This document shows positions 1-64,000 of a stretch of 64,000 nt of DNA, piece by piece. The translations under genes were made by a program, and so were the position numbers. Each line of letters begins with the position of its first letter. Within the stretch, counting starts at the first letter, position 1. Under the pieces are notes generated by a model. That model was not told where the DNA came from. It ran no database searches and worked only from the letters and a program-made list of their open reading frames with translations. This DNA comes from an uncultured Kordiimonas sp. (GTDB taxonomy: Bacteria > Pseudomonadota > Alphaproteobacteria > Sphingomonadales > Kordiimonadaceae), in assembly GCA_947500295.1 (NCBI GenBank), contig CANMRM010000001.1, forward strand, positions 682,001 through 746,000, written 5' to 3'.

Positions 1-36
1 TGGATGACGAAGTGCCAGATTGGAGGAGTCGCCATA

Positions 37-429
37 ATGACAAGTTTTAAGAAAAGCCCCACGCGTCTCTACAAAAACCCGAAGCAGGGCAAAATAGCGG
101 GTGTATGCGCTGGTGTTGCTGACTATTTCGACATCAAGGTTGGTCTTGTTCGGGGCCTGACAGTTGTTGCGACGATCTTCACCGGCATATGGCCCTTTGT
201 GATCGGCTATATTCTGTTCGCCATGTTTCTCGACCCAAAACCCATGGACCTTTACGAAGACGAACAGGAAGAACAGTTCTGGAAGCAAACCCGCAAGTCA
301 CCGGATTATACGGCTGCGGAGCTGCGGCGCAGGTTTCGGGATATTGACCGGCGCACAAGTGAAATGGAAGCCTATATGACCAGCAAACGTTTCCGCCTCG
401 AGCGGGAACTCAAGGCGCTGGAGGACTGA
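37..429 (+). CDS. pspC: PspC-domain envelope stress protein
   Basis: Small inner-membrane protein of the phage-shock (Psp) type, which in other bacteria senses envelope stress and relays it to PspA. The PspC domain covers about residues 7-65: a RLYKNPKQGKIAGVCAGVADYF signature start (first 20 residues are the classic charged/Gly part) followed by one or two hydrophobic segments (about 35-65). The C-terminal half is charged and probably helical. I chose the ATG at 37 because a GGAGGAG ribosome site lies about 9 bases upstream; an in-frame ATG at 4 lacks one. Other psp genes would be expected just outside the window. A strong terminator follows. Confidence 0.85.
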   Translation: MTSFKKSPTRLYKNPKQGKIAGVCAGVADYFDIKVGLVRGLTVVATIFTGIWPFVIGYILFAMFLDPKPMDLYEDEQEEQFWKQTRKSPDYTAAELRRRFRDIDRRTSEMEAYMTSKRFRLERELKALED

Positions 430-479
430 CCAAACAGAGAGACTATCTTTCCCCTTCCTCCCGAAGAGCGAAAGACACA

Positions 480-514
480 CGGCGGGCCACTTAAAATGGT
501 TCGCCGTTTTTTTT
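480..514 (+). terminator. Rho-independent terminator after pspC
   Basis: Ten-base-pair stem (arms 480-489 and 497-506, including two G-T pairs) with a 7-base loop, followed by eight T residues. It lies 50 bases after the pspC stop and ends that transcript. Confidence 0.85.
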
Positions 515-650
515 AAGGCGCTGTCCGTTCACGGCATCAAGGCTCAAATTCCTTGAAAACCAGTGGCATTGGAGCCTTACAAAAAACCGGGATAAAAATA
601 ACCAGCGACCCCTCGGCCATAAGCTGGGGCGCAACGACAGAAGAGGAAAA

Positions 651-1478
651 ATGGCAGACTCCCTATCTCTGAGTGGTGTCGTTTCGCGCCGGTCTGCGGA
701 AACCACACTTACGACAGCAGCAAAAACCTGGTTTCTGGTCACACTTGCCGGCCAGTGGATTTTTGTTGTCTATATTTTTGCTTACTTCATTCTTTCGATG
801 CTTGGTGGGGGCCTCGAGGTGTTGGCCGACACCCACTTACCCAATGGATTTGTTGCGGGAGAGACTGTCGGCAATCTCGCGGTCGCTGCTCACTTGATGC
901 TGGCGCTAATCATCATCGGCACCGGACCGCTACAGCTTGTGCCACAAGTCAGGGCCCGTTTCCCCTTTTTTCACCGGTGGAATGGTCGCCTCTATATTGC
1001 CGCGTGTTTCCTGACCAGTATGGTTGGTCTCTTTATGGTCTGGACCCGAGGGACGGTGGGTGACCTGGTCCAGCATATTGGCATCAGCGGTGACGCTGTC
1101 CTTATCCTGGTTTTTGGTGCGCTGGCCCTTCGGTACGCAATGGCAGGTGACATCCGGGCTCATCGTCGTTGGGCGTTGCGCCTGTTCATGGTTGCGAGCG
1201 CCGTGTGGTTCTACCGGATCGGGTTGATGGGCTGGATCTTTGCTAACGGCGGGCCGGCAGGTTTCGACCCTAAAACTTTCACAGGCCCCTTTCTCAACTT
1301 TCTGACTTTTGGACAGTATCTGGTGCCGTTGTTTATTCTGGAGCTGTATTTTTACGCGCGGGATCGCGCTGGAGCGGCGGGTAAATATGCGATGGCGAGC
1401 GGTCTGTTTGTGGTCAGTATCCTGATGGCATTCGGTATTTTTGCGGCAACCATGGGCATGTGGCTGCCGCGAATATAG
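651..1478 (+). CDS. DUF2306 multi-pass membrane protein
   Basis: Predicted inner-membrane protein of 275 residues with about seven hydrophobic segments. The family signatures are visible: FHRWNGRLY (about residue 107) after the third segment and HRRWALRLF (about 173), which mark the DUF2306 family. Its function is unknown. A GAGGAAAA ribosome site lies just before the ATG. It stands alone between the pspC terminator and a convergent transporter gene, so it is probably monocistronic. The segments before position 40 are polar, so the N-terminus is likely cytoplasmic. Confidence 0.75.
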   Translation: MADSLSLSGVVSRRSAETTLTTAAKTWFLVTLAGQWIFVVYIFAYFILSMLGGGLEVLADTHLPNGFVAGETVGNLAVAAHLMLALIIIGTGPLQLVPQVRARFPFFHRWNGRLYIAACFLTSMVGLFMVWTRGTVGDLVQHIGISGDAVLILVFGALALRYAMAGDIRAHRRWALRLFMVASAVWFYRIGLMGWIFANGGPAGFDPKTFTGPFLNFLTFGQYLVPLFILELYFYARDRAGAAGKYAMASGLFVVSILMAFGIFAATMGMWLPRI

Positions 1479-1509
1479 ATGTCGGTGTAAAAGCGCCTGC
1501 TGAAGGCGG

Positions 1510-2853
1510 TCAGCCGTCAGTGGCTGGTGAGTTTAAGCGCTTTTCTTCCTCATCAATTGCAGCCATGTAAGCTTTGCGCCCCCAAACAAACGTCAGGATG
1601 CCCATGGGTATGGTTACGAGTGCAATGGTAAGGTAAGCCCACCTGAGTGCGTCGGCACCGTCATAGAGATAGTCTGACATCAGGCCGATGGCAAACGGCC
1701 CGCCGCCATAGCCGATCAGGCTTGTAGACATAATATAAATCGAAATGATCTGGCCGCGCATCTGGTTGGGAGTAATGATCTGCAGGCTGGCATACGCCAC
1801 GCCCGACGGGCTGTTGACAAAAAAGTTGCTGATGCCGAGCAGAACCCAGGCCACCGCCGTATTGTCAACAAAAGCGATTGTTACGGCCGGAATGGCAAAG
1901 CCAATCGGCGCCATCATCAGTGCCCGGATGTGAGCGTCTTTCTTGCCTTCCCTGAACCACTTATCAGCCAAATATCCCCCAAAAAGGAGCCCCAGCGGAC
2001 CGGTGACAATGGAGATGGCACCAAAAGTGGTGCCAACCTCCGCACCGGACAGTCCGTGATAGCGTCCGAAGAAAAACGCAAGAAACACGACGCTGCCGAA
2101 GCCAAACGCAGCATTCATGGACACACCAAAACACACACTGAAGTAGGCTTTGAACCGGCTCATGAAGAAGCTGAAAACCTCTGAGAGCGGAATGGCCTTG
2201 GCATCGCCGATTTGACCATGCCGGGGAGGTTCCTTGAGCGTCAGGACCAGCAGTGTCAGCAGAATGCCGGGCAGGCCAACAAGCAACAGCGCCTTCTTCC
2301 AGCCTGTTTCGACACTGAAACTCCAAAAAGAAACGTCGGGCATGCTGTCGGCAATGGGAATAATCGCGCCACCAATAATGAAGGCCAGCGCCGAGCCTAC
2401 AGGGATGCCCATTGAATAGACCGAAAGCGCGGTTGCGAGTTTTCTCTTTGGAAAACTGTCTGCGATGATCGAGTTGGCGGCAGGGCCAAGTGTTGCTTCG
2501 CCGACACCAACGCCCATGCGAAGGACAAAGAGCTGGACAAAATTTTTGGCCAGGGAGGATGCTGCTGTTGCCAGACTCCACAGAAAAAGCCCAACCGCGA
2601 TGAGTCCAACCCGGCTTCTACTGTCTGCAATGCGGGCGCAGAACAGGCCGATAAGCGTATAGAAAAATGCGAAGGCGAAACCAACAAGCAGCCCGAACTC
2701 AGTGTCGGATATACCAAAGTCAGCTTTGATTGCCGGGCCCAGCAGGCTGAGAATTTGCCTGTCGATGAAGGAAAATGTGTATATCACCAGCAAAAGGATA
2801 ACCATGTACCAGGCATACGTCGGCTTAGGATAAGGGCTGGTATCCTCGCTCAT
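1510..2853 (-). CDS. MFS transporter, spinster-like
   Basis: Major facilitator superfamily carrier of 447 residues with twelve predicted membrane helices. Helix 1 carries FSFIDRQILSLLGPAIK, and the helix 2-3 loop carries the ARIADSRSR form of the MFS loop motif, both typical of bacterial spinster-family carriers. The substrate cannot be told from sequence. I chose the ATG at 2853 because AAAGGA lies about 9 bases upstream; the longer frame back to 2937 adds a non-membrane, Cys-containing tail that homologues do not usually have. Divergent from sufE, so the two share a 138-base promoter region. Confidence 0.82.
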   Translation of the reverse strand: MSEDTSPYPKPTYAWYMVILLLVIYTFSFIDRQILSLLGPAIKADFGISDTEFGLLVGFAFAFFYTLIGLFCARIADSRSRVGLIAVGLFLWSLATAASSLAKNFVQLFVLRMGVGVGEATLGPAANSIIADSFPKRKLATALSVYSMGIPVGSALAFIIGGAIIPIADSMPDVSFWSFSVETGWKKALLLVGLPGILLTLLVLTLKEPPRHGQIGDAKAIPLSEVFSFFMSRFKAYFSVCFGVSMNAAFGFGSVVFLAFFFGRYHGLSGAEVGTTFGAISIVTGPLGLLFGGYLADKWFREGKKDAHIRALMMAPIGFAIPAVTIAFVDNTAVAWVLLGISNFFVNSPSGVAYASLQIITPNQMRGQIISIYIMSTSLIGYGGGPFAIGLMSDYLYDGADALRWAYLTIALVTIPMGILTFVWGRKAYMAAIDEEEKRLNSPATDG

Positions 2854-2991
2854 AGAGGTTTTCCTTTGCATGAAAGCCGCGAACCGCGGCGAAATGAACT
2901 TTGATTTTTGCTGACAGTACAGTAGACAGTCGGGCAAACGCGGTCGATGTCAAGACTTAGTCGATCCATCACCACATTACGGAACTAGCGA

Positions 2992-3411
2992 ATGTCGCTT
3001 GAAAATACAACACTCGATGAAATTGTTGATACGTTCGAATTCCTCGATGATTGGGAAGATCGTTACAAAACAATCATCGATCTGGGCAAAAAACTCACGC
3101 CGCTTGCACCGGATGAAATGACCGATGCCTTCAAGGTGAGAGGCTGTCAAAGCCAGGTTTGGTTGGTGCCGACAACAGACGCGGACGGCTGCATCCACTT
3201 TCGCGGTGACAGCGACGCGCACATTGTCAAGGGGCTGGTGGCTCTGATGATCCTTATTTACTCCGGCAAGACGGCTGCGGAGATTAGGGACATTGATGCG
3301 CGTGCAATTCTTGACGGGCTTGGTCTTTCGGCGCATCTGTCGCCGATGCGGGCCAACGGCCTTTTCTCGATGGTTGAACGTATTCGAGACATCGCCGAGA
3401 CCGGCATCTGA
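2992..3411 (+). CDS. sufE: Cysteine desulfuration protein SufE
   Basis: Sulfur acceptor that takes persulfide from the cysteine desulfurase SufS and passes it to the Fe-S cluster scaffold in the cytoplasm. Length (139 residues) and the motif VRGCQSQVWL are typical; Cys52 is the acceptor residue. The C-terminal MRANGLFSMVERI is also a family hallmark. The suf operon itself is not in the window, so this is a stand-alone sufE, as in many alphaproteobacteria. It starts divergently from the MFS gene and meets the next symporter gene tail to tail. Confidence 0.95.
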   Translation: MSLENTTLDEIVDTFEFLDDWEDRYKTIIDLGKKLTPLAPDEMTDAFKVRGCQSQVWLVPTTDADGCIHFRGDSDAHIVKGLVALMILIYSGKTAAEIRDIDARAILDGLGLSAHLSPMRANGLFSMVERIRDIAETGI

Positions 3412-3445
3412 TGGGTTCTGCATGCTGCTGTCTTTTTTGGTTTGT

Positions 3446-4849
3446 CTAGAAAAACAGCACAGACACAAACACGGCAGTAATCGCGACCGGGCAGACGTAT
3501 TTTACCAGAAAATAGTATTTCCGGAATGCCCCGTCGTTGAGCGCGAGCTCATCCATGGCGTTCTTGCGGCTGATGAACCAGCCAGAGAAAATCGCAATGA
3601 ACAGGCCGCCTGCCGGCATCATGATATTGTCCGTCAGATATCCCTTTGCAGTCATGAAATTCACGCCGAAGACCGATACATCGCCGAGCAGGTTGTTGGT
3701 TTGGCCCCAGGCCGACAGCAAACCGATTGCCGTCACAAGAAAGCCGATGAGCACCGCGATATTGGGTCTGCGGCCACCTGTGCGCTCTTCAACAAATGAC
3801 ACCATTGGCTCGATCAGGGATATGGCGCTCGTGATAGCGGCAAACGCGAGCAGGAAAAAGAAGGCAGGTCCAACAATGGCGCCGCCTGTCATTTGTCCAA
3901 ATGCAATGGGCAGCGTTATGAAAACGAGGCCGACATTTTCATCCGGATTTAAGCCCACCGCATAAACGATTGGGAAAATCGCGAGCCCGGCCATCAGGGC
4001 AACGGCACTGTCGGCAAAGGTAATGGTAGCTGCTGATCTGGCGATGTTTACGTCTTTGGTGAGGTAGGAGCCATAAGTCATAATGGTTCCCATACCCAGG
4101 GACAGTGAGAAAAACGCGAGGCCAAGCGCGTTTAACACCCGGGTGATGGTAAAGGTCTGAATTTCGGTGCCGGTCACAGGATCGATGGTTGTGACAAAAA
4201 ACAGGGTGCTGAAATCCGGCTGGAACAGAAACTTTAGCGCGGCGGCAAGATCGCCCGCCACGGCTGCATATAGCACCATACCAATCAGGAGAACAAAGAG
4301 GGTGGGCATCAGGAGTTTTACAGCTTTTTCAAGGCCTGCCTTTACCCCTTGTGCCACAATGGCGACAGTGATTGCCATGAATGCCACATGCCAGACAACG
4401 GGCTCCACCGGGTCACCTGCCAGGGCATTGAAGGCAGCGCGCGACGTGTCAGCGTCGAACCCGGAAAACCCCAGGGTGGCCTTGGCGATATATGCCAGCA
4501 CCCAGCCGCCCACCACGGAATAATAGGTCAAAATCAAAAAGCCGCCGATGACGCCGGACCAGCCCAGCAATACCCAGTATTTGCTGCGCCCTTCCTCCCG
4601 GGCGACTTGCTCCATGGCATAGACGGGTGACCTTTGTGCCCTGCGACCGATTGAAAGCTCCGCCATCAATACCGGCAGACCAATCAGGAAAACAAATACC
4701 AGATAAAAGAGCACAAAAGCGCCGCCACCGTTCAGGCCGGCCTGGTAGGGAAACTTCCAGATGTTGCCAAGACCGACGGCGCTGCCAACGGCAGCGAGCA
4801 TAAATGTCCAGCGTGAGGACCAATGAGCATGGTGTGGTGTCGTTGCCAT
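3446..4849 (-). CDS. Sodium:neurotransmitter symporter family (NSS) transporter 1
   Basis: Sodium-dependent amino-acid-type symporter of the LeuT/MhsT (NSS) fold, 467 residues, about twelve helices. The TM1 signature VGSAVGLGNIWKFPYQAG is intact. I start it at the ATG preceded by GGGGGAG eight bases upstream; a longer frame has no such site. It carries an extra loop of about 17 residues between TM5 and TM6 (around FVTTIDPVTGTEIQ) that its neighbour lacks. With the next gene it forms a same-strand tandem pair of paralogues, but a terminator separates them, so this gene has its own promoter or depends on read-through. Substrate unknown. Confidence 0.9.
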   Translation of the reverse strand: MATTPHHAHWSSRWTFMLAAVGSAVGLGNIWKFPYQAGLNGGGAFVLFYLVFVFLIGLPVLMAELSIGRRAQRSPVYAMEQVAREEGRSKYWVLLGWSGVIGGFLILTYYSVVGGWVLAYIAKATLGFSGFDADTSRAAFNALAGDPVEPVVWHVAFMAITVAIVAQGVKAGLEKAVKLLMPTLFVLLIGMVLYAAVAGDLAAALKFLFQPDFSTLFFVTTIDPVTGTEIQTFTITRVLNALGLAFFSLSLGMGTIMTYGSYLTKDVNIARSAATITFADSAVALMAGLAIFPIVYAVGLNPDENVGLVFITLPIAFGQMTGGAIVGPAFFFLLAFAAITSAISLIEPMVSFVEERTGGRRPNIAVLIGFLVTAIGLLSAWGQTNNLLGDVSVFGVNFMTAKGYLTDNIMMPAGGLFIAIFSGWFISRKNAMDELALNDGAFRKYYFLVKYVCPVAITAVFVSVLFF

Positions 4850-4911
4850 TGTCTTAACTCCCCCATAAGGTCCCGCTGACCGGTCCCCAGCATGATCATC
4901 TGTTCCGACCA

Positions 4912-4938
4912 TAAAAAAGGGGCCACATGGCCCCTCTT
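4912..4938 (-). terminator. Rho-independent terminator after the second NSS gene
   Basis: On the minus strand a perfect 8-base-pair stem (4928-4935 with 4918-4925, two-base loop) is followed by six T residues. It sits 25 bases after the stop of the 4963-6330 gene and separates the two symporter genes. Confidence 0.85.
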
Positions 4939-4962
4939 TATCATTTGATCCTGTACATCAGA

Positions 4963-6330
4963 TTAACCGGCAATAACGGTGTTGTAGATGATGGACACAA
5001 ACACCGCACCCACCGCGACCGGGCAAACATACCGTACGAGGAAGTACCAGATTTTGAAGGTACCTTCTTCCATCGTCAGTTCTTCCATCATGTTCTTGCG
5101 GCTGATGAACCAGCCAACAAAGATGGCGATGAACATGCCGCCAAGCGGCATCATGATGTTGTTGGTGATGAAGTCCTTGAGGCCCATGAAGTCGAGACCA
5201 AAGATGCTAATGTTGCCAAGAACGTTACCGCTTTGGCCCCAGGCTGACAGGGTTCCCATGGCAAAAATGCCGGTGCCGATATAAACGGCGACTTTTTTGC
5301 GGTCGATGCCAGTACGTTCTTCAACGTAGGACACTGCTGGTTCCAGGAGCGAGATCGCGCTGGTAACAGCCGCGACAGTCAGCAGGAAGAAAAACAGGGT
5401 TCCGACAATCACGCCGCCCGGCATCTGGCCAAACGCAATTGGCAGAGTGGTAAACACCAGACCAACGCTTTGGCCCGGGTTCAGGCCGTAGGCAAATACG
5501 ATAGGGAATATCGCCAGACCTGCGAGCAACGCGACGCCACTGTCGGCTGCGGCAATGGTTACCGCTGACTGCGGAATGTTCATGTCTTTGGTAAGATACG
5601 AGCCGTAGGTCATGATAGAACCGAGCGCGAGCGACAGCGAGAAAAACGCGAGCCCGAGCGCCTGCAGCACCGTGTTCACATTCAGTTTGCCCCAGTCAGG
5701 ATTGAACAGGAAATTCAGTGCCGCTGCGAAGTCAGCGGTGATGGCGGAGTAGAGCATCAGGCCAACCAGCAGTACAAAAAGCGCCGGCATCAGGAAGGTT
5801 ACGGCCTTTTCAAGCCCGCCCTGCACGCCGCGCGAGACGATACCAATAGTAATGGCCAGGAAAGCAAAATGAGCAATGATTGGATTAACCGGATCGGTAA
5901 CAAAATTGCCGAACGTCTGGGTGGACATCGCCGCGTCATACCCGGAAAAGCCCGACAGGGCTTTCAGCAGATAGGCCAGCACCCATCCGCCAACCACGGA
6001 ATAGAAGCTGAGAACGATCACACCGCCCAACACACCGGACCAGCCAACGATAGCCCAGGCTTTGCTGCGGCCTTCCTCGGCTGCAATCTTGGCCATCGAC
6101 CCAATCGGCGACAATTGTCCCCGGCGCCCCAGCGACAGCTCGGCAATCAGAACCGGCAGGCCGACAATGAAGACAAATGCGAGGTAAACCAGCACAAACG
6201 CGCCGCCGCCGCCTTCGCCCGCTTCGTATGGGAATTTCCAGATGTTACCAAGCCCGACGGCACTGCCGACTGCAGCCAGCAAAAAAGTCCAGCGCGACGA
6301 CCAGTGCGCATGTTGTGTAGGTCCAGCCAT
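4963..6330 (-). CDS. Sodium:neurotransmitter symporter family (NSS) transporter 2
   Basis: Paralogue of the neighbouring symporter: 455 residues, twelve predicted helices, TM1 motif VGSAVGLGNIWKFPYEAG. Na+-coupled uptake of an amino acid or similar small molecule is the family role. Two ATGs lie close together; AGGGGAG abuts the first directly and sits nine bases before the second, so the second (MAGPTQHAHW) is the likely start. The two proteins stay alignable over nearly their whole length, which points to a tandem duplication followed by divergence, probably to different substrates. Confidence 0.9.
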   Translation of the reverse strand: MAGPTQHAHWSSRWTFLLAAVGSAVGLGNIWKFPYEAGEGGGGAFVLVYLAFVFIVGLPVLIAELSLGRRGQLSPIGSMAKIAAEEGRSKAWAIVGWSGVLGGVIVLSFYSVVGGWVLAYLLKALSGFSGYDAAMSTQTFGNFVTDPVNPIIAHFAFLAITIGIVSRGVQGGLEKAVTFLMPALFVLLVGLMLYSAITADFAAALNFLFNPDWGKLNVNTVLQALGLAFFSLSLALGSIMTYGSYLTKDMNIPQSAVTIAAADSGVALLAGLAIFPIVFAYGLNPGQSVGLVFTTLPIAFGQMPGGVIVGTLFFFLLTVAAVTSAISLLEPAVSYVEERTGIDRKKVAVYIGTGIFAMGTLSAWGQSGNVLGNISIFGLDFMGLKDFITNNIMMPLGGMFIAIFVGWFISRKNMMEELTMEEGTFKIWYFLVRYVCPVAVGAVFVSIIYNTVIAG

Positions 6331-6448
6331 GGATCCCATCTCCCCTAAAAGATTTTTATTTGTTGCGCCCTTTGCCGGGCGCCCCCCTTTAGTCGCGTCA
6401 TGCTGCTGTGCCAGCCAGCGACAGTACCTGCCGCAGCTTTAGCCTCCG

Positions 6449-7258
6449 CTAGCGCGATGTGTCAATAACGGCGCAATATTCCGCCTGGCTTTTAACAGCG
6501 TTACACAGCCTGTTTGCGTCTGCCCGATCGCTGACCCGTACACCAAGCCGAACAGCAAGACTACCGCTTACATCCAGTTCCCACTGATCGATAATGCCGG
6601 CGAGTGCCGGATATCGGGTTTCGAGCGTTGATTTGTTTTTCATCGCATTGTCCATCGACCGGTAACTCGCAAGATGCACGAACCACTGACCCAGCGGTGA
6701 CTGGCTTGCAGGGCGCGCAACGGTGCGCGGCGGGCCTGACGCAAAACTTGCAGGAAACTTACGACCGTCAACCACGCGTGTTGGCCCGGACTGGGGAATG
6801 CCCTGATGCAGGCCCGGCACAGGAGATAAATCCATATCCATCGCGGTCAATAGCTCGGACAGGGCAGCCAGGCGGCGTGCGGCTTCGTCTGCCACCGGAC
6901 CATTTGCGAGCACCCGGTCGGAGCACCTTGCCATCACCCTGTCAGGAGATCCGGATTGCATAACGCCCGCATACAACAGCCGTGCACGCGGGCCGGCACC
7001 CGCTTCTTCCAGCGCAAGAGCAGTATAAAACTGGTCCGTCGCGGACACCAAAGGTTCTGCAATAAGGGTATCAACCACCTCCTGCGCACGGCCCTGACAC
7101 AGGGCGGCCTGCAGGTCAGGGGTCATTTCCTGCAAAGTACCGCCGCTGGAACGAGATCCCGGGCCTGAGGGGCTTAGCATGCCGCAGGCAGCAACAAGCG
7201 CCAGTGGCATGAGTTTAAGGGAAGACAGGAAGAGCGAGCCGAGAGGTGTTTGTGCCAT
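6449..7258 (-). CDS. SPOR-domain lipoprotein
   Basis: Exported protein of 269 residues. The N-terminus ends in a lipobox (LVAAC, Cys25), so it is probably a lipoprotein. The middle is low in motifs; residues about 190-268 form a SPOR domain (begins GQWFVHLASYRS, ends before CAVIDTSR), which in other proteins binds peptidoglycan lacking stem peptides, often at the septum. It begins four bases after the stop of the carbonic-anhydrase-like gene, so the two are one operon. The upstream in-frame ATG inside that gene would spoil the signal sequence, so I use the second ATG. Confidence 0.8.
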   Translation of the reverse strand: MAQTPLGSLFLSSLKLMPLALVAACGMLSPSGPGSRSSGGTLQEMTPDLQAALCQGRAQEVVDTLIAEPLVSATDQFYTALALEEAGAGPRARLLYAGVMQSGSPDRVMARCSDRVLANGPVADEAARRLAALSELLTAMDMDLSPVPGLHQGIPQSGPTRVVDGRKFPASFASGPPRTVARPASQSPLGQWFVHLASYRSMDNAMKNKSTLETRYPALAGIIDQWELDVSGSLAVRLGVRVSDRADANRLCNAVKSQAEYCAVIDTSR

Positions 7259-7262
7259 TGTT

Positions 7263-8024
7263 CTATTGTCCACGCGCATCCAGGATCAACCGGTTTCCGC
7301 GCCGCTGCAACGGGCGGGCGTTATCCGCACCGACAACACCTTTGATCAGGTTAATCTGTTCCGATGATGCCTCTATCGGTTGCTTGTAGATATACCAATT
7401 TACACCTTCACCGCACGGGGGCATGGTCAGCGACCCTACATATCGATAGTAGTCTCTATTGTCGGGCATCAAATCACGCGCATTGATCAGGACACTTTCC
7501 TGACGGTTGCGCTGGTCGGGTTCAAGCGGCATATGCGGCATCAGTTCTGACAAGGCACGGTTTTCACGGCCTTCTTTAACCATGGCAACCACGATCGCCC
7601 GGTCTCCGTTGGAGGCCCTGTGCAAAAACTGGATCGACATCGGGTGGCGCTCTCCGTCGATGGTGTGTTCGGCTGGCGTCCGGAAGACAAAACCGTTCAG
7701 GGCCATTACTTTTTTGCCAACGCGTAAGTAGCTGCCGTTTTCATAGTCCATGGCAACCATCACGCGCAGATGAGCAAGATTGAGCGCTGATACCGTATAA
7801 TCTGGCCGCAAACGGTTCATCCTTGCAGGCTCTGTGCCCTCAATATTGATGGGGGACTGCATCTGGCCAACGGCACATATTGTGTTGGCATCGGAGAGCG
7901 AATGCCAGCTGTCGGGGCCATTGGAACCTTGATAGCTCCAGTTGTCTTGCGCTGTGGCAGAAGATGCCATCATTGCTAAGGCCGCCGCGATGCCGACGGT
8001 TTTGCTCACCCTACTGGATACCAT
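7263..8024 (-). CDS. Alpha-carbonic-anhydrase-like protein, zinc ligands lost
   Basis: Exported protein of 253 residues with a signal peptide ending near ATA-QDN. The alpha-carbonic-anhydrase fold is clear: WSYQGSNGPDSW, CAVGQMQSPINI and SLTMPPCGEGVNW, with the usual disulfide pair Cys50-Cys204. The zinc site is gone. In the segment matching FHFHxPSEH it reads FVFRTPAEH (Val113, Arg115), and where ExHLVH is expected it reads SIQFLH (Gln132). The threonine that normally positions the zinc hydroxide (Thr200) remains. CO2 hydration is therefore unlikely; a binding or structural role is inferred. GGAGGG before the ATG supports this start. Operon with a SPOR lipoprotein. Confidence 0.85.
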   Translation of the reverse strand: MVSSRVSKTVGIAAALAMMASSATAQDNWSYQGSNGPDSWHSLSDANTICAVGQMQSPINIEGTEPARMNRLRPDYTVSALNLAHLRVMVAMDYENGSYLRVGKKVMALNGFVFRTPAEHTIDGERHPMSIQFLHRASNGDRAIVVAMVKEGRENRALSELMPHMPLEPDQRNRQESVLINARDLMPDNRDYYRYVGSLTMPPCGEGVNWYIYKQPIEASSEQINLIKGVVGADNARPLQRRGNRLILDARGQ

Positions 8025-8080
8025 TCTGCCCTCCAAAAACACCAGGAAACACCCACAGCCGCAAGGCTACACGCGCAAGC

Positions 8081-9523
8081 CTAGCTTGAAAAGCCCGTTT
8101 CTCGGTGGATCTTCTGTGCAAGTCTCTGAAGTGCAGTGTCAATTTCCGTTTCTCCCAGGTTGGCAAAGCCTATCATCAGCCCTTGTTGCGGTTTGGTTTG
8201 CTGGTAACAGCGGGATACCGGGATCGCCCCGATGCCACAGGCCTGCGCCATGCCAGCCAGTTTTTCGTCTTTCAAGTTTGATGCCAGTAGTGCAGTGCGG
8301 CACCAGGCAAGCAAATGAAGTCCGGCATCTGACTGCTGGAAATTCAGCCAGTGCGCAAGATGTCTATGTGCTGATGCTTCAAATATTGCTTTGCGCTGCG
8401 CATGAATTTTACGGAGGCGCCGGAGATGACGCGTAAATTCACCATCTTCCATGAAGGCCTGTAGCACCTGCTGGTTGGCAATTGACGGGAAACTGTCAAT
8501 GGCGACGCGAAGTCGGCAAACCGGTTCAACCAGGTGCTCCGGCAGCGCCAGATAACCGAGCCGCAGCGCCGGAAAGAGTGATTTGGAGAAGGTGCCGCCG
8601 TACACCACCCGCCCGCCGCCATCAATCCCTTGAAGAGAATTCAGCGGGCGGCCAGCATAGCGAAACTCGCTGTCGTAATCATCTTCCAGGATCAGACTGT
8701 TTGACCTTTCCGCCCAGGCGAGCAGTTCAAGCCGACGGCCGTATGGCATGGTCAGGCCAAGCGGGTACTGGCGGGAGGGACTGGTGACAAGCAGCCCAGC
8801 TGCCGCGTCCTCTGTTTTGTCAGGGGGTATGGCGCCGTCTTCATCCACTCCGGTAAACCGAACCTGGCGACCGCTGGCTCGCGCTGCCGAGAGCATGCCG
8901 TCATATCCCGGGTCTTCCATAATGACTGCGTCCTCCAACCCCAGGACGGAGGAAGCTACCAGATAGAGCCCCTGTTGAAGTCCGGAGACAATCATCAGCT
9001 GTTCTGGTTTGCAGCTGACATTTCGCGATTGCCCAAGATAGTCGACGATGGCCTGGCGCAGGGGGAGGTAACCCATCGGGTCGCTATGATACATCAGCTT
9101 GATATTTAGTCTTCGCGCGCTCCTGCCTGCGACCCTGGCCCATTTGTCGGCAGGAAAATGGTCAAGCGCCGGCATTCCGGAATGAAGCGTAGCCGTCGAC
9201 GGTTTGGTGCGAGACGTCGATGTGATTTCTGGGTCGGCTGAGAGCGCGACAAGGGTGTCAGGCATGAATGCCGCGACAAAAGTACCCGCGCCCCGAACGG
9301 CTTCCAAATACCCTTCTGCAACCAACTGATCATACGCTTCCGTTACGGTGACGCGTGCTACACCGAGCTCCGTAGCGAGCTTTCTGCTGGCGGGAAGCTT
9401 GGTCCCCGCCGTCAGTGCTCCCGACAGGACTGCGCCCCTAATATGCTTATGCAGCTGCTTCTGCAGGGACGTTTCTGAGGTGGTGTCGAGAGATATGTTC
9501 CAGAGCGTTGTGCTGACGGTCAC
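8081..9523 (-). CDS. MocR/PdxR-type regulator (GntR wHTH fused to aminotransferase fold)
   Basis: Transcription regulator of 480 residues. Residues about 18-85 form a GntR winged helix (KLPASRKLATELGVARVTV); about 115-475 form a fold-type-I aminotransferase domain with the PLP lysine Lys314 in GTFSKSLFPALRLGY and the cofactor aspartate region ILEDDYDSEFRY. MocR proteins sense PLP or an amino-acid adduct of it. It starts at a GTG with AGGG upstream and is divergent from a small ORF and a PNPOx-family gene, a common arrangement in which the regulator controls its neighbour. Its ligand could be PLP itself (PdxR-like). Confidence 0.88.
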   Translation of the reverse strand: MTVSTTLWNISLDTTSETSLQKQLHKHIRGAVLSGALTAGTKLPASRKLATELGVARVTVTEAYDQLVAEGYLEAVRGAGTFVAAFMPDTLVALSADPEITSTSRTKPSTATLHSGMPALDHFPADKWARVAGRSARRLNIKLMYHSDPMGYLPLRQAIVDYLGQSRNVSCKPEQLMIVSGLQQGLYLVASSVLGLEDAVIMEDPGYDGMLSAARASGRQVRFTGVDEDGAIPPDKTEDAAAGLLVTSPSRQYPLGLTMPYGRRLELLAWAERSNSLILEDDYDSEFRYAGRPLNSLQGIDGGGRVVYGGTFSKSLFPALRLGYLALPEHLVEPVCRLRVAIDSFPSIANQQVLQAFMEDGEFTRHLRRLRKIHAQRKAIFEASAHRHLAHWLNFQQSDAGLHLLAWCRTALLASNLKDEKLAGMAQACGIGAIPVSRCYQQTKPQQGLMIGFANLGETEIDTALQRLAQKIHRETGFSS

Positions 9524-9576
9524 AATATTGGCCCTATCAAAATTTCTAAAGTGGATCTTTTTATAGGAACAATATT
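9524..9576. promoter_or_regulatory. Candidate MocR operator between divergent genes
   Basis: The gap between the MocR gene and its divergent neighbour holds repeated elements. TGG-starting half-sites begin at 9529 and 9552, 23 bp apart, or about two helical turns. An inverted pair CCTAT (9533-9537)/ATAGG (9563-9567) lies within. ACAATATT occurs at 9522 and 9569. Spaced direct repeats of this kind are usual for MocR operators. The site overlaps the regulator's own ribosome site, so autoregulation is plausible. Confidence 0.45.
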
Positions 9577-9618
9577 AATGCATCAATCGCTGTGACACGA
9601 CTCAAAAAGGACAGATCC

Positions 9619-9804
9619 ATGGAACGAACTCTCACGATCGGTCGCACCACGTTCATGGTTCGTCGAAACCCAAGACCAGTTTTGCAGCTCTCCGCGGGCG
9701 AAAAGAAGACAAGGTTTTTGTCTGCTTGGATGAATATTTTTGCGTCGACGTGGGAGATGAAGTCCGGAGGCAAACTTCCGTTGAAAAAAGAGAATGATCA
9801 ATGA
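9619..9804 (+). CDS. Small basic protein of unknown function, coupled to PNPOx gene
   Basis: An open frame of 61 residues starting at an ATG with AGGA about 7 bases upstream. Its stop overlaps the start of the next gene (ATGA), which argues for translational coupling and a real gene. The protein is basic (MERTLTIGRTTFMVRRNPRP at the start, PLKKEND near the end) and has no membrane segment or motif I know. A longer start at 9592 is possible but has no ribosome site. It lies first after the candidate MocR operator, so it is probably co-regulated with the flavoprotein. It could also be a leader peptide. Confidence 0.5.
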   Translation: MERTLTIGRTTFMVRRNPRPVLQLSAGEKKTRFLSAWMNIFASTWEMKSGGKLPLKKENDQ

Positions 9805-10484
9805 GCCCAGATGAAACGCCATTATCTCGAGAGAGTTTTCAAAAACGTGCCCGAAATCAGGTGAAACGAGGGCACAAACGCGCGTCTTATGATCGCTCCC
9901 TTGTTTATGACATTCTGGACAGCCACTTCCTGTGTCATGTTGCTTTTGAGCGGAAAGGGCAGCCCTTTGTCATTCCGACATCGCATTGGCGGGAGGGCAA
10001 CAGGCTTTATTGGCACGGGTCTTCAAAAAGCATGATGATCCGCCATCTGGCCGGAGGAAACCCGGCCGCTGTTGCTGTTACTCAACTTGATGGTCTTGTG
10101 CTGGCGCGGTCCGCTTTTAACACCAGCGTCAATTACCGGTCGGTTGTTGCCTATGGGCAGCCAAGGTTGATTACTGATCGTGACGTATTCGATCATCAGA
10201 TGAAGCGCTTTTTTGACATGCTGGCGCCCGGCCGCTGGGAGGAGCTTCGGCCCATGACCGACCAGGAGTTTAAGGCAACCGGTCTTTTGGAAATGGAAAT
10301 TGAAGACGCGGCTGCGAAGGTGAGGGAGCATCCGCCTGGCGACAGCGAAGAAGCGGACTTTCCCATATGGGCGGGGGTTGTGCCTGTCAGCATGAGGCAA
10401 CATACACCCCAAGTGGCGCCTGAAGGGGAGGCCGCCCCTCTATCGCATCCGCTGATGCCAGCCTATGGCTGGCCAGCGGAATAG
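9801..10484 (+). CDS. Pyridoxamine 5'-phosphate oxidase-family flavoprotein
   Basis: FMN-binding split-barrel protein of 227 residues, of the PNPOx-like family often annotated as flavin-nucleotide-binding. Conserved stretches include LDSHFLCHVAFERKGQPFVI (about 38-57) and LYWHGSSKSMMIRHL (about 69-83), which build the flavin pocket, and NYRSVVAYG (about 111-119). The exact substrate is unknown; members reduce or bind flavins, heme products or B6 vitamers. Pairing with a divergent MocR regulator suggests a B6-linked role, but this is inference. It overlaps the small upstream ORF by four bases and converges on the M20 hydrolase gene. Confidence 0.8.
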   Translation: MSPDETPLSRESFQKRARNQVKRGHKRASYDRSLVYDILDSHFLCHVAFERKGQPFVIPTSHWREGNRLYWHGSSKSMMIRHLAGGNPAAVAVTQLDGLVLARSAFNTSVNYRSVVAYGQPRLITDRDVFDHQMKRFFDMLAPGRWEELRPMTDQEFKATGLLEMEIEDAAAKVREHPPGDSEEADFPIWAGVVPVSMRQHTPQVAPEGEAAPLSHPLMPAYGWPAE

Positions 10485-10493
10485 GGCAGCGTG

Positions 10494-11801
10494 CTATTTC
10501 TCCAGCGCGCCGGCGTCGATGGCAAGAATGGCCGCTGCGAGCACATCAGCGCCCTTTGCCATGGCACCCGGCTTGGTAAACTCGTTTGGCGAATGACTGA
10601 TTCCGCCGACAGAGGGCACAAAAATCATACCTGTGGGAGCCAGATGCACCATGTCCTGTGCGTCATGCCCCGCGCCGGAAGGCATATATTTGTAGGAATA
10701 CTCCAGAGCTTTGGATGCCTCTTCAATAACCTTGCGCATGCGGTCATCGGTGGGGGCTGGCGCGGACGCAACATCCACATACGTGAAACTGATGCTCGTG
10801 TCGGTACCGTCGGCGATCATTGCAGCACGCGCCTCAATCAAGGCAAACACTGCATCGATTTTGGCCTGCTCGAGGTCTCTGATTTCGAGACTCATCTCAA
10901 CACGGCCCGGGATTACATTTGGAGCACCGGGAAAGGCTTCAATGCGTCCAACAGTTGCCACCTGTCTGCCAGCGTTTTGTGTCGCGACCTCATTTATTGC
11001 AAGCGTGAGTTCCGCTGCCGCTACCATGGCATCTTGTCGACGGTTCATCGGGGTCGTGCCAGCGTGGTTTGCAAAACCGGTAATCACAACGTCCCACCAA
11101 CCGATGCCGACAATTCCTTCAACGACGCCGATATCAATCCCTTCTTCGTCGAGAAAAGCACCCTGCTCGATATGCAGTTCAATGAAAGCCTCATAGGTGC
11201 CGGGCGCAACGACTGCTGTTTCAAGGGCGTCGGGGTTGCCACCGATAAATCGTGTGCCGTCGCGGATGGTTTTGCCGCTCGAACTCATGACATCAAGCGC
11301 ACTGTCTTTCAGCTTTCCGGTCATGGCAAGCGAGCCGACCAGCCCGCCTTCTTCGTTGGAGAACACAACGACTTCGAGGGGGTGCCGGGTGACATGGCTG
11401 GCTGTGTTCAATATCTCGATCGCTTCCATGGCAGCGATAACACCGGTCGGGCCGTCATAGTTGCCGCCGCCCGGCACCGAGTCGGTATGGGACCCGAACA
11501 TGATGGGCTTCAGAGAAGGGTCGCTGCCCGCTCTGCGGGCCAGAATGTTGGCACCCGCGTCAATGCGCACTTCAAGTCCGAGCGATTCGAGTTCACCGAT
11601 AATGTATTCGCGCCCCTGCCGGTCGGCGTCCGAGTAGGCGACCCTGTCCACACCCCCATCCGAGTTTCTGCCAAATTCGGAGAGCGCTTTTATGCGATTC
11701 TCCATGCGCTCTGCATTGGCTTTGGGCAACTCTTGGGCCGAGGCGTTCATGGAAATGACTGCAGTGAAAATAATGGCAATGGTTTTCGAAATTCCGTACA
11801 T
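10494..11801 (-). CDS. Exported M20-family amidohydrolase (hydantoinase/carbamoylase type)
   Basis: Zinc-dependent amidohydrolase of 435 residues. A signal peptide (ends MNASA-QE) sends it to the periplasm, unlike the cytoplasmic carbamoylases. The metal ligands of the family are visible: GSHTDS (His), GNYDGPTG (Asp), FSNEEGG (Glu), ELHIEQG (His) and GISHSPNE (His), plus the lid-domain motif GFANHAGTTPMNRR. Relatives cleave N-carbamoyl amino acids, ureidoglycolate or allantoate, so the substrate is probably an N-carbamoyl or ureido compound. No hydantoinase gene lies nearby. It ends nine bases from the convergent PNPOx gene. Confidence 0.87.
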   Translation of the reverse strand: MYGISKTIAIIFTAVISMNASAQELPKANAERMENRIKALSEFGRNSDGGVDRVAYSDADRQGREYIIGELESLGLEVRIDAGANILARRAGSDPSLKPIMFGSHTDSVPGGGNYDGPTGVIAAMEAIEILNTASHVTRHPLEVVVFSNEEGGLVGSLAMTGKLKDSALDVMSSSGKTIRDGTRFIGGNPDALETAVVAPGTYEAFIELHIEQGAFLDEEGIDIGVVEGIVGIGWWDVVITGFANHAGTTPMNRRQDAMVAAAELTLAINEVATQNAGRQVATVGRIEAFPGAPNVIPGRVEMSLEIRDLEQAKIDAVFALIEARAAMIADGTDTSISFTYVDVASAPAPTDDRMRKVIEEASKALEYSYKYMPSGAGHDAQDMVHLAPTGMIFVPSVGGISHSPNEFTKPGAMAKGADVLAAAILAIDAGALEK

Positions 11802-11910
11802 GAAAGCCCCTTTGAAATGTTGCGAAAACTTAACGTGTTTCCCACTGACTGCTGCACTATAGAAAACTGACCCTCATGGTGCAAACACCACAAGAATGCA
11901 GGAGACAAAG

Positions 11911-12219
11911 ATGCTCAAAATGAAACCCAACTGTGAACATTGTGATACCGATCTGCCCAACGACAGTTCCGAAGCCATGATTTGTTCCTACGAGTGCACT
12001 TTCTGTGCTGATTGCGTGTCGGATGTGCTCGATAACGTCTGTCCGAATTGCGGCGGTGGTTTCAAGAAGCGACCAACGAGGCCAACCAGAGAATGGCGGT
12101 CGGGTGTATCGGCGCAGCATCAGCCAACGTCGGATGAACGCATCCTGAAACCCGTCGACATTGAAGCGCACCTTAAGTTTGCCGCAGACGTTAAAAAGAT
12201 AAAGCCACGCAGGAGATAG
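11911..12219 (+). CDS. DUF1272 zinc-ribbon-like protein
   Basis: Protein of 102 residues whose first half is a Cys-rich DUF1272 domain: CEHC, then SYECTFCADC, then CPNCGG, giving Cys pairs fit for two zinc sites. The tail is basic (IKPRRR end). The function is unknown; a nucleic-acid or protein-binding role is possible. AGGAG lies six bases before the ATG used here; a frame five codons longer lacks this spacing. The GNAT gene follows after four bases, so the two are co-transcribed. Confidence 0.8.
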   Translation: MLKMKPNCEHCDTDLPNDSSEAMICSYECTFCADCVSDVLDNVCPNCGGGFKKRPTRPTREWRSGVSAQHQPTSDERILKPVDIEAHLKFAADVKKIKPRRR

Positions 12220-12223
12220 TTGC

Positions 12224-12898
12224 ATGATGGCTGATTTGTCACAGTGGACCGCCTGCGATATGCCGGGAAGCGAGAGCCTTGTCGGGCAGTACGGCCGCCT
12301 GGAAAGCTATGAGGGCGATAAGCACCTTGACGGTTTGTATGCAGCGATTTGTGGCGATGAGAATGATGGCTTGTGGCGCCACATCCCGTTGGGGCCATTT
12401 GAGACGGCGACGAGCCTTGATGCCGCACTCAGCTATGCGCAACAGCATCTGGGCTGGAAAACCATGACAATTCAGGACGGGGATACAGTCCTCGGGATGG
12501 CGAGTTTCATGCGTATTCGACCTGAGCATGGCAGTGCCGAGGTAGGGTGCGTGGTGTTTGGGCCATCTTTGCAGCGCACCCGCATAGCAACAGAAGCAAT
12601 TTATCTGATGGGGAAGCACCTGTTTGACGACCTTGGGTATCGACGGTTTGAGTGGAAATGTAACAATGCAAACGAGGCATCCAGGCGGGCGGCGCTTCGC
12701 TTCGGGTTCCGGTTCGAAGGCGTTTTCAGAAATGACATGGTGGTCAAGGGTGAAAACCGCGATACCGCTTGGTATGCAATGACAGACGTAGACTGGCCTG
12801 ACGTAAAAAGGGCTTTTGAGACGTGGCTTTCGCCAGAGAATTTTGATGATACGGGGCGACAGAAAAGGTGCCTGAGGGCAGGGCCTTCTTCGCAGTAG
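12224..12898 (+). CDS. GNAT-family N-acetyltransferase (RimJ/RimL type)
   Basis: Acetyl-CoA-dependent acyltransferase of 224 residues, of the RimL-like group. The GNAT core is at about residues 60-190: VLGMASFMRIRPEHGSAEVG (strands 2-3 and 4), RTRIATEAIYLMGKHLFD (helix after the CoA loop) and RRFEWKCNNANEASRRAALR, which is a hallmark of RimJ/L-type enzymes. The target is not known. AGGAGA within the end of the previous gene provides the ribosome site. It converges on the J-domain gene six bases away. Confidence 0.87.
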   Translation: MMADLSQWTACDMPGSESLVGQYGRLESYEGDKHLDGLYAAICGDENDGLWRHIPLGPFETATSLDAALSYAQQHLGWKTMTIQDGDTVLGMASFMRIRPEHGSAEVGCVVFGPSLQRTRIATEAIYLMGKHLFDDLGYRRFEWKCNNANEASRRAALRFGFRFEGVFRNDMVVKGENRDTAWYAMTDVDWPDVKRAFETWLSPENFDDTGRQKRCLRAGPSSQ

Positions 12899-12903
12899 AG
12901 GGT

Positions 12904-13410
12904 TTATTCCTTCAGCAAATCGTATGCGCTTTGGATCTGGTGAAAGCGTTCGGCTGCTGCCGGATCTCCGGGGTTTGCGTCCGGATGAAACAGCTTTGCC
13001 AGCTTCCGGTACTGGCTTTTGATCTGCTCCTGGCTCGCGCCGCTATCCAGTTCGAGTGTGTCAAAAGCAGCTTGTTCGGTCGTTGAAAAACCGTTTTCGT
13101 CAAGCGCGCCACCCCATTCGAAAGTTCGCGCACCGGCGAAGGCGTCGGATGACTGGCTGGTGTCATCCATGTGTCGCTTGGCTTCATCCTCACTCATACC
13201 TTCAAAGAAATTCCAGCTTCGATTGTACTCGGCGGCATGGGGCCGACAGAAATGCCAGCGCTCGTTTGAGCCTGGGGATTTGGGGGCCGGATGGTCGCCG
13301 CGCTCGTTGCAGCCCGCATAGTCGCACATGCGAACGGCCTCGGCATCCTTGTCCTTGCCATATTCTCCCCAGCGGGGAAATCCAAAGCTTCTGATGTAAT
13401 CGTTGGGCAT
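12904..13410 (-). CDS. J-domain protein (DnaJ-like) with N-terminal Cys/His motif
   Basis: Co-chaperone-like protein of 168 residues with the J domain at the C-terminus (about 113-168), including the HPD tripeptide at 142-144 needed to stimulate Hsp70. The N-terminal part has CDYAGC (29-34), then HFCRPH (53-58), a possible metal site, and RSWNFFEGM. This domain order is common in alphaproteobacterial DnaJ-class proteins that are not DnaJ itself. An open frame continues upstream to 13947 but overlaps the opposite glycosylase gene and has no homologous look. The ATG used has a weak ribosome site. Confidence 0.83.
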   Translation of the reverse strand: MPNDYIRSFGFPRWGEYGKDKDAEAVRMCDYAGCNERGDHPAPKSPGSNERWHFCRPHAAEYNRSWNFFEGMSEDEAKRHMDDTSQSSDAFAGARTFEWGGALDENGFSTTEQAAFDTLELDSGASQEQIKSQYRKLAKLFHPDANPGDPAAAERFHQIQSAYDLLKE

Positions 13411-13635
13411 GAAATGAGTGTACAAAACAATCGTGAAAAAGTCTTTACCTGCTCGGCAGGTGAGTAAGCTGCGCAATGTGGTTGATTGTGAACGGAAATT
13501 CAACCCCTGCGACATAGGCCAGCCAATTTGTGGGCATGCGATCCGCATTTTTGCACCGTTTCGGGCGTTATCCCCGCTGGACGCCTCTTGAGCCAGCCCA
13601 TAAACTTGGAACGTATCAAAAGCGGAGAAATGTTC

Positions 13636-14313
13636 ATGCGCAGCGTAGATGAATTGTTCGATTTGGCCGCAGAGCACCGTGGCAGCCGCGACGTGATTGA
13701 AGACATGATGCCGTCGGTGAAGCCACCAGAGGATATCGCCGGCCTTTCCGATGATCGTATCCTTGCAGGTATGACCAAGGCAATTTTCCAGGCTGGCTTC
13801 AATTGGAAAGTCATCGAAAACAAATGGCCTGGTTTTGAGGAGGCCTTCGAAGGCTTTGATCCTGTGCGCTGGAAATTCATGTCTGACGATGACTTTGATG
13901 CTTTTCTCAGGGATACGCGGATCGTCCGGAATGGTCTGAAAATCCAAACCGTGCGGGACAATGCAGGAATGCTATGTGATCTGGCGGATGAATATGGTTC
14001 AGCAGCGACGTGTATTGCCGAGTGGCCTGTGAGCGATTTTGCTGGTTTGCTTGCCATGTTGCATAAGCGCGGCAGCCGTCTCGGCGGTGCAACGGCCCAG
14101 TATTTTTTGCGATTTCTGGGTAAGGATGGCTGGGTAATGGGGCGCGATGTCGTTGCAGGCCTTGTGAGAGAGGGCGTGATCGAGAAAACTCCTACGGGCA
14201 AGGCGGCGCAACGGAAGGTGCAAGACGCTTTCAATGCATGGTCGAGTGAGAGCGGTCGGCCCTTTGCCCATATCTCCCGGGTGCTTGCCCTGAGTGTCGG
14301 CCCCCACCTCTGA
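13636..14313 (+). CDS. DNA-3-methyladenine glycosylase I-like protein
   Basis: HhH-GPD superfamily protein of 225 residues resembling Tag, which removes 3-methyladenine from alkylated DNA. The motif ILAGMTKAIFQAGFNWKVIE (about 41-60) matches the Tag QAGLSW region, and FDPVRWKFMSDDD and TRIVRNGLKI follow as in Tag. The zinc snap of classical Tag (N-terminal Cys and His, C-terminal His and Cys) is absent, so this belongs to a diverged branch. I use the second of two nearby ATGs because GGAG lies eight bases before it. Activity on alkylated DNA is likely but not certain. Confidence 0.78.
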   Translation: MRSVDELFDLAAEHRGSRDVIEDMMPSVKPPEDIAGLSDDRILAGMTKAIFQAGFNWKVIENKWPGFEEAFEGFDPVRWKFMSDDDFDAFLRDTRIVRNGLKIQTVRDNAGMLCDLADEYGSAATCIAEWPVSDFAGLLAMLHKRGSRLGGATAQYFLRFLGKDGWVMGRDVVAGLVREGVIEKTPTGKAAQRKVQDAFNAWSSESGRPFAHISRVLALSVGPHL

Positions 14314-14408
14314 GATCAATTGGTCGCAGTCTTTGCACCAGCTGCCGTCCGCTAAGTGGACAGCGGCATTGCCCCTGACTATATAGGTTCAATCACAATG
14401 TCTTAAGT

Positions 14409-14870
14409 ATGGGCGACAATATGTTTGACACGATCACAAAGCTTTTTGGCCGCGAAACAGGTGACAGCCCAGATGCCGATGATGGCCTGGCCCTGGCAAC
14501 TGCGGCGCTGCTTGTGCAGGTATCTAAAGCTGATGGTGATTTTAGCGATGCTGAGCGGGTGGAGCTGACGCAAAACCTGCAAGATCATTTTGGGCTGGCT
14601 GAAGACGTTGCGGCCGAAATTCTGGAGCGCGCGGAAAAGAGCCAGGAAGATGCCACATGTCTTTACGCGTTCACGCGCACCATAACAAACGAACTGGATC
14701 AGGACGAACGACAGGCAATTGTCAAATTGCTATGGCGCGTTGCTTACGCAGACAACCACATCGACAATTTTGAAGCCAACGTGTTGGCAAAAGTGTCAGG
14801 GCTTCTTGGTGTATCTCCGCGTGACCGGGTGATGCTGAAGCACGAAGTTGAGGCAGAACTGGAGGGCTAG
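14409..14870 (+). CDS. TerB-family protein
   Basis: All-helical cytoplasmic protein of 153 residues of the TerB/DjlA-N fold. Two acidic repeats are visible, ALLVQVSKADGDFSDAERVE (about 34-53) and LLWRVAYADNHIDNFEANVL (about 106-125); the KADG and YADN aspartates are typical of the family. TerB domains are linked to metal or stress responses, but the role of this stand-alone form is unknown. The start could equally be the ATG four codons later, since no good ribosome site marks either. The regulator gene follows directly. Confidence 0.82.
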   Translation: MGDNMFDTITKLFGRETGDSPDADDGLALATAALLVQVSKADGDFSDAERVELTQNLQDHFGLAEDVAAEILERAEKSQEDATCLYAFTRTITNELDQDERQAIVKLLWRVAYADNHIDNFEANVLAKVSGLLGVSPRDRVMLKHEVEAELEG

Positions 14871-14871
14871 C

Positions 14872-15744
14872 GTGACACTCGGCTTTGCGGCAATAGAGAG
14901 CGCGCCCGGTTCCGGGACATCGTCAAATACTTCCTGGAAATCATATTATTGGCTGATTGCCGCAGTGCCGGCGCTCGTTCTTTTTACGACGGACTTTCTT
15001 GAAATTTTGCTGTACGAGCACGCCCGCGCCCGCAATAGCGGGCCAACGCTGCATATTCTTTTGCTTTTTGTATTCTATTGCGCCTGGCCGATTGTGCCGC
15101 GCCTGATCTGGCAGGTTGTTGGTCGATATCCGGCACTTGAATCGCCGGACGTAAGGGGTCAGCTGGTCCTGTCACTGTGCGCCTTGGGTGCTGCCGCAGT
15201 CCTTGTTCACATGATGGTGCTTGCGGTTATTCTGCGATACCTGTTTTCGCCGCCCGGCTGGGGTTTGTTAGATTATCTGGATTCGGTAGTTGAGTTGCTC
15301 GTACAGCATGGAGGCCTCTGGGCCCTGGTGTTTTTCACTTTTTGTCTGTTGTCCGTTTATGCGGCGCGCCGGACAAGCCGCTCCAGATCGCATATTTATG
15401 AAATTCGTCACGGCTCTCGCATCATACCGGTAAACCTTAAAGACGTGCAGTGGGTCGAGGCTTGCGGAAACTATGCCCAACTTCATCTGGAAGAAGGCAG
15501 TTATACCGTCAGGCAGTCCTTGTCTTCCATTGAAGCTGTAGCGGTTGAGCTCGGTTTTGTCAGAACCCATCGTCGAGCGCTTGTTAATCTCGCTTTTGTT
15601 AAATCCATTCTCAAGAATTCGCAGCAAGCCAATCATACTGTTGAAATGCAATCTGGCGGTTTGGTGCCAGTAAGCCGTCGTCGGCTCGCGGACTTTCGCT
15701 GTCGGTTAGCCACGGCAACCGAGCATGAGTCAGTGAACCGCTGA
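14872..15744 (+). CDS. Membrane-bound LytTR-domain transcription regulator
   Basis: Regulator of 290 residues with four predicted membrane helices (about 25-165) and a C-terminal LytTR DNA-binding domain (about 180-280; IIPVNLKDVQWVEACGNYAQ, then FVRTHRRALVNLAFV). Proteins of this build hold a DNA-binding domain at the inner face of the membrane and probably respond to a membrane or periplasmic signal. I start it at a GTG because GGAGG lies five bases upstream, at the end of the TerB gene; an ATG eight codons earlier lies inside that gene. A secreted protein is encoded next and may be its partner or target. Confidence 0.83.
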   Translation: MTLGFAAIESAPGSGTSSNTSWKSYYWLIAAVPALVLFTTDFLEILLYEHARARNSGPTLHILLLFVFYCAWPIVPRLIWQVVGRYPALESPDVRGQLVLSLCALGAAAVLVHMMVLAVILRYLFSPPGWGLLDYLDSVVELLVQHGGLWALVFFTFCLLSVYAARRTSRSRSHIYEIRHGSRIIPVNLKDVQWVEACGNYAQLHLEEGSYTVRQSLSSIEAVAVELGFVRTHRRALVNLAFVKSILKNSQQANHTVEMQSGGLVPVSRRRLADFRCRLATATEHESVNR

Positions 15745-15836
15745 CACGCGTATTTTGACCGGTCGCCCCTATTGGGTTGCCGGGCCCACATAATCAGCAA
15801 ACCCTTTGCCAACAACTTGGCAGAGAGGTTTTCTTT

Positions 15837-16628
15837 ATGATCAATAATCGTTTTTTTTCCTTCAATAATAGGGCGTGGCACGCGCTGTTGGTTGGCGTTT
15901 TGGTTCAGTCCTTCAGTCTGGGCGGCCTGGGTGCTGATGATGCATCAGCGATACTGCCAGGAGACGGCGCCTTCTCCATACCGGGTTTCACAGACTATGA
16001 AGCGCGCTACACCAGTTCTTCATCCAAGACGGGAGAATTCACACTTCATGTTCGCTTGAGCGGCGACGGTAAAAAAATGAGCCTGATTGACATAATACCC
16101 ATGGAGAACTCCGTCATCGTGGCGCAGCGTCAAATTGACCTGGCAAGCCAACGCCTGGAGTTTGGGGCCGGGCCTTACTTTGCATGGGGTGCCGAGTTCA
16201 TAGTGTCGCAGTCGAACGGCGAGACATATGACTGGGCGCGTGTGCCGATCGGTGGCGGTGCGCCTAAACGTGCTGAAGGGACCATCAGCAATCAAGGCTA
16301 TGTCAGCGAAATGTTTTCACCCTTGCTGGCGTCCCTGATGCCAATGGAAGACGGCAGGACTTTTCTTCTGCCGGCTTCCTATGCGCGCCAGGGTGATTTC
16401 GTTTCGTCGGAGCTTGATGAGTACACGGTTTTGCGGCGCGAACAACTGGACACTCCCGCAGGGCTCTCATGTCATTGCTGGCTGATTGAAAAACAAAACT
16501 GGGGCGGCAGTACAGAGCGCATTTGGGTGGACCGGAAAGCTCCATTCGTGTTTCGGCGTCACAGGGATGTGGGTGGACGCCGTGATTTTGTGTCCGATTT
16601 GACGGCTTTTCGACCCCTGGAAAAGTAA
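15837..16628 (+). CDS. Secreted protein of unknown function, DUF3108-like
   Basis: Exported protein of 263 residues with an N-terminal signal sequence (hydrophobic core ALLVGVLVQSFSLGGLG). The rest is rich in beta strands with a pattern similar to DUF3108 or lipoprotein-carrier-like barrels, including YEARYTSSSSKTGEFTLHV and ERIWVDRKAPFVFRRH near the end; I treat that match as tentative. GAGAGG lies about eight bases before the ATG used. It sits 92 bases after the LytTR gene on the same strand, so it may be its target. CHC near residue 220 is a possible metal or disulfide site. Confidence 0.6.
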   Translation: MINNRFFSFNNRAWHALLVGVLVQSFSLGGLGADDASAILPGDGAFSIPGFTDYEARYTSSSSKTGEFTLHVRLSGDGKKMSLIDIIPMENSVIVAQRQIDLASQRLEFGAGPYFAWGAEFIVSQSNGETYDWARVPIGGGAPKRAEGTISNQGYVSEMFSPLLASLMPMEDGRTFLLPASYARQGDFVSSELDEYTVLRREQLDTPAGLSCHCWLIEKQNWGGSTERIWVDRKAPFVFRRHRDVGGRRDFVSDLTAFRPLEK

Positions 16629-16731
16629 TAGGCAGCACCTACAAGCAAAAGCGATGTTGTGGACCTGCATGGGGCCGGCATTCATACGGACCCGGTTGGC
16701 CTAGGCCGTCAAAACCCGGTTCAAAGGCCGC

Positions 16732-16766
16732 CTTTCTGGGATAAAAGCTGTCTTTCTGGGATAAAA
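16732..16766. repeat. Short tandem direct repeat next to pckA terminator
   Basis: CTTTCTGGGATAAAA occurs at 16732-16746 and again at 16752-16766, a 20-base period. The second copy runs into the A-rich flank of the terminator. It looks like a local duplication without evident function. Confidence 0.6.
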
Positions 16767-16796
16767 AAAGAGCGGGGTTCAGCCCCGCTCGTTTTT
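16762..16796 (-). terminator. Terminator after pckA, possibly bidirectional
   Basis: Perfect 8-base-pair stem (16770-16777 with 16783-16790) and five-base loop. On the minus strand it is followed by seven T residues, placing it about 25 bases after pckA. On the plus strand a run of five T also follows, so it may also stop transcripts from the 15.8-kb gene. Confidence 0.88.
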
Positions 16797-16818
16797 GGTG
16801 CGAAACTGAATTCGGCGC

Positions 16819-18438
16819 TTATTCAGCAGCCTGTTGCACGCTGCCGGGAGCAGCGGCAATGACGGCTTCATCCACGTGTGCGGCAAAGGTCTCGAAGTTC
16901 TTGATGAAGAGGTCGACCAGATATTGTGCCTTGTCATCATAGGCGACCTTGTCTTCCCATGTGTCACGGGGGCAGAGGATGCTGCCATCAACGCCAGGGA
17001 CATCAACCGGCACTTCAAAACCAAAGTTTTCGTCAACTCTCATGGGCGCAGCATTCAGGCTGCCATCCAGAGCCGCATGCAGCAGTGCACGGGTGTCCTT
17101 GATTGGCATCCGGTTGCCAACGCCGTAAACGCCGCCCGTCCAGCCCGTGTTCACGAGCCAGCAATTGACACCAGCTTCGGCAATTTTTTTCCGCAGCAGG
17201 TCGCCGTATACACTGGGGTGCCTTGGCATGAAGGGTGCCCCAAAGCAGGTAGAGAAAGTTGCCTGTGGTTCTTTAACACCAATCTCGGTTCCTGCGACCT
17301 TGGCTGTGTATCCTGACAGGAAGTGATACATAGCCTGTTCCGGTGTCAGCCGCGCGATCGGCGGCAGGACACCAAATGCGTCAGCTGTCAGCATAATGAT
17401 ATTTTTTGGGCGGCCGCCCCGGTTTTCTTCCGACGTGTTGGGAATGAAATTGATCGGGTATGCGCCTCGGGTGTTTTCCGCCAGACTGTTGTCATCCAGG
17501 TCCAGTTCGCGTGTTGCGTCATCCATCACAACATTTTCGAGAACCGTTCCATACATGCGGGTTGTGGCATAGATTTCAGGCTCCGCTTCTTCAGACAGGC
17601 GGATCATTTTGGCGTAGCAGCCGCCTTCAAAATTAAAGACGCTATCGTCGGACCAGCCGTGCTCGTCATCGCCAATCAGCGTGCGACTGCTGTCTGCCGA
17701 GAGCGTTGTCTTGCCTGTGCCGGAAAGGCCAAAGAAGATGGCCACATCCCCGTCCGGCCCGATATTGGCTGAGCAGTGCATCGGCATGATGCCATCTTTG
17801 GGCAACAGATAGTTGAGAATGGAAAATACAGATTTCTTGTTTTCGCCAGCATAAGCCGTTCCGCCGATCAGCACGATACGTTTGCTGAAGTTCACGGCGA
17901 TAACAGTCTCGGAATTGGTACCCATTGTTGCCGGGTCAGCTTTGAAGCTTGGCAGGTTCAATATCGTGAACTCGGGTGCCATCGATGCAAGTTCTTGGGG
18001 CTCCGGCCGTACCAGCATGGTTCTGCAAAACAGGCTATGCCAAGCAAATTCACCAATTGTGCGGACGGCAATTCGGTGCTCGGGGTCCGAGCCGCCCCAA
18101 AGGTCCTGGACAAACAGGTCTCTGCCTTTGGCATGCTCGAGGAATGCGGCATGGATGTTTTCGAAATGCTCCGGCGTCATTGGCCGGTTTACATCCCCCC
18201 ACCAAACCGTGTTTTCCGTGGTGTCGTCACGGACCGTGAATTTGTCGTTGGCAGACCTGCCTGTATGGCGTCCTGTATTGACCACAAGCGGGCCATCTTT
18301 GGCAATTTTGCCTTCGCCGCGGCGAATCGCTTCTTCGTACAGTTGGGCAGTGCCCAGATTCCAATATTGATTTCCTGTTTCTGTGATACCCTGAGCATCT
18401 AGATTGACTGTGCTGTGACACGCACCAAAGACTTGCAA
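16819..18438 (-). CDS. pckA: Phosphoenolpyruvate carboxykinase (ATP)
   Basis: Gluconeogenic enzyme turning oxaloacetate and ATP into PEP, CO2 and ADP. The kinase loop [15 protein letters not shown], the metal/ATP site [20 protein letters not shown] (first 20 residues) and [12 protein letters not shown] are intact. I start it at a TTG preceded by TTGGAGGA eight bases upstream; the product then begins [16 protein letters not shown] after Met, in line with rhizobial PckA (MEEFGVHNPAHG), and has the usual length of 539 residues. A longer ATG frame adds a basic, Cys-containing leader that homologues lack. It is divergent from chvI, a conserved arrangement in alphaproteobacteria. Confidence 0.95.
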
Positions 18439-18817
18439 CGTCTTGTCCTCCAACGTGAATTTTTTATAGTCGCTTTTGCAGGTGCAAATTCGCCCAATTG
18501 AACTGCGCCCCGCTATTGGCAAACTGCGATGGCCCCTCTTGACCCAACCCATCCGGGAATGGGCGACAAGCTTGCGGAAACAAGGTGAGAAATCAACCAG
18601 AATCTCAGTGATTTCAAAATGATAGCGCTGTCATAAAGTGCAGCTGATTCTGGACCATTTGGTCAGCATTTGAACGCAGAGTTGCCATGCCACTGCCTTC
18701 TTTTCGTCGCAAATCAGACCTACCGAAGGAAGCAGGTCTGTACTCGCCGGGAGATATGATTATATTTCAGTCTTCCATCGCACTGCGACCTGTCGAGGGA
18801 CAAAGAAGGGGAAGCTG
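18439..18817. other. pckA-chvI divergent intergenic region
   Basis: About 380 bases without a gene. It must hold the promoters of pckA and chvI. A perfect 12-base palindrome, GACCATTTGGTC at 18653-18664, lies near the middle and could bind a regulator of either gene. GGGGAAG just before chvI is its ribosome site. I see no clear sigma-70 hexamers and no other structure. Confidence 0.5.
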
Positions 18818-19528
18818 ATGACCGCAACCATCGCGCTTGTTGACGACGACCGTAACATATTGACGTCGGTTACTATTGCTCTTGAAGCGGAAGGTTTTCG
18901 TGTGCGCACCTATCCGGATGGGCAGAAAGCCTGGGAGGCGCTCTCCAAAAACCCTGCTGACCTGGCTGTCCTCGACATCAAGATGCCACGCATGGATGGC
19001 ATGGAGCTTTTGCGCAAGCTTAGAGAAGTCTCAAGCATGCCGGTGATTTTCCTGACGTCTAAAGATGAAGAAATTGATCAGTTGCTTGGTTTGCGAATGG
19101 GAGCGGACGACTATATTGGAAAACCCTTTTCCCAGCGTCTTCTTATTGAACGGATCCGCGCCTTGCTGCGCAGGGTGGAAATGAGCACCAGAGAATTGGA
19201 GCCTGAGGAAATTGCCAGTTCCGATGAAGTGATGGCCCGTGGCAACCTTATACTTGATCCGATGCGACACCGGGTGACCTGGCAAGACAAAGACGTGACA
19301 CTGACAGTGACGGAATTTCTGATCCTGCAAACCCTGGCTCAGCACCCTGGTCACGTGAAAAGCCGTGACCAACTGATGGATGCCGCTTACACTGATGATG
19401 TTTATGTTGATGACAGAACCATCGATAGCCACATCAAGCGGTTGCGCAAGAAATTCAGGATTGTGGATGGTGAATTCTCCGCGATTGAAACTCTCTATGG
19501 TGTGGGCTATCGATACAAAGACGGGTAA
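18818..19528 (+). CDS. chvI: Response regulator ChvI
   Basis: OmpR-family regulator of 236 residues: receiver domain (about 4-120) with Asp53 as phosphorylation site in [12 protein letters not shown], Lys in IGKPFSQ, and a C-terminal winged helix (about 140-232) ending [12 protein letters not shown]. In rhizobia and Caulobacter ChvI acts with ChvG in response to acid or envelope stress and controls surface structures and carbon metabolism. Its place between pckA and chvG is the classic order. It starts 15 bases upstream of the kinase gene as part of one operon. Confidence 0.95.
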
Positions 19529-19542
19529 GGCACCCCTTTATC

Positions 19543-21219
19543 GTGGCATCTGATACAAGGAAGATACAGTCAGGGAGCTTTCCGGGTTCGGCCGGAAAAC
19601 CGGCGGGAGCCAGAAAAGCACCGATCCCGAGGCATTATACGCGTGGGCTGTCACCGCTCATGGTGCGGATCATGTTTGTTAATGCGATCGCTTTGGTGAT
19701 CCTTGTCGGCAGCGTCTTGTATTTGAACGAGTTCCGGCAAAACCTGATTGACGCCCGCACTGATGCCCTTTCTGTTCAGGCCAGTATTATTGCTGGTGCT
19801 CTTGGCGAGTCTGCGGTTGCCGGTCCTGAGTCAATCGAAATTGATCTGGCCCCTGCGCGGCAAATCATTGTCCGGCTGGTTGGGCCGACGGAAAATCGCG
19901 CGCGTCTGTTTTCAACATCGGGAGGAATGATCGCAGACAGCTTGTTTCTGGCTGGTGACAAAAAGCTGGTGGAGGAGCCATTGCGCCAGCTGGATTATCA
20001 ACCTTCGCTGAAGGAGCAGTTGGTCAACAGACTTCATGAGCTTCTCGATGCAATTACCCAGGATATTGAAGCACCAACGAATATTGACCGACCAACAGTA
20101 AGAGCGGAAGAATTGCCCGAAGTTCAACAGGCGCTCGAGGGCGTGTTGACCAGTCAGTTGCGCCAACGGGAAGATGGTCAGTTGGTCATTAACGTTGCTG
20201 TTCCTGTTCAGCGGTTCCGCCGGGTGCTCGGTGCATTGTTGATAACTGTCCAGACCGATGACATTGATGCCATCGTACGGGCGGAGCAAATGCTGACGAT
20301 AAAGGTTTTTGTTGGCGCACTTGTGCTGACAATTCTCTTGTCGTTTTTCCTTGGCCGCACACTTGTGCGCCCTATTCGGGTGCTGGCACGAGCTGCTGAG
20401 CGGGTAAGGCGGGGGATAGGCCGCGAAGAAAGTATCCCCGAGTTCGCTGACCGCCGCGACGAAATTGGAGACCTGTCAAGGTCCCTCTCGGACATGACGG
20501 GGGCCCTCTACAATCAGATTGATGCCGTGGAGGCCTTTGCCGCTGACGTTGCACATGAAATTAAGAACCCGCTTTCGAGCATGCGCAGCGCGCTTGAGAC
20601 AATTCAGATAAGCCACAAACCCGAAGTTCGAGACAAGTTGCTCGCAATTCTGGAAGATGACGTCAAGCGTATCGACCGCCTTATCACTGATATCTCCGAT
20701 GCGTCCCGTCTGGATGCTGAACTCACCAGAGGGCAGACGCAGTCTATTGATCTGGGCATAATGCTGGCGACCCTGGTGGATGCCTATCAGACAACGGGCA
20801 AGTGCGATGACGTGACAATTGAGTTTGGCGACGACGAAGCCGGTGTTTTCATGGTGTCAGGTATCGAAGCCCGGCTGGGGCAAGTCTGGCGTAATTTGAT
20901 TGACAATGCGATAAGCTTCAGCCCCGAAGGCGGTACTGTATCCGTTTCCATCGGTATCAAAAACAGGATGGTATTTCTCGGGGTTGAGGATGAAGGCCCC
21001 GGCGTACCCGATGGCGCGGAAGCAAAGGTGTTTAATCGCTTTTACTCCGAGCGACCATCAGGTGAACAGTTTGGCGGGCATTCGGGCCTTGGCCTTGCCA
21101 TTTCCAAGCAAGTAATTGAAGCCCATGGCGGGTCCATCATTGTTGAAAATGTGACGTCCGCGGAAGGCGCTGTTCAAGGTGCCCGATTTATCGTGACATT
21201 GCCTCTTGCGCCAGCTTAA
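19543..21219 (+). CDS. chvG: Sensor histidine kinase ChvG
   Basis: Inner-membrane sensor of 558 residues. A first membrane helix (about 46-65) is followed by a periplasmic domain of about 190 residues, a second helix (about 250-270), a HAMP linker, the H-box FAADVAHEIKNPLSSMRSAL with the phosphorylated His, and an ATPase domain with VWRNLIDNAISFSPEGG and EDEGPGVPDG. Partner of ChvI, just upstream. The start is a GTG; its ribosome site is weak (AAGG some twelve bases away), so an internal start such as the Met-Val before the first helix cannot be ruled out. Confidence 0.93.
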   Translation: MASDTRKIQSGSFPGSAGKPAGARKAPIPRHYTRGLSPLMVRIMFVNAIALVILVGSVLYLNEFRQNLIDARTDALSVQASIIAGALGESAVAGPESIEIDLAPARQIIVRLVGPTENRARLFSTSGGMIADSLFLAGDKKLVEEPLRQLDYQPSLKEQLVNRLHELLDAITQDIEAPTNIDRPTVRAEELPEVQQALEGVLTSQLRQREDGQLVINVAVPVQRFRRVLGALLITVQTDDIDAIVRAEQMLTIKVFVGALVLTILLSFFLGRTLVRPIRVLARAAERVRRGIGREESIPEFADRRDEIGDLSRSLSDMTGALYNQIDAVEAFAADVAHEIKNPLSSMRSALETIQISHKPEVRDKLLAILEDDVKRIDRLITDISDASRLDAELTRGQTQSIDLGIMLATLVDAYQTTGKCDDVTIEFGDDEAGVFMVSGIEARLGQVWRNLIDNAISFSPEGGTVSVSIGIKNRMVFLGVEDEGPGVPDGAEAKVFNRFYSERPSGEQFGGHSGLGLAISKQVIEAHGGSIIVENVTSAEGAVQGARFIVTLPLAPA

Positions 21220-21261
21220 CTGGCCTTCAGGATTCCAAAAACAGACAGTTGAGGTGCGGGC

Positions 21262-21714
21262 GTGAAAACCCATCACGGTACAATTGTTGATATCGCCGGT
21301 ACCGGGGTTCTGCTGCAGGGACCGTCCGGCAGCGGCAAATCTGATCTGGCTCTTCGGCTATTGGACCGGGGAGGCACTCTAGTTGCTGATGATCGATATT
21401 TCCTCAGGTCAACTCGGCGCGGTGCGCTCGCTTCTGCTCCTGACAGCCTGTACGGCCTGTTGGAAGTCCGGGGGCTGGGTGTGCTGTCTTTGCCTGCAAT
21501 CAAAACAACACTTGTTGGATTGGTGGTAGATCTTGTTGAGCAGCATGAGGTGCCAAGATTGCCGGAAAAAAGAATCTTTGACCTGGTCGGTCATTCTGTG
21601 GCCGGATTAGTGCTGAATGCATTTGAACAATCCACGGTAATTAAAATAGAGTTAGCAGTGACTGACTTAAACCGGATTGGGCAGACCGGTAGAAGCGAGG
21701 GCGACAATGGCTGA
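21262..21714 (+). CDS. hprK: HPr kinase/phosphorylase, short alphaproteobacterial form
   Basis: Enzyme of 150 residues that phosphorylates HPr on a serine. Only the catalytic domain is present, as usual in alphaproteobacteria; the N-terminal domain of Firmicute HprK is missing. The P-loop GPSGSGKSDLALRL (residues 14-27), DDRYF and the HprK signature LEVRGLGVLSL are visible. It starts with GTG. It overlaps rapZ by eight bases and lies upstream of the EIIA and HPr genes, its likely target, so the six genes from chvI to ptsH read as one operon. Confidence 0.93.
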   Translation: MKTHHGTIVDIAGTGVLLQGPSGSGKSDLALRLLDRGGTLVADDRYFLRSTRRGALASAPDSLYGLLEVRGLGVLSLPAIKTTLVGLVVDLVEQHEVPRLPEKRIFDLVGHSVAGLVLNAFEQSTVIKIELAVTDLNRIGQTGRSEGDNG

Positions 21715-22612
21715 CGAAATCAGTACGAAACCCGGACAAAAAATAACAGGGTCCAAACAACAGCTGGTGATTGTCACTGGCTTGTCCGGTGCAGGTAAGT
21801 CTGCGGCGCTTCATGCTTTTGAAGATATTGGTTTCCATGCGGTCGACAATTTGCCGCTGACGATGATTGAAGCACTTGTTGATGACCATGACCTGGCAGC
21901 GGGGACGAGACCGGTTGCCATAGGCGTTGATTCTCGCACGCTGCATTTTTCACCGAAGCTTTTTGTGGAAGTTCAGCAACGACTTCAAGAGCGCAGCGAT
22001 ATTCGACTGCATGTGCTGTTTATGGATGCTTCTGACGATGTGCTGACGCAGCGTTTTTCCGAAACACGGCGTCCTCATCCGCTCGGAGATCGACAACTGT
22101 TACGCGCTGCAATTCAGCAGGAGCGAGACCTGATGACAGTTGTGCGAGAGCATATCGATGGCATTCTTGACACCAGTTCGCGCACGGGTGCCGAAACAAG
22201 GCGGATTATCCGGCGTCGCTTTGCAAAAGAGTCCGATGATTTGATTGTCACTTTCATGTCTTTTGGATTTGCGAACGGAGTACCCCGGGATGCCGACCTG
22301 GTTTTTGACGTTCGGTTTTTGCGTAATCCGCATTACGTCCCGGAGCTCAAGCCCCTGACAGGTCGTGATGACGCTGTATGCAACTATGTTCGGGCAGACG
22401 ACGCCTTTACCCCTTTTGTTGATCAGGTCAGAGAGCTTTTGACATTCTTGATGCCGCGATATCAGGCTGAGGGAAAAGCCTATTTAACCATTGCATTTGG
22501 TTGCACGGGCGGTCAGCATCGATCTGTAGCAACTGCCGAAGCTGTTGCAGGACAGATGAGTGTGGACGGGTTGGCGGTCAACCTCTACCACCGCGAACTG
22601 TCAGGCAAGTGA
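21707..22612 (+). CDS. rapZ: RNase adapter RapZ / P-loop ATPase
   Basis: Nucleotide-binding protein of 301 residues. Walker A is GLSGAGKS (25-32), and the RapZ C-terminal signature ending TIAFGCTGGQHRSVATAE is present. In E. coli RapZ steers RNase E to the GlmZ RNA and so tunes glucosamine-6-phosphate synthesis; alphaproteobacteria keep the protein within the PTS cluster, where its targets are less clear. I use the ATG overlapping the hprK stop, with GAGG seven bases upstream. A longer frame starting inside hprK has no ribosome site. Confidence 0.95.
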   Translation: MADEISTKPGQKITGSKQQLVIVTGLSGAGKSAALHAFEDIGFHAVDNLPLTMIEALVDDHDLAAGTRPVAIGVDSRTLHFSPKLFVEVQQRLQERSDIRLHVLFMDASDDVLTQRFSETRRPHPLGDRQLLRAAIQQERDLMTVVREHIDGILDTSSRTGAETRRIIRRRFAKESDDLIVTFMSFGFANGVPRDADLVFDVRFLRNPHYVPELKPLTGRDDAVCNYVRADDAFTPFVDQVRELLTFLMPRYQAEGKAYLTIAFGCTGGQHRSVATAEAVAGQMSVDGLAVNLYHRELSGK

Positions 22613-22634
22613 TGAGTAGAAGGATTGATAGTCT

Positions 22635-23033
22635 ATGATTGGAATGGTGTTGGTGACACATGGTCGGCTGGCGGAGGAATTTATCGCCGCGACTGAACAT
22701 GTGGTCGGTGCACAGCAGAACATTCAAGCTGTCTGCATTGGTCCCGACGATGATATGGAGCAGCGGCGGCTGGAAATTCTGGACGCTGTCAAAACGGTCG
22801 ATGCCGGAGATGGCGTCGTCTTGTTGACAGACATGTTCGGCGGCACTCCCTCAAATCTGGCGATTTCGATAATGGAGAAAGGCAAGGTTGAGGTTATTGC
22901 CGGCATCAATTTGCCCATGTTGATTAAGCTTGCCAGTGTTCGGCAGGCAATGTCCCTCGAAGATGCAGTTGATGCGGCAAAAGAGGCCGGACTAAAATAC
23001 ATTAATGTCGCAAGCCAGATCTTGGGTGGCTAG
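22635..23033 (+). CDS. PTS sugar transporter subunit IIA, mannose type
   Basis: EIIA-Man-like protein of 132 residues (called PtsM or EIIA-Man in relatives). His9 in LVTHGRLAEE is the phosphorylation site; LLTDMFGGTPSNLA is the other family hallmark. No EIIB or EIIC sugar-transport subunit lies in the cluster, so this is most likely a regulatory PTS that senses metabolic state rather than importing sugar. It stands 22 bases after rapZ and 36 before HPr. Confidence 0.94.
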   Translation: MIGMVLVTHGRLAEEFIAATEHVVGAQQNIQAVCIGPDDDMEQRRLEILDAVKTVDAGDGVVLLTDMFGGTPSNLAISIMEKGKVEVIAGINLPMLIKLASVRQAMSLEDAVDAAKEAGLKYINVASQILGG

Positions 23034-23069
23034 GATTTCGCGATAAGTGCGTTCAGGGGTAGCAGCATA

Positions 23070-23354
23070 ATGCCAAATCAAGACGGCACCTCGCAGTCTG
23101 TGGAGATAGTAAACAGGCGCGGGTTGCATGCACGTGCGTCGGCTCGACTGGCGCGCGAGGCTGGTGGGTTCACCTCAACCATTGAAGTGTGCAAGGATGG
23201 CACCTGTGTGACCGCCACGTCGATTATGGGCCTGATGATGCTGGGTGCAGCCAAGGGCGATATGGTGGTGGTGCAGGCAACCGGACCGGACCAAAAAGAA
23301 GCGCTCACGCAGCTGGTGACCTTGATTACGGAGCGGTTTGGCGAGTCCGAGTAA
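23070..23354 (+). CDS. ptsH: Phosphocarrier protein HPr
   Basis: Phosphate carrier of the PTS, 94 residues. His20 in NRRGLHARAS receives phosphate from enzyme I. Ser51 in TATSIMGLMML is the regulatory site expected to be phosphorylated by the HprK encoded in the same operon. It passes phosphate to the EIIA encoded just upstream. Enzyme I (ptsP or ptsI) is not in the window. Last gene of the chvI-ptsH run. Confidence 0.96.
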   Translation: MPNQDGTSQSVEIVNRRGLHARASARLAREAGGFTSTIEVCKDGTCVTATSIMGLMMLGAAKGDMVVVQATGPDQKEALTQLVTLITERFGESE

Positions 23355-23372
23355 ACATTCAGGTTTTCTTAT

Positions 23373-23388
23373 ATAAAGAAATCTTTAT
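23373..23388. promoter_or_regulatory. Perfect palindrome upstream of ahcY, candidate SahR-type operator
   Basis: Seven-base arms ATAAAGA and TCTTTAT match perfectly around a two-base centre. It lies 62 bases before the ahcY start and just upstream of a TATAAC box (23407-23412). ArsR-family SahR proteins are known to control ahcY and metK in Proteobacteria through A/T-rich palindromes, so this is a candidate site. I cannot confirm the exact match to the known motif. Confidence 0.55.
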
Positions 23389-23412
23389 CCCTTAACGGCA
23401 ATCTGATATAAC

Positions 23413-23436
23413 CGCGGCAATTATTGATTTGCCGCG
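23413..23436 (+). other. GC-rich hairpin in the ahcY leader
   Basis: Perfect 8-base-pair stem CGCGGCAA/TTGCCGCG with an 8-base loop, ending 13 bases before the ahcY ATG. CGGCAA also occurs just upstream (23396-23400 region), so the 3' arm could pair with either copy. It does not match the SAM-II, SAM/SAH or SAH riboswitch forms that I know. It may be an operator or an mRNA element. Confidence 0.4.
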
Positions 23437-23449
23437 TATAGGATTTGTT

Positions 23450-24736
23450 ATGACCGACTATAAAATTGCCGATATTTCTCTTGCTGACTGGGGCCGCAAG
23501 GAAATCAATATTGCTGAAACCGAGATGCCGGGTCTGATGGCCCTTAGGGAGGAGTTTGGCGCGGCCAAGCCTTTGAAAGATGCGCGTATCGCTGGTTGTC
23601 TCCATATGACAATTCAAACGGCTGTGTTAATCGAAACCCTGACGGCACTGGGTGCTGAAGTTCGCTGGTCGAGCTGCAACATTTTCTCAACTCAAGACCA
23701 TGCCGCAGCCGCTATGGCAGCCGCCGGCATCCCGGTTTTTGCCTGGAAAGGGGAAACTGAGGAAGAAGCCGAATGGTGTATCCATCAGACGATTAAGGGT
23801 CCTGACGGATGGGTGCCAAACATGATCCTTGATGATGGTGGTGACCTGACTGTCATGATGCACAACGACTACCCGGAGCTGATGGATGGTGTGAAGGGTA
23901 TTTCCGAGGAAACTACCACAGGGGTGATGCGCCTCTATGAAATGGCCAAGGAAAACCGGCTTGCAGTTCCGGCGATCAACGTAAACGACAGTGTTACCAA
24001 ATCGAAGTTCGACAACCTGTATGGTTGCCGTGAATCTCTCGTGGACGGCGTCAAGCGGGCTACTGACGTCATGATCGCTGGTAAAATTGCGGTTGTGTGC
24101 GGCTACGGCGACGTTGGCAAAGGCTCAGCTGAATCTCTCAGAAGTCAGGGCGCGCGTGTGATGGTTACCGAAATTGATCCAATTTGCGCGCTTCAGGCGG
24201 CAATGGAGGGTTACGAGGTTGTGACCATGAATGAGGCTGCTGCAGTTGGCGATATTTTCGTGACCGCGACAGGCAACAAGGATGTGATTACGGTCGAACA
24301 CATGCGGGAAATGAAAGACCGCGCGATCGTATGCAACATTGGTCACTTTGACAGCGAGATCCAGATTGCCGGCCTTCAAAACTACAAGTGGGAAGAAGTC
24401 AAGCCGCAGGTCGATGAAGTTGTATTCCCCGACGGAAAGCGTCTGATTGTTCTTGCCAAGGGTCGCCTTGTAAACCTCGGCTGTGCAACCGGCCACCCAA
24501 GTTTTGTGATGTCAGCGAGCTTCACCAATCAGGTACTGGCGCAAATCGAGCTTTGGGAGAACCACAAGAATTACGACAAAAATGTCTATGTCCTGCCGAA
24601 GCATCTCGATGAAAAAGTGGCCGCTCTCCATTTGGGCAAACTGGGCGCAAAGCTTACAGAATTGTCTCAGGATCAAGCCGATTATCTGGGTCTGGAAGTT
24701 CAGGGACCCTTTAAACCCGAGCACTATCGCTACTAA
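23450..24736 (+). CDS. ahcY: S-adenosylhomocysteinase
   Basis: Splits S-adenosylhomocysteine into adenosine and homocysteine, relieving product inhibition of methyltransferases. The NAD-binding motif [20 protein letters not shown] and the substrate region [15 protein letters not shown] are intact, and the C-terminus ends in the HYRY family hallmark. At 428 residues it lacks the insertion of about 40 residues found in many bacterial enzymes, including rhizobial ones. I use the ATG with AGGA eight bases upstream rather than one seven codons earlier. metK follows on the same strand. Confidence 0.97.
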
Positions 24737-24789
24737 TCGATTAACCCTTTGGGCCAGTTGTTGCGGTTAGAGTGCCGCCGGAGATAATG

Positions 24790-25959
24790 ATGACCGAATA
24801 TTTGTTTACCAGTGAATCCGTTTCGGAAGGACACCCCGATAAAGTTTCTGACCGAATTTCCGATGAAATCGTTGACTTGTATCTGGGTGCTCAGCCGGAT
24901 GCGCGCGTGGCAGCCGAAACGCTTGTAACCACCAACCGGATTGTTGTTGCCGGCGAAGTGCGCGGTCCTGAAAGCATAAGCCGTGAACAGGTTGAATCTG
25001 TCGCTCGCAATGCTGTCAGGGACATTGGCTATGAACAGGACGGTTTCCACTGGGAAAATGCAGTGTTCGACAATTATCTGCATGAGCAGTCCGCAGACAT
25101 TGCGGCTGGCGTGGACGCTGCTGACGACAAGGATGAAGGGGCAGGCGATCAGGGAATTATGTTTGGATACGCCTGTGATGAAACAGAGAACCTCATGCCG
25201 GCTCCGATCGATTTCTCGCATCGTATCTTGAAGTCTATGGCCGATGCACGGCACTCAGGTTCGGCACCCGAACTTGAACCTGACAGTAAAAGCCAGGTTA
25301 CACTGCGCTATGTAGATGGCAAACCGGTTGGTGCAACCAGTGTTGTTGTTTCTACGCAGCACAAAGAAGGTGTTAGCCAAGCAGACTTGCGCGAAACGGT
25401 GCGCGGCCATGTTTTGTCCGTTTTGCCCGAAGGCTGGATGTGTCCTGAAGGCGAGTTTTACGTTAACCCCACCGGCAATTTCGTTATTGGCGGCCCTGAC
25501 GGCGACGCGGGCCTGACAGGTCGTAAAATCATTGTCGATACATACGGCGGCGCTGCCCCTCATGGCGGCGGTGCTTTTTCTGGCAAAGACCCGACAAAAG
25601 TTGACCGGTCGGCAGCTTACGCGGCCAGATATCTGGCAAAAAATGTCGTTGCAGCAAGCCTTGCCAATAATTGTACCATTCAACTCGCCTATGCGATCGG
25701 TGTTTCAAAACCACTTGCTGTTTATGTTGACCTGTGGGGTGACGAACCCCGGGTTGATCCGCAACACCTCTCGTCGGTGCTTCAACAAATGATGGACTTG
25801 AGCCCCCGCGGGATCCGCCAGCACCTGGGACTGAACAAGCCAATTTTTGCACGCACTGCAGCTTATGGGCATTTTGGGCGCGCACCTGACTCAGATGGCG
25901 GTTTTTCGTGGGAAAAGACAGATTTGGCAGACGCCCTCAAAAGGGAGTTCGGCGGTTAG
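24790..25959 (+). CDS. metK: S-adenosylmethionine synthetase
   Basis: Makes S-adenosylmethionine from methionine and ATP. The family motifs [16 protein letters not shown] (start), [12 protein letters not shown] and [19 protein letters not shown] are intact; 389 residues is normal. Of two adjacent ATGs I choose the second because GGAG lies six bases upstream. It lies 53 bases after ahcY with no promoter evident, so the two methyl-cycle genes are probably co-transcribed. Insertion of metK between ahcY and the divL-like gene is less usual. A terminator follows. Confidence 0.97.
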
Positions 25960-25987
25960 AACACCCTTCGTAAATGCCTGATATGAA

Positions 25988-26017
25988 AGGAGGTACACAG
26001 CGTGTAGCTCCTTTTTT
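25988..26017 (+). terminator. Rho-independent terminator after metK
   Basis: Eleven-position stem with one G-G mismatch (25988-25998 with 26002-26012), three-base loop, then a run of six T. It ends the ahcY-metK transcript 29 bases after the stop. Confidence 0.8.
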
Positions 26018-26101
26018 CTTTCAGCAGGTGCGCAAGTGTGGCTTGTAACCTCGGAGCATCCAGCGCTAATCTGCAATTGTCAGCAATGCGGGAGAGCGCG
26101 G

Positions 26102-28459
26102 TTGGATCAGGCAGGAGACCCTCAGAACTGGATTTGGATCATTCTTGCGGTAACGGCCTTTGTTTGGGCGTCTGCCAGTTTGTACGCATTCTGGCGTGCG
26201 GGGCGGATGTCGGATCGCGCCAGTGCTCTGAAAGACCTGGCCGATTTTCTCGACACGATGATCCGAACCGACCATCGCATCCCGATTTGGCTGTGGCCAG
26301 ACGGTCGCCTGCAAGCAGATCCGGCTGCCCTCTCCATCGCGGGATTTCCTGAAAACGTTTCTCGGCTCGATGATTTGGTTGGAGACGCGGATAGCGGTAT
26401 ACCTGAAGGCACTATCCAGTTGATCAGGGGCGGAGTTGAACAGGGGCTGGATGTGCCCTCTCCCCTGGTTGTTGATCATGGCCCCGGCAAAGCCCGCATG
26501 ATTATTGATTTACAGTGGTTGCCGTCGCGCGATGCTAGGTGGCCGAGTGGAATTATGTGGCTCGAGCAGTCCGTTGACCGGCCGGTCCGAACCAACAGGC
26601 TTGGCGTACGGGCTCTTGAGTTGCGATTGCGGGATCTTTCCGGAGCCTTCAATCATTTGCCGTTTCCTGTTTGGCTGAGAAGCCCTGACTTCAAGCTACT
26701 TGAGGTCAATGACGCCTATGTAAAAGCGATCGATGGCGGGAGCGTGGCCAACGTTATTGAGCGGGGAATGGAGCTGTTTGGCAATGCGGGCCCTGCGGCT
26801 GCCAGCAAGGCTTTCTCTCAGGGAACGCCCCTGCGGGAGCGGCGTTTTGGCGTTACAGACGGCCAGCGCCGTGCCTTCAATGTGACCAACACGCCGCTCG
26901 ACAAAGATGGCAACACCATGGGAATCGCGATTGATGTTACTGGCGAGGAGGAGGCACTTACTGAACTGTCCAGAGTGCTCGAATCGCAATCCGAAACGCT
27001 TAATCGACTGCGAAGCCCGGTTGCGATTTTTGGGCCCGGTCAGACGCTGCGGTTCCACAACAATGCGTTTGCCCGGCTGACCGGGATCTCCGAGGAGCAG
27101 CTATCTGCCGGCATCCGGCACAGTGAACTTCTCGATGAAATGCACGAACGCCGAAAACTACCGGAACAAGCCAATTTTCGGCGCTGGAAGGAGGCCATCC
27201 TCAAGCAGTATACTACATTGCTGGAACCCTCTGAAGAAATGTGGCATTTGCCGGACGGCACGGCTCACCGTGTGGTCACTCAACCTCACCCCCTGGGTGG
27301 TCTGCTGATACTGTTTGAGGATGTCACGGACAAACTGGCGCTAGAGCGATCATACAATACGTTGATCGCCGTTCAGCAGGAAACGCTTGATAATATGCGA
27401 GAAAGCGTCGCGGTGTTTGGTACTGACGGGCGCCTTCAACTGTCCAATCCTGCCTTCAACGAGATTTGGAAATTGAACGCGGCGGACATTCAGGGAACCC
27501 CGCATCTGACAGACCTGATGGAATTTGCAAATTTGATCGCAGGCGACGGGTCCACCAACAATTTCGCAGAGAATCTGGTGACCTGGATTGCTGCCCGGAC
27601 CTATAAAACAGGTAAATGGTATCGCAACGATGGTGCAGTGATCGACTACACGATTGTGCCATTGCCTGATGGCGGCGTTATGCTGACGCAAACAGATGTC
27701 ACCGACAGTTACAAGGTCGAACAGGCCTTACGTGAGCGATCCCAAGCCCTGGAGGCGGCAGATAAACTGAAAAGCGAATTCATCACCAATATGTCTTATG
27801 AGTTGCGTACGCCGCTCAATACGATCATCGGCTTTGGTGAATTGTTGGACCAGGAAGTGTTCGGCCAGTTAAACGAGCAGCAATCCAACTATGTGAAAAA
27901 CATCCTCAGTGCCTCTGATGAACTCAAAAACCTGATCTCAGATGTCCTTGACCTGGCTGTTATCGAGTCTGGTGAGCTATCTCTGGAATTCACCAAAACT
28001 TCGATTGCTGATACCTTGAAGGAAGCTGCCGTACTTGCTCAGGAATTGGCGCACAAAGCCTCCACCAAGCTTGAACTGAAGATTGACGAGGAAATCGGCG
28101 CAATCATGGCAGATGGTCCCCGCATCAAGCAGGCGTTTTACAACATGGTATCTTCCATGCTCAGTTTTACGCGCCACGGTGGTGAGCTGATCATTGACTT
28201 GATCGACATGGATAGGGAGATTCATGTCTGCATTACCAACCTGGAGGCGGGGCTTACGCCAACCGAGCGTACGCGCCTGCTCACGACAGTTGCCATGGGT
28301 GTTTCTCCGGGCGCACGGCGCGCCACGGGGCTGGATCTCGCTTTGGTGCGAAGTATTGTAAGGCTGCATGGTGGACGGGTGGTGTTGGACGCTGTTGGCG
28401 ATTCGGGCCTTGGCCTTTCTTGCTACCTCCCTCGTGAGCGTCCCACGGTAAAGGCGTAA
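26102..28459 (+). CDS. divL: DivL-like tyrosine pseudo-histidine-kinase with PAS domains
   Basis: Membrane-anchored PAS-domain kinase homologue of about 785 residues. One N-terminal helix (about 10-28) is followed by several PAS domains (about 170-500), then the dimerisation helix with NMSYELRTPLNTIIGFGELL, where Tyr566 replaces the phosphorylated His. That swap is the mark of Caulobacter DivL, which controls CckA and cell polarity. The ATPase domain is also degenerate (FYNMVSSMLSFT in place of the N-box). The start is uncertain: TTG here has GGGAG six bases upstream; a GTG at 26036 adds a Cys-rich leader. Synteny before tsaE supports the call. Confidence 0.85.
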   Translation: MDQAGDPQNWIWIILAVTAFVWASASLYAFWRAGRMSDRASALKDLADFLDTMIRTDHRIPIWLWPDGRLQADPAALSIAGFPENVSRLDDLVGDADSGIPEGTIQLIRGGVEQGLDVPSPLVVDHGPGKARMIIDLQWLPSRDARWPSGIMWLEQSVDRPVRTNRLGVRALELRLRDLSGAFNHLPFPVWLRSPDFKLLEVNDAYVKAIDGGSVANVIERGMELFGNAGPAAASKAFSQGTPLRERRFGVTDGQRRAFNVTNTPLDKDGNTMGIAIDVTGEEEALTELSRVLESQSETLNRLRSPVAIFGPGQTLRFHNNAFARLTGISEEQLSAGIRHSELLDEMHERRKLPEQANFRRWKEAILKQYTTLLEPSEEMWHLPDGTAHRVVTQPHPLGGLLILFEDVTDKLALERSYNTLIAVQQETLDNMRESVAVFGTDGRLQLSNPAFNEIWKLNAADIQGTPHLTDLMEFANLIAGDGSTNNFAENLVTWIAARTYKTGKWYRNDGAVIDYTIVPLPDGGVMLTQTDVTDSYKVEQALRERSQALEAADKLKSEFITNMSYELRTPLNTIIGFGELLDQEVFGQLNEQQSNYVKNILSASDELKNLISDVLDLAVIESGELSLEFTKTSIADTLKEAAVLAQELAHKASTKLELKIDEEIGAIMADGPRIKQAFYNMVSSMLSFTRHGGELIIDLIDMDREIHVCITNLEAGLTPTERTRLLTTVAMGVSPGARRATGLDLALVRSIVRLHGGRVVLDAVGDSGLGLSCYLPRERPTVKA

Positions 28460-28470
28460 GGTCAGTCACA

Positions 28471-28962
28471 ATGTCAGAAGTTATTCGTCAAACCATGTCC
28501 GGCGAGGATGACACTCGGAAGGTCGCTCGTGCGATTGCGCAAAAGGCACAGCCGGGAGATGTCATCGCACTTCATGGCGACCTAGGCGCGGGAAAAAGCA
28601 CGTTTGCGCGTGCGTTCATTCGAGCGGCCACCGGCCTGCCCGAGCTTGATGTGCCAAGTCCTACTTTCACCATTGTGCAGTCATATGATCATCTGGATGG
28701 GTATCCGATTTATCATGCCGACCTCTATCGCCTGGAAAGTGAGGATGACCTTGAGGACGTGGGGCTGGAGGAAGAGAGGGACACAAGCATCATGCTGGTT
28801 GAATGGCCGGACAGGCTGCCAGAGGATTGGTTGTCTGCTGCGCTGCACGTCACACTTTCCTATGAAGGTCAGGACAAGGGGCATCGAACTTTGGGCTTGT
28901 CGACAGAGTCGCTCGACTGGCACGATCGGCTCCCTTCTCTCGGCAATGACCAACTGCCATGA
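28471..28962 (+). CDS. tsaE: tRNA threonylcarbamoyladenosine biosynthesis ATPase TsaE
   Basis: ATPase of 163 residues that works with TsaB, TsaC and TsaD to place threonylcarbamoyl on A37 of tRNAs reading ANN codons. Walker A is GDLGAGKST (36-44); VPSPTFTIVQSY and YHADLYRLE are family hallmarks, and MLVEWPDRLP is the conserved Trp-containing motif. It begins 11 bases after divL and overlaps addB by four bases. In many relatives amgK and murU lie between tsaE and addB; here they are missing. Confidence 0.95.
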   Translation: MSEVIRQTMSGEDDTRKVARAIAQKAQPGDVIALHGDLGAGKSTFARAFIRAATGLPELDVPSPTFTIVQSYDHLDGYPIYHADLYRLESEDDLEDVGLEEERDTSIMLVEWPDRLPEDWLSAALHVTLSYEGQDKGHRTLGLSTESLDWHDRLPSLGNDQLP

Positions 28963-31900
28963 AAACCAAACCGTCTGTTTACAGGATTGAAGCTGAACTC
29001 TCCTTTGTTGATGCATTTGCGCACGGAGTGCTCGAAAGGTTTGGTGGCGACCCCGTCCTGTTGTCATCGGCAACCATATTGCTCCCGAACCGACGGGCGG
29101 TTCGAGCTTTGCGGGACTCGTTTTTACGCTTACGCGGTGAAAAACCATTGTTGCTGCCTGCCATGCGGGCAATTGGTGATGTAGACGAAGCCGAGCTTGA
29201 ACTGACAAGTGCAGGTTTTGGCATTGACCTTTCCACACTGATTCGACCGATATCGCCGATTGAACGTCAGGTGCTGTTGAGCCAGCTCGTGGAACGCTGG
29301 CAAATGCCTTCACCCGCTCAAGATCGCCTGGCACCCGCACAGGCATGGAGACTGGCACAGGAATTGGCGACATTCATTGATCATGTTCATACCGCCGGTG
29401 CTTCCTTCGAAAACCTGGGAGACCTTGCCCCTGAAGATCTGGCGGAACACTGGGGTGAAACGCTTGAGTTTTTGAAAATAGTGACCGAACATTGGCCTGA
29501 AGTCCTGAACTCTTTGGGTGTTCAGGACCCGGCATCTTTTCGCAATCAGACCTTGAAAGCCTTGACCGATTTCTACCATGAAACGCGGCCGCAATCCCCG
29601 GTGATTGCCGCAGGCTCGACCGGCTCGGTCCCTGCAACCGCTCAATTGCTCAAGACAATATCGTGTTTGCCGAACGGACATGTTGTGCTGCCGGGTTTGG
29701 ATACCAACTTGAGCGAAGAGATTTGGGACAGCCTCGACGAAACTCACCCGCAAAACGCTTTGAAACGTTTGCTGTTTGCGATGGGCGTTAGCCGTTTCGA
29801 GATTGAAGACTGGACCGAAACCAGTGGGCCATACGCATTGGGTCGAAGTGAACGTTCTCAGCTGTTGCGCACGGCGCTGTTGCCTTCTCAGCATACAACC
29901 AAATGGTTGGAGTCCGACGTTTCCAAGGCGTCTACTTCCGAGCTTTTTCATGGCCTTTCCAGCGTGGTTGCGCCTTCCCGGCGAGAAGAGGCGACGGCCG
30001 TAGCCCTCGCTCTTAGGGAGGTTCTGGAAACGCCAGGCAAAACAGCGGCGCTCGTGACGCCCGACAGGCAACTCGCTTTGCACGTAAGGGCGGCCCTGCG
30101 CCGATGGGGTATTAATATTGACGATTCAGGTGGAGACCAGGCGATTAACAGTCAGCCGGGTCGACTGCTGTCTTTGATTGCCGCTGCAGCCAGTGATCGT
30201 TTTGGTCCTCTGTCCTTTTTGGCTCTTCTCCAGCACCCAATGGCAGCAATGCGCAAATCCCGGTCGGAGTATCTTTCTTTAGTTCGACATCTGGACAAAA
30301 CAGTTATGCGTGGTGTCCGGCCTGCTGGTGGCCTTGACGGTGTCTTACAGCGCGGAGAGGCGGTGTTGAAGCAGGACGGCGCTGACCTGGACAGGAGGTC
30401 GCTGGCTCTGCTCAGGGAAGTTGCTGCCGAGTTGCGCCCGCTGGAAAGCCTGCTAGCGGAACCGGTCGATCTAAACAGCCTGCTTGTCAAACATATCGAA
30501 ATTGCGGAAGCGCTCTGTGCTGCGCCAGAACAGCCTGGGGCTGAAATACTGTGGCGAGGCGAAGCCGGCACAGCCCTGTCAGACTATGTGTCGAACCTGC
30601 TCGAATATGCTGCGCCTCTTATGGTGCCTACTGCTGAAAGCTACGAAGCTTTTTTTTCTGAGATCATGAAATCGGTCACCGTACGCCCCAACTGGAACAA
30701 ACACCCAAGGCTGCAAATTTGGGGGCCTCTGGAGGCGCGTTTGCAGCACGCAGATTTGATGATTATTTCCGGACTTAATGAAGGGGTGTGGCCTGCGGAG
30801 TCGAAAACCGATCCATGGATGAGCCGGTCCATGAGGGACGAGTTTGGGTTGCCGCCGATTGAGCGGAGAATAGGCCAATCAGCGCATGACTTTGTAATGG
30901 CAGCTTCTGCTTCCGAAGTGCTGTTGACCAGATCGGAAAAGACAGACGGAACACCAACTGTGCCCAGTCGATGGTGGTTTCGTATCGAGGCGTGTGCGGC
31001 CAGAAAAATACCTTCGTCTTTTCAGTATCTTGGTTGGGCAAGCCGTCTGGACGAAGCGCCACTTACATCGGGTCTGGCCCCGCCGGCCCCGACACCACCT
31101 GTTTCGGCGCGCCCTCAAAAACTCTCCGTCACGCAGGTGCAGGAATGGATGCGGGACCCCTATGCGTTATACGCAAAAAAAATTCTCGGCCTTGCACCAC
31201 TAGATCCTATTGATGACAAACCCAATGCCGCTCAAAAGGGCACACTTCTCCATGAAGCGCTGGAACGCTTCTTGAAAGAGCCTGGCCCCCGATCTGGTGA
31301 CAACGGTCTGGAACGACTGACCTTGATTGGGCGGCAGGTTTTTGAGCCAGTGTTCACACAACCTGCGGTCTATGCATTCTGGTGGCCTCGTTTTGAAAGA
31401 ATTGCCAGCTGGTTTGTTGAGCATGAGCCCCACCACGCAAAAGACTATGAAACCGTACTGGTTGAAGGATGGGCAAAAAAAACTGTTGATTACGGATCTG
31501 AAGTGCCGGCCTTCACCTTGATTGCAAAGGCTGACCGGATAGATCGTCGGCGGTCGAACGGTGCTTATCTGGTTATTGATTACAAAACAGGCGTAGTACC
31601 AACCGCCAAACAGGTTGAAGCTGGCTTTGCGCCACAGTTGCCACTGGAGGCCTGGCTGACGCAACTGGGGGCCTTCGATGGCCTTGATGCCGGAGAGGTT
31701 GAAGATCTGATTTTTTGGAAATTGACGGGCGGTGAGCCGGTTCAGGAGCAAAAAAAGCCAGTTAAGGATGTTGGCGAAGCTATTTTGAAAGCAGAGCAGG
31801 GTTTGGAAGCCCTGGTGACGGCATTTGCCAAACCAGATACCCCCTATTTGTCCAATCCCCGTCCAACGATTACCGGCTACGGAGACTATGATCATCTGGC

Positions 31901-31970
31901 GCGTGTGAAAGAGTGGCAACACGGGGCGCGAGAAACTGGTGCCAAGCCGAAGCTGGAGGATGAGCTCTGA
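28959..31970 (+). CDS. addB: Double-strand break repair protein AddB
   Basis: Large subunit of the AddAB helicase-nuclease, which trims double-strand DNA ends and prepares them for RecA. Length 1003 residues. The N-terminal helicase-like half is degenerate (ATILLPNRRAVRAL in place of a P-loop), as usual in alphaproteobacteria. The C-terminal nuclease has KGTLLHEALERFL (about 750) and AYLVIDYKTG (about 870), which carries the catalytic Asp and Lys. Overlaps tsaE by four bases and addA by one base, so it is tightly coupled. Confidence 0.95.
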   Translation: MKTKPSVYRIEAELSFVDAFAHGVLERFGGDPVLLSSATILLPNRRAVRALRDSFLRLRGEKPLLLPAMRAIGDVDEAELELTSAGFGIDLSTLIRPISPIERQVLLSQLVERWQMPSPAQDRLAPAQAWRLAQELATFIDHVHTAGASFENLGDLAPEDLAEHWGETLEFLKIVTEHWPEVLNSLGVQDPASFRNQTLKALTDFYHETRPQSPVIAAGSTGSVPATAQLLKTISCLPNGHVVLPGLDTNLSEEIWDSLDETHPQNALKRLLFAMGVSRFEIEDWTETSGPYALGRSERSQLLRTALLPSQHTTKWLESDVSKASTSELFHGLSSVVAPSRREEATAVALALREVLETPGKTAALVTPDRQLALHVRAALRRWGINIDDSGGDQAINSQPGRLLSLIAAAASDRFGPLSFLALLQHPMAAMRKSRSEYLSLVRHLDKTVMRGVRPAGGLDGVLQRGEAVLKQDGADLDRRSLALLREVAAELRPLESLLAEPVDLNSLLVKHIEIAEALCAAPEQPGAEILWRGEAGTALSDYVSNLLEYAAPLMVPTAESYEAFFSEIMKSVTVRPNWNKHPRLQIWGPLEARLQHADLMIISGLNEGVWPAESKTDPWMSRSMRDEFGLPPIERRIGQSAHDFVMAASASEVLLTRSEKTDGTPTVPSRWWFRIEACAARKIPSSFQYLGWASRLDEAPLTSGLAPPAPTPPVSARPQKLSVTQVQEWMRDPYALYAKKILGLAPLDPIDDKPNAAQKGTLLHEALERFLKEPGPRSGDNGLERLTLIGRQVFEPVFTQPAVYAFWWPRFERIASWFVEHEPHHAKDYETVLVEGWAKKTVDYGSEVPAFTLIAKADRIDRRRSNGAYLVIDYKTGVVPTAKQVEAGFAPQLPLEAWLTQLGAFDGLDAGEVEDLIFWKLTGGEPVQEQKKPVKDVGEAILKAEQGLEALVTAFAKPDTPYLSNPRPTITGYGDYDHLARVKEWQHGARETGAKPKLEDEL

Positions 31971-34900
31971 TGTGCGCGGCAAAGTCATCAATGACGCCAG
32001 AGCAGGCACGATCTACCGATCCCGGGCTTACCGCATGGGTTGGTGCATCTGCAGGCACCGGCAAAACCCATGTGCTGACGGCAAGGGTGCTTCGGTTGAT
32101 GCTTATTGGCACGCCGCCGGAAAACATTGTTTGTCTGACTTTCACCAAGGCTGCGGCAGCGGAGATGAAGAACCGTATTTTTGCGGAGCTTGGTAGCTGG
32201 ACGGTAATGGATGACGTGGCTCTCGCGAGTGTTATTGCTGCACGCACGCACGAAAGTGCAGATACTGCCATGCTTGGGCGGGCCCGCCAGTTATTCGCCC
32301 GCGTCCTCGACCTGGCCGGGGGACTTCAGATCCAGACATTCCATAGTTTTTGCCAGTCGTTGCTGGGACGGTTCCCGCTGGAGGCCGGCATGACGCCTGG
32401 TTTTGAAGGGATTGATGAAGCTGATGCAACCGAGTTGATGCGGGCGGCCAAAGACAAGATGCTTGCTGCCACACGGGAGCCCGTCGCCGATGACTTGCAG
32501 GGTGCTCTGCAAATCGTCGCTGGATTGGTAACGGAACGAACCTTTGATGAAGTGATTGACCGGCTGGTGTTTGACGCGCAGATATTGTCGAATGCCCTGA
32601 GAATGTATGGTGGTGCTGAAGGCTTGAGAGCCGCTGTATATCAACGCCTTGGCGCAGACCCCGGGGACAGTAGAAACTCTATTTTGATGGCTGCGTGTGC
32701 CGACCCGGCTATGGAAGAACAATCACTTTTGCGGTTGGCAGAAGCACTGCTCCTTGGCTCGGCGCGAGATGGTGAACGTGGACAGGCTGTCAAAGCCTTT
32801 CTGGAAGCTTCTATTGATGACCGCATGAAAAGTTATTCCCGCTATTGCCGGGCCTTTCTCACAGCCAAGGGCACGCCTCTCAAGACAGTTGCGACTCAAA
32901 AAGCCCTCAAGACAGACAATAGCCTTGAACAGGTGATTGATAGTGAGCAAATGCGCCTTGTCAAAATTGAGGAAAAGCTGCTGCGATATCGTGCGGCGAC
33001 AGCGACAGCAGCCCTTTTGAGGCTGGGTATCGAACAAATAGGATTGTATCGGTACGTAAAGGATGAGCGGGGCCTTGTTGACTTCGACGACATGATCGAC
33101 CGCACGGTCACGCTATTTTCAAAGCAGGATGTGGCACCATGGATATTGTTCAAACTGGACAATCAGATAGACCACATACTGGTTGATGAAGCCCAGGATA
33201 CCAACAGAGACCAATGGCACGTTGTTGAAACCCTCGCTGCCGAGTTTTTCTCCGGCGAAGGAGCGCGAGACGTTGAGCGCACAATTTTCGCCGTTGGTGA
33301 TGCCAAACAGTCGATTTTTTCATTCCAGCGGGCTGACCCTGCCGAATTTGTTCGAGCTCGCGACCGTATATTTGCCAGGGCGAGTTTGTCAGCAAAAAAC
33401 GCGGACAGTGTGCCACTCGCCATGTCGTTTCGTTCCGGTGAGGCCATTCTCTCCCTTGTTGATCAGGTGTTTGCACCAGATGGCCGCGCGTATGACGGGG
33501 TTGCTATAGACGGTGAAGAAATCCAGCATCGGTTTCATAGAGCCGGTCATGCCGGAACTGTGGAGCTGTGGCCGCTTGAAGCGCCCAGGCGTGATAACGC
33601 TGATGAGGAAAGCGCATGGCAGTTGCCCCTTGTTCAGGAATCTGCCGATGACGCTGAAAGGCGCTGTGCCAATCGTATTGCTGAGGACATCAAACGCTCA
33701 ATCGGAAACCGGAGGCTGGAAGCGAAGGGCCGGCGTGTTGAAGCGGGGGATATCCTTGTCCTCGTTCGCCGTCGCACCGCTTTTGTTGATCATTTGATGC
33801 GCGCCCTCAAAGGCCTGGATGTTCCGGTTTCCGGTAGAGATCGGATGATCCTGCTGGAAGAACTTCCTGTAATGGACTTGTTGAACTTGATTCAGTTTGC
33901 CGTATTGCCGGACGACGATCTGGCATTGGCCACATTGCTCAAAAGTCCGTTTATCGAGTTATCTGAAGAACAGCTTTTTGAGTTGGCACATGATCGCCCG
34001 GGCACTCTCTGGAGTAGTTTGTCGGAGCGGGCAAATGACGAACGGTATGCGAGCGCATTTGGCTTTTTGCGTTCTGTCCTTGCTCAGGTGGATACGGGTG
34101 GTCCGTTTGATTTCCTGAGTTTTGCCCTTGTTGACCTTGAAGGCAGAAAGAAGCTGGTGCGGCGCCTTGGCAACGAAATCCATGACCCGGTCGACGAACT
34201 TCTGGAAGAAGCTTTGCGCTTCCAGCTCAGCCGCGCCGGTTCATTGTTGAATTTTGTCGAAACCATTAGGCGGGGCAGTTCCCAGCTTAAGCGAGACATG
34301 GAGCACGCAGGCAGTCGTGTGCGGATCATGACCGTGCATAGTGCCAAAGGCCTGCAGGCACCCATCGTTTATCTTTCCGATGTCACCAGCTTGCCCGACA
34401 TGTCTCGGGATGGCCGGTTATTGCCTCTGGCCGATGCGCAGGCAACGGAACCTGGATTGCCTGTTTGGGCCACTCACGCAAGAGGGTTGCCCGAAATCGA
34501 AGCAGCGCGGGAAACGTTGCGTGCAAGGCAACTCTCGGAGTACCGCCGTTTATTGTATGTTGCGTTAACGCGTGCGGAAGACGAACTCTATGTTGCAGGT
34601 TGGCAAGGAGCAACGGAACCAAGTGAAGAGTGCTGGTATCGACTGATTGAGGATGGGTTTGACCGTCTCCAGACAAGTCCCGCGGAAAAGAAAGAGCGTG
34701 CAAAAAAGCAGATATATACGGTGCCTCAGACAATCGACGTGCCGGATGTCGGCACCAGTTCAGAAGTCGCAGACAGCCACGTGAAAAAACCTGATTGGCT
34801 TCACCAACCTGTGCCCGGGGAGCCGACACCATCGCGTCCCATCTCACCTTCGCAGCCCGACGAAGAACCGGCAGTGGCGAGCCCATTGCTGAGATCACGA

Positions 34901-35428
34901 GACAACAGGTTCCAACGAGGTGTCGTCATACATCAGCTGCTGCAATGGCTACCGGATGTGCCGGCTGAAAACCGAACAAGTGCCGCCCGATTGTTTCTTT
35001 CACGTTTTGACGACGTACTTGGCAACGGTGCACAGGAAGCGTTTTTGCGCGAAGCCCTGCAAGTGGTCGAGCACCCTGAATTTGGGCGCGTCTTTGGAGC
35101 GGGCAGTCGGGCGGAGGTGCCGGTTGCCGGTGTTGTTCAATCAGCCACTGGCGGCGCTGCGCGCACAGTTTCGGGGCAAGTGGATCGGTTGATAGTAACG
35201 GACAGCGAGGTGATTATCGTTGACTATAAGACCAATCGACCATCGCCGCGCAAAGTTGAAGAGGTTTCTGTCGCCTACTTGCGTCAAATGGGCCTGTATG
35301 CCCGGATTCTTGCCAGCATTTATCCCGACCTGAAGGTGGTTGCTCTGCTTTTGTGGACCGACGATGCGACATTGATGGAATTGCCATCTTCTCTGTTGGA
35401 CGCGTCGCTACAGGAGATTGGCTTGTAA
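31970..35428 (+). CDS. addA: Double-strand break repair helicase AddA
   Basis: UvrD/Rep-type helicase and nuclease subunit of AddAB, 1152 residues. Helicase motif I is VGASAGTGKTHVLTARV (Walker A 25-33); motif II is ILVDEAQDTNRDQ; motif III region FAVGDAKQSIFSFQRADP; motif V/VI region MTVHSAKGLQAPIVYL and LLYVALTRAEDELYVAG. The C-terminal PD-(D/E)XK nuclease ends with VIIVDYKTNRPSP. The start codon overlaps the addB stop (TGATG). Together the two give the complete enzyme. Confidence 0.96.
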   Translation: MCAAKSSMTPEQARSTDPGLTAWVGASAGTGKTHVLTARVLRLMLIGTPPENIVCLTFTKAAAAEMKNRIFAELGSWTVMDDVALASVIAARTHESADTAMLGRARQLFARVLDLAGGLQIQTFHSFCQSLLGRFPLEAGMTPGFEGIDEADATELMRAAKDKMLAATREPVADDLQGALQIVAGLVTERTFDEVIDRLVFDAQILSNALRMYGGAEGLRAAVYQRLGADPGDSRNSILMAACADPAMEEQSLLRLAEALLLGSARDGERGQAVKAFLEASIDDRMKSYSRYCRAFLTAKGTPLKTVATQKALKTDNSLEQVIDSEQMRLVKIEEKLLRYRAATATAALLRLGIEQIGLYRYVKDERGLVDFDDMIDRTVTLFSKQDVAPWILFKLDNQIDHILVDEAQDTNRDQWHVVETLAAEFFSGEGARDVERTIFAVGDAKQSIFSFQRADPAEFVRARDRIFARASLSAKNADSVPLAMSFRSGEAILSLVDQVFAPDGRAYDGVAIDGEEIQHRFHRAGHAGTVELWPLEAPRRDNADEESAWQLPLVQESADDAERRCANRIAEDIKRSIGNRRLEAKGRRVEAGDILVLVRRRTAFVDHLMRALKGLDVPVSGRDRMILLEELPVMDLLNLIQFAVLPDDDLALATLLKSPFIELSEEQLFELAHDRPGTLWSSLSERANDERYASAFGFLRSVLAQVDTGGPFDFLSFALVDLEGRKKLVRRLGNEIHDPVDELLEEALRFQLSRAGSLLNFVETIRRGSSQLKRDMEHAGSRVRIMTVHSAKGLQAPIVYLSDVTSLPDMSRDGRLLPLADAQATEPGLPVWATHARGLPEIEAARETLRARQLSEYRRLLYVALTRAEDELYVAGWQGATEPSEECWYRLIEDGFDRLQTSPAEKKERAKKQIYTVPQTIDVPDVGTSSEVADSHVKKPDWLHQPVPGEPTPSRPISPSQPDEEPAVASPLLRSRDNRFQRGVVIHQLLQWLPDVPAENRTSAARLFLSRFDDVLGNGAQEAFLREALQVVEHPEFGRVFGAGSRAEVPVAGVVQSATGGAARTVSGQVDRLIVTDSEVIIVDYKTNRPSPRKVEEVSVAYLRQMGLYARILASIYPDLKVVALLLWTDDATLMELPSSLLDASLQEIGL

Positions 35429-35463
35429 TGGCATATTTCGTTTCACGCATGCGTTACTAAACC

Positions 35464-35492
35464 TTGACCATCCCGGGTGACATTCTTACGTT
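35464..35492 (+). promoter_or_regulatory. Candidate sigma-70 promoter for trxA
   Basis: TTGACC (35464-35469) and TACGTT (35487-35492) are separated by exactly 17 bases. It lies between addA and trxA and would give trxA its own transcript with a leader of about 65 bases. The -10 match is weak. Confidence 0.4.
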
Positions 35493-35565
35493 AGGCGCCA
35501 GAGGAAATCATCGAACCCAAATTGCGCGCGGCGCACCCGTGTGTGAAAAAGAAAGAGTACTTATC

Positions 35566-35907
35566 ATGGCAACTATTGCTGTTACTGACGCGTCATTTGA
35601 AGACGATGTAATCAAGGCCGGAAAGCCGGTTCTGCTTGATTTTTGGGCCCAATGGTGTGGCCCGTGTAAGATGATCGGCCCTGTTCTTGAGGAAATCTCA
35701 GGTGAACGGGATGATATCATCATCGCCAAGATGGATATTGATGAAAACCCAGAGACGCCAACGCGTTTTGGTGTGCGATCTATTCCTACGATCCTTATTT
35801 TCAAGGATGGCGAGCCGGTTGCAACTACTATGGGTGCCAAGCCCAAAGCGCAGCTGACAAGCTGGATTGATGGCGCTGTTGGTGGATCAGCCGCAGCTGC
35901 CGGATAA
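35566..35907 (+). CDS. trxA: Thioredoxin
   Basis: Cytoplasmic disulfide reductase of 113 residues. The active site [11 protein letters not shown] contains Cys31 and Cys34; the cis-Pro loop RSIPTILIF is present. The C-terminus carries a short Gly/Ala tail (GGSAAAAG) beyond the usual fold. I use the ATG beginning MATIAVTD, as in relatives; the open frame upstream is leader. It keeps its usual place after addA, and a strong terminator follows. Confidence 0.96.
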
Positions 35908-35929
35908 CCCGCAGCTACAAGGATTTGAA

Positions 35930-35959
35930 AGGCGCTCTTTCACGAGAGCGCCTTTTTTT
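35930..35959 (+). terminator. Rho-independent terminator after trxA
   Basis: Perfect 9-base-pair stem (35930-35938 with 35945-35953), six-base loop, then a run of seven T. Ends the addB-addA-trxA region. Confidence 0.93.
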
Positions 35960-36000
35960 GTGCCGTTTTCGGGCTATCATTCCAATAAGGGAGATAGGCG

Positions 36001-36738
36001 ATGACGGTTAAATCTGCAGGTGTCTGTGCCATTGTAGGTGCTGGCGATTATATAGGAGCGGCGATTGCCCGCAAATTTTCGAGCGAAGGGTATACTATAG
36101 TCGCCGGGCGTCGGAACGGCGAAAAACTGGCTGCCCTTCAGGAAGAAATCGAGTCCACTGGTGGTAGGTTGGTTGCCAAAAGCCTGGATGCGCGCTCAGA
36201 AGCTGAAGTGGATGCATTTATCGAGGATGCCTCTGCAGAAGGTGAACTGTCGCTGGTGGTTTTCAATATAGGCGGTAACGTGAATTTCCCGATTGCGGAG
36301 ACAACTGAACGTGTTTTTCGCAAAGTGTGGCAAATGGCCTGCTACGCTGGTTTTTTGACCGGCCGGGCTGCGGCGCGAAAGATGCTTGAGCAAGGGTCGG
36401 GATCCATCTTCTTCACGGGCGCAACAGCAAGTATGCGCGGTGGTTCAGGGTATGGGGCTTTTGCAAGTGCCAAGTTTGGGCTGCGTGGTTTGGTGCAGGC
36501 GATGGCACGGGAACTGGGTGCTCAGAACATTCATGTCGCACATCTGGTCATAGACTCAGCTGTAGACACGGAATGGGTTCGGTCCCTGATTATTGAACGA
36601 GCAGGCAAAGAAGCACTGGCGAAAACACCCTTGCTGGACCCGGCGTCAATCGCCGAAACATACTGGATGTTACACAACCAGTCGAAAGACTGTTGGACCC
36701 ACGAAATGGATGTTCGCCCTTCCAACGAGACATTTTAA
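36001..36738 (+). CDS. SDR-family oxidoreductase with Phe at the catalytic Tyr
   Basis: Short-chain dehydrogenase of 245 residues. The dinucleotide loop is AIVGAGDYIGAAIARKF, and FNIGGN replaces the usual NNAG. The active site normally reads YxxxK; here AFASAKFGLR gives Phe154 and Lys158. This FxxxK form occurs in a group of proteobacterial SDRs, so it is probably ancestral to that group rather than a fresh mutation. Tyr151 lies nearby. Substrate unknown, and classical reductase activity is uncertain. It starts an operon with a DsbA-fold isomerase and a DUF1801 protein. Confidence 0.85.
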   Translation: MTVKSAGVCAIVGAGDYIGAAIARKFSSEGYTIVAGRRNGEKLAALQEEIESTGGRLVAKSLDARSEAEVDAFIEDASAEGELSLVVFNIGGNVNFPIAETTERVFRKVWQMACYAGFLTGRAAARKMLEQGSGSIFFTGATASMRGGSGYGAFASAKFGLRGLVQAMARELGAQNIHVAHLVIDSAVDTEWVRSLIIERAGKEALAKTPLLDPASIAETYWMLHNQSKDCWTHEMDVRPSNETF

Positions 36739-36748
36739 GGAGTCGCTG

Positions 36749-37354
36749 ATGAGCAAGCTAGAATTCTGGTTCGATTTCGGAAGCCCAAATTCCTATTTTG
36801 TTTTCAAAACCTTGCCTTCACTGGAAGCAAAACTGGGCGTTACTTTTGAACGGCGGCCTGCCCTTTTGGGAGGTATATTTAAAGCGACTAACAATCAATC
36901 TCCGTTTTTTGCCTTTGCTGATATTCCAGCCAAAATGAACTACACGCGCACGGAAATGATGCGATATGTCCGCCATAACGGTCTGTCGGATTTCCAGATG
37001 AATCCTCATTTTCCGATGAACACCCTGGTTGCCATGCGGGGTTGTATTGCGGCGCAGCAGAGAGGCGAGCTTGACGCCTACATGGCCTGCATTATGAGCG
37101 CCATGTGGGAAAAAGAAGCAAAAATTGATGACCCAGAAATCATGCTTGCTGCCCTCTCGGCTGCAGGTCTTGATGCGGGGTTCTATGCAGCAAAGGTTGC
37201 GGACCCGGAGGTCAAAGCGGGCCTGATAGAAGTAACACAGCAAGCTATTGACCGTGGCATCTTTGGCATGCCAACCTTTTTTGTCGGCGATGAGATGTTT
37301 TTCGGCAAAGACAGTCTTGCTGCTGTTGAAAAGGAAATTTCATTACTTGCCTGA
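36749..37354 (+). CDS. 2-hydroxychromene-2-carboxylate isomerase family protein
   Basis: DsbA-fold/GST-kappa-like protein of 201 residues. It begins MSKLEFWFDFGSPNSYFVFK, with the Ser of GSPNSY that activates glutathione in this family in place of a CxxC pair; GIFGMPTFFVGDEMFFGKD near the C-terminus is the conserved cis-Pro segment. The named isomerase acts in naphthalene breakdown, but most members sit in other contexts and the true substrate here is unknown. AAGGAG lies eight bases before the ATG. It follows the SDR gene by ten bases. Confidence 0.88.
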   Translation: MSKLEFWFDFGSPNSYFVFKTLPSLEAKLGVTFERRPALLGGIFKATNNQSPFFAFADIPAKMNYTRTEMMRYVRHNGLSDFQMNPHFPMNTLVAMRGCIAAQQRGELDAYMACIMSAMWEKEAKIDDPEIMLAALSAAGLDAGFYAAKVADPEVKAGLIEVTQQAIDRGIFGMPTFFVGDEMFFGKDSLAAVEKEISLLA

Positions 37355-37365
37355 GGTAGCAAACA

Positions 37366-37794
37366 ATGGCGGATTTGAAAACCAAGCAGAATGATGAGTC
37401 GGTCAGCGCCTTTCTTGAGGCCGTTGATCACCCCAAACGCAAAGCAGATGCGCTGCAAGTGTGTGACCTGATGTCCCGGCTTACTGGCTGGCAGGCGAGG
37501 ATGTGGGGAAAATCAATTATTGGGTTTGGTGCCTATGACTATACATACGAGAGCGGTCATAGCGGGCGATGGATGATGGTGGGGCTATCACCCAGAAAAA
37601 CATCCCTCACCATATATATTATGCCTGGATTCAAGCCCTTTCCCGAACTGATGGAAACACTGGGTAAATACAAAACAGGCAAATCCTGTCTCTATGTAAA
37701 CAAACTCGAAGACATTGACGTTAGCGTGCTTGAAAAGCTGATCACACAGTCCGTTGATGTGATGAAAGAGAGATACACCTGGTCCGACGCCTAG
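37366..37794 (+). CDS. DUF1801 domain protein
   Basis: Small soluble protein of 142 residues of the DUF1801 (YdhG-like) family. The core WQARMWGKSIIGFGAYDYTY (about 43-62) followed by WMMVGLSPRKTSLTIYIMPG is typical, and KSCLYVNKLEDID follows. Function unknown. Third gene of the SDR operon (12 bases after the isomerase gene). It converges on folC with two bases between stops. Confidence 0.85.
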   Translation: MADLKTKQNDESVSAFLEAVDHPKRKADALQVCDLMSRLTGWQARMWGKSIIGFGAYDYTYESGHSGRWMMVGLSPRKTSLTIYIMPGFKPFPELMETLGKYKTGKSCLYVNKLEDIDVSVLEKLITQSVDVMKERYTWSDA

Positions 37795-37796
37795 GC

Positions 37797-39116
37797 TTAA
37801 GTTGGCAGCAAACCAGCATCTTTAAGTACCGTCCCGGCAAGATACAGGGATCCGGCGATCAGGACAAAGGGGGGTCGGTCTGGGTGCGCTGTTTCGCTTA
37901 CCGCATTAAGGGCAGCTTCAACATCCTTTGCAACAATCCCGTTAATTCCGATGTCGGTTGCCGCAGCAGCGAGTTCGCCGGGCGACGCAGCACCGGTTTC
38001 ATCCGGGATTGGTACGGCAATAACGCGATTAACGAGGCCGGACAGGGGTTGCAGGTATCCCGTTACATCCTTGGTTCCCATCATGCCAAGAACAAGAGTG
38101 ACAGAACGCTCTATCGGATCCACGCCCTGGAGGAACGTCCTGACAACATCAGCAGCTGCAGGATTGTGCCCACCATCCAGCCAAAGGTCGGACCCTTCCG
38201 GCAGTTTTGCGTTGAACAGCGTATTGTGAAGCTGCTGCAAACGAGCCGGCCACCGAACCCAACCCAACCCTGCCTTGATGGCGGCATCGGGTATGGCAAC
38301 TGCTTTTTGAGCATGTGCCAGTGCAATCGCCATCGCGGCATTTTTGATCTGATGCGCACCGACAAGCGGCGGCTGGGGAAGGTCCAGCACCGATTTCCAG
38401 TCTTCATACAGGAGACCTGAGCCGTCAGCTTTGCTTTCTACATGCCATGATTGATCGAATATATAGGGTTTGACGTCTGCCTGGCTTGCCGCCTTTTCTA
38501 TGACTTCAAGCCCCACCTTTTTCTGGGGGCCGACAACCAGCGGTGAACCTGGCTTGATTATGCCTGCTTTCTCTGCCGCGATCTGTTGCAGGGTGTCCCC
38601 GAGAAACTGCTGATGATCCAGACTTACCGGCGTGATGCCAACCGCAGCTGGTTTGTCTACAACATTGGTGGCATCCAGGCGACCACCAAGACCCACTTCA
38701 AGGATGCATAGGTCAGCTGGTATTTCTGAAAACGCGAGCAGGGCCGCGGCAGTCGTCACCTCAAAAAACGTTATCTGGTCGCCATCAGCGGCCTGTTCAA
38801 CGCGTTCCAGAAGAGTTGCAAGGGCCTCTTCTTCGATGAGATTTCCGCACAGTCGGATTCGCTCCGAAAAGCGAACAAGATGAGGGGACGTATAGACGTG
38901 CACGCGGTGGCCCGCCGCTTCAGCGATTGCGCGCAAAATGGCGACTGTTGACCCTTTTCCGTTGGTGCCGGCAACATGAACGACAGGTGGCAACTTTTTT
39001 TCGGGGTTTCCAAGCCTATCAAGAATTCTGTGCATACGACCGAGCGACAGGTCGATCTTCTTTGGGTGAAGCGCCATAAGGCGCGCCAGGATCTGATCGC
39101 TTTTAGCGGTGTCCAT
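37797..39116 (-). CDS. folC: Bifunctional folylpolyglutamate synthase / dihydrofolate synthase
   Basis: Adds glutamate to dihydropteroate and to folates. Length 439 residues. Motifs: PPVVHVAGTNGKGSTVAIL (P-loop), YTSPHLVRFSERIRL, LEVGLGGRLDATNV and LWLDGGHNPAA. I start it at the ATG of MDTAKSDQ because a TTG six codons earlier is the only longer option. Last gene of the trpFBA-accD-folC run, which is the classic alphaproteobacterial order; 51 bases separate it from accD. Confidence 0.95.
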   Translation of the reverse strand: MDTAKSDQILARLMALHPKKIDLSLGRMHRILDRLGNPEKKLPPVVHVAGTNGKGSTVAILRAIAEAAGHRVHVYTSPHLVRFSERIRLCGNLIEEEALATLLERVEQAADGDQITFFEVTTAAALLAFSEIPADLCILEVGLGGRLDATNVVDKPAAVGITPVSLDHQQFLGDTLQQIAAEKAGIIKPGSPLVVGPQKKVGLEVIEKAASQADVKPYIFDQSWHVESKADGSGLLYEDWKSVLDLPQPPLVGAHQIKNAAMAIALAHAQKAVAIPDAAIKAGLGWVRWPARLQQLHNTLFNAKLPEGSDLWLDGGHNPAAADVVRTFLQGVDPIERSVTLVLGMMGTKDVTGYLQPLSGLVNRVIAVPIPDETGAASPGELAAAATDIGINGIVAKDVEAALNAVSETAHPDRPPFVLIAGSLYLAGTVLKDAGLLPT

Positions 39117-39167
39117 GGCTGCTGAATTCCTCAAGGGGAGGCAGATGAGCCTGCATCGAAATTGCTT

Positions 39168-40040
39168 TTATTCTGCAGCCTTTTTGCGGCTGCCGCCCGC
39201 CATCAGCAGTGACAGCAGTGAAGCCAGCTTTTCCTTCAGTTCGTGCCTGTGCACGACCATGTCGACCATGCCGTGCTCCAACAGATATTCGGAACGCTGA
39301 AAGCCTTCAGGCAACTTTTCCCGGATCGTCTGTTCAATGACGCGAGGACCGGAAAAGGCAATCATTGCACCTGGTTCTGCAATTTGCACATCGCCGAGCA
39401 TCGCATAAGAGGCCGAAACGCCCCCCGATGTCGGGTCAGTCAGGACAACAAGGTAAGGGACTCCAGCATCGCGCAGCATTTGCACAGCCACCGTTGTGCG
39501 CGGCATCTGCATCAGGGAAAGAATACCCTCCTGCATGCGCGCGCCGCCGGACGCTGTGAACATAACAAAAGGCACGCCCAAGCGCAGGGCCTCTTTGGCG
39601 CCAGCAATAATTCCTTCCCCGACAGCCATACCCATCGAGCCGCCCATGAAGAAGAAATTCTGAACGGCCACAACCGTTTTCTGCCCGCCAATTTTACCCA
39701 CGGCCACCTTGATCGCGTCCGTGTCGCCAGTGGAAGAACGGGCGGTTTTCAGCCGGTCTGTGTATTTTTTTGTATCGCGGAATTTCAGCGGATCCTGCGC
39801 GACTTCGGGCAAAGTCAGCTGGTCAAACTGCTGATTGTCAAAAAGCGCGGTGAAACGGTCCTGGGGGGGCACGCGGTCATGATGGTCACAGTGAGCACAC
39901 ACCCTGTTGTTGGCGATGAATTCCTTCTGGAAAATCATCTGGCCACAGCTTTTGCACTTATGCCACAGGTTGTCGGGGGTATCCCGCGCGTTCAGTACTT
40001 TTTGCAGCTTCGGTTTGACATAATTGGTAAGCCAACTCAT
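39168..40040 (-). CDS. accD: Acetyl-CoA carboxylase carboxyltransferase subunit beta
   Basis: Beta subunit of the carboxyltransferase that, with AccA, makes malonyl-CoA for fatty-acid synthesis. The N-terminal zinc ribbon is formed by Cys29, Cys32, Cys48 and Cys51 (KCKSCG, CAHC). The crotonase-like core carries [25 protein letters not shown] and [14 protein letters not shown]. Length 290 residues is normal. Lies between trpA and folC as usual in the class. Confidence 0.97.
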
Positions 40041-40080
40041 GCCATGTACCCCCTATTGTTATCTGACGGTCTAAATTCTG

Positions 40081-40899
40081 CTAACGACCTGATCTTACAC
40101 CATTTGCGAGCGATTGGGTAAAATTCAAGACATTTTCAACGATGGTGCTTTCTGGCTGTCCCTGCTCAAGACCCTGTTCGATCAGGGAAACAATTGCCGA
40201 GCCGACCACTGCGCCATCTGCCCGCGCAGCAATGTCGGATGCCTGCTCCGGCGTGCGGATACCAAATCCGACCGCAACCGGCAAGTCTGTATGACGTTTG
40301 ATCCGCGTAACCGCGTCGCCAATATCATCCGCTGTCGCAGACTTGCCGCCGGTAACACCGGCGACAGCAACATAATAAACGAAACCACTGGCGCCATCCA
40401 GAATGACAGGTAACCGGATATCGTCTGACGTGGGTGTCGTTAGCCTGATTATGTCAATGCCTTTGGCGTTGGCAGGCAACCGCAACTCATCGTCTTCCTC
40501 TGGCGGCAAATCAACAATGATCATACCGTCCACGCCCGCTGATGAAGCATCTGTGCAGAAGCGATCAATGCCGTAAGTGAAGATTGGATTGAAGTAGCCC
40601 ATCAGCACAATGGGTGTTTCCGTATCCTGCTCGCGGAAAGCGCGCACCATATCCAGCGTCTGTAGCATTGAGGCTCCGGCGGCAATCGCGCGCTGGGCTG
40701 CTTTGTCGATTGCCGGTCCGTCAGCCGACGGGTCGGTGAACGGCATTCCCAGTTCAATGATATCGGCTCCGGCGGCAGGCAGCCCATTGAGGATTTTCTG
40801 CGAGACATCGCGGTTCGGGTCTCCGGCTGTCACAAAGGTTACAAAAGCGGCCCTGTTTTCAGCGCGCAGGGTGTCGAAGCAATTTTTTAGTCGGCTCAT
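40081..40899 (-). CDS. trpA: Tryptophan synthase subunit alpha
   Basis: Cleaves indole-3-glycerol phosphate and channels indole to TrpB. The catalytic residues are visible in [18 protein letters not shown] (Glu and Asp). [14 protein letters not shown] and the phosphate-binding [13 protein letters not shown] are intact. Length 272 residues. It begins 12 bases after trpB and ends 40 bases before accD. Confidence 0.97.
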
Positions 40900-40911
40900 T
40901 GCAACTGCTTT

Positions 40912-42120
40912 CTATATTTCTTCGCCCAGCTCTTTGGCGACGGTAAAGATGTCTTTGTCGCCACGGCCAGAAAGGTTCAGCACGCAGATGTGATCTTTTG
41001 GAAGTTCCGGTGCCATCCGAATAACATGTGCAAGGCCGTGCGCGCTCTCCAGTGCCGGGATTATACCCTCTTTACGGCAGCATAGCTGGAAAGCATCCAT
41101 CGCTTCCTTGTCGGTGGCTGAAACATATGTGACGCGCTCCTGCTCATGGAGCCAGACGTGCTCCGGCCCGATGCCAGGATAGTCGAGGCCCGCCGAAATG
41201 GAGTGGGCTTCTTCGATCTGACCGTCTGCTGTCTGGAGCAAATAGGTGCGATTGCCATGAAGAACGCCGGGTGACCCGCCCGCAATAGAAGCGGCATGCT
41301 GATCAGTATCTACGCCGTGACCTGCGGCTTCGACTGCAAACATCTTAACGTCCGCATCGTCCAGGAAAGGATGAAAAAGCCCAAGAGCGTTTGATCCGCC
41401 GCCCAGGCAAGCGACGAGACTGTCGGGCAGCCGCCCTTCCATTTCCATGATTTGTTCTTTTGTTTCCCGTCCAATAACAGACTGGAAATCGCGTACCATC
41501 ATCGGGTAGGGATGCGGTCCTGCTACCGTGCCGATAATATAGAAGGTGTCGTGCACATTGGTGACCCAGTCACGCAGAGCGTCGTTCATCGCATCTTTGA
41601 GTGTAGCAGAACCGGAGGTAACAGGCTTGACCTCAGCGCCCAGGAGTTTCATCCGGAATACATTCGGCTTCTGTCGCTCAATGTCGACTGCGCCCATGAA
41701 TACGGTACATTCAAGGCCGAACCTTGCGGCCACGGTGGCGGTTGCGACGCCGTGCTGGCCTGCACCGGTTTCGGCGATAACACGTGTTTTGCCCATCCGC
41801 TTGGCCAACAATACCTGACCAATGGCATGATTAATTTTATGGGCGCCAGTGTGATTAAGCTCTTCCCGCTTGAAATAAATTTTGGCGCCGCCCAGCTCTT
41901 CAGTCAGTCGCTCTGCCAGATACAGGGGGCTTGGGCGTCCGATATATTGCCGGTTTAACTCGTCCAGTTCTGCGAGAAAACTGGTATCCTTCATCGCTTC
42001 CGAGAATTCCTGTTCCACCTGAAGAACAAGTGGCATCAGGGTTTCCGATACATAGCGACCGCCATACTGGCCGAAATGGCCTCTTTCGTCTGGGCCGGTA
42101 CGATAACTATTGAGCGCCAT
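40912..42120 (-). CDS. trpB: Tryptophan synthase subunit beta
   Basis: PLP enzyme that joins indole and serine to make tryptophan, 402 residues. The Schiff-base lysine is in [15 protein letters not shown], the catalytic Glu in [14 protein letters not shown], and the phosphate loop is [15 protein letters not shown] lies nine bases before the ATG. It sits between trpF and trpA in the usual order; 47 bases separate it from trpF. Confidence 0.98.
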
Positions 42121-42167
42121 GGGCCGCTCCCTTCAAACAATCAAACATGGGTGCTGTAGGCGGATTA

Positions 42168-42812
42168 TTACCTAACGGCTTTTGCCGCCCGAAGAAAGGC
42201 CTCAATTAGGCTTTTGGACTTAACACCGGGACTGGTTTCTACGCCGGAAGACACGTCCAGGATTTTGGCCTGTGACGATTTGACCGCTTCGGCAACATTT
42301 TCGGGCTTCAGACCGCCTGCAAGCATCCATTTTGCCGGCAGGTCTGCGTTCTGCATGATCTTCCAGGGGAAGGAGACGGCATTGCCACCGGGCAGGACAG
42401 AGCCTTTGGGGGGCTTGGCGTCAAACAGCATGGCGTCAGCGGCTTCAAAATAGATGCGCGCGTTCTTCACATCATTAGGTTCGGCGATGCCCAAGGCTTT
42501 CATCACCTTAAGGCCTGTACGTTCTCTAAGCCTGAAAATGTCCTCAGGGTTTTCCCTGCCGTGCAGCTGCAACCAGTCAAGGCCCAAAGCTTCTACTGCT
42601 GTGTCAATCAATCTGTCGTCGGCGTCAACAAACACGCCTACCCGTTCGGGGCCGGCGGGCAGTTCCGCGCGCAGGTTGCGTGCTGCGTCAAATGTCAGGT
42701 GACGGGGTGAGGGTTCGAAAAACATGAACCCCATAAAAGCTGCGCCCGCGTCCGCCGCCGTCTGCGCCGTTTCTCCGGTCGACAGGCCACAGATCTTCAC
42801 ATCAACCGTCAT
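42168..42812 (-). CDS. trpF: Phosphoribosylanthranilate isomerase
   Basis: Third step from anthranilate to tryptophan, a TIM-barrel enzyme of 214 residues. The catalytic Cys is in VKICGLST at the N-terminus and the Asp in MLFDAKPPKGS; WMLAGGLKPENV is the phosphate site. The start overlaps the stop of the upstream TM2 gene (ATGA), so translation of the two is coupled even though the TM2 gene has no known link with tryptophan. Confidence 0.96.
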   Translation of the reverse strand: MTVDVKICGLSTGETAQTAADAGAAFMGFMFFEPSPRHLTFDAARNLRAELPAGPERVGVFVDADDRLIDTAVEALGLDWLQLHGRENPEDIFRLRERTGLKVMKALGIAEPNDVKNARIYFEAADAMLFDAKPPKGSVLPGGNAVSFPWKIMQNADLPAKWMLAGGLKPENVAEAVKSSQAKILDVSSGVETSPGVKSKSLIEAFLRAAKAVR

Positions 42813-43738
42813 GGCTTGTCAGAAAGCTGTTTCAATGGGTCGGGCTGCCAAATTCTCACTGGCCGGCCTCGGCCATCTGCAAACATGCCGATAGTGATGA
42901 GGATGGTGTCAATGATCCACCCAAAGGCAAACAAACCTGCCGTTGGGATGTATAGCAGGCCGGTATACGGCCGGCCGACATAAAAGCGGTGAACACCAAA
43001 AATACCAAGTGGGGGAATACATAACATCAAGGCGACCAGCCGGCTTTTTGGCGAGCTGACGGCCTCAAGAGCTTCATCCCGGGTGCGGAATGTCCTGCCG
43101 GTCGACGGATCACGCAGCGCAGAACCCGGTTTGACAAACGTCGCTACGTCGAGCGCAACCTGATTGGCTATATGCTCCTGGATCGCCATCAGATCATCGC
43201 CCTCAGTATTATAGCGGTCAGACCAGAGAACGGCACCCGAGGGATCAACCAGCTGGACGGTAACCCGAAGCTTCCTGTCCTGGCGGCGAATGCTGCTTGT
43301 CAGCACATGGCTAACACTCATTTGGCGGGCAATTTCCTGTGGGCTGGCGCCTGCGGCAGATTGTTGGGCAACGGCCACAAAGTCTGGAGTGGCAAACCCG
43401 GCTTGCTGCAAATCAGCGATTATGTCGTCCGCAAGTCCTGCGGCAAAATGATCGTCAATTTCCCCAAGTTCTTTTGGTGGGACAACGGCAACTGCGGCTT
43501 TGCCACCATAGTCAGGGGCCAGGGAGGGGGCGTCGACAATTTCCGTACCGGTCGTATTACCGGTTGTCGAGCCGACGGTTATTGCACCGGGTGAAACCAT
43601 TGATACAGTTTCTCCTTTCATCCTTTGCAGGATGACTTTGCCATTCGTAAGCACAACGGTGGTCAAAGCAAAAAGGAACCCGACAGTGCCAAGCACGTCG
43701 CCGTATTCCTTCGCCCATTCTACCGCCGCGTCCATCAT
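42809..43738 (-). CDS. TM2-domain membrane protein with FlgO/TolB-like region
   Basis: Protein of 309 residues with a rare domain mix. A helix (about 16-36) is followed by a linker, then a periplasm-type alpha/beta domain (about 85-195: FAAGLADDIIADLQQAGF, VSHVLTSSIRRQDRKLRVTV, VLWSDRYNTEGDDLMAIQEH) similar to those attached to adenylate cyclases and TolB/FlgO-like proteins. The C-terminus (about 230-295) is a TM2 domain with FGVHRFYVGRPYTGLLY between two helices. Function unknown. It overlaps the crotonase gene stop by one base and trpF by four, so it is embedded in that operon. Confidence 0.75.
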   Translation of the reverse strand: MMDAAVEWAKEYGDVLGTVGFLFALTTVVLTNGKVILQRMKGETVSMVSPGAITVGSTTGNTTGTEIVDAPSLAPDYGGKAAVAVVPPKELGEIDDHFAAGLADDIIADLQQAGFATPDFVAVAQQSAAGASPQEIARQMSVSHVLTSSIRRQDRKLRVTVQLVDPSGAVLWSDRYNTEGDDLMAIQEHIANQVALDVATFVKPGSALRDPSTGRTFRTRDEALEAVSSPKSRLVALMLCIPPLGIFGVHRFYVGRPYTGLLYIPTAGLFAFGWIIDTILITIGMFADGRGRPVRIWQPDPLKQLSDKP

Positions 43739-44565
43739 CAGTCGTCGCTCTCCAGCAAGTCCGTAAAGGATACTGTTTCGCGTGTCAGTGCGGCTGTCGC
43801 TGCCTTCATCAGGTCTTCACCCAGCAGCTGGCCACTGTTCCAGGTCGCGACATAGTCGAGGCCGTCGCGAATCGTGTGGTCACGCGAATGATTGAGTATC
43901 GCTTTTGTACCGGCAACTGCAAGAGGACTTTTGCTTGCGATATCAAGAGCGATCTCCGTCGCTTTTGCAATGGCGGCATCACGACTATCTTCGATGGCGT
44001 TTACAAAGCCATACTTGCCGGCTTCCTCTGCCAGGAATTTGCGGCCGGTCAATGCAAGCTCACGAAGAATACCGTTTGGTAACAGGTATGGTGCGCGCTG
44101 CAATGTACCGACGTCAGCTACAATCGCGACGTTGATTTCCTGGATGGAAAACCAGGTGTCGGCGGAACACACCCGTATGTCACATGCGGACACAAGATCA
44201 ATGCCGCCGCCCAGGCAGGCACCGTGGATCGCTGCAATAACGGGTGCACGGCATTCCTCGAGCGCTGTAAAGCAGTCCTGCAAATGCAGGATGTGGCGGC
44301 GGAGTTTTTCGCGTACGCGCGCCGGGTCGCCGTCGCCTGTTCCGAGGACTGCGCCACTTTCTTTCAGGTCCAGGCCAGCCGTGAAGTGTTTCCCGTTTCC
44401 TGCCAGCACTATGGCCCTTGCGTTTGTTTCCGTATCCAGCCAGCGAAAGGCCTCTCCAATTTCTCGGAACATGGCGCCGTTCATGGCATTGAGCTTTTCT
44501 GGCCTGTTGAGCGTTACGGTTGCTACGGGGCCTTCCAAAACCACCTCAAGCGTTTCGAACTGCAT
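43738..44565 (-). CDS. Crotonase-family protein, dienoyl-CoA isomerase (ECH1)-like
   Basis: Enoyl-CoA hydratase/isomerase fold protein of 275 residues. The oxyanion segments are KHFTAGLDLKE and GACLGGGIDLVSACDIRVCS. The acidic residues match delta3,5-delta2,4-dienoyl-CoA isomerase (ECH1): Asp in GGGIDL, Glu in IQEINVAI and Asp in VADVGTLQR. Role would be rearranging double bases of unsaturated acyl-CoA chains during beta-oxidation. I use the ATG starting MQFETLEV, with AAGGAAAG upstream; an earlier frame exists. Confidence 0.85.
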   Translation of the reverse strand: MQFETLEVVLEGPVATVTLNRPEKLNAMNGAMFREIGEAFRWLDTETNARAIVLAGNGKHFTAGLDLKESGAVLGTGDGDPARVREKLRRHILHLQDCFTALEECRAPVIAAIHGACLGGGIDLVSACDIRVCSADTWFSIQEINVAIVADVGTLQRAPYLLPNGILRELALTGRKFLAEEAGKYGFVNAIEDSRDAAIAKATEIALDIASKSPLAVAGTKAILNHSRDHTIRDGLDYVATWNSGQLLGEDLMKAATAALTRETVSFTDLLESDD

Positions 44566-44638
44566 TGCTTTCCTTTCCATGCTGTTTGCCATGAATATTG
44601 GTCGTTTTGCTGCGGCGTCGAATTTTGCGCTGGCCGGG

Positions 44639-45277
44639 CTATTCTGCTCCACAATACTGGGTGATCAGGGCATCTGCAATTTCAGCGGCTGCCTCGACAT
44701 GGGCGACGTCGATGTTCAGGCCAAATAAGACAAAAACCAGGTCTGTGGTATTTTCACTGACGCCTGTGCGGTCGCTATCGGAAAAAGGAGAGCCGAATGG
44801 TCCGTCTGCGTCTGCAAGCACTGGCAGGCCCTCTAGGTTGATACCGCCTCGGCCAATGCCGTCATAGGTTTCGCCTGGGGTTCCCACCCGGAAGGTTATG
44901 TCGCCCTTGATCCATGCAGCGTCGTAGCAGCCGACCGGAATGCCCGTCATCAAAGACACTAGATTTCCCGAATCAACTACATTGTTAATCTGATAAAGGC
45001 CTTTGCCTGCCAGCACTCTGCGTGTCAGTGCTTCGGATGATGGGCGGTACCGCGACGGGTCTTTGCCGGTCGCTTTGAAAGCCGCGCGCATTGCAGCAAT
45101 GACCGGGTCGGACGAGGCGGCTTCTCCCATCAGTTCCTGTTGCCTGAGAGACGCAGCCTCAGTCATTGAATCGACAAGCTGATCAGGTGATGGCCCGACG
45201 GCAACCTGATAGTCCAAAGCGCCCAGATGCAGGGCCATGCCAAGCTCTGAAAACGCAGGGTTGATGTGAAATTGCAC
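44639..45277 (-). CDS. Free-standing B3/B4-domain protein
   Basis: Protein of 212 residues made almost only of a B3/B4 domain, the editing module of the phenylalanyl-tRNA synthetase beta chain. The match rests on RPSSEALTRRVLAGKGLYQI, INNVVDSGNLVSLMTGIPVG and YDAAWIKGDITFRVG. Stand-alone copies may clear mischarged tRNA or bind amino acids, but their job is not settled. It starts at a GTG with a strong GGAGG seven bases upstream, two bases after the MarR gene, so the two are one operon. Confidence 0.82.
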   Translation of the reverse strand: MQFHINPAFSELGMALHLGALDYQVAVGPSPDQLVDSMTEAASLRQQELMGEAASSDPVIAAMRAAFKATGKDPSRYRPSSEALTRRVLAGKGLYQINNVVDSGNLVSLMTGIPVGCYDAAWIKGDITFRVGTPGETYDGIGRGGINLEGLPVLADADGPFGSPFSDSDRTGVSENTTDLVFVLFGLNIDVAHVEAAAEIADALITQYCGAE

Positions 45278-45279
45278 CT

Positions 45280-45735
45280 TCAGGCCTCCAAAATAGCGGC
45301 GAGGGCAGATTTGACTTCTGCCACCTTCTCTCTGCCAAGTTGATCGCGCACTTTCTGCTCCATTTTCATTGTCTGTACCAGGAGCATATCAAACAGATCA
45401 CTGCCTTTTTGTGTTAGGCGGTTGATTTTGGCCCGGCCATCTGCCTCATCTGATACCTGCTCTATCAAACCATTCTCGACCAGCGGGGATAGAAGCTGCG
45501 AAACTGCCTGCTTGCTGATGTCCAACGCTTCGGCAATTTCAGTGGTTCGTGCATGGCCAAAACAGAGCTGGCGAATGACTTGCAATTGAGATTCGGTGAA
45601 GGCATCTGCGCCAGATACTCGCATTTCTTCCAGTGAACGTTTGGTCAGGTGTTTTTCTGCCCGCAACAACATGCGGACCAAAGTGTCGGGTTCATCACCC
45701 AAAAACTTCCAAAGTTTGTCGACTGTTTCTGACAT
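45280..45735 (-). CDS. MarR-family transcriptional regulator
   Basis: Winged-helix dimeric regulator of 151 residues. The HTH reads HARTTEIAEALDISKQAVSQ (about 72-91) followed by the wing VSDEADGRAKINRLTQKG. MarR proteins are usually repressors released by small ligands. It is divergent from a membrane-protein gene, and two palindromes of matching sequence lie between them. The ATG used starts MSETVDKL; a TTG five codons earlier is possible. Confidence 0.9.
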   Translation of the reverse strand: MSETVDKLWKFLGDEPDTLVRMLLRAEKHLTKRSLEEMRVSGADAFTESQLQVIRQLCFGHARTTEIAEALDISKQAVSQLLSPLVENGLIEQVSDEADGRAKINRLTQKGSDLFDMLLVQTMKMEQKVRDQLGREKVAEVKSALAAILEA

Positions 45736-45752
45736 ATTTGTGATCGCCAATT

Positions 45753-45794
45753 TAGTAAAGTATCTTGACTAATAATAGTAAAGGACCTTACCTA
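45753..45794. promoter_or_regulatory. Tandem palindromic operators of the MarR regulator
   Basis: Two 19-base near-palindromes, at 45753-45771 and 45776-45794, share TAGTAAAG at the left and CTT.A(C)CTA at the right. They start 23 bases apart, about two helical turns, so two dimers could bind on one face. A TTGACT -35-like box overlaps the first one, which fits repression of the divergent genes. Confidence 0.7.
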
Positions 45795-45828
45795 ATGAAT
45801 TAACCCGGAACATAACAAGGACTTGGAA

Positions 45829-46341
45829 ATGATAGCGATCAAGCGAGGATTTACAACGCCTGTCACTGCAGGCTTAACCGTTTCGCTGATATATATTGTC
45901 TACAGCCAGACAATCTACTGGTCGGGGATTGCAAGCGCGGTTCCGCTACTGAATCTTATGTATTATCCGGCTTATCTTTTGATGCTGTATTTCTATCTTC
46001 GGCAGCACCGTGAGAGGTTGTCGGGCCTATATGGTAAACAACTTGGAGAGGGCGCGATCGTCACCCTCATTCCGGCTGGTCTTTACATCTTGTATGTCGC
46101 AATCTTTGGGTACCTGACCGACTATGCCTTCATGGTAGAGCTTAAGGGGAGAATGGCGGCGGAGGCGGAGGCTGCAGGTCAAACGGCTGCGGAAATAGAG
46201 GCGCTGATGGTGCGTATCAACACGACCTTCACACTCGACAAAATATTCAGGAACTTTGCGGTTGCGGGATTGGTTTCCTCGGCGATCATGCCCTTGTTTT
46301 TTCGCCAGCGGGGTGTGTTGCCAGACGAAGGGAAGAGCTGA
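45829..46341 (+). CDS. Four-helix membrane protein, DUF4199-like
   Basis: Inner-membrane protein of 170 residues with four hydrophobic segments and an acidic stretch of Ala/Glu (about 106-123) before the last helix. The helix spacing and the loop carrying RMAAEAEAAG recall DUF4199 proteins, but I treat that as tentative. AAGGA lies about ten bases before the ATG. Divergent from the MarR gene across its two operators, so it is the most likely target of that regulator. Confidence 0.65.
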   Translation: MIAIKRGFTTPVTAGLTVSLIYIVYSQTIYWSGIASAVPLLNLMYYPAYLLMLYFYLRQHRERLSGLYGKQLGEGAIVTLIPAGLYILYVAIFGYLTDYAFMVELKGRMAAEAEAAGQTAAEIEALMVRINTTFTLDKIFRNFAVAGLVSSAIMPLFFRQRGVLPDEGKS

Positions 46342-46353
46342 TTGATCACTTGG

Positions 46354-47013
46354 CTAGTGGACTTCAGCCAGCCAGTCCACCAAGGGTTCCAATGCTGCGA
46401 ACTTGATTGCGCACTGCTCGAGCAGGTCGTCGGATGTCGCTGGCCTTGTGTCTGAGTAATCAAACCAGGCTGCAAAACCCTTGTAGCGCAGCAGGTCACT
46501 GTTTGGATGGTTGTCCGGGAAGCCGCGCGGTGTACGCTTTAGGGCCGGTTCGCTAAGGCGAAAGCCTTCATCTGTCAGTTGCCGGATGATGGCCTTCAGC
46601 TTCTTTCCGGCCTCGCCCAGCACCTGTGCGCGATAGGCATCCAGAGTTTTACCTTGAAAACCAAAGGTGCCTGCACCCAGCGTCAGGTTCTCCGGTTGGA
46701 GTCCAAAGAAGTAGGCAGGCATCTTCCGGCCAGTTGGTGAAAACGAGATATGAAGATGGGTGTTGTACGGGGTTTTATCCTTTGAAAAACGCACATCCCG
46801 GTATATCCGAAACACCTTGGATGTGAAGGGCCCGCCCAGCTCTTCACTCAGCCGTTCAGCCATTATATGGCAGAAAAAGTCAGCGGGCTTTTTGTAGACC
46901 TCCTCATAAACAGCCTTGTTGTCCAGAAACCATTCGCGATTGTTGTTGGCTTGCAGGTCGCCCAGAAACTGGACTGTTTCTGCCCCAAAATGCCAGTTTT
47001 CAGGTGTCGACAC
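46354..47013 (-). CDS. DUF2461 family protein
   Basis: Protein of 219 residues of the DUF2461 (TIGR02453) family, function unknown. Hallmarks are visible: FLGDLQANNNREWFLDNKAV near the start, KVFRIYRDVRFSKDKTPYNT in the middle and YKGFAAWFDYS near the end. It converges on the DUF4199-like gene and has a free 5' side, so it is probably transcribed alone. No signal peptide or membrane segment. Confidence 0.9.
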   Translation of the reverse strand: MSTPENWHFGAETVQFLGDLQANNNREWFLDNKAVYEEVYKKPADFFCHIMAERLSEELGGPFTSKVFRIYRDVRFSKDKTPYNTHLHISFSPTGRKMPAYFFGLQPENLTLGAGTFGFQGKTLDAYRAQVLGEAGKKLKAIIRQLTDEGFRLSEPALKRTPRGFPDNHPNSDLLRYKGFAAWFDYSDTRPATSDDLLEQCAIKFAALEPLVDWLAEVH

Positions 47014-47075
47014 TTATAATCTCCCTATCCAGGAAGATAACTTACCAGCATGGGCAGGTCCTGTGCGACCTCAAT

Positions 47076-47936
47076 CTATGTTTCCGACTGCAGACCGTCT
47101 GTAATGCGACCGGTGATTTCGGTGGTGCGGACATATTGCTGGTACATCATGGGAAGGATGATAACGCCCTCAGCAAACTGTGCCGCATATGTCAGGACCG
47201 CAAAAACATCCCCTATGGGTGCCTGTGATACAGCGACGGACTGATAGAGAGCAAAGGCAATGAGCAGAACCACAAACAGATAGCTCAGGCCGAAGTTCCG
47301 GGCTTCCAGGTCCGAGAGTGAAATCCGGTGGCGCACCAGAGTGACAAAATGAGCAAGCAGGGGTTTGGTTTCCCGTGCCATGAACAAACGTGCGCGGGCT
47401 TCGAGTTCATCATTAACCAGTTTGTTCAGGCTTTTGATGCGTGTGCGACTGAGGACAAAAATTGTACCTATGGCTATTGCAGATGTTATCGCAACAACCC
47501 CAACAAGCGGCGACAGAACAAGCAGCATGATCAAGGCCCCGAGTATCGCAATGGAAGATCCCAGTGCCATCGGCAATTCGTTTTCGAAGAAATCAACAAC
47601 CTCCTGCAGAAGGTCAGCGCGGCTGATTGCGGGGGAAAGGTCTTCATGGTCTCTTATGGCTGCGGTTGATATGTCCTGCCCGATGTTCCGGTAGATACCG
47701 CCGTATGTGCGCGTGTCATACAGCCGCCGAGCGACGCCAACAATGATGACCAGCATTTCCAGACCGATGAACGAATAAACACCGGTCCAGTCCCGGGCCG
47801 TCAGGCCGTTGATGGCAATGCCGATGACCAGAGGCTCCAGTAGCAGGAGGAGGTGTTCTACGATCAGAACGATAAAGGTAATGGAGATACGGCCCCTATA
47901 GGTTTTCAAAATCTCCAGGTGGCTGACAGTTTGCAT
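47076..47936 (-). CDS. ABC exporter-type membrane domain without ATPase
   Basis: Protein of 286 residues that resembles the six-helix transmembrane domain of type I ABC exporters: helices at about 20-40, 55-75, 135-155, 158-178, 225-245 and a last one near 255. No nucleotide-binding domain follows, and none is encoded nearby. Single-domain forms of this kind are known (ABC six-transmembrane family). Role unknown. It begins ten bases after the XRE regulator stop, so it is the last gene of a three-gene cassette. Confidence 0.72.
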   Translation of the reverse strand: MQTVSHLEILKTYRGRISITFIVLIVEHLLLLLEPLVIGIAINGLTARDWTGVYSFIGLEMLVIIVGVARRLYDTRTYGGIYRNIGQDISTAAIRDHEDLSPAISRADLLQEVVDFFENELPMALGSSIAILGALIMLLVLSPLVGVVAITSAIAIGTIFVLSRTRIKSLNKLVNDELEARARLFMARETKPLLAHFVTLVRHRISLSDLEARNFGLSYLFVVLLIAFALYQSVAVSQAPIGDVFAVLTYAAQFAEGVIILPMMYQQYVRTTEITGRITDGLQSET

Positions 47937-47946
47937 TGACTTTCCA

Positions 47947-48177
47947 TTATTGCTTTGGGGCCTGCGGGCTGTATTGAAACACTTCTTCGAGACCGACACC
48001 CAGTGTCTGCGCTATCTTGAAAGCAGCCTCCAGCGACGGTGAATATCTGCCCTGTTCAATTGCGATGATGGTCTGGCGGGTCAGGCCAACCTTTTCTGCC
48101 AGTTCTGCCTGTGTCATTTCTCCCGCCATGAACCTTAGCGTCCGGATGTTGTTGGTGATTGACGTGGGTTTTACCAT
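47947..48177 (-). CDS. XRE-family (Cro/cI-like) regulator, YozG-type
   Basis: Small DNA-binding protein of 76 residues. The HTH is MTQAELAEKVGLTRQTIIAI, followed by EQGRYSPSLEAAFKIAQTLG, typical of compact XRE regulators often encoded beside a small membrane protein. GGAG eight bases before the ATG lies at the end of the upstream gene, four bases away. Such pairs often autoregulate; a palindrome upstream of the cassette is a candidate site. Confidence 0.9.
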   Translation of the reverse strand: MVKPTSITNNIRTLRFMAGEMTQAELAEKVGLTRQTIIAIEQGRYSPSLEAAFKIAQTLGVGLEEVFQYSPQAPKQ

Positions 48178-48180
48178 GTC

Positions 48181-48600
48181 TCACACTCCGCGCCGGTACA
48201 GGTAAAGGCGAACCGCAAGGCCCAGTATGGTCGTGAAAACGATGGCGGCGAGCATCACATGCGCCACCACAAATGCGTTGAACTGATACATGACAAGAAT
48301 CAGAATGCCAAAGAGGGCTGTAGCCTGAAAATAGCTGCAGATGCGTTCGGCATACATATCAATCTGGCTGTCGCGTTCATCAAATTCGTCTTCAGCATCA
48401 GCGTCAAACACATGCGTGGCGATGGCCATCACAATGACCAGCACGACATAGATACCAAACATGATCCAGATTCTGGATGTGAATTCACGTATGTCTGCCG
48501 TTGCAAGGTCCGTTGATGCAAACACATCGATGAAGTACCAGCCGAAACAGGCGACTGTAACGGCAAGCACGCCGTAATAGGTTCTTTCCAGATAACTCAT
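48181..48600 (-). CDS. Four-helix membrane protein paired with XRE regulator
   Basis: Membrane protein of 139 residues with four helices and a strongly acidic loop (DADAEDEFDERDSQID, about 70-85) between helices 2 and 3. That layout, and the XRE gene downstream, recall DUF2178-like partner proteins of YozG regulators, but I do not claim the family firmly. I use the ATG starting MSYLERTY; the frame extends to 48681 with a polar leader that lacks a good ribosome site. First gene of the cassette. Confidence 0.7.
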   Translation of the reverse strand: MSYLERTYYGVLAVTVACFGWYFIDVFASTDLATADIREFTSRIWIMFGIYVVLVIVMAIATHVFDADAEDEFDERDSQIDMYAERICSYFQATALFGILILVMYQFNAFVVAHVMLAAIVFTTILGLAVRLYLYRRGV

Positions 48601-48708
48601 TTTTGTCTCGTTTTTTTTGCTGTCGTGACTGGGTTTGGCTGTGCCGCATACTTGTGCGACAATGTCAATAATGTTTGACATGGCTTCATGTAAGAAACTT
48701 CAGACATA

Positions 48709-48728
48709 ATGTAAAGTATTATTTACAT
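48709..48728. promoter_or_regulatory. Palindrome upstream of XRE cassette, candidate operator
   Basis: Perfect 7-base inverted repeat ATGTAAA/TTTACAT with a six-base spacer. It lies about 110 bases before the first gene of the XRE cassette, in a position suited to autoregulation. A second partial half-site CATGTAAG lies just downstream (48688-48695). Confidence 0.5.
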
Positions 48729-48735
48729 CACTTCA

Positions 48736-48769
48736 CAAAAAAAGCGCCCGGAACCGTCCAGGCGCTTTT
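48736..48769 (-). terminator. Terminator after the beta-oxidation operon
   Basis: Stem of eight base pairs (48741-48748 with 48761-48768) around a twelve-base loop. On the minus strand it is followed by a run of seven T. It lies 23 bases after the fadJ-like stop and ends the beta-oxidation operon. Confidence 0.85.
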
Positions 48770-48791
48770 GTGGAATTAATATGTTTGTTGG

Positions 48792-51008
48792 CTATGCCGC
48801 TTTGGCCAATCGTCCGCGGGTGTCGCCTTTGCTGTAAAAGCTTTCACCTTTTTCTGCCATGTCACGCAGCATTTGCGGCGGCGTGAAGCGGGGGCCGTAA
48901 GCTTGGGCAAGGCGGTCTGCTTCGCGCACAAACTCTGCCACGCCCATGGTGTCGATGAAGCTGAACGGGCCACCTGTGAAGGGGGCGAAACCCCAACCGA
49001 AGATGGCGCCAATATCGCCCGAGGATGCGTCAATCAACACGCCTTCTTCAAAGCAGCGCGCGGCCTCGATCGCCTGGCGCACCATAAAGCGGGATTTCAC
49101 CTCGTCCACGCTTGGCTGCTCGTCGGCCACCGGAAAGTGGTCAGCCAGGCCAGGCCACAGATATTTACGGCCACCGTCTTCGGGATAAACATAGTTGCCT
49201 TTGCCGTTTTTGCGGCCAAACCGTTCCAGATCGACAACCATTTTTTCCACAAAGCCATCTGCTGGCGAGGATACATATTTGTCGCCGAGCGCCTTTCGGG
49301 TGGCCATGCCAACCTTGTAGCTGAGATCAAGCGCAACTTCGTCACCGACAGCAAGCGGCCCAACGGGCATGCCGGCCATTTTGCCAGCGTTCTCGATCAG
49401 CGCGGGGTTCACACCTTCCTGAACCATCGCATAGCCTTCTTGAACGTACGTGCCGAAACAGCGGCTGGTGTAGAAGCCGCGGCTGTCGTTGACGACAATC
49501 GGTGTCTTCTTGATCTGGCTGACATAATCGAGTGCAAGTGCCAGCGTTTCATCATCGGTCTTTTCGCCCATGATGATTTCAACGAGCGGCATCTTGTCCA
49601 CTGGCGAGAAGAAGTGGATGCCAATGAACTGATGTGGGCGTGTGAAGTTTTTCGCGAGGCCGGTGATCGGCAGAGTTGATGTGTTTGATGCAAACACAAC
49701 GTCTTTGCCGATAACCGCTTCAGTTTTCTCGGTGACATCCTTCTTGATGTCTTCCGCTTCAAAGACGGCCTCAATAATCAGGTCGCAATCCTTGAGGTCC
49801 GCATAGTCTGAAGTCGTGATAATCCGTTCCAGAAGTGCATCGCCTTTTTCCTGGCTGACCTTGCCACGTTCAACGCCTTTTTTGACGAGGTTGCGGCTGT
49901 AGTCCTTGCCTTTTTCGGCTGATGCCTCATCGCGGTCCAGAAGGACGACTTCCATGCCGACCTTGGCCGAAACATAAGCAACACCAGCGCCCATGAGGCC
50001 TGCGCCGAGCATACCGAGGCGCTTGACTCGTCTGCGGTCAAAACCTTCCGGCCGGAGCGATCCTTTTTCGACCGCCTGCTTGTTGATGAACAGGCTGCGG
50101 ATCATATTGCCGGCCACCGGACCCGCCAGCAATTTCATGAAGTATTTGCTTTCAATGCGGATCGCTGTGTCGAAGTCGACGATGCCGCCTTCATAAAGGC
50201 ATGACAGAATGGCTTCGACAGCCGGGTAGTTATGCTGGGTTTGTTTTTGTGCCATTGCGCTTGCGCCCATGAAGGTGCGCACGGCGTTGGGGTTCATGGC
50301 ACCAGCACCACCTGGGTATTTGAAGCCCTTTTTGTCCCAAGGTGCCAGAGCGCTGGCGGTTTTCTTGACCCATTCCTTGGCGTTGGAGACAACCTCGTCA
50401 AGTGGCACAAGTGCCTGTGCAATGCCTAGGCCCAGAGCTATCTGGCCATTGTAGGGCTTGCCTGTGGTGATGGCTTGCGCCGCCGCCTGCAAACCAACAA
50501 GGCGAGGCAGGCGCTGAGTACCACCAGCGCCCGGCAACAGGCCGACTTGCACTTCAGGGAAACCAAGCTGCATGCCCGGCACGTCTGCGAGCACACGGTA
50601 ATGACATGCGAGCACCAGTTCAAAGCCACCGCCCAGCGCGAGACCGTTAACGGCCGCGGCGAAAGGCTTGGTGCCTTCTTTGGCAAGTGTCTTGCGATCT
50701 TTGTCGCCGGTTTCCAGCTTGCGCAGCAGTTTGTTGAGGCCAAAGGCACTCTCGAAAGCCTGCTGAGGTGTCTGTTCGGCACCCGCCTGGCCACCCAGCA
50801 TATTAAGGTCAGCGCCAGCGAGGAAAGCTGGTTTGCCGGAGGTAATCACGGCACCTTTAACGGCGTCGTCCGCGAGAACTTTGTCAACGCACGTGTTCAG
50901 GTCTTCAATCAGCTGCGCGTTAAACACGTTCATGCCGGTGTTTGGCAGATCGATGGTCAGAAGGGCAATACCGTCTGCATCGACATCATAACGAATTGTT
51001 TCAGTCAT
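48792..51008 (-). CDS. fadJ: Bifunctional enoyl-CoA hydratase / 3-hydroxyacyl-CoA dehydrogenase
   Basis: Alpha subunit of the fatty-acid oxidation complex, 738 residues. The N-terminal crotonase domain (about 1-190) has the two catalytic glutamates in ALGGGFELVLACHYR and GFPEVQVGLLPGAGGTQR. The dehydrogenase (about 330-730) starts at the NAD motif RLGMLGAGLMGAGVAYVSA and carries the catalytic His in IGIHFFSPVDKMPLVEI. It converts enoyl-CoA to 3-ketoacyl-CoA, which the thiolase encoded 24 bases upstream then cleaves. Last gene of the operon. Confidence 0.94.
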   Translation of the reverse strand: MTETIRYDVDADGIALLTIDLPNTGMNVFNAQLIEDLNTCVDKVLADDAVKGAVITSGKPAFLAGADLNMLGGQAGAEQTPQQAFESAFGLNKLLRKLETGDKDRKTLAKEGTKPFAAAVNGLALGGGFELVLACHYRVLADVPGMQLGFPEVQVGLLPGAGGTQRLPRLVGLQAAAQAITTGKPYNGQIALGLGIAQALVPLDEVVSNAKEWVKKTASALAPWDKKGFKYPGGAGAMNPNAVRTFMGASAMAQKQTQHNYPAVEAILSCLYEGGIVDFDTAIRIESKYFMKLLAGPVAGNMIRSLFINKQAVEKGSLRPEGFDRRRVKRLGMLGAGLMGAGVAYVSAKVGMEVVLLDRDEASAEKGKDYSRNLVKKGVERGKVSQEKGDALLERIITTSDYADLKDCDLIIEAVFEAEDIKKDVTEKTEAVIGKDVVFASNTSTLPITGLAKNFTRPHQFIGIHFFSPVDKMPLVEIIMGEKTDDETLALALDYVSQIKKTPIVVNDSRGFYTSRCFGTYVQEGYAMVQEGVNPALIENAGKMAGMPVGPLAVGDEVALDLSYKVGMATRKALGDKYVSSPADGFVEKMVVDLERFGRKNGKGNYVYPEDGGRKYLWPGLADHFPVADEQPSVDEVKSRFMVRQAIEAARCFEEGVLIDASSGDIGAIFGWGFAPFTGGPFSFIDTMGVAEFVREADRLAQAYGPRFTPPQMLRDMAEKGESFYSKGDTRGRLAKAA

Positions 51009-51032
51009 CTTATTACTCCTGAACTCTGGCGA

Positions 51033-52238
51033 CTAGACGCGCTCAATGATGGTTGCAGTGCCCATGCCGGCACCGATGCAAAGCGTGGCGAGTGCGGTGG
51101 ATTTCCCCGATCGCTCCAGTTCATCGAGAACTGTGCCCAAAATCATTGCGCCGGTTGCGCCGAGCGGGTGACCCATGGCAATAGCACCGCCATTGACGTT
51201 GATCTCCGAGTGGTCCACGTCCAGCGCTTCCATAAAGCGCAGAACTACAGACGCGAACGCTTCGTTGAGTTCCCAGACATCAATGTCGGATTTGCTCATG
51301 CCTGCACGCTTCAGTGCTTTTTCGGCAGCGAAGGACGGGCCTGTCAGCATGATGGTTGGTTCGGAACCGATTGACGCCATGGACTTGATGCGCGCACGGG
51401 CTTTAAGGCCCAGTTTTTTGCCCATTTCCTTGGTGCCGACCAGAACAGCCGCAGAGCCATCCACAATACCCGAGCTGTTGCCTGCATGGTGCACGTGTTT
51501 GATACGCTCGATTTCCGGATACTTCTGAGTGGCCACATTGTCGAAGCCAAACTGGCCCATTTCAACAAAGGAAGGCTTCAGGGCACCGAGCGACTGCATG
51601 GTTGTTTCCGGGCGCATGAATTCGTCGTGGTCAAGTACATCCATACCGACCACATCTTTCACGGGGACAATCGATTTTTCAAACCGGTTGTCGTCCCAGG
51701 CAGCTTTAGCACGCTTCTGGCTCTCGACAGCATATGCGTCGACATCGTCGCGGCTATGGCCATACTTTGTGGCGATCAGGTCCGCCGATACACCCTGCGG
51801 GACAAAATAGCTTTTGAAAGCAACGGCCGGGTCGGAGGCCATGGCACCGCCGTCAGAGCCCATGGGCACACGGCTCATGCTCTCGACGCCGCCGCCAATA
51901 GCCATATCGGCTTCGCCTGACATAACCTTTGCGGCTGCGATGTTCACCGCTTCGAGGCCAGAGGCACAAAAGCGGTTAATCTGAAAGCCTGCGGTTGTTT
52001 CAGCGTAACCGGCATTGATGGCGGCAACACGCGCTATGTTGGAGCCTTGCTCGCCAACAGGAGCGACACAGCCCAGAATTACGTCATCAACGTTCGCAGT
52101 ATCCAGGTCGTTCCGATCACGGATCGCTTCGAGCTGCTGGGTGGCAAGCTGCATCGGGGTGATTTCATGCAAAGAGCCGTCTTTGCGGCCACGGCCGCGG
52201 GGAGTGCGGATCGCATCATAAATATAGGCTTCGGTCAT
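51033..52238 (-). CDS. Acetyl-CoA C-acyltransferase (thiolase)
   Basis: Thiolase of 401 residues that splits 3-ketoacyl-CoA into acetyl-CoA and a shortened acyl-CoA. The nucleophilic Cys is in [14 protein letters not shown], the His in [13 protein letters not shown] and the second Cys in [12 protein letters not shown]. Its place between the acyl-CoA dehydrogenase and the FadJ-like gene shows a beta-oxidation rather than biosynthetic role (FadA/FadI function). Confidence 0.95.
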
Positions 52239-52269
52239 ACTTCTCTTCCTATGTTGTAGGCAGTTTCGC

Positions 52270-54063
52270 TCAGAAACTTGCCGCTTCGAGGGCCATTACG
52301 TCATCTGCGCCAGCTTCCAGCTCGGCGAGAAGGAACTTGGTCTCCGGCATCCGCCGCTTGATGTAATAGCGCCCGGTAATCAATTTGTTCTCGAAGAAGG
52401 TAGGGTCGTCTGTGCCTGCGTCCAGCTTCTCGGCTGAGATTTTTGCGATTTTCAGCCACATCAGACCCAAAGTCACGTGGCCAAACAAGTGCATATAGGC
52501 GGTAGAGCCTGCACCAGCATTGTCCGGGTTGGTCATGCCATTTTGCATGAGCCACATAGTCGCCAGTTGCAGGTCAGCGCTGGCGCTTTCGAGACCGGAT
52601 ACAAAATCACCAATCTTGTTGTTGCCTCTGGCCGCTTCGATTTCTTCAGCAACATGCTTGAAGAAACGCTGGACAGCACGCCCACCGTTGGCACCCAGTT
52701 TCCGCCCGACAAGATCAAGGGCCTGAATGCCGTTGGTGCCTTCGTAGATCTGTGTGATGCGGGCATCGCGCACAAACTGCTCCATACCCCATTCGCTTAC
52801 GTAGCCGTGTCCACCATAGACCTGCATGTTGTTGGATGCATTTTCATAGCCGCGGTCAGTGAATACGCCTTTGATAACAGGCGTCATCAGACCAACCATG
52901 TCTTCAGCCCACTCGCGTTGTTTTTCGCTATCCGATTTGTGGGACAGGTCAATGAGTTGCGCGCACCAGAGTGCAAGTGACCGGGCCGCTTCATTGAAGG
53001 AACGGCTGTTCAGGAGCATACGCCGGACATCAGGGTGGACAATGATGGGGTCTGCCGGGCCGTCAGGATTCTTCGGGCCTGATATTGAGCGCATTTGCAG
53101 ACGGTCGCGCGCGTAGTCAGCGGCATTCTGGTAGGACACTTCGGAGAGGCCCAGGCCCTGGATGCCAACACCAATTCGTGCTGCGTTCATCATGATGAAC
53201 ATGGAGCGCAGGCCTTCATTTTCGGTGCCCAGCATGTAGCCAGTTGCACCGTCATAGTTGAGCACGCAGGTCGAGTTACCGTGGATACCCATTTTTTCTT
53301 CAATGGAGCCGCAAACAACGCCATTGCGCTCACCAAGGCTGCCATCGTCATTCACCAGAAACTTCGGCACGATGAAAAGCGAAATACCTTTTACGCCTTT
53401 GGGGGCATTTGGAGTTTTTGCGAGCACAAGATGGATAATATTTTCGCTCATGTCGTGTTCGCCGGCCGAAATAAAGATTTTCTGGCCTGTGATTGCATAG
53501 GAACCATCAGCGTTTGGCTCGGCTTTGCTGCGCATCAGCCCAAGGTCAGTACCGCAGTGTGATTCGGTCAGGTTCATGGTCCCGGTCCATTCACCTGTTA
53601 CCATCTTGGGCAAATATTTGGCTTTCTGCTCGTCGGTCCCATCAATGTTGATGGCCGCTTTGGCCCCAGAAGAGAGACCCGGGTACATGGCAAACGCCAT
53701 GTTGGACGAGATCATCATTTCTTCCATCGCCATGCCCAGGACATGCGGCAGCCCCTGGCCGCCAAAGTCAGGGCTATCGGTCAGACCAGCCCAACCCCCT
53801 TCAACAAGTTTGGCATAAGCCTCTTTGAAGCCGTCCGGGGTCGTGACCGAGCCGTCTTCATGGCGTGTGCAACCTTCCCGGTCGCCGCTCAGGTTCAGCG
53901 GGGCAAGCTCGTTTTCACAGAACTTCGCGCCTTCCTCGAGGATAGCAGCCACGAGGTCAGGGCTGGCATCTTCATAGCCGGGCAGGTTCGAGTATTGGCT
54001 GATATCCAGAACATCGTTCAGGATGAAATTCATGTCTTTTACGGGCGCGCGATAGGTTGGCAT
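52270..54063 (-). CDS. Acyl-CoA dehydrogenase with C-terminal extension
   Basis: FAD enzyme of 597 residues that makes the first double bond in fatty acyl-CoA. The flavin signature [20 protein letters not shown] and the Glu base region [20 protein letters not shown] are present. The last 130 residues form the extra helical domain of the long ACAD group (as in the DmdC/AcdA-like type). First enzyme of the operon; the MerR regulator gene ends 25 bases upstream. Confidence 0.94.
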
Positions 54064-54088
54064 GATGTGTCCTCTTCAAACTCAAGAA

Positions 54089-54532
54089 TTAAGGGCCAAA
54101 ATGGGCGACGGGTTCGCCGGTTTCGGCATGGATCCATTTCCCGGTCTCATGATCCCGGGTCAGGTTGCTTATAAGGGACGCAAAACCCTGTAACTCAGTG
54201 AGGGTCGCGTTGATGTCTTCGCGTTGCGCTTCCAGCGCTTTAATCCGCTCTTTGCAGCGGTTCAGGGTGACGGCGCGCTGGGTCTCGCGACCGTCTCCCA
54301 GGTCGTACAGATCCAGCATCTCTCCGATCTCCGCCAGCGAGAAGCCAACCCGGCGGCCCCGCAATATCCACGCAAGCCTGATGCGGTCTGCTGCGTTGTA
54401 GATGCGTTGCTGGCCACGGCGTTCCGGCGAGAGCAATCCCTGGTCTTCATAGTAACGCAGAGTGCGGGGCGTCACATCAAACTCGGCGGACAGCTGCTTA
54501 ATAGAGTAGTTGTGGGATCGGTCGTTGGCCAT
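54089..54532 (-). CDS. MerR-family regulator of the beta-oxidation operon
   Basis: Regulator of 147 residues. The MerR helix-turn-helix YSIKQLSAEFDVTPRTLRYY (about 9-28) is followed by EDQGLLSPERRGQQRIYN and a coiled-coil dimerisation region (about 80-125). It lacks the Cys residues of metal-sensing MerR proteins, so it probably binds an acyl-CoA-type ligand; related MerR proteins (LiuR type) control acyl-CoA catabolism in Proteobacteria. First gene of the operon, so it likely autoregulates. GGGA lies before the ATG used. Confidence 0.88.
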   Translation of the reverse strand: MANDRSHNYSIKQLSAEFDVTPRTLRYYEDQGLLSPERRGQQRIYNAADRIRLAWILRGRRVGFSLAEIGEMLDLYDLGDGRETQRAVTLNRCKERIKALEAQREDINATLTELQGFASLISNLTRDHETGKWIHAETGEPVAHFGP

Positions 54533-54576
54533 CAATGGTCCCGGATAGTTCATATTTAATGCGACTCATTAGATAG

Positions 54577-54598
54577 TTTACGTTAACGTCAACGTCAA
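54577..54598. promoter_or_regulatory. Palindromic MerR operator upstream of the fad operon
   Basis: TTTACGTTAACGTCAA (54577-54592) is a near-perfect 16-base palindrome around ACGTTAACGT, and a further ACGTCAA half-site follows directly. It lies 45 bases before the MerR gene and between divergent genes. Form and place fit LiuR-like MerR sites, which also carry ACGT half-sites, as far as I recall. Confidence 0.65.
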
Positions 54599-54738
54599 GG
54601 GTGGCAGGATTCATTTTGCTACGTTGCTGGAAACGCACTATTATTTCCGGCGTCTTGAACTTGTTTGAGTTGTCTGCTTCGGTCCTGAAGCGAGAATCAA
54701 TGACGATGGTAGTGAGATCAGGTGTATGGGAGAGCAAA

Positions 54739-55101
54739 ATGGCACCAAAATTTGAGTCTTTTTCCGAGTTTTTCCCCTACTATCTGGCCGAGCATTCAGA
54801 CCCTGTTTGCCGTAGTCTCCACTATATCGGAACAACCCTTGCAACGCTGGTTCTTGCTTACGCGCTTTTCAGCCAAACATGGTGGTTACTGCTGGTTTAT
54901 CCCGTTATTGGATATGGATTCGCCTGGGTCGGACATTTTGTTTTTGAGAAAAACCGGCCTGCAACGTTCGATTACACATGGTGGTCTTTATTGGGCGACT
55001 ACAAAATGTACCGTCTTTGGATTACCGGAAAAATAGGACCGGCGATGGCCGAAGCCCTGGAGCAATATGGCCGACGTAATAGTAAAGGCATACAGACATA
55101 A
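54739..55101 (+). CDS. DUF962 (Mpo1-like) membrane protein
   Basis: Membrane protein of 120 residues of the DUF962 family, named after yeast Mpo1, a fatty-acid alpha-oxidation enzyme. The conserved histidines of the family are present in SDPVCRSLHYIGTTLA (about residue 30) and WVGHFVFEKNRPATF (about 68), fitting an iron site. GGGAGAG lies about seven bases before the ATG. Divergent from the fad operon across the MerR site, so a shared role in lipid breakdown is possible. Confidence 0.85.
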   Translation: MAPKFESFSEFFPYYLAEHSDPVCRSLHYIGTTLATLVLAYALFSQTWWLLLVYPVIGYGFAWVGHFVFEKNRPATFDYTWWSLLGDYKMYRLWITGKIGPAMAEALEQYGRRNSKGIQT

Positions 55102-55231
55102 TCTAACACCGGCCTAATGTCCGCTGGCGCGTGTCCTGCGTTGCATTTGTGACGGGATTTGAGTAGGACAGGTGTAAGTGACCGGGTGAATTGCTCCGGT
55201 TTTCCCTGACCAATCAGGAACACGCATTCCT

Positions 55232-56161
55232 ATGCCGCTTTATCTACCCATTGCCGAACTGTCGATGAACATATTTCTGGTCATTGGCATGGGTGCCGTG
55301 GTGGGTTTTCTTTCGGGCATGTTTGGCGTTGGTGGCGGCTTTTTGATGACGCCGCTGCTGATATTTTCCGGCGTACCACCGGCTGTGGCAGTTGCCACTG
55401 AATCCAATGAAATCACCGCTGCCTCGGTTTCTGGAGCCCTTGCACACTGGCGACGGCAGGGTGTCGATGTCAAAATGGGGATTGTTCTGATTATTGGCGG
55501 AGCTGTTGGCTCTTTCATTGGTGCTCAGGTTTTTACCTATTTGAGGTCTCTGGGTCAGGTGGACCTGATGATCTCGCTTGCGTATGTGGTGTTTCTGGGC
55601 TCTGTCGGCGGGCTGATGTTCTGGGAGAGTGTGCGCGCTATCGTGCGGCAGCGTCGGGGGATCGTGCCCACGCCAACACCGCGCGAGGATCGCCATAAGG
55701 CATGGATACATGCCCTGCCTTTCAAAATGCGGTTCAGAAAGTCCCGGCTTTACATATCAGCCTTGCTGCCGCTCGGCATTGGTATGTTTGTTGGGGTTCT
55801 GGCCGCCATCATGGGTGTTGGCGGTGGTTTTGTGATGGTGCCTGCGATGATTTATCTGTTGGGCATGCCGACGAATGTTGTTGTCGGTACGTCTTTGTTC
55901 CAGATTATTTTTGTCACGGCCCTGACCACCATATTCCATTCTGTCAACACTCAGACCGTTGATATTTTCCTGGCGGTTCTCTTGTTGTTCGGCGCTGTGA
56001 TCGGTGCCCAGGTTGGGGCACGCATGGGGTTGAGGCTCAAGGCAGAGCAGCTTCGGGCGCTGCTGGCGTTGATGGTTCTGCTGGTGTGCTTCAAGATGGG
56101 TCTTGATCTGGTTGTTGAGCCTACGGAACTGTTCAGTGTTGGCGAAGCGGGGGTTCACTGA
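55232..56161 (+). CDS. TSUP-family sulfite exporter TauE/SafE-like
   Basis: Transporter of 309 residues with eight to nine helices in two related halves, each starting with the TSUP signature: GMFGVGGGFLMTPLLIF (about 30-46) and AIMGVGGGFVMVPAMIYLLG (about 190-209). Family members export sulfite or sulfonates or bring in sulfur compounds. The start MPLYLPIAELS matches relatives though no strong ribosome site is seen. Coupled (one-base overlap) to a TIGR02186 protein and close to tusA, so a role in sulfur handling is likely. Confidence 0.9.
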   Translation: MPLYLPIAELSMNIFLVIGMGAVVGFLSGMFGVGGGFLMTPLLIFSGVPPAVAVATESNEITAASVSGALAHWRRQGVDVKMGIVLIIGGAVGSFIGAQVFTYLRSLGQVDLMISLAYVVFLGSVGGLMFWESVRAIVRQRRGIVPTPTPREDRHKAWIHALPFKMRFRKSRLYISALLPLGIGMFVGVLAAIMGVGGGFVMVPAMIYLLGMPTNVVVGTSLFQIIFVTALTTIFHSVNTQTVDIFLAVLLLFGAVIGAQVGARMGLRLKAEQLRALLALMVLLVCFKMGLDLVVEPTELFSVGEAGVH

Positions 56162-56916
56162 TGAGACGTCTGTTGACCATTTTCGGTATGATTTGGCTTG
56201 CTGCGACAGGCGGTGCATCGGCTCTTGTCACGGACCTTTCAAACAAACGCATTGAAATCCGGTACAGTTTTAATGGCGCGGACCTCATTCTGTTTGGGGC
56301 GGTAGGGTCCTCTGCGGTAGATCCAGTGAACGACGATTTTGATGTCGTTATCGTTGTTCGAGGCCCCGAGATCGAAACTGTTGTTCGACAGAAACAAAAA
56401 ATTGGCCCCATCTGGGTGAATGCCAACAATCTCTCGTTTCCAGCAGCGCCTGGATACTATGCCGTTGCAGCATCTCGCCCGTTGGCAGATATCGCAAGCG
56501 ATGCTGCTTTTGCCAGCTACGGCATAGGATTTGACCATCTGCCGCTGCTTGCCCGCACCGAACGTGGTCTGGCTGCCCCGCATCCTGAGTTCCGCAGGGC
56601 TCTGTTCCGAATTCAGGCGAGCCAGGACCTGTTTCGGCAGGAGAGAGATGAAGTCACTCATGTGGGGGAAGGCCTGTTCAAGACCGATATCAGATTGCCT
56701 GCGAATGTCCCGGTGGGCGAATTTCTGGTCGAAACCTTCATTTTCAAGAATGGCAGCATCGTTGCTCGCAATCGCATTCCCCTGGTGGTGGACAAGGAAG
56801 GGTTCGAACGTGCTGCGTATGATTTCGCGCACAATTACCCGTTCTGGTATGGAATTACTGCGGTGATTATAGCGCTTTCGGCGGGCTGGCTTGCTGGTGT
56901 TCTTGGAAAAAAATAG
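56161..56916 (+). CDS. TIGR02186 family protein
   Basis: Protein of 251 residues with a signal sequence (cut near GGASA-LV), an extracytoplasmic beta-rich domain, and one C-terminal helix (about 230-248) anchoring it in the membrane. The segment IEIRYSFNGADLILFGAV and YPFWYGITAVIIALSAGWLA near the end are family hallmarks. It is found next to TSUP exporters in alphaproteobacteria, as here, and probably works with them; the mechanism is unknown. Confidence 0.88.
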   Translation: MRRLLTIFGMIWLAATGGASALVTDLSNKRIEIRYSFNGADLILFGAVGSSAVDPVNDDFDVVIVVRGPEIETVVRQKQKIGPIWVNANNLSFPAAPGYYAVAASRPLADIASDAAFASYGIGFDHLPLLARTERGLAAPHPEFRRALFRIQASQDLFRQERDEVTHVGEGLFKTDIRLPANVPVGEFLVETFIFKNGSIVARNRIPLVVDKEGFERAAYDFAHNYPFWYGITAVIIALSAGWLAGVLGKK

Positions 56917-56919
56917 ACA

Positions 56920-57153
56920 TCAGCCTTTTTCGATCTCGAAAATAAAGCTGTCTTCTTCCTGTCTTGCGATGAGAAGCTTGTGTCCTGCCATGGAGCAGAA
57001 GGCGGGCATATCCTGAACAGACGCCGGGTCTGTTGCTGTTACCACAAGCATGTCACCCACATCCAGTTCGTCGAGTTTGCGGCGGGCACGCAAAACCGGC
57101 ATAGGGCATAACATGCCAGAGGCGTCCAGCGTTTCCTTTTTTGCTCCTGCCAT
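56920..57153 (-). CDS. TusA-family sulfurtransferase
   Basis: Small sulfur carrier of 77 residues. The active Cys16 lies in the CPMPV motif of ASGMLCPMPVLRARRKL. TusA passes sulfur from cysteine desulfurase for tRNA thiolation, molybdenum cofactor or sulfur oxidation. AAGG lies six bases before the ATG used; an earlier ATG six codons upstream is possible. It faces the TSUP-TIGR02186 pair tail to tail, which suggests a sulfur-related neighbourhood. Confidence 0.88.
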   Translation of the reverse strand: MAGAKKETLDASGMLCPMPVLRARRKLDELDVGDMLVVTATDPASVQDMPAFCSMAGHKLLIARQEEDSFIFEIEKG

Positions 57154-57284
57154 AGTCGACCTTGTCTCCATCTGGGGATGACCCGCTGGTATAAATGTAT
57201 CCCAGCAAATCTCAATAGGCAGTTAACGAACGCGCCAGCGGCGTGCTCGAAGCATATGGTCTCTGGAAGTTCAGATGTGAATCA

Positions 57285-57342
57285 AATGACCCGCCCCCGG
57301 GTAAGGGGCGGGTCATTGACCGGAATTGGGTATGTTCCGGTC
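57285..57342. ncRNA. Two adjacent strong hairpins, possible structured RNA
   Basis: A perfect 13-base-pair inverted repeat (57285-57297 with 57305-57317, seven-base loop) is followed directly by a perfect 8-base-pair one (57318-57325 with 57335-57342). No T run follows on either strand, so neither is a classical terminator. The 258-base gap around them has no convincing ORF. Could be a small RNA, a protein-binding site or a terminator pair for the flanking genes. Confidence 0.3.
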
Positions 57343-57411
57343 GCAAGCAGGGGTGTTGGGTGTGGGTGCTGAGAGATCCCCGCTCGCTTGGTTCTTACGT
57401 CGGGACGTCGA

Positions 57412-57636
57412 TCAGTGCAGAACAGTGCCCGCTGGACAATAGTCCTGCATTGCCTTGTCTGTCAGATGAGCGTGGATTTCGAGCCAGATGTCAAATCCCT
57501 CGTCATCTCCGATAGCCCGCATTTTTGACAATGCATCATCAGCATATGAAAGTGCTTTGGTGCCAAAATTCTTGAGCAGATTGTCTGCAACCAATCCAAA
57601 ATAGTAATCGGGATCAAAAGGAAGTTGTTCTGGCAT
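57412..57636 (-). CDS. Small conserved-looking hypothetical protein
   Basis: Acidic helical protein of 74 residues (starts MPEQLPFDPDYYFGLVADNL). A good ribosome site (GGAGACAGGTC before the ATG) and the codon use support a real gene. Its pattern of YADDALSKMRAIGDDEGFDI resembles short alphaproteobacterial proteins of unknown function whose members share an Ala-rich helix followed by GD(D/K)EG. No membrane segment or signal peptide. Isolated between tusA and bioB. Confidence 0.6.
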   Translation of the reverse strand: MPEQLPFDPDYYFGLVADNLLKNFGTKALSYADDALSKMRAIGDDEGFDIWLEIHAHLTDKAMQDYCPAGTVLH

Positions 57637-57940
57637 GACCTGTCTCCGGCATTAAACGACAATTTGCCTATTACTAAGCAACCGGCATGCCAGTCTGGTG
57701 CCTGGGCCTGCTTGCTTGAATTCATTGGGTTTTTTCGGCGGCCTGCCGGGCAAAGAAATGAATTCGAGTACCGGGCGGCACAATTTCTCCACTTCAATTT
57801 GCCGGGTGGCAAAGCTTGCCGCCGAGTGTGACTCAAATTAATTTGCGAAGCTTTTGCACCTTTTTCCTTGACTATCCGGGGCCTCGCCGCGAGGTTGCAC
57901 CCGCCCACAGTCCACTGTTCTTTTTGGGGAAGCTCAGTCC
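57637..57940. other. Gene-free leader region of bioB with inverted repeats
   Basis: About 300 bases without a gene. A perfect 9-base inverted repeat GAATTCATT (57718-57726)/AATGAATTC (57757-57765) encloses a smaller CGGC/GCCG stem. Another short stem TTGCC/GGCAA follows near 57799. TTGACT at 57868 could be a -35 box for bioB, but the -10 is unclear. I find no BioR-type TTATCTATAA operator. Confidence 0.4.
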
Positions 57941-58942
57941 ATGAACGATAGTCTTTTATCAACCGCACCTGCGGCTGAAACCGCTCAACATTCGCCGGCC
58001 ACTCGTCATGACTGGCACCAACAGGAAATTCTGGAGCTGTTTGAATTACCGCTCATGGATTTGCTGTTTGAAGCACAAAGGGTGCACCGTTTGTGGCATG
58101 ACCCCAATAAGGTGCAGTTGTCGCAGCTCATATCAATAAAGACCGGAGGCTGTGCAGAGGATTGTGCTTACTGTTCCCAGGCAGCCAGCCACCAGAAAGG
58201 TACAGGCTTGACGGCAACAAAGTTGCTGGAAGTTGAACGGGTTGTTGCCGCGGCCAGAAAGGCAAAATCCGGCGGGGCATCGCGCTACTGCATGGGCGCG
58301 GCCTGGACCAGCCCAAAAGACCGCGACATGGAAACACTTGTTGCCATGGTCGAGGGCGTCAAGGCACTGGGAATGGAAACCTGCATGACGCTTGGCATGC
58401 TCACGGACAAACAAACCGCACAGCTCAAGGATGCAGGCCTCGATTACTACAACCATAATGTTGATACGTCTGAGGAATATTACGGTGAAATCATCACCAC
58501 GCGCAGCTATCAGGACCGCCTCGACACTTTAGCAAGGGTGCGACATGCGGGTATCAATGTGTGCTCGGGTGGCATTGTCGGAATGGGGGAAGCCCGCGAA
58601 GACAGAGCAGGTATGCTTAGGACCCTGGCCAACCTTCCTCAGCACCCCGAAAGCGTGCCGATAAACATGCTGGTGGCCGTGCCGGGAACACCTCTGGAAA
58701 ATGTGGAAGAGCTCGATCCGTTCGAGTTTGTGCGCACAATCGCGGTGGCCAGGATCATGATGCCGACGTCCGAAGTGCGGTTATCTGCGGGTCGGCAGAG
58801 CATGAGCGAAGAACTTCAGGCCATGTGTTTCTTCGCGGGCGCGAGTTCCATATTTTACGGGGAACAGTTGTTGACGACTCCAAATCCGGAAAACAACAAG
58901 GATTTGATGCTGTTCAAGAAGCTCGGCCTTTCACCAGCTTAA
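57941..58942 (+). CDS. bioB: Biotin synthase
   Basis: Radical SAM enzyme that inserts sulfur into dethiobiotin, 333 residues. The radical-SAM cysteines are Cys71, Cys75 and Cys78 in [35 protein letters not shown] and [15 protein letters not shown] are further hallmarks. GGGGAAG lies eight bases before the ATG. No other bio gene is near, so this is a detached bioB. Confidence 0.96.
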
Positions 58943-58945
58943 TTA

Positions 58946-58971
58946 AAAAGCCCGGCAAACGCCGGGCTTGG
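58946..58971 (-). terminator. Terminator between bioB and DUF547 gene
   Basis: Perfect 9-base-pair stem (58948-58956 with 58961-58969) with a four-base loop. On the minus strand a run of five T follows, so it mainly serves the DUF547 gene; on the plus strand it may also stop bioB transcripts, with a weaker T run. Confidence 0.8.
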
Positions 58972-58997
58972 TTCTTTCCATTGTTGCCGAGACCAGT

Positions 58998-60065
58998 CTA
59001 TCGTCCGTCAATGACTTCCTCGACTTCCACTTCGCCTTCCCGCGGAGAATCAGCATTTTTTTCGTCGCGGTAGCGCAGCAACTCTACAACATGGTCGGGC
59101 AGGCCAGAGATAATCTGGATGCCAAGCGCGTCGCTGGAGTTGCCTGCTGTCGAGCCACCAACCTGAGCCAGGTTGCCATTGTAGAGATCAGCGATGTGCC
59201 AGTCTTCGATGCGCGCGTCGACCGCACTGACATCACTTAGGCGACGGAGGAAAGAAGGTTTTGCGTGCTGGCGAACATGGGTCATCACATCGTCCGAGAA
59301 ATTCGGGAACTTGGCGCCCATCCGTTCATAATAAGTTGCCACACGCAGCTGATTCTTCTTCCAAACCTGTGTGCCACGAACGCTGTTCACATAGTCTACG
59401 GCGTTGGATTTCAGGTCTTCAAATATCGTCCGGCCTGTGTAGGCGGACTGGCGCACGTTTGGTGTGCCCACGGCTCCCATGTAAAACCCGTAAATTACCA
59501 ACGGGTCATCCCAGTTTTCGAGCACATGATTGTGAATGTCTTCAAGGGAAATCATCGTGCCGCTGAGATCAAATATCCGCTGCCGGTAAAAGGCATCAGC
59601 GTCCTCCGCGTCAAAAAAGGGCTCTATACGGGTAATAGGATACTCTTCCGCGAGCTTCGCCATGACGATGGCATTGTGCAGATTAAACCAAAAGGCCAGC
59701 TGTTCGTTTTTCGACAGTTGTTCAAGTGGCAGCTGAGAAGGAATGGCCAGAAGGTCGTCCCGCATGCCACTCAGAAACTCGATCTGTGGCTGCTCGAACT
59801 TGTCGTACATAACCCTATTGCCTTCAAGCCGCGACGGCAGAGGATTGGCCAGGATCATTCGTGACGATGTGCTGCGTTTTGGCCTTTTGGCGCGTTTGTG
59901 TGTGGATGGCCCCATGTCGAGAACTGCACTTTTCAGCACAGCGTTCAAGTCGCTGTAATCAAGCCGGTACTTCGAGTTGGGGTCAAATTCGGTTGGTAGG
60001 TCGGCACCATAGGCCGCAGGCACCATGACGAGACATAGGCACAATACGCCTATCTTTTTTAACAT
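58998..60065 (-). CDS. Exported DUF547 protein
   Basis: Protein of 355 residues with a signal peptide (cut after AAYGA). The DUF547 domain lies at about 115-260: KNEQLAFWFNLHNAIVMAKL, DLSGTMISLEDIHNHVLE and VIYGFYMGAVGTPNVRQSAY contain the family's conserved His, Asn and Asp. The domain is thought to be hydrolase-like, perhaps a cysteine-protease fold; no activity is known here. AGGAG lies before the ATG. The C-terminus is acidic (REGEVEVEEV). Confidence 0.87.
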   Translation of the reverse strand: MLKKIGVLCLCLVMVPAAYGADLPTEFDPNSKYRLDYSDLNAVLKSAVLDMGPSTHKRAKRPKRSTSSRMILANPLPSRLEGNRVMYDKFEQPQIEFLSGMRDDLLAIPSQLPLEQLSKNEQLAFWFNLHNAIVMAKLAEEYPITRIEPFFDAEDADAFYRQRIFDLSGTMISLEDIHNHVLENWDDPLVIYGFYMGAVGTPNVRQSAYTGRTIFEDLKSNAVDYVNSVRGTQVWKKNQLRVATYYERMGAKFPNFSDDVMTHVRQHAKPSFLRRLSDVSAVDARIEDWHIADLYNGNLAQVGGSTAGNSSDALGIQIISGLPDHVVELLRYRDEKNADSPREGEVEVEEVIDGR

Positions 60066-60323
60066 GTTTCACTCCTGTTTCTCGCGTCGTTACGATCGTT
60101 TTTTATATTTTTTACGGGGTAATGCCGTGAACCCTACGGCCATTGTGCTTGAAACTTTTTTTGCACCACCTACCCCAATGGCAGAGTGCTGCATATGTGC
60201 CAATGCTACAATTGTTGCGCGGTCAATCGCCCTACAAGCGCGACAGACTGTGCCCCCACTGGGCTTTGTGCCCGGCTATTAATATGGTGGATGAGTTACG
60301 TTTTTGCAACAAGATGCTGAAAA
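60066..60323. other. Gene-free region upstream of DUF547 gene
   Basis: About 260 bases with no supported gene. The part next to the DUF547 gene is A/T-rich (runs of T at 60098-60110) and should hold its promoter. Short open frames on the plus strand lack ribosome sites. Nothing else stands out. Confidence 0.4.
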
Positions 60324-60354
60324 CAATAAAAAAGCCCGACCTCAGGCCGGGCTT
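60324..60354 (-). terminator. Terminator after the Bax inhibitor-1 gene
   Basis: Stem of ten base pairs with one A-C mismatch (60331-60341 with 60345-60355 region) and a three-base loop, followed on the minus strand by a run of six T. It lies 26 bases after the stop of the 60381-61097 gene. Confidence 0.82.
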
Positions 60355-60380
60355 TAATATGGTAGATTTGCCGGTGGACC

Positions 60381-61097
60381 CTATTCGCGGTTGCCCAGGA
60401 ACTGCAGCAGGAACATGAACAGATTCACGAAATCCAGATACAGGTTCACAGCGCCCATGATAGCACCCTTGGCAACAGCTTCACCCGTTGCCATCATGTG
60501 GTAGCTTTCCTTGATGCGCTGAGTGTCGTAGGCGGTAAGGCCTGCGAAGATCAACACGCCTGCTACGGAAATGATGAACTGCAGCATGCTGGAGCCCAGG
60601 AAGATATTGACGACCATGGCGATCAACAGTCCGATCAGTCCCATGAAGAGGAAAGTACCCATCCCTGACAGGCTTTTCTTCGTCGTGTACCCATATAGGC
60701 TCAGCGCGCCGAAAGACGCCGCAGTGATAAAGAATGTCCGTGCGATGCTTGTGCCTGTGTAGGCAGCAAATATCCACGCCATGGACACGCCCATGGTCGC
60801 CGCAAATGCCCAGAATATCATCTGAAGCGTGCTGGACTTCATTTTATGCACGCCAAAGCTCATCACCATGACAAACGCCAAAGGAGCCAACGCGACAATC
60901 CAATGCAGCCCGCTGCCATAAATAGCATTCAGCAACGCTTCATTGGTGCCAACCAGCATTGCAACAATGCCTGTCAACAGAACACCGGAGGTCATGTAGT
61001 TATAGACCTTCAGCATATAAGCCCGAAGGCCTTCGTCATACTCAGCGGTTTGAGCCGCAGTGCCCGCCCGGAAGGCGGTTCCGTACCGTTCAACCAT
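60381..61097 (-). CDS. Bax inhibitor-1/YccA family membrane protein
   Basis: Seven-helix inner-membrane protein of 238 residues, of the BI-1/TMBIM family. The N-terminal part AEYDEGLRAYMLKVYNYMTS leads into the first helix; SGMGTFLFMGLIGLLIAMVV, LTAYDTQRIKESY and GAVNLYLDFVNLFMFLLQFL are family hallmarks. Bacterial members form pH-gated calcium leak channels or bind the FtsH protease (YccA). It has its own terminator and stands alone, upstream side facing the YbbP gene. Confidence 0.92.
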   Translation of the reverse strand: MVERYGTAFRAGTAAQTAEYDEGLRAYMLKVYNYMTSGVLLTGIVAMLVGTNEALLNAIYGSGLHWIVALAPLAFVMVMSFGVHKMKSSTLQMIFWAFAATMGVSMAWIFAAYTGTSIARTFFITAASFGALSLYGYTTKKSLSGMGTFLFMGLIGLLIAMVVNIFLGSSMLQFIISVAGVLIFAGLTAYDTQRIKESYHMMATGEAVAKGAIMGAVNLYLDFVNLFMFLLQFLGNRE

Positions 61098-61213
61098 AAT
61101 TACTCCCCATGGAAGTTAGTTACACACATTGCAGTTAATATGGGCATTCACGGCCATCAATGCAACCGGAACCGGTGTTCGTCTGGTCGCTTTCTGGCGA
61201 GTGTCACCATCCT

Positions 61214-63748
61214 TCATTCTGTCCTCAGCACAGCATTTGGTTTGACCGACAGGGCACGGAAGCTTGATCCCAGCCCAAACAGGACAGTAACAAACAGGCT
61301 TACGGAAACCGTAATGAGCATTGGAACCGGCAAGAAAGCAAATTCCATTTCCATCACGAGTTCGACCACAATCCAGCCCGTTAGCGTACCAAGGCCAAGT
61401 GCAATTACTGCCGTTACGAGGCCTATGAGTGCGTATTCCAGAAGATAAGCGCGCAGGATCTGGCTGCGCACCGCGCCCACAACCTTCAGGATCACGCTTT
61501 CATAGACCCGCTGCTGGAAGCCTGCGGCTATGGCCCCGGCCAGCACCAGAATGCCCGCAATAATAGCGACCATGGCTGTTGCACGTACGGCAGTGCCAAT
61601 TTGAGCTACCATCGTATTTACAGACGACAGCACCTCTTTCATGCGCACAGCGGTGATGTTTGGGTATTTGCTTGTTATTGCGGCATGAGCCTGCTGCTCA
61701 GCTTCCCCTGTCGCTTTCAGCGTTGCCATGAAGGTATGGGGTGCCTGAGACAGAGTATACGGGTCGAACAGGATCACGAAATTGAACCCGAACGTCCCCC
61801 AGTCGATGGTGCGCAGCGACCTGACAGTTGCCGTAATGTCGCGCCCCAGCACGTTAACGGTAAGCGTATCACCAATTGAAAGGCCAAGCCCGTCTGCGAC
61901 TTCCTTGCCAAGGCTTACTTCAGGCTCGCCGGCATAGTCAGCGGGCCACCAGTCGCCGTCAACCAGCGTGCTGCCTTTGTTGAGCTCATCCATGTAGCTC
62001 AGGCCGCGGTCACCGCGCAGAACCCAGCGTACGTCTTGTGCAACTTCAACCTCGCTAGCCGGGACACTATTCAAATGAGTCACTCGTCCGCGTAAGTTGG
62101 GGATCGTTACGATGTCATCAACACCATCTATTGATTGGGCAGTTTCTTCGAATTCCGCCACTTGGTAGGGCTGGATATCCAGCATGAAAAAGGCGGGCGC
62201 TTCACTTGGAACCTGCTCGCCCAGTCTTTTGCCCAGGTTGCCCTCAATCAAAGCCAAACCGGCGAACAGCGTTAACCCCAGGCCGAGCGAAATCACTACA
62301 GCACCTGTTGCGGCTCCGGGGCGGTGCAGGTTCGCAACAGCCATGCGCACAAGCGCATTCTTGGGTCGCGGCGCTGCTGCGGCGACCTTTTCGATCAGCC
62401 AGCTCGTGAAGCGCAGCAGGCCAAGCGCTGCCCCCGACCCGGCCATAAAGCCTGCCGCCAGTATCTGGTTTTCTGACATACCGACGGCGAGCAGCACGAC
62501 CATGGTGGCTGCACCGAAGATAATTGACGTGTAAACCAGCCGCGGCCAGCGGCCTTCTGGCGCTACAATCGCTCGAAACAGTCGAACAGCCGGTAGGTCG
62601 CGTGCTTTGCCTAAGGGCCATACAGCAAAAGCGATTGTGATCATGATGCCATATATTGCTGCCAGCAACAGCGCGACCGGATACACGCCGCCATCAGGTT
62701 TTACCGGCAGTGTGTCTGGGAGGAACTGAGCGAGTGTGCCTGGCAGGAAGGCACCCGCAAACAAACCGACAAAAATTGCTATCGTACCTATCAGCAATAT
62801 CTGGATGAAATAGGTCTGGAAAACAACCGATCCATCTGCGCCCAGAATTTTCAGCGTTGCGATGGTTTTGGTTTTGCGGTCCATATAGCCACGGACAGCG
62901 TTACCAACACCCACTCCGCCCACAACAAGGGCTGATATACCAACCAGTGTCAGGAACATTCCCATTTGTTCGATGAAGCGCCTCAGGCCGGGAGCGCTCG
63001 TTCCGCGATCGCGTACGCGCCAGTTCTCATCCGGGAAGGCTTCTTTCATGAGCTCGCGGGTGGCATCAACATCGGCACCCGGCGCGAGACGGATTTTATA
63101 GTAGAAATTCACCAGGCTCCCAGTGGTGACAAGGCCGGTCTGTGCCAGGGCATCACGGCCTATCATCACGGTAGGGCCAAGCTGAAAACCCAGATTTGCC
63201 TTGTCCGGCTCCCGGTCGATCATGGCCCGGATATCTGCTTTAATACGCCCGAAAACCAGCGTATCCCCCACCGCCACGTTCATTTTGTCCGCAAGCAACG
63301 GGTCAATTGCGACACCCCAAACGCCGTTTAATTCGGAAAAGAGGGCATCGTTGTCGAGTGTTGGTGATGTATCGAACGAGCCATACAATGGGTAGAGTCC
63401 GTCGACGGCACGCAATTCAACCAGGGTTGATGAGGGCACACCGTCAACGCGGGCCATCGTGCGCAGGCGAGCTGACGACGATACTTCACCCGTGTCACCG
63501 AACCAGGCAATTGCTTCTGGCGTGGCTTCCCGTTGGTAGATGTTGACTTCGATGTCGCCACCCAGGATCGACTGCCCCTCTCGCTCCAGTCCCTCCTGAA
63601 TTGCACGGGTCAAGGAGCCAATGGCAGCAATGGCGGTCACGCCTAAAATCAGGCAGGCCATGAAAACCTTGAAGCCATTAAGGCCTGCACGCAGTTCCCG
63701 AAGCGCTAGTTTCAGGGCTATCGGGGTGTTCGCATGCCGGGTAATCAT
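61214..63748 (-). CDS. FtsX-like ABC transporter permease (YbbP type)
   Basis: Large permease of 844 residues with about ten helices and two FtsX-type modules (about 250-400 and 710-835). It begins with a basic segment, then ALRELRAGLNGFKVFMACLI, the first helix of the family. A big periplasmic domain lies between. YbbP-type permeases export or handle lipids or hydrophobic compounds, often with the thioesterase TesA. Its start overlaps the ATPase gene stop (ATGA), so the two make one transporter. Confidence 0.9.
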   Translation of the reverse strand: MITRHANTPIALKLALRELRAGLNGFKVFMACLILGVTAIAAIGSLTRAIQEGLEREGQSILGGDIEVNIYQREATPEAIAWFGDTGEVSSSARLRTMARVDGVPSSTLVELRAVDGLYPLYGSFDTSPTLDNDALFSELNGVWGVAIDPLLADKMNVAVGDTLVFGRIKADIRAMIDREPDKANLGFQLGPTVMIGRDALAQTGLVTTGSLVNFYYKIRLAPGADVDATRELMKEAFPDENWRVRDRGTSAPGLRRFIEQMGMFLTLVGISALVVGGVGVGNAVRGYMDRKTKTIATLKILGADGSVVFQTYFIQILLIGTIAIFVGLFAGAFLPGTLAQFLPDTLPVKPDGGVYPVALLLAAIYGIMITIAFAVWPLGKARDLPAVRLFRAIVAPEGRWPRLVYTSIIFGAATMVVLLAVGMSENQILAAGFMAGSGAALGLLRFTSWLIEKVAAAAPRPKNALVRMAVANLHRPGAATGAVVISLGLGLTLFAGLALIEGNLGKRLGEQVPSEAPAFFMLDIQPYQVAEFEETAQSIDGVDDIVTIPNLRGRVTHLNSVPASEVEVAQDVRWVLRGDRGLSYMDELNKGSTLVDGDWWPADYAGEPEVSLGKEVADGLGLSIGDTLTVNVLGRDITATVRSLRTIDWGTFGFNFVILFDPYTLSQAPHTFMATLKATGEAEQQAHAAITSKYPNITAVRMKEVLSSVNTMVAQIGTAVRATAMVAIIAGILVLAGAIAAGFQQRVYESVILKVVGAVRSQILRAYLLEYALIGLVTAVIALGLGTLTGWIVVELVMEMEFAFLPVPMLITVSVSLFVTVLFGLGSSFRALSVKPNAVLRTE

Positions 63749-64000
63749 GACTGCGCCGCCTTGGGAAGGAGGTCGGTGTCGATGCTAACCGACTGGGTGT
63801 CGCCCGTGTCATCAACGATACGGCCATCTGCCATTGAAATAACCCTGTCGCAGCGGTCCGCGAGAGCAGGGTCATGGGTCACAAGCACGAGGGTCGATCT
63901 GCGTTTGTTGGAAAGGTCGAAGATCAAATCGATAATATCGCGGCCGGTTTTGCCGTCCAGATTGCCGGTTGGTTCGTCACCAAAAAGTATTGAAGGCTCA
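63745..64000 (-). CDS. ABC transporter ATP-binding protein (YbbA type), 5' end cut off
   Basis: C-terminal part of the ATPase that drives the YbbP permease. The window edge removes the start, Walker A and signature motif. What remains shows the Walker B region ILFGDEPTGNLDGKTG with its D-loop and the switch His in TLVLVTHDPALADRCDRV. The four-base overlap with the permease gene shows coupled translation. Confidence 0.9.
   Translation of the reverse strand, partial: EPSILFGDEPTGNLDGKTGRDIIDLIFDLSNKRRSTLVLVTHDPALADRCDRVISMADGRIVDDTGDTQSVSIDTDLLPKAAQS

Follow-up and report, generated by a model that had tools for sequence, protein, structure and literature searches.

A carbonic anhydrase-like protein lacking the zinc-binding histidines in Kordiimonas, and graded loss of these ligands beside a gene for a putative SPOR-like lipoprotein

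Carbonic anhydrase folds without zinc

The animal carbonic anhydrase (CA)-related proteins (CARPs) CA VIII, X and XI keep the alpha-CA fold and have lost zinc-binding histidines. According to the available excerpts, the first zinc histidine is replaced by arginine and the third by glutamine in CA X and XI (PMC4265532), and a coral CARP carries Tyr at position 133 and Arg at 135 (PMC4981384). In the literature found, as far as the excerpts of these articles extend, zinc-less CA folds are described in animals only (PMC4265532, PMC4981384, PMC9032886, PMC2873310). The word "bacteria" is absent from the main text of PMC2873310, and in the excerpts of PMC7662607, which concerns bacterial alpha-CAs, "acatalytic" appears solely in the reference list. 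No description of a bacterial zinc-less alpha-CA was found in the literature searched, subscription journals being mostly outside its scope. In the initial annotation of this locus such proteins were said to be little described in bacteria.

The protein considered here is encoded by an uncultured Kordiimonas sp., within a 64,000-nucleotide stretch of DNA analysed as a whole (hereafter the window). Like the animal proteins, it keeps the alpha-CA fold and has lost the zinc histidines. It has Gln at the third histidine, as do CA X and XI (excerpts of PMC4265532), and Arg at the second, the place that the coral Arg takes by its spacing (excerpts of PMC4981384), whereas the Arg of CA X and XI lies at the first. 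Unlike animal CARPs, it is bacterial, carries a Sec-like signal, matches bacterial alpha-CAs far better (E 2e-50) than it matches human CA I (E 4e-16), and belongs to a family in which the state of the zinc site still varies among species. By similarity rank alone, the trees comprising bacterial rows only, it does not share descent with the animal CARP VIII/X/XI clade.

Three other described groups bear on this locus. The bacterial alpha-CAs (Thermovibrio 4c3t, Persephonella 6im0, Neisseria 1kop) share with the window protein the sequence family, the disulfide cysteines, E106 and the SLTxPPC and Trp209 motifs, and are also the top fold matches of its model; in contrast to them, it has no zinc triad, its pocket columns are relaxed, and it has invariant residues specific to its family. 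Dioscorin from yam tuber (4twl) is a CA-fold protein matched both by sequence (E 1.8e-28) and by fold (E 2.2e-13); unlike the window protein, it is a plant storage protein. For a yam storage protein, activities besides CA are reported in the available part of PMC7358276. RlpA-type SPOR-domain lipoproteins resemble the product of the neighbouring gene in its putative lipoprotein nature and its C-terminal SPOR-like domain, but that product has no other Pfam domain, has His in place of the SPOR Gln, and scores weakly against Pfam.

The Kordiimonas protein and its relatives

The gene (Table 1) is an intact open reading frame for 253 amino acids with an ATG start, a GTG at 8042 being a possible alternative. 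Its product begins with a predicted Sec-like signal peptide (approximately residues 1-26, ending near ...SSATAQ, as read by eye). The match to Pfam PF00194 (Carb_anhydrase) spans positions 1-250 of the 254-position profile (E 3.1e-26; 93 bits, cut-off 27), a full-domain match that places the protein among alpha-CA homologues. Among solved structures, phmmer ranks 6im0 (E 2.3e-50) and 4c3t (E 1.4e-47) highest, both of them bacterial alpha-CAs, human CA I matching much more weakly, and the nearest named relatives are two uncultured Kordiimonas, with 77 and 75% protein identity. Both disulfide cysteines are retained, C50 in the place of C23 and C204 in that of C203. An AlphaFold2 model built from a ten-sequence alignment is of moderate quality (pLDDT 61, pTM 0.64); its best Foldseek match is 4c3t (E 1.8e-17, TM 0.62/0.68, rmsd 7.8), and the 50 matches listed consist of dioscorin and of carbonic anhydrases, some of them variants. 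The predicted alpha-CA fold is assigned mainly on sequence homology, the model being modest.

Table 1. Features of the CA-like locus, in window coordinates
Feature	Position	Strand	Basis
alpha-Carbonic anhydrase homologue, zinc-less	7263..8024	minus	PF00194, phmmer, ligand-site table
V113 codon GTC, place of zinc ligand H94	7686..7688	minus	arithmetic from ATG 8024, alignments
R115 codon CGG, place of zinc ligand H96	7680..7682	minus	arithmetic, alignments
Q132 codon CAG, place of zinc ligand H119	7629..7631	minus	arithmetic, alignments
Putative lipoprotein, C-terminal SPOR-like domain, partner gene	6449..7279	minus	PF05036, adjacency in 27/27
Sodium:neurotransmitter-symporter-family transporter, third cluster gene	4963..6339	minus	PF00209, E 6.1e-44
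MocR/PdxR-type regulator, upstream of CA gene	8081..9523	minus	GntR and aminotransferase domains; NF052282 PdxR

The zinc ligands are H94, H96 and H119 in the numbering of human CA II, which is used below. In a gap-free alignment of this region with bacterial alpha-CAs, FHFH becomes FVFR and EAH becomes SIQ, so that the three zinc histidines of an active alpha-CA are replaced by Val113, Arg115 and Gln132. The initial annotation had made this same reading, together with the retention of the fold motifs and disulfide cysteines in an open frame rather than a broken gene, and each of these points is borne out by the alignment, by the Pfam score and cysteines given above, and by the intact frame with its low dN/dS (0.08-0.13 in four pairs; see below). 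An alternative alignment that restores three ligands is ruled out, because the protein contains no HxH motif and the ligand region aligns without gaps. A sequencing or assembly error is likewise ruled out, since the V/T-R-Q state is common to seven genomes of the genus, the window's own (L001) and six further ones (L026-L031). Homologues with an intact triad, which had been regarded beforehand as a possible sign of such an error, do exist (5 of 27 syntenic orthologues), but with six other genomes sharing V/T-R-Q they do not indicate one.

All 29 available genomes of the window's family were searched. A single PF00194 gene occurs in 28 of them (G024 has none), and 27 carry a syntenic orthologue; this set of 27 leaves out the non-syntenic alpha-CA of G026 (L005, with an intact HHH triad) and L007, an HHH gene from another family. 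Three zinc histidines are retained in 5 of these orthologues, two in 3, one in 9 and none in 10. H96 is present in every one of the 12 partially depleted orthologues. Where no zinc histidine is left, position 96 is Arg (nine) or Lys (one), position 119 is always Gln, and position 94 is V, T or E. Outside the ligands, E106, H107, C23, C203, P201, P202 and W209 are kept in 27/27, T199 in 24/27 with Ser in the other three, and E117 has become Ser in all seven V/T-R-Q members. None of the 28 PF00194 genes of the family has an internal stop codon. In the broad sense of a CA-related protein, with at least one zinc histidine lost and fold residues kept under selection, the window protein is one.

In a tree of 64 rows built without the three ligand columns, in which L112 has a very long branch, the 27 orthologues form one clade (support 100/99). 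With loss taken as irreversible, the full triad disappears 13 times on the gene tree, including 7 times within the window's family. Counted by ligand over this tree, there are 11 losses of H94, to various residues, six of H96, always to Arg or Lys (Lys in one tip), and 12 of H119, 11 to Gln and one to Glu. Unordered parsimony on the same tree requires 11 changes. For the 22 genomes having both genes, an RpoB tree made by a quick method, with 8 of its 21 inner forks open, gives 5 irreversible losses or 3 unordered changes. Because neither tree is fully supported at its inner forks, these counts are approximate. Under a model of single-nucleotide changes from His codons with a transition bias of 1 to 4, the repeats would arise by chance with P 2e-6 to 5e-9 for H119Q and P 4e-6 to 5e-4 for H96R. 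Outside the family, L117 (HRQ) has lost H96 and kept H94, a counterexample to H96 being lost last. Within the family, loss of the zinc ligands is recurrent and graded.

Zinc loss unique to the window's genome or family is ruled out by the wider surveys. PF00194 is present in 32 of 385 genomes of the class and 62 of 398 of the phylum. Among 34 class controls (which exclude the window's gene, L007 of G044, and the fragment L118), 9 are without the full triad (HHQ, DHH, THQ, QRQ, EHQ, DRQ twice, HRQ, EHH), as are 3 of 62 phylum controls (NHH, QHQ, RHQ); the latter include nine Alphaproteobacteria (L174-L182), exclude the fragment L206 and the 155-aa partial L203 with unreliable ligand columns, and are readable at all three columns. 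The triad is missing in 22/27 family orthologues vs 12/96 alpha-CAs elsewhere (Fisher P 2e-11, with related sequences treated as independent). The intact relatives (5/27), the graded and recurrent loss, and the 9/34 cases in other Alphaproteobacteria were beyond the reach of the initial annotation.

Degraded zinc sites in other Alphaproteobacteria include those of L110 (DRQ), L111 (DRQ), L103 (QRQ), L117 (HRQ), L108 (EHQ) and L102 (THQ). In L112, L098 and L097 the gene after the alpha-CA is chemoreceptor-like, with MCPsignal, HAMP or four-helix sensor domains (below cut-off in L097), and in L094, L100 and L114 it is chemoreceptor-like by appearance; such pairs perhaps tie CO2 or pH sensing to a periplasmic CA. 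Seven IMG/VR contigs (L119-L125) carry closely similar, intact alpha-CA genes of enterobacterial look, which may be host DNA from the edges of prophages. In a plasmid collection, 181 records contain relatives of the window protein, all below 60% identity and many on plasmids predicted to be conjugative.

The conserved gene cluster

In all 27 orthologous loci the CA-like gene lies directly upstream of the SPOR-like gene, whose product in the window has a lipobox (LVAAC, as read by eye). Translation of the window's SPOR-like gene could start at ATG 7279, with a 17-bp overlap with the CA gene, or at ATG 7258, just past the CA stop; in 27/27 loci a possible start lies within 16 bp, on either side, of the final base of the CA gene. 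Translational overlap as a conserved device was not upheld: the overlapping ATG sits within the codons of a conserved ILDA stretch, and a further ATG lies a few bases past the CA stop in many genomes. These 27 genomes also each contain a homologue of the SPOR-like protein (E 3e-19 or better). As to the family genomes lacking the orthologue, G026 has only a weak SPOR-like homologue (5e-5) elsewhere, and G024 has none. The SPOR-like frame of L058 (G014, a draft genome) is broken near its 3' end, perhaps by an assembly fault.

The SPOR assignment itself is marginal. Against PF05036 (cut-off 21) the window's protein scores 22.1 bits as a whole and 25.4 for the domain alone. Eight of 14 members match the profile at E<=1, and among the scores obtained only the window's passes the cut-off; in single scans of ten members, nine from the family (the window's not among them) and one distant, five matched below the cut-off and five, the distant one included, did not match. 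The conserved SPOR Gln, as given in the available part of PMC6895207, is His in 14/14 members. No solved SPOR structure was matched by the protein, and Pfam found no further domain in it. SPOR domains bind denuded peptidoglycan (PMC6895207, available part), and a location in the envelope is therefore proposed for the predicted lipoprotein.

A pairing of alpha-CA and lipoprotein recurs with intact-triad alpha-CAs, as in four loci of genus g69 in the distant family f44 (L104, L106, L107, L115) the next gene encodes a putative lipoprotein with a C-terminus that shows homology to the SPOR-like domain of Kordiimonas (blastp ~1e-7 in a small local set; unrecognised by Pfam). The remaining 30 class controls (of 34) gave no SPOR-like neighbour in their flanks apart from a single weak match (L089), and the flanks of 63 phylum loci gave none; zinc loss elsewhere therefore needs a different cause. 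The available flanks of the six degraded genes listed above likewise gave no SPOR-like neighbour, the contig of L117 ending at the gene.

A symporter homologue comes next in the cluster in 25/27 loci, the contigs of the other two ending first. The window has symporter-family genes in tandem after the CA-SPOR pair (3446-4912 and 4963-6339), and in 24 other orthologue loci one only was recorded, two contigs ending too early. Upstream, the MocR/PdxR-type regulator (418.9 bits against NF052282 PdxR, cut-off 320) holds the same place in 19 loci of the window's genus and two of genus g4, and was not seen in the other six, one of which, L008, has only ~3 kb upstream.

Selection and the probable role of the protein

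The frame of the CA-like gene is under purifying selection. Among pairs of zinc-ligand-poor orthologues with unsaturated dS, dN/dS is 0.11 (L026/L030), 0.13 (L026/L031), 0.08 (L010/L012) and 0.08 (L014/L015); three further such pairs with dS >1.7 give 0.05, 0.11 and 0.16. The pairs L001/L028 and L001/L029 were left out as saturated, leaving these seven calculable. The values are similar to those of the neighbouring SPOR-like and MocR genes. The one intact-triad pair in the comparison, L004/L019, gives 0.25, above the unsaturated zinc-poor pairs.

Selection on the frame is accompanied by a relaxed pocket. Seventeen columns (15 residue and two gap columns), largely catalytic positions, are conserved in the controls and variable in the family, a relaxed column being one in which 85% or more of the 27 intact controls agree and no residue reaches a 60% majority in the family; they include the places of N62, H64, T65, Q92, H94, E117 and V121. 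Conversely, T64, L72, V78, E160, N181, R183, D184, Y211, K214 and R242 are invariant in 27/27 family members and variable in the controls. Because these family-specific residues hold in the five intact-triad members too, they suggest that a second function preceded the loss of catalysis in the window's family, although their invariance may be due in part to common descent, the 27 being one clade and the controls diverse.

These data favour, as somewhat more likely than not, a CA-like protein that is a zinc-free, inactive, exported binding or structural module, probably docked to the SPOR-like lipoprotein. Purifying selection, the relaxed pocket and the tie to the lipoprotein gene in 27/27 thus lend support to the earlier proposal of an exported binding or scaffold protein rather than an enzyme. 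The window protein would on this reading have lost zinc and CO2 hydration, and it would act with its lipoprotein partner at the cell wall; adjacency of the two genes is by itself no proof of contact.

Retention of the protein for a ligand of its own, such as a glycan, a small molecule or an anion in the emptied pocket, with R115 and Q132 in a new site and SPOR playing no part, is a rather unlikely alternative. The convergent R96 and Q119 do suggest selected pocket chemistry, E106 (27/27) and T199 (24/27) are kept, and the matches include dioscorin (4twl), a CA-fold protein of plants whose structure was solved with ascorbate; yet the other pocket columns vary even among the zinc-free members, residue 94 being V, T or E, and the CA-like gene always adjoins the lipoprotein gene. 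More doubtful still is a role for the protein in regulating or titrating either a second carbonic anhydrase or the adjacent sodium symporter. A symporter gene does follow in 25/27 loci and beta-CAs (PF00484) are present in 26/29 family genomes, the window's genome (4.27 Mb) having two beta-CA genes beside its one PF00194 gene, but G003 (VRQ), G007 (HHH) and G025 (NHH) have the orthologue and no beta-CA by PF00484, and an exported alpha-CA would not meet a presumably cytosolic beta-CA. With VRQ, HHH and NHH alpha-CAs in these three genomes, the presence of beta-CAs is also unsupported as an explanation for the loss in the alpha-CA.

Binding of another metal, or of zinc through altered ligands, with some activity kept, is improbable for the window protein. 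In human CA II, carboxamide replacements such as H94N and H119Q do not abolish zinc binding, and the HHQ and NHH members could behave likewise; E106 and T199 are also retained. Against this, V and R are unusual as metal ligands, the window protein has no HxH motif, and all seven V/T-R-Q members have Ser at the place of E117. Least credible is a dispensable gene drifting towards a pseudogene and retained solely through its position in an operon. The repeated loss of catalytic residues and the absence of the orthologue from two family genomes would fit such decay, but it is rejected on dN/dS, which is 0.05-0.16 in the seven zinc-poor pairs (three with high dS) and similar to that of the neighbours; moreover, none of the 28 family genes contains a stop, and the scaffold residues are invariant.

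For the docked, zinc-free module favoured here, a tentative course of events can be proposed. An ancestral enzyme whose gene adjoined that of the SPOR-like lipoprotein would have acquired a second role outside catalysis, most likely that of docking onto this lipoprotein at the cell wall. The second role would then have carried selection while the catalytic pocket drifted, and zinc ligands would have been lost several times independently; within the family, the first to go would have been H119, replaced by Gln, and H94, replaced by differing residues, and the last H96, replaced by an Arg that perhaps substitutes for the positive charge of zinc in the emptied pocket. It is possible, if less than probable, that the protein was in this manner recruited as the structural partner of a cell-wall lipoprotein before zinc was independently lost several times, with H96 last, Arg or Lys standing in for the charge of the metal, and Gln at 119. 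Both the order of these events and the role of the Arg are inferred.

A bacterial analogue of the animal CA-related proteins, with its intermediates surviving, is the best reading of the window's family. If this is true, the family would be a living time series of the conversion of an enzyme to a pseudoenzyme, convergent with the animal proteins, in which orthologues with three, two, one and zero zinc histidines coexist in one gene cluster. The order of loss, the point at which activity is lost and the reason for which a dead enzyme is retained would be directly testable across these orthologues, and the name "carbonic anhydrase" would be misleading for those of the 22/27 family members that prove inactive.
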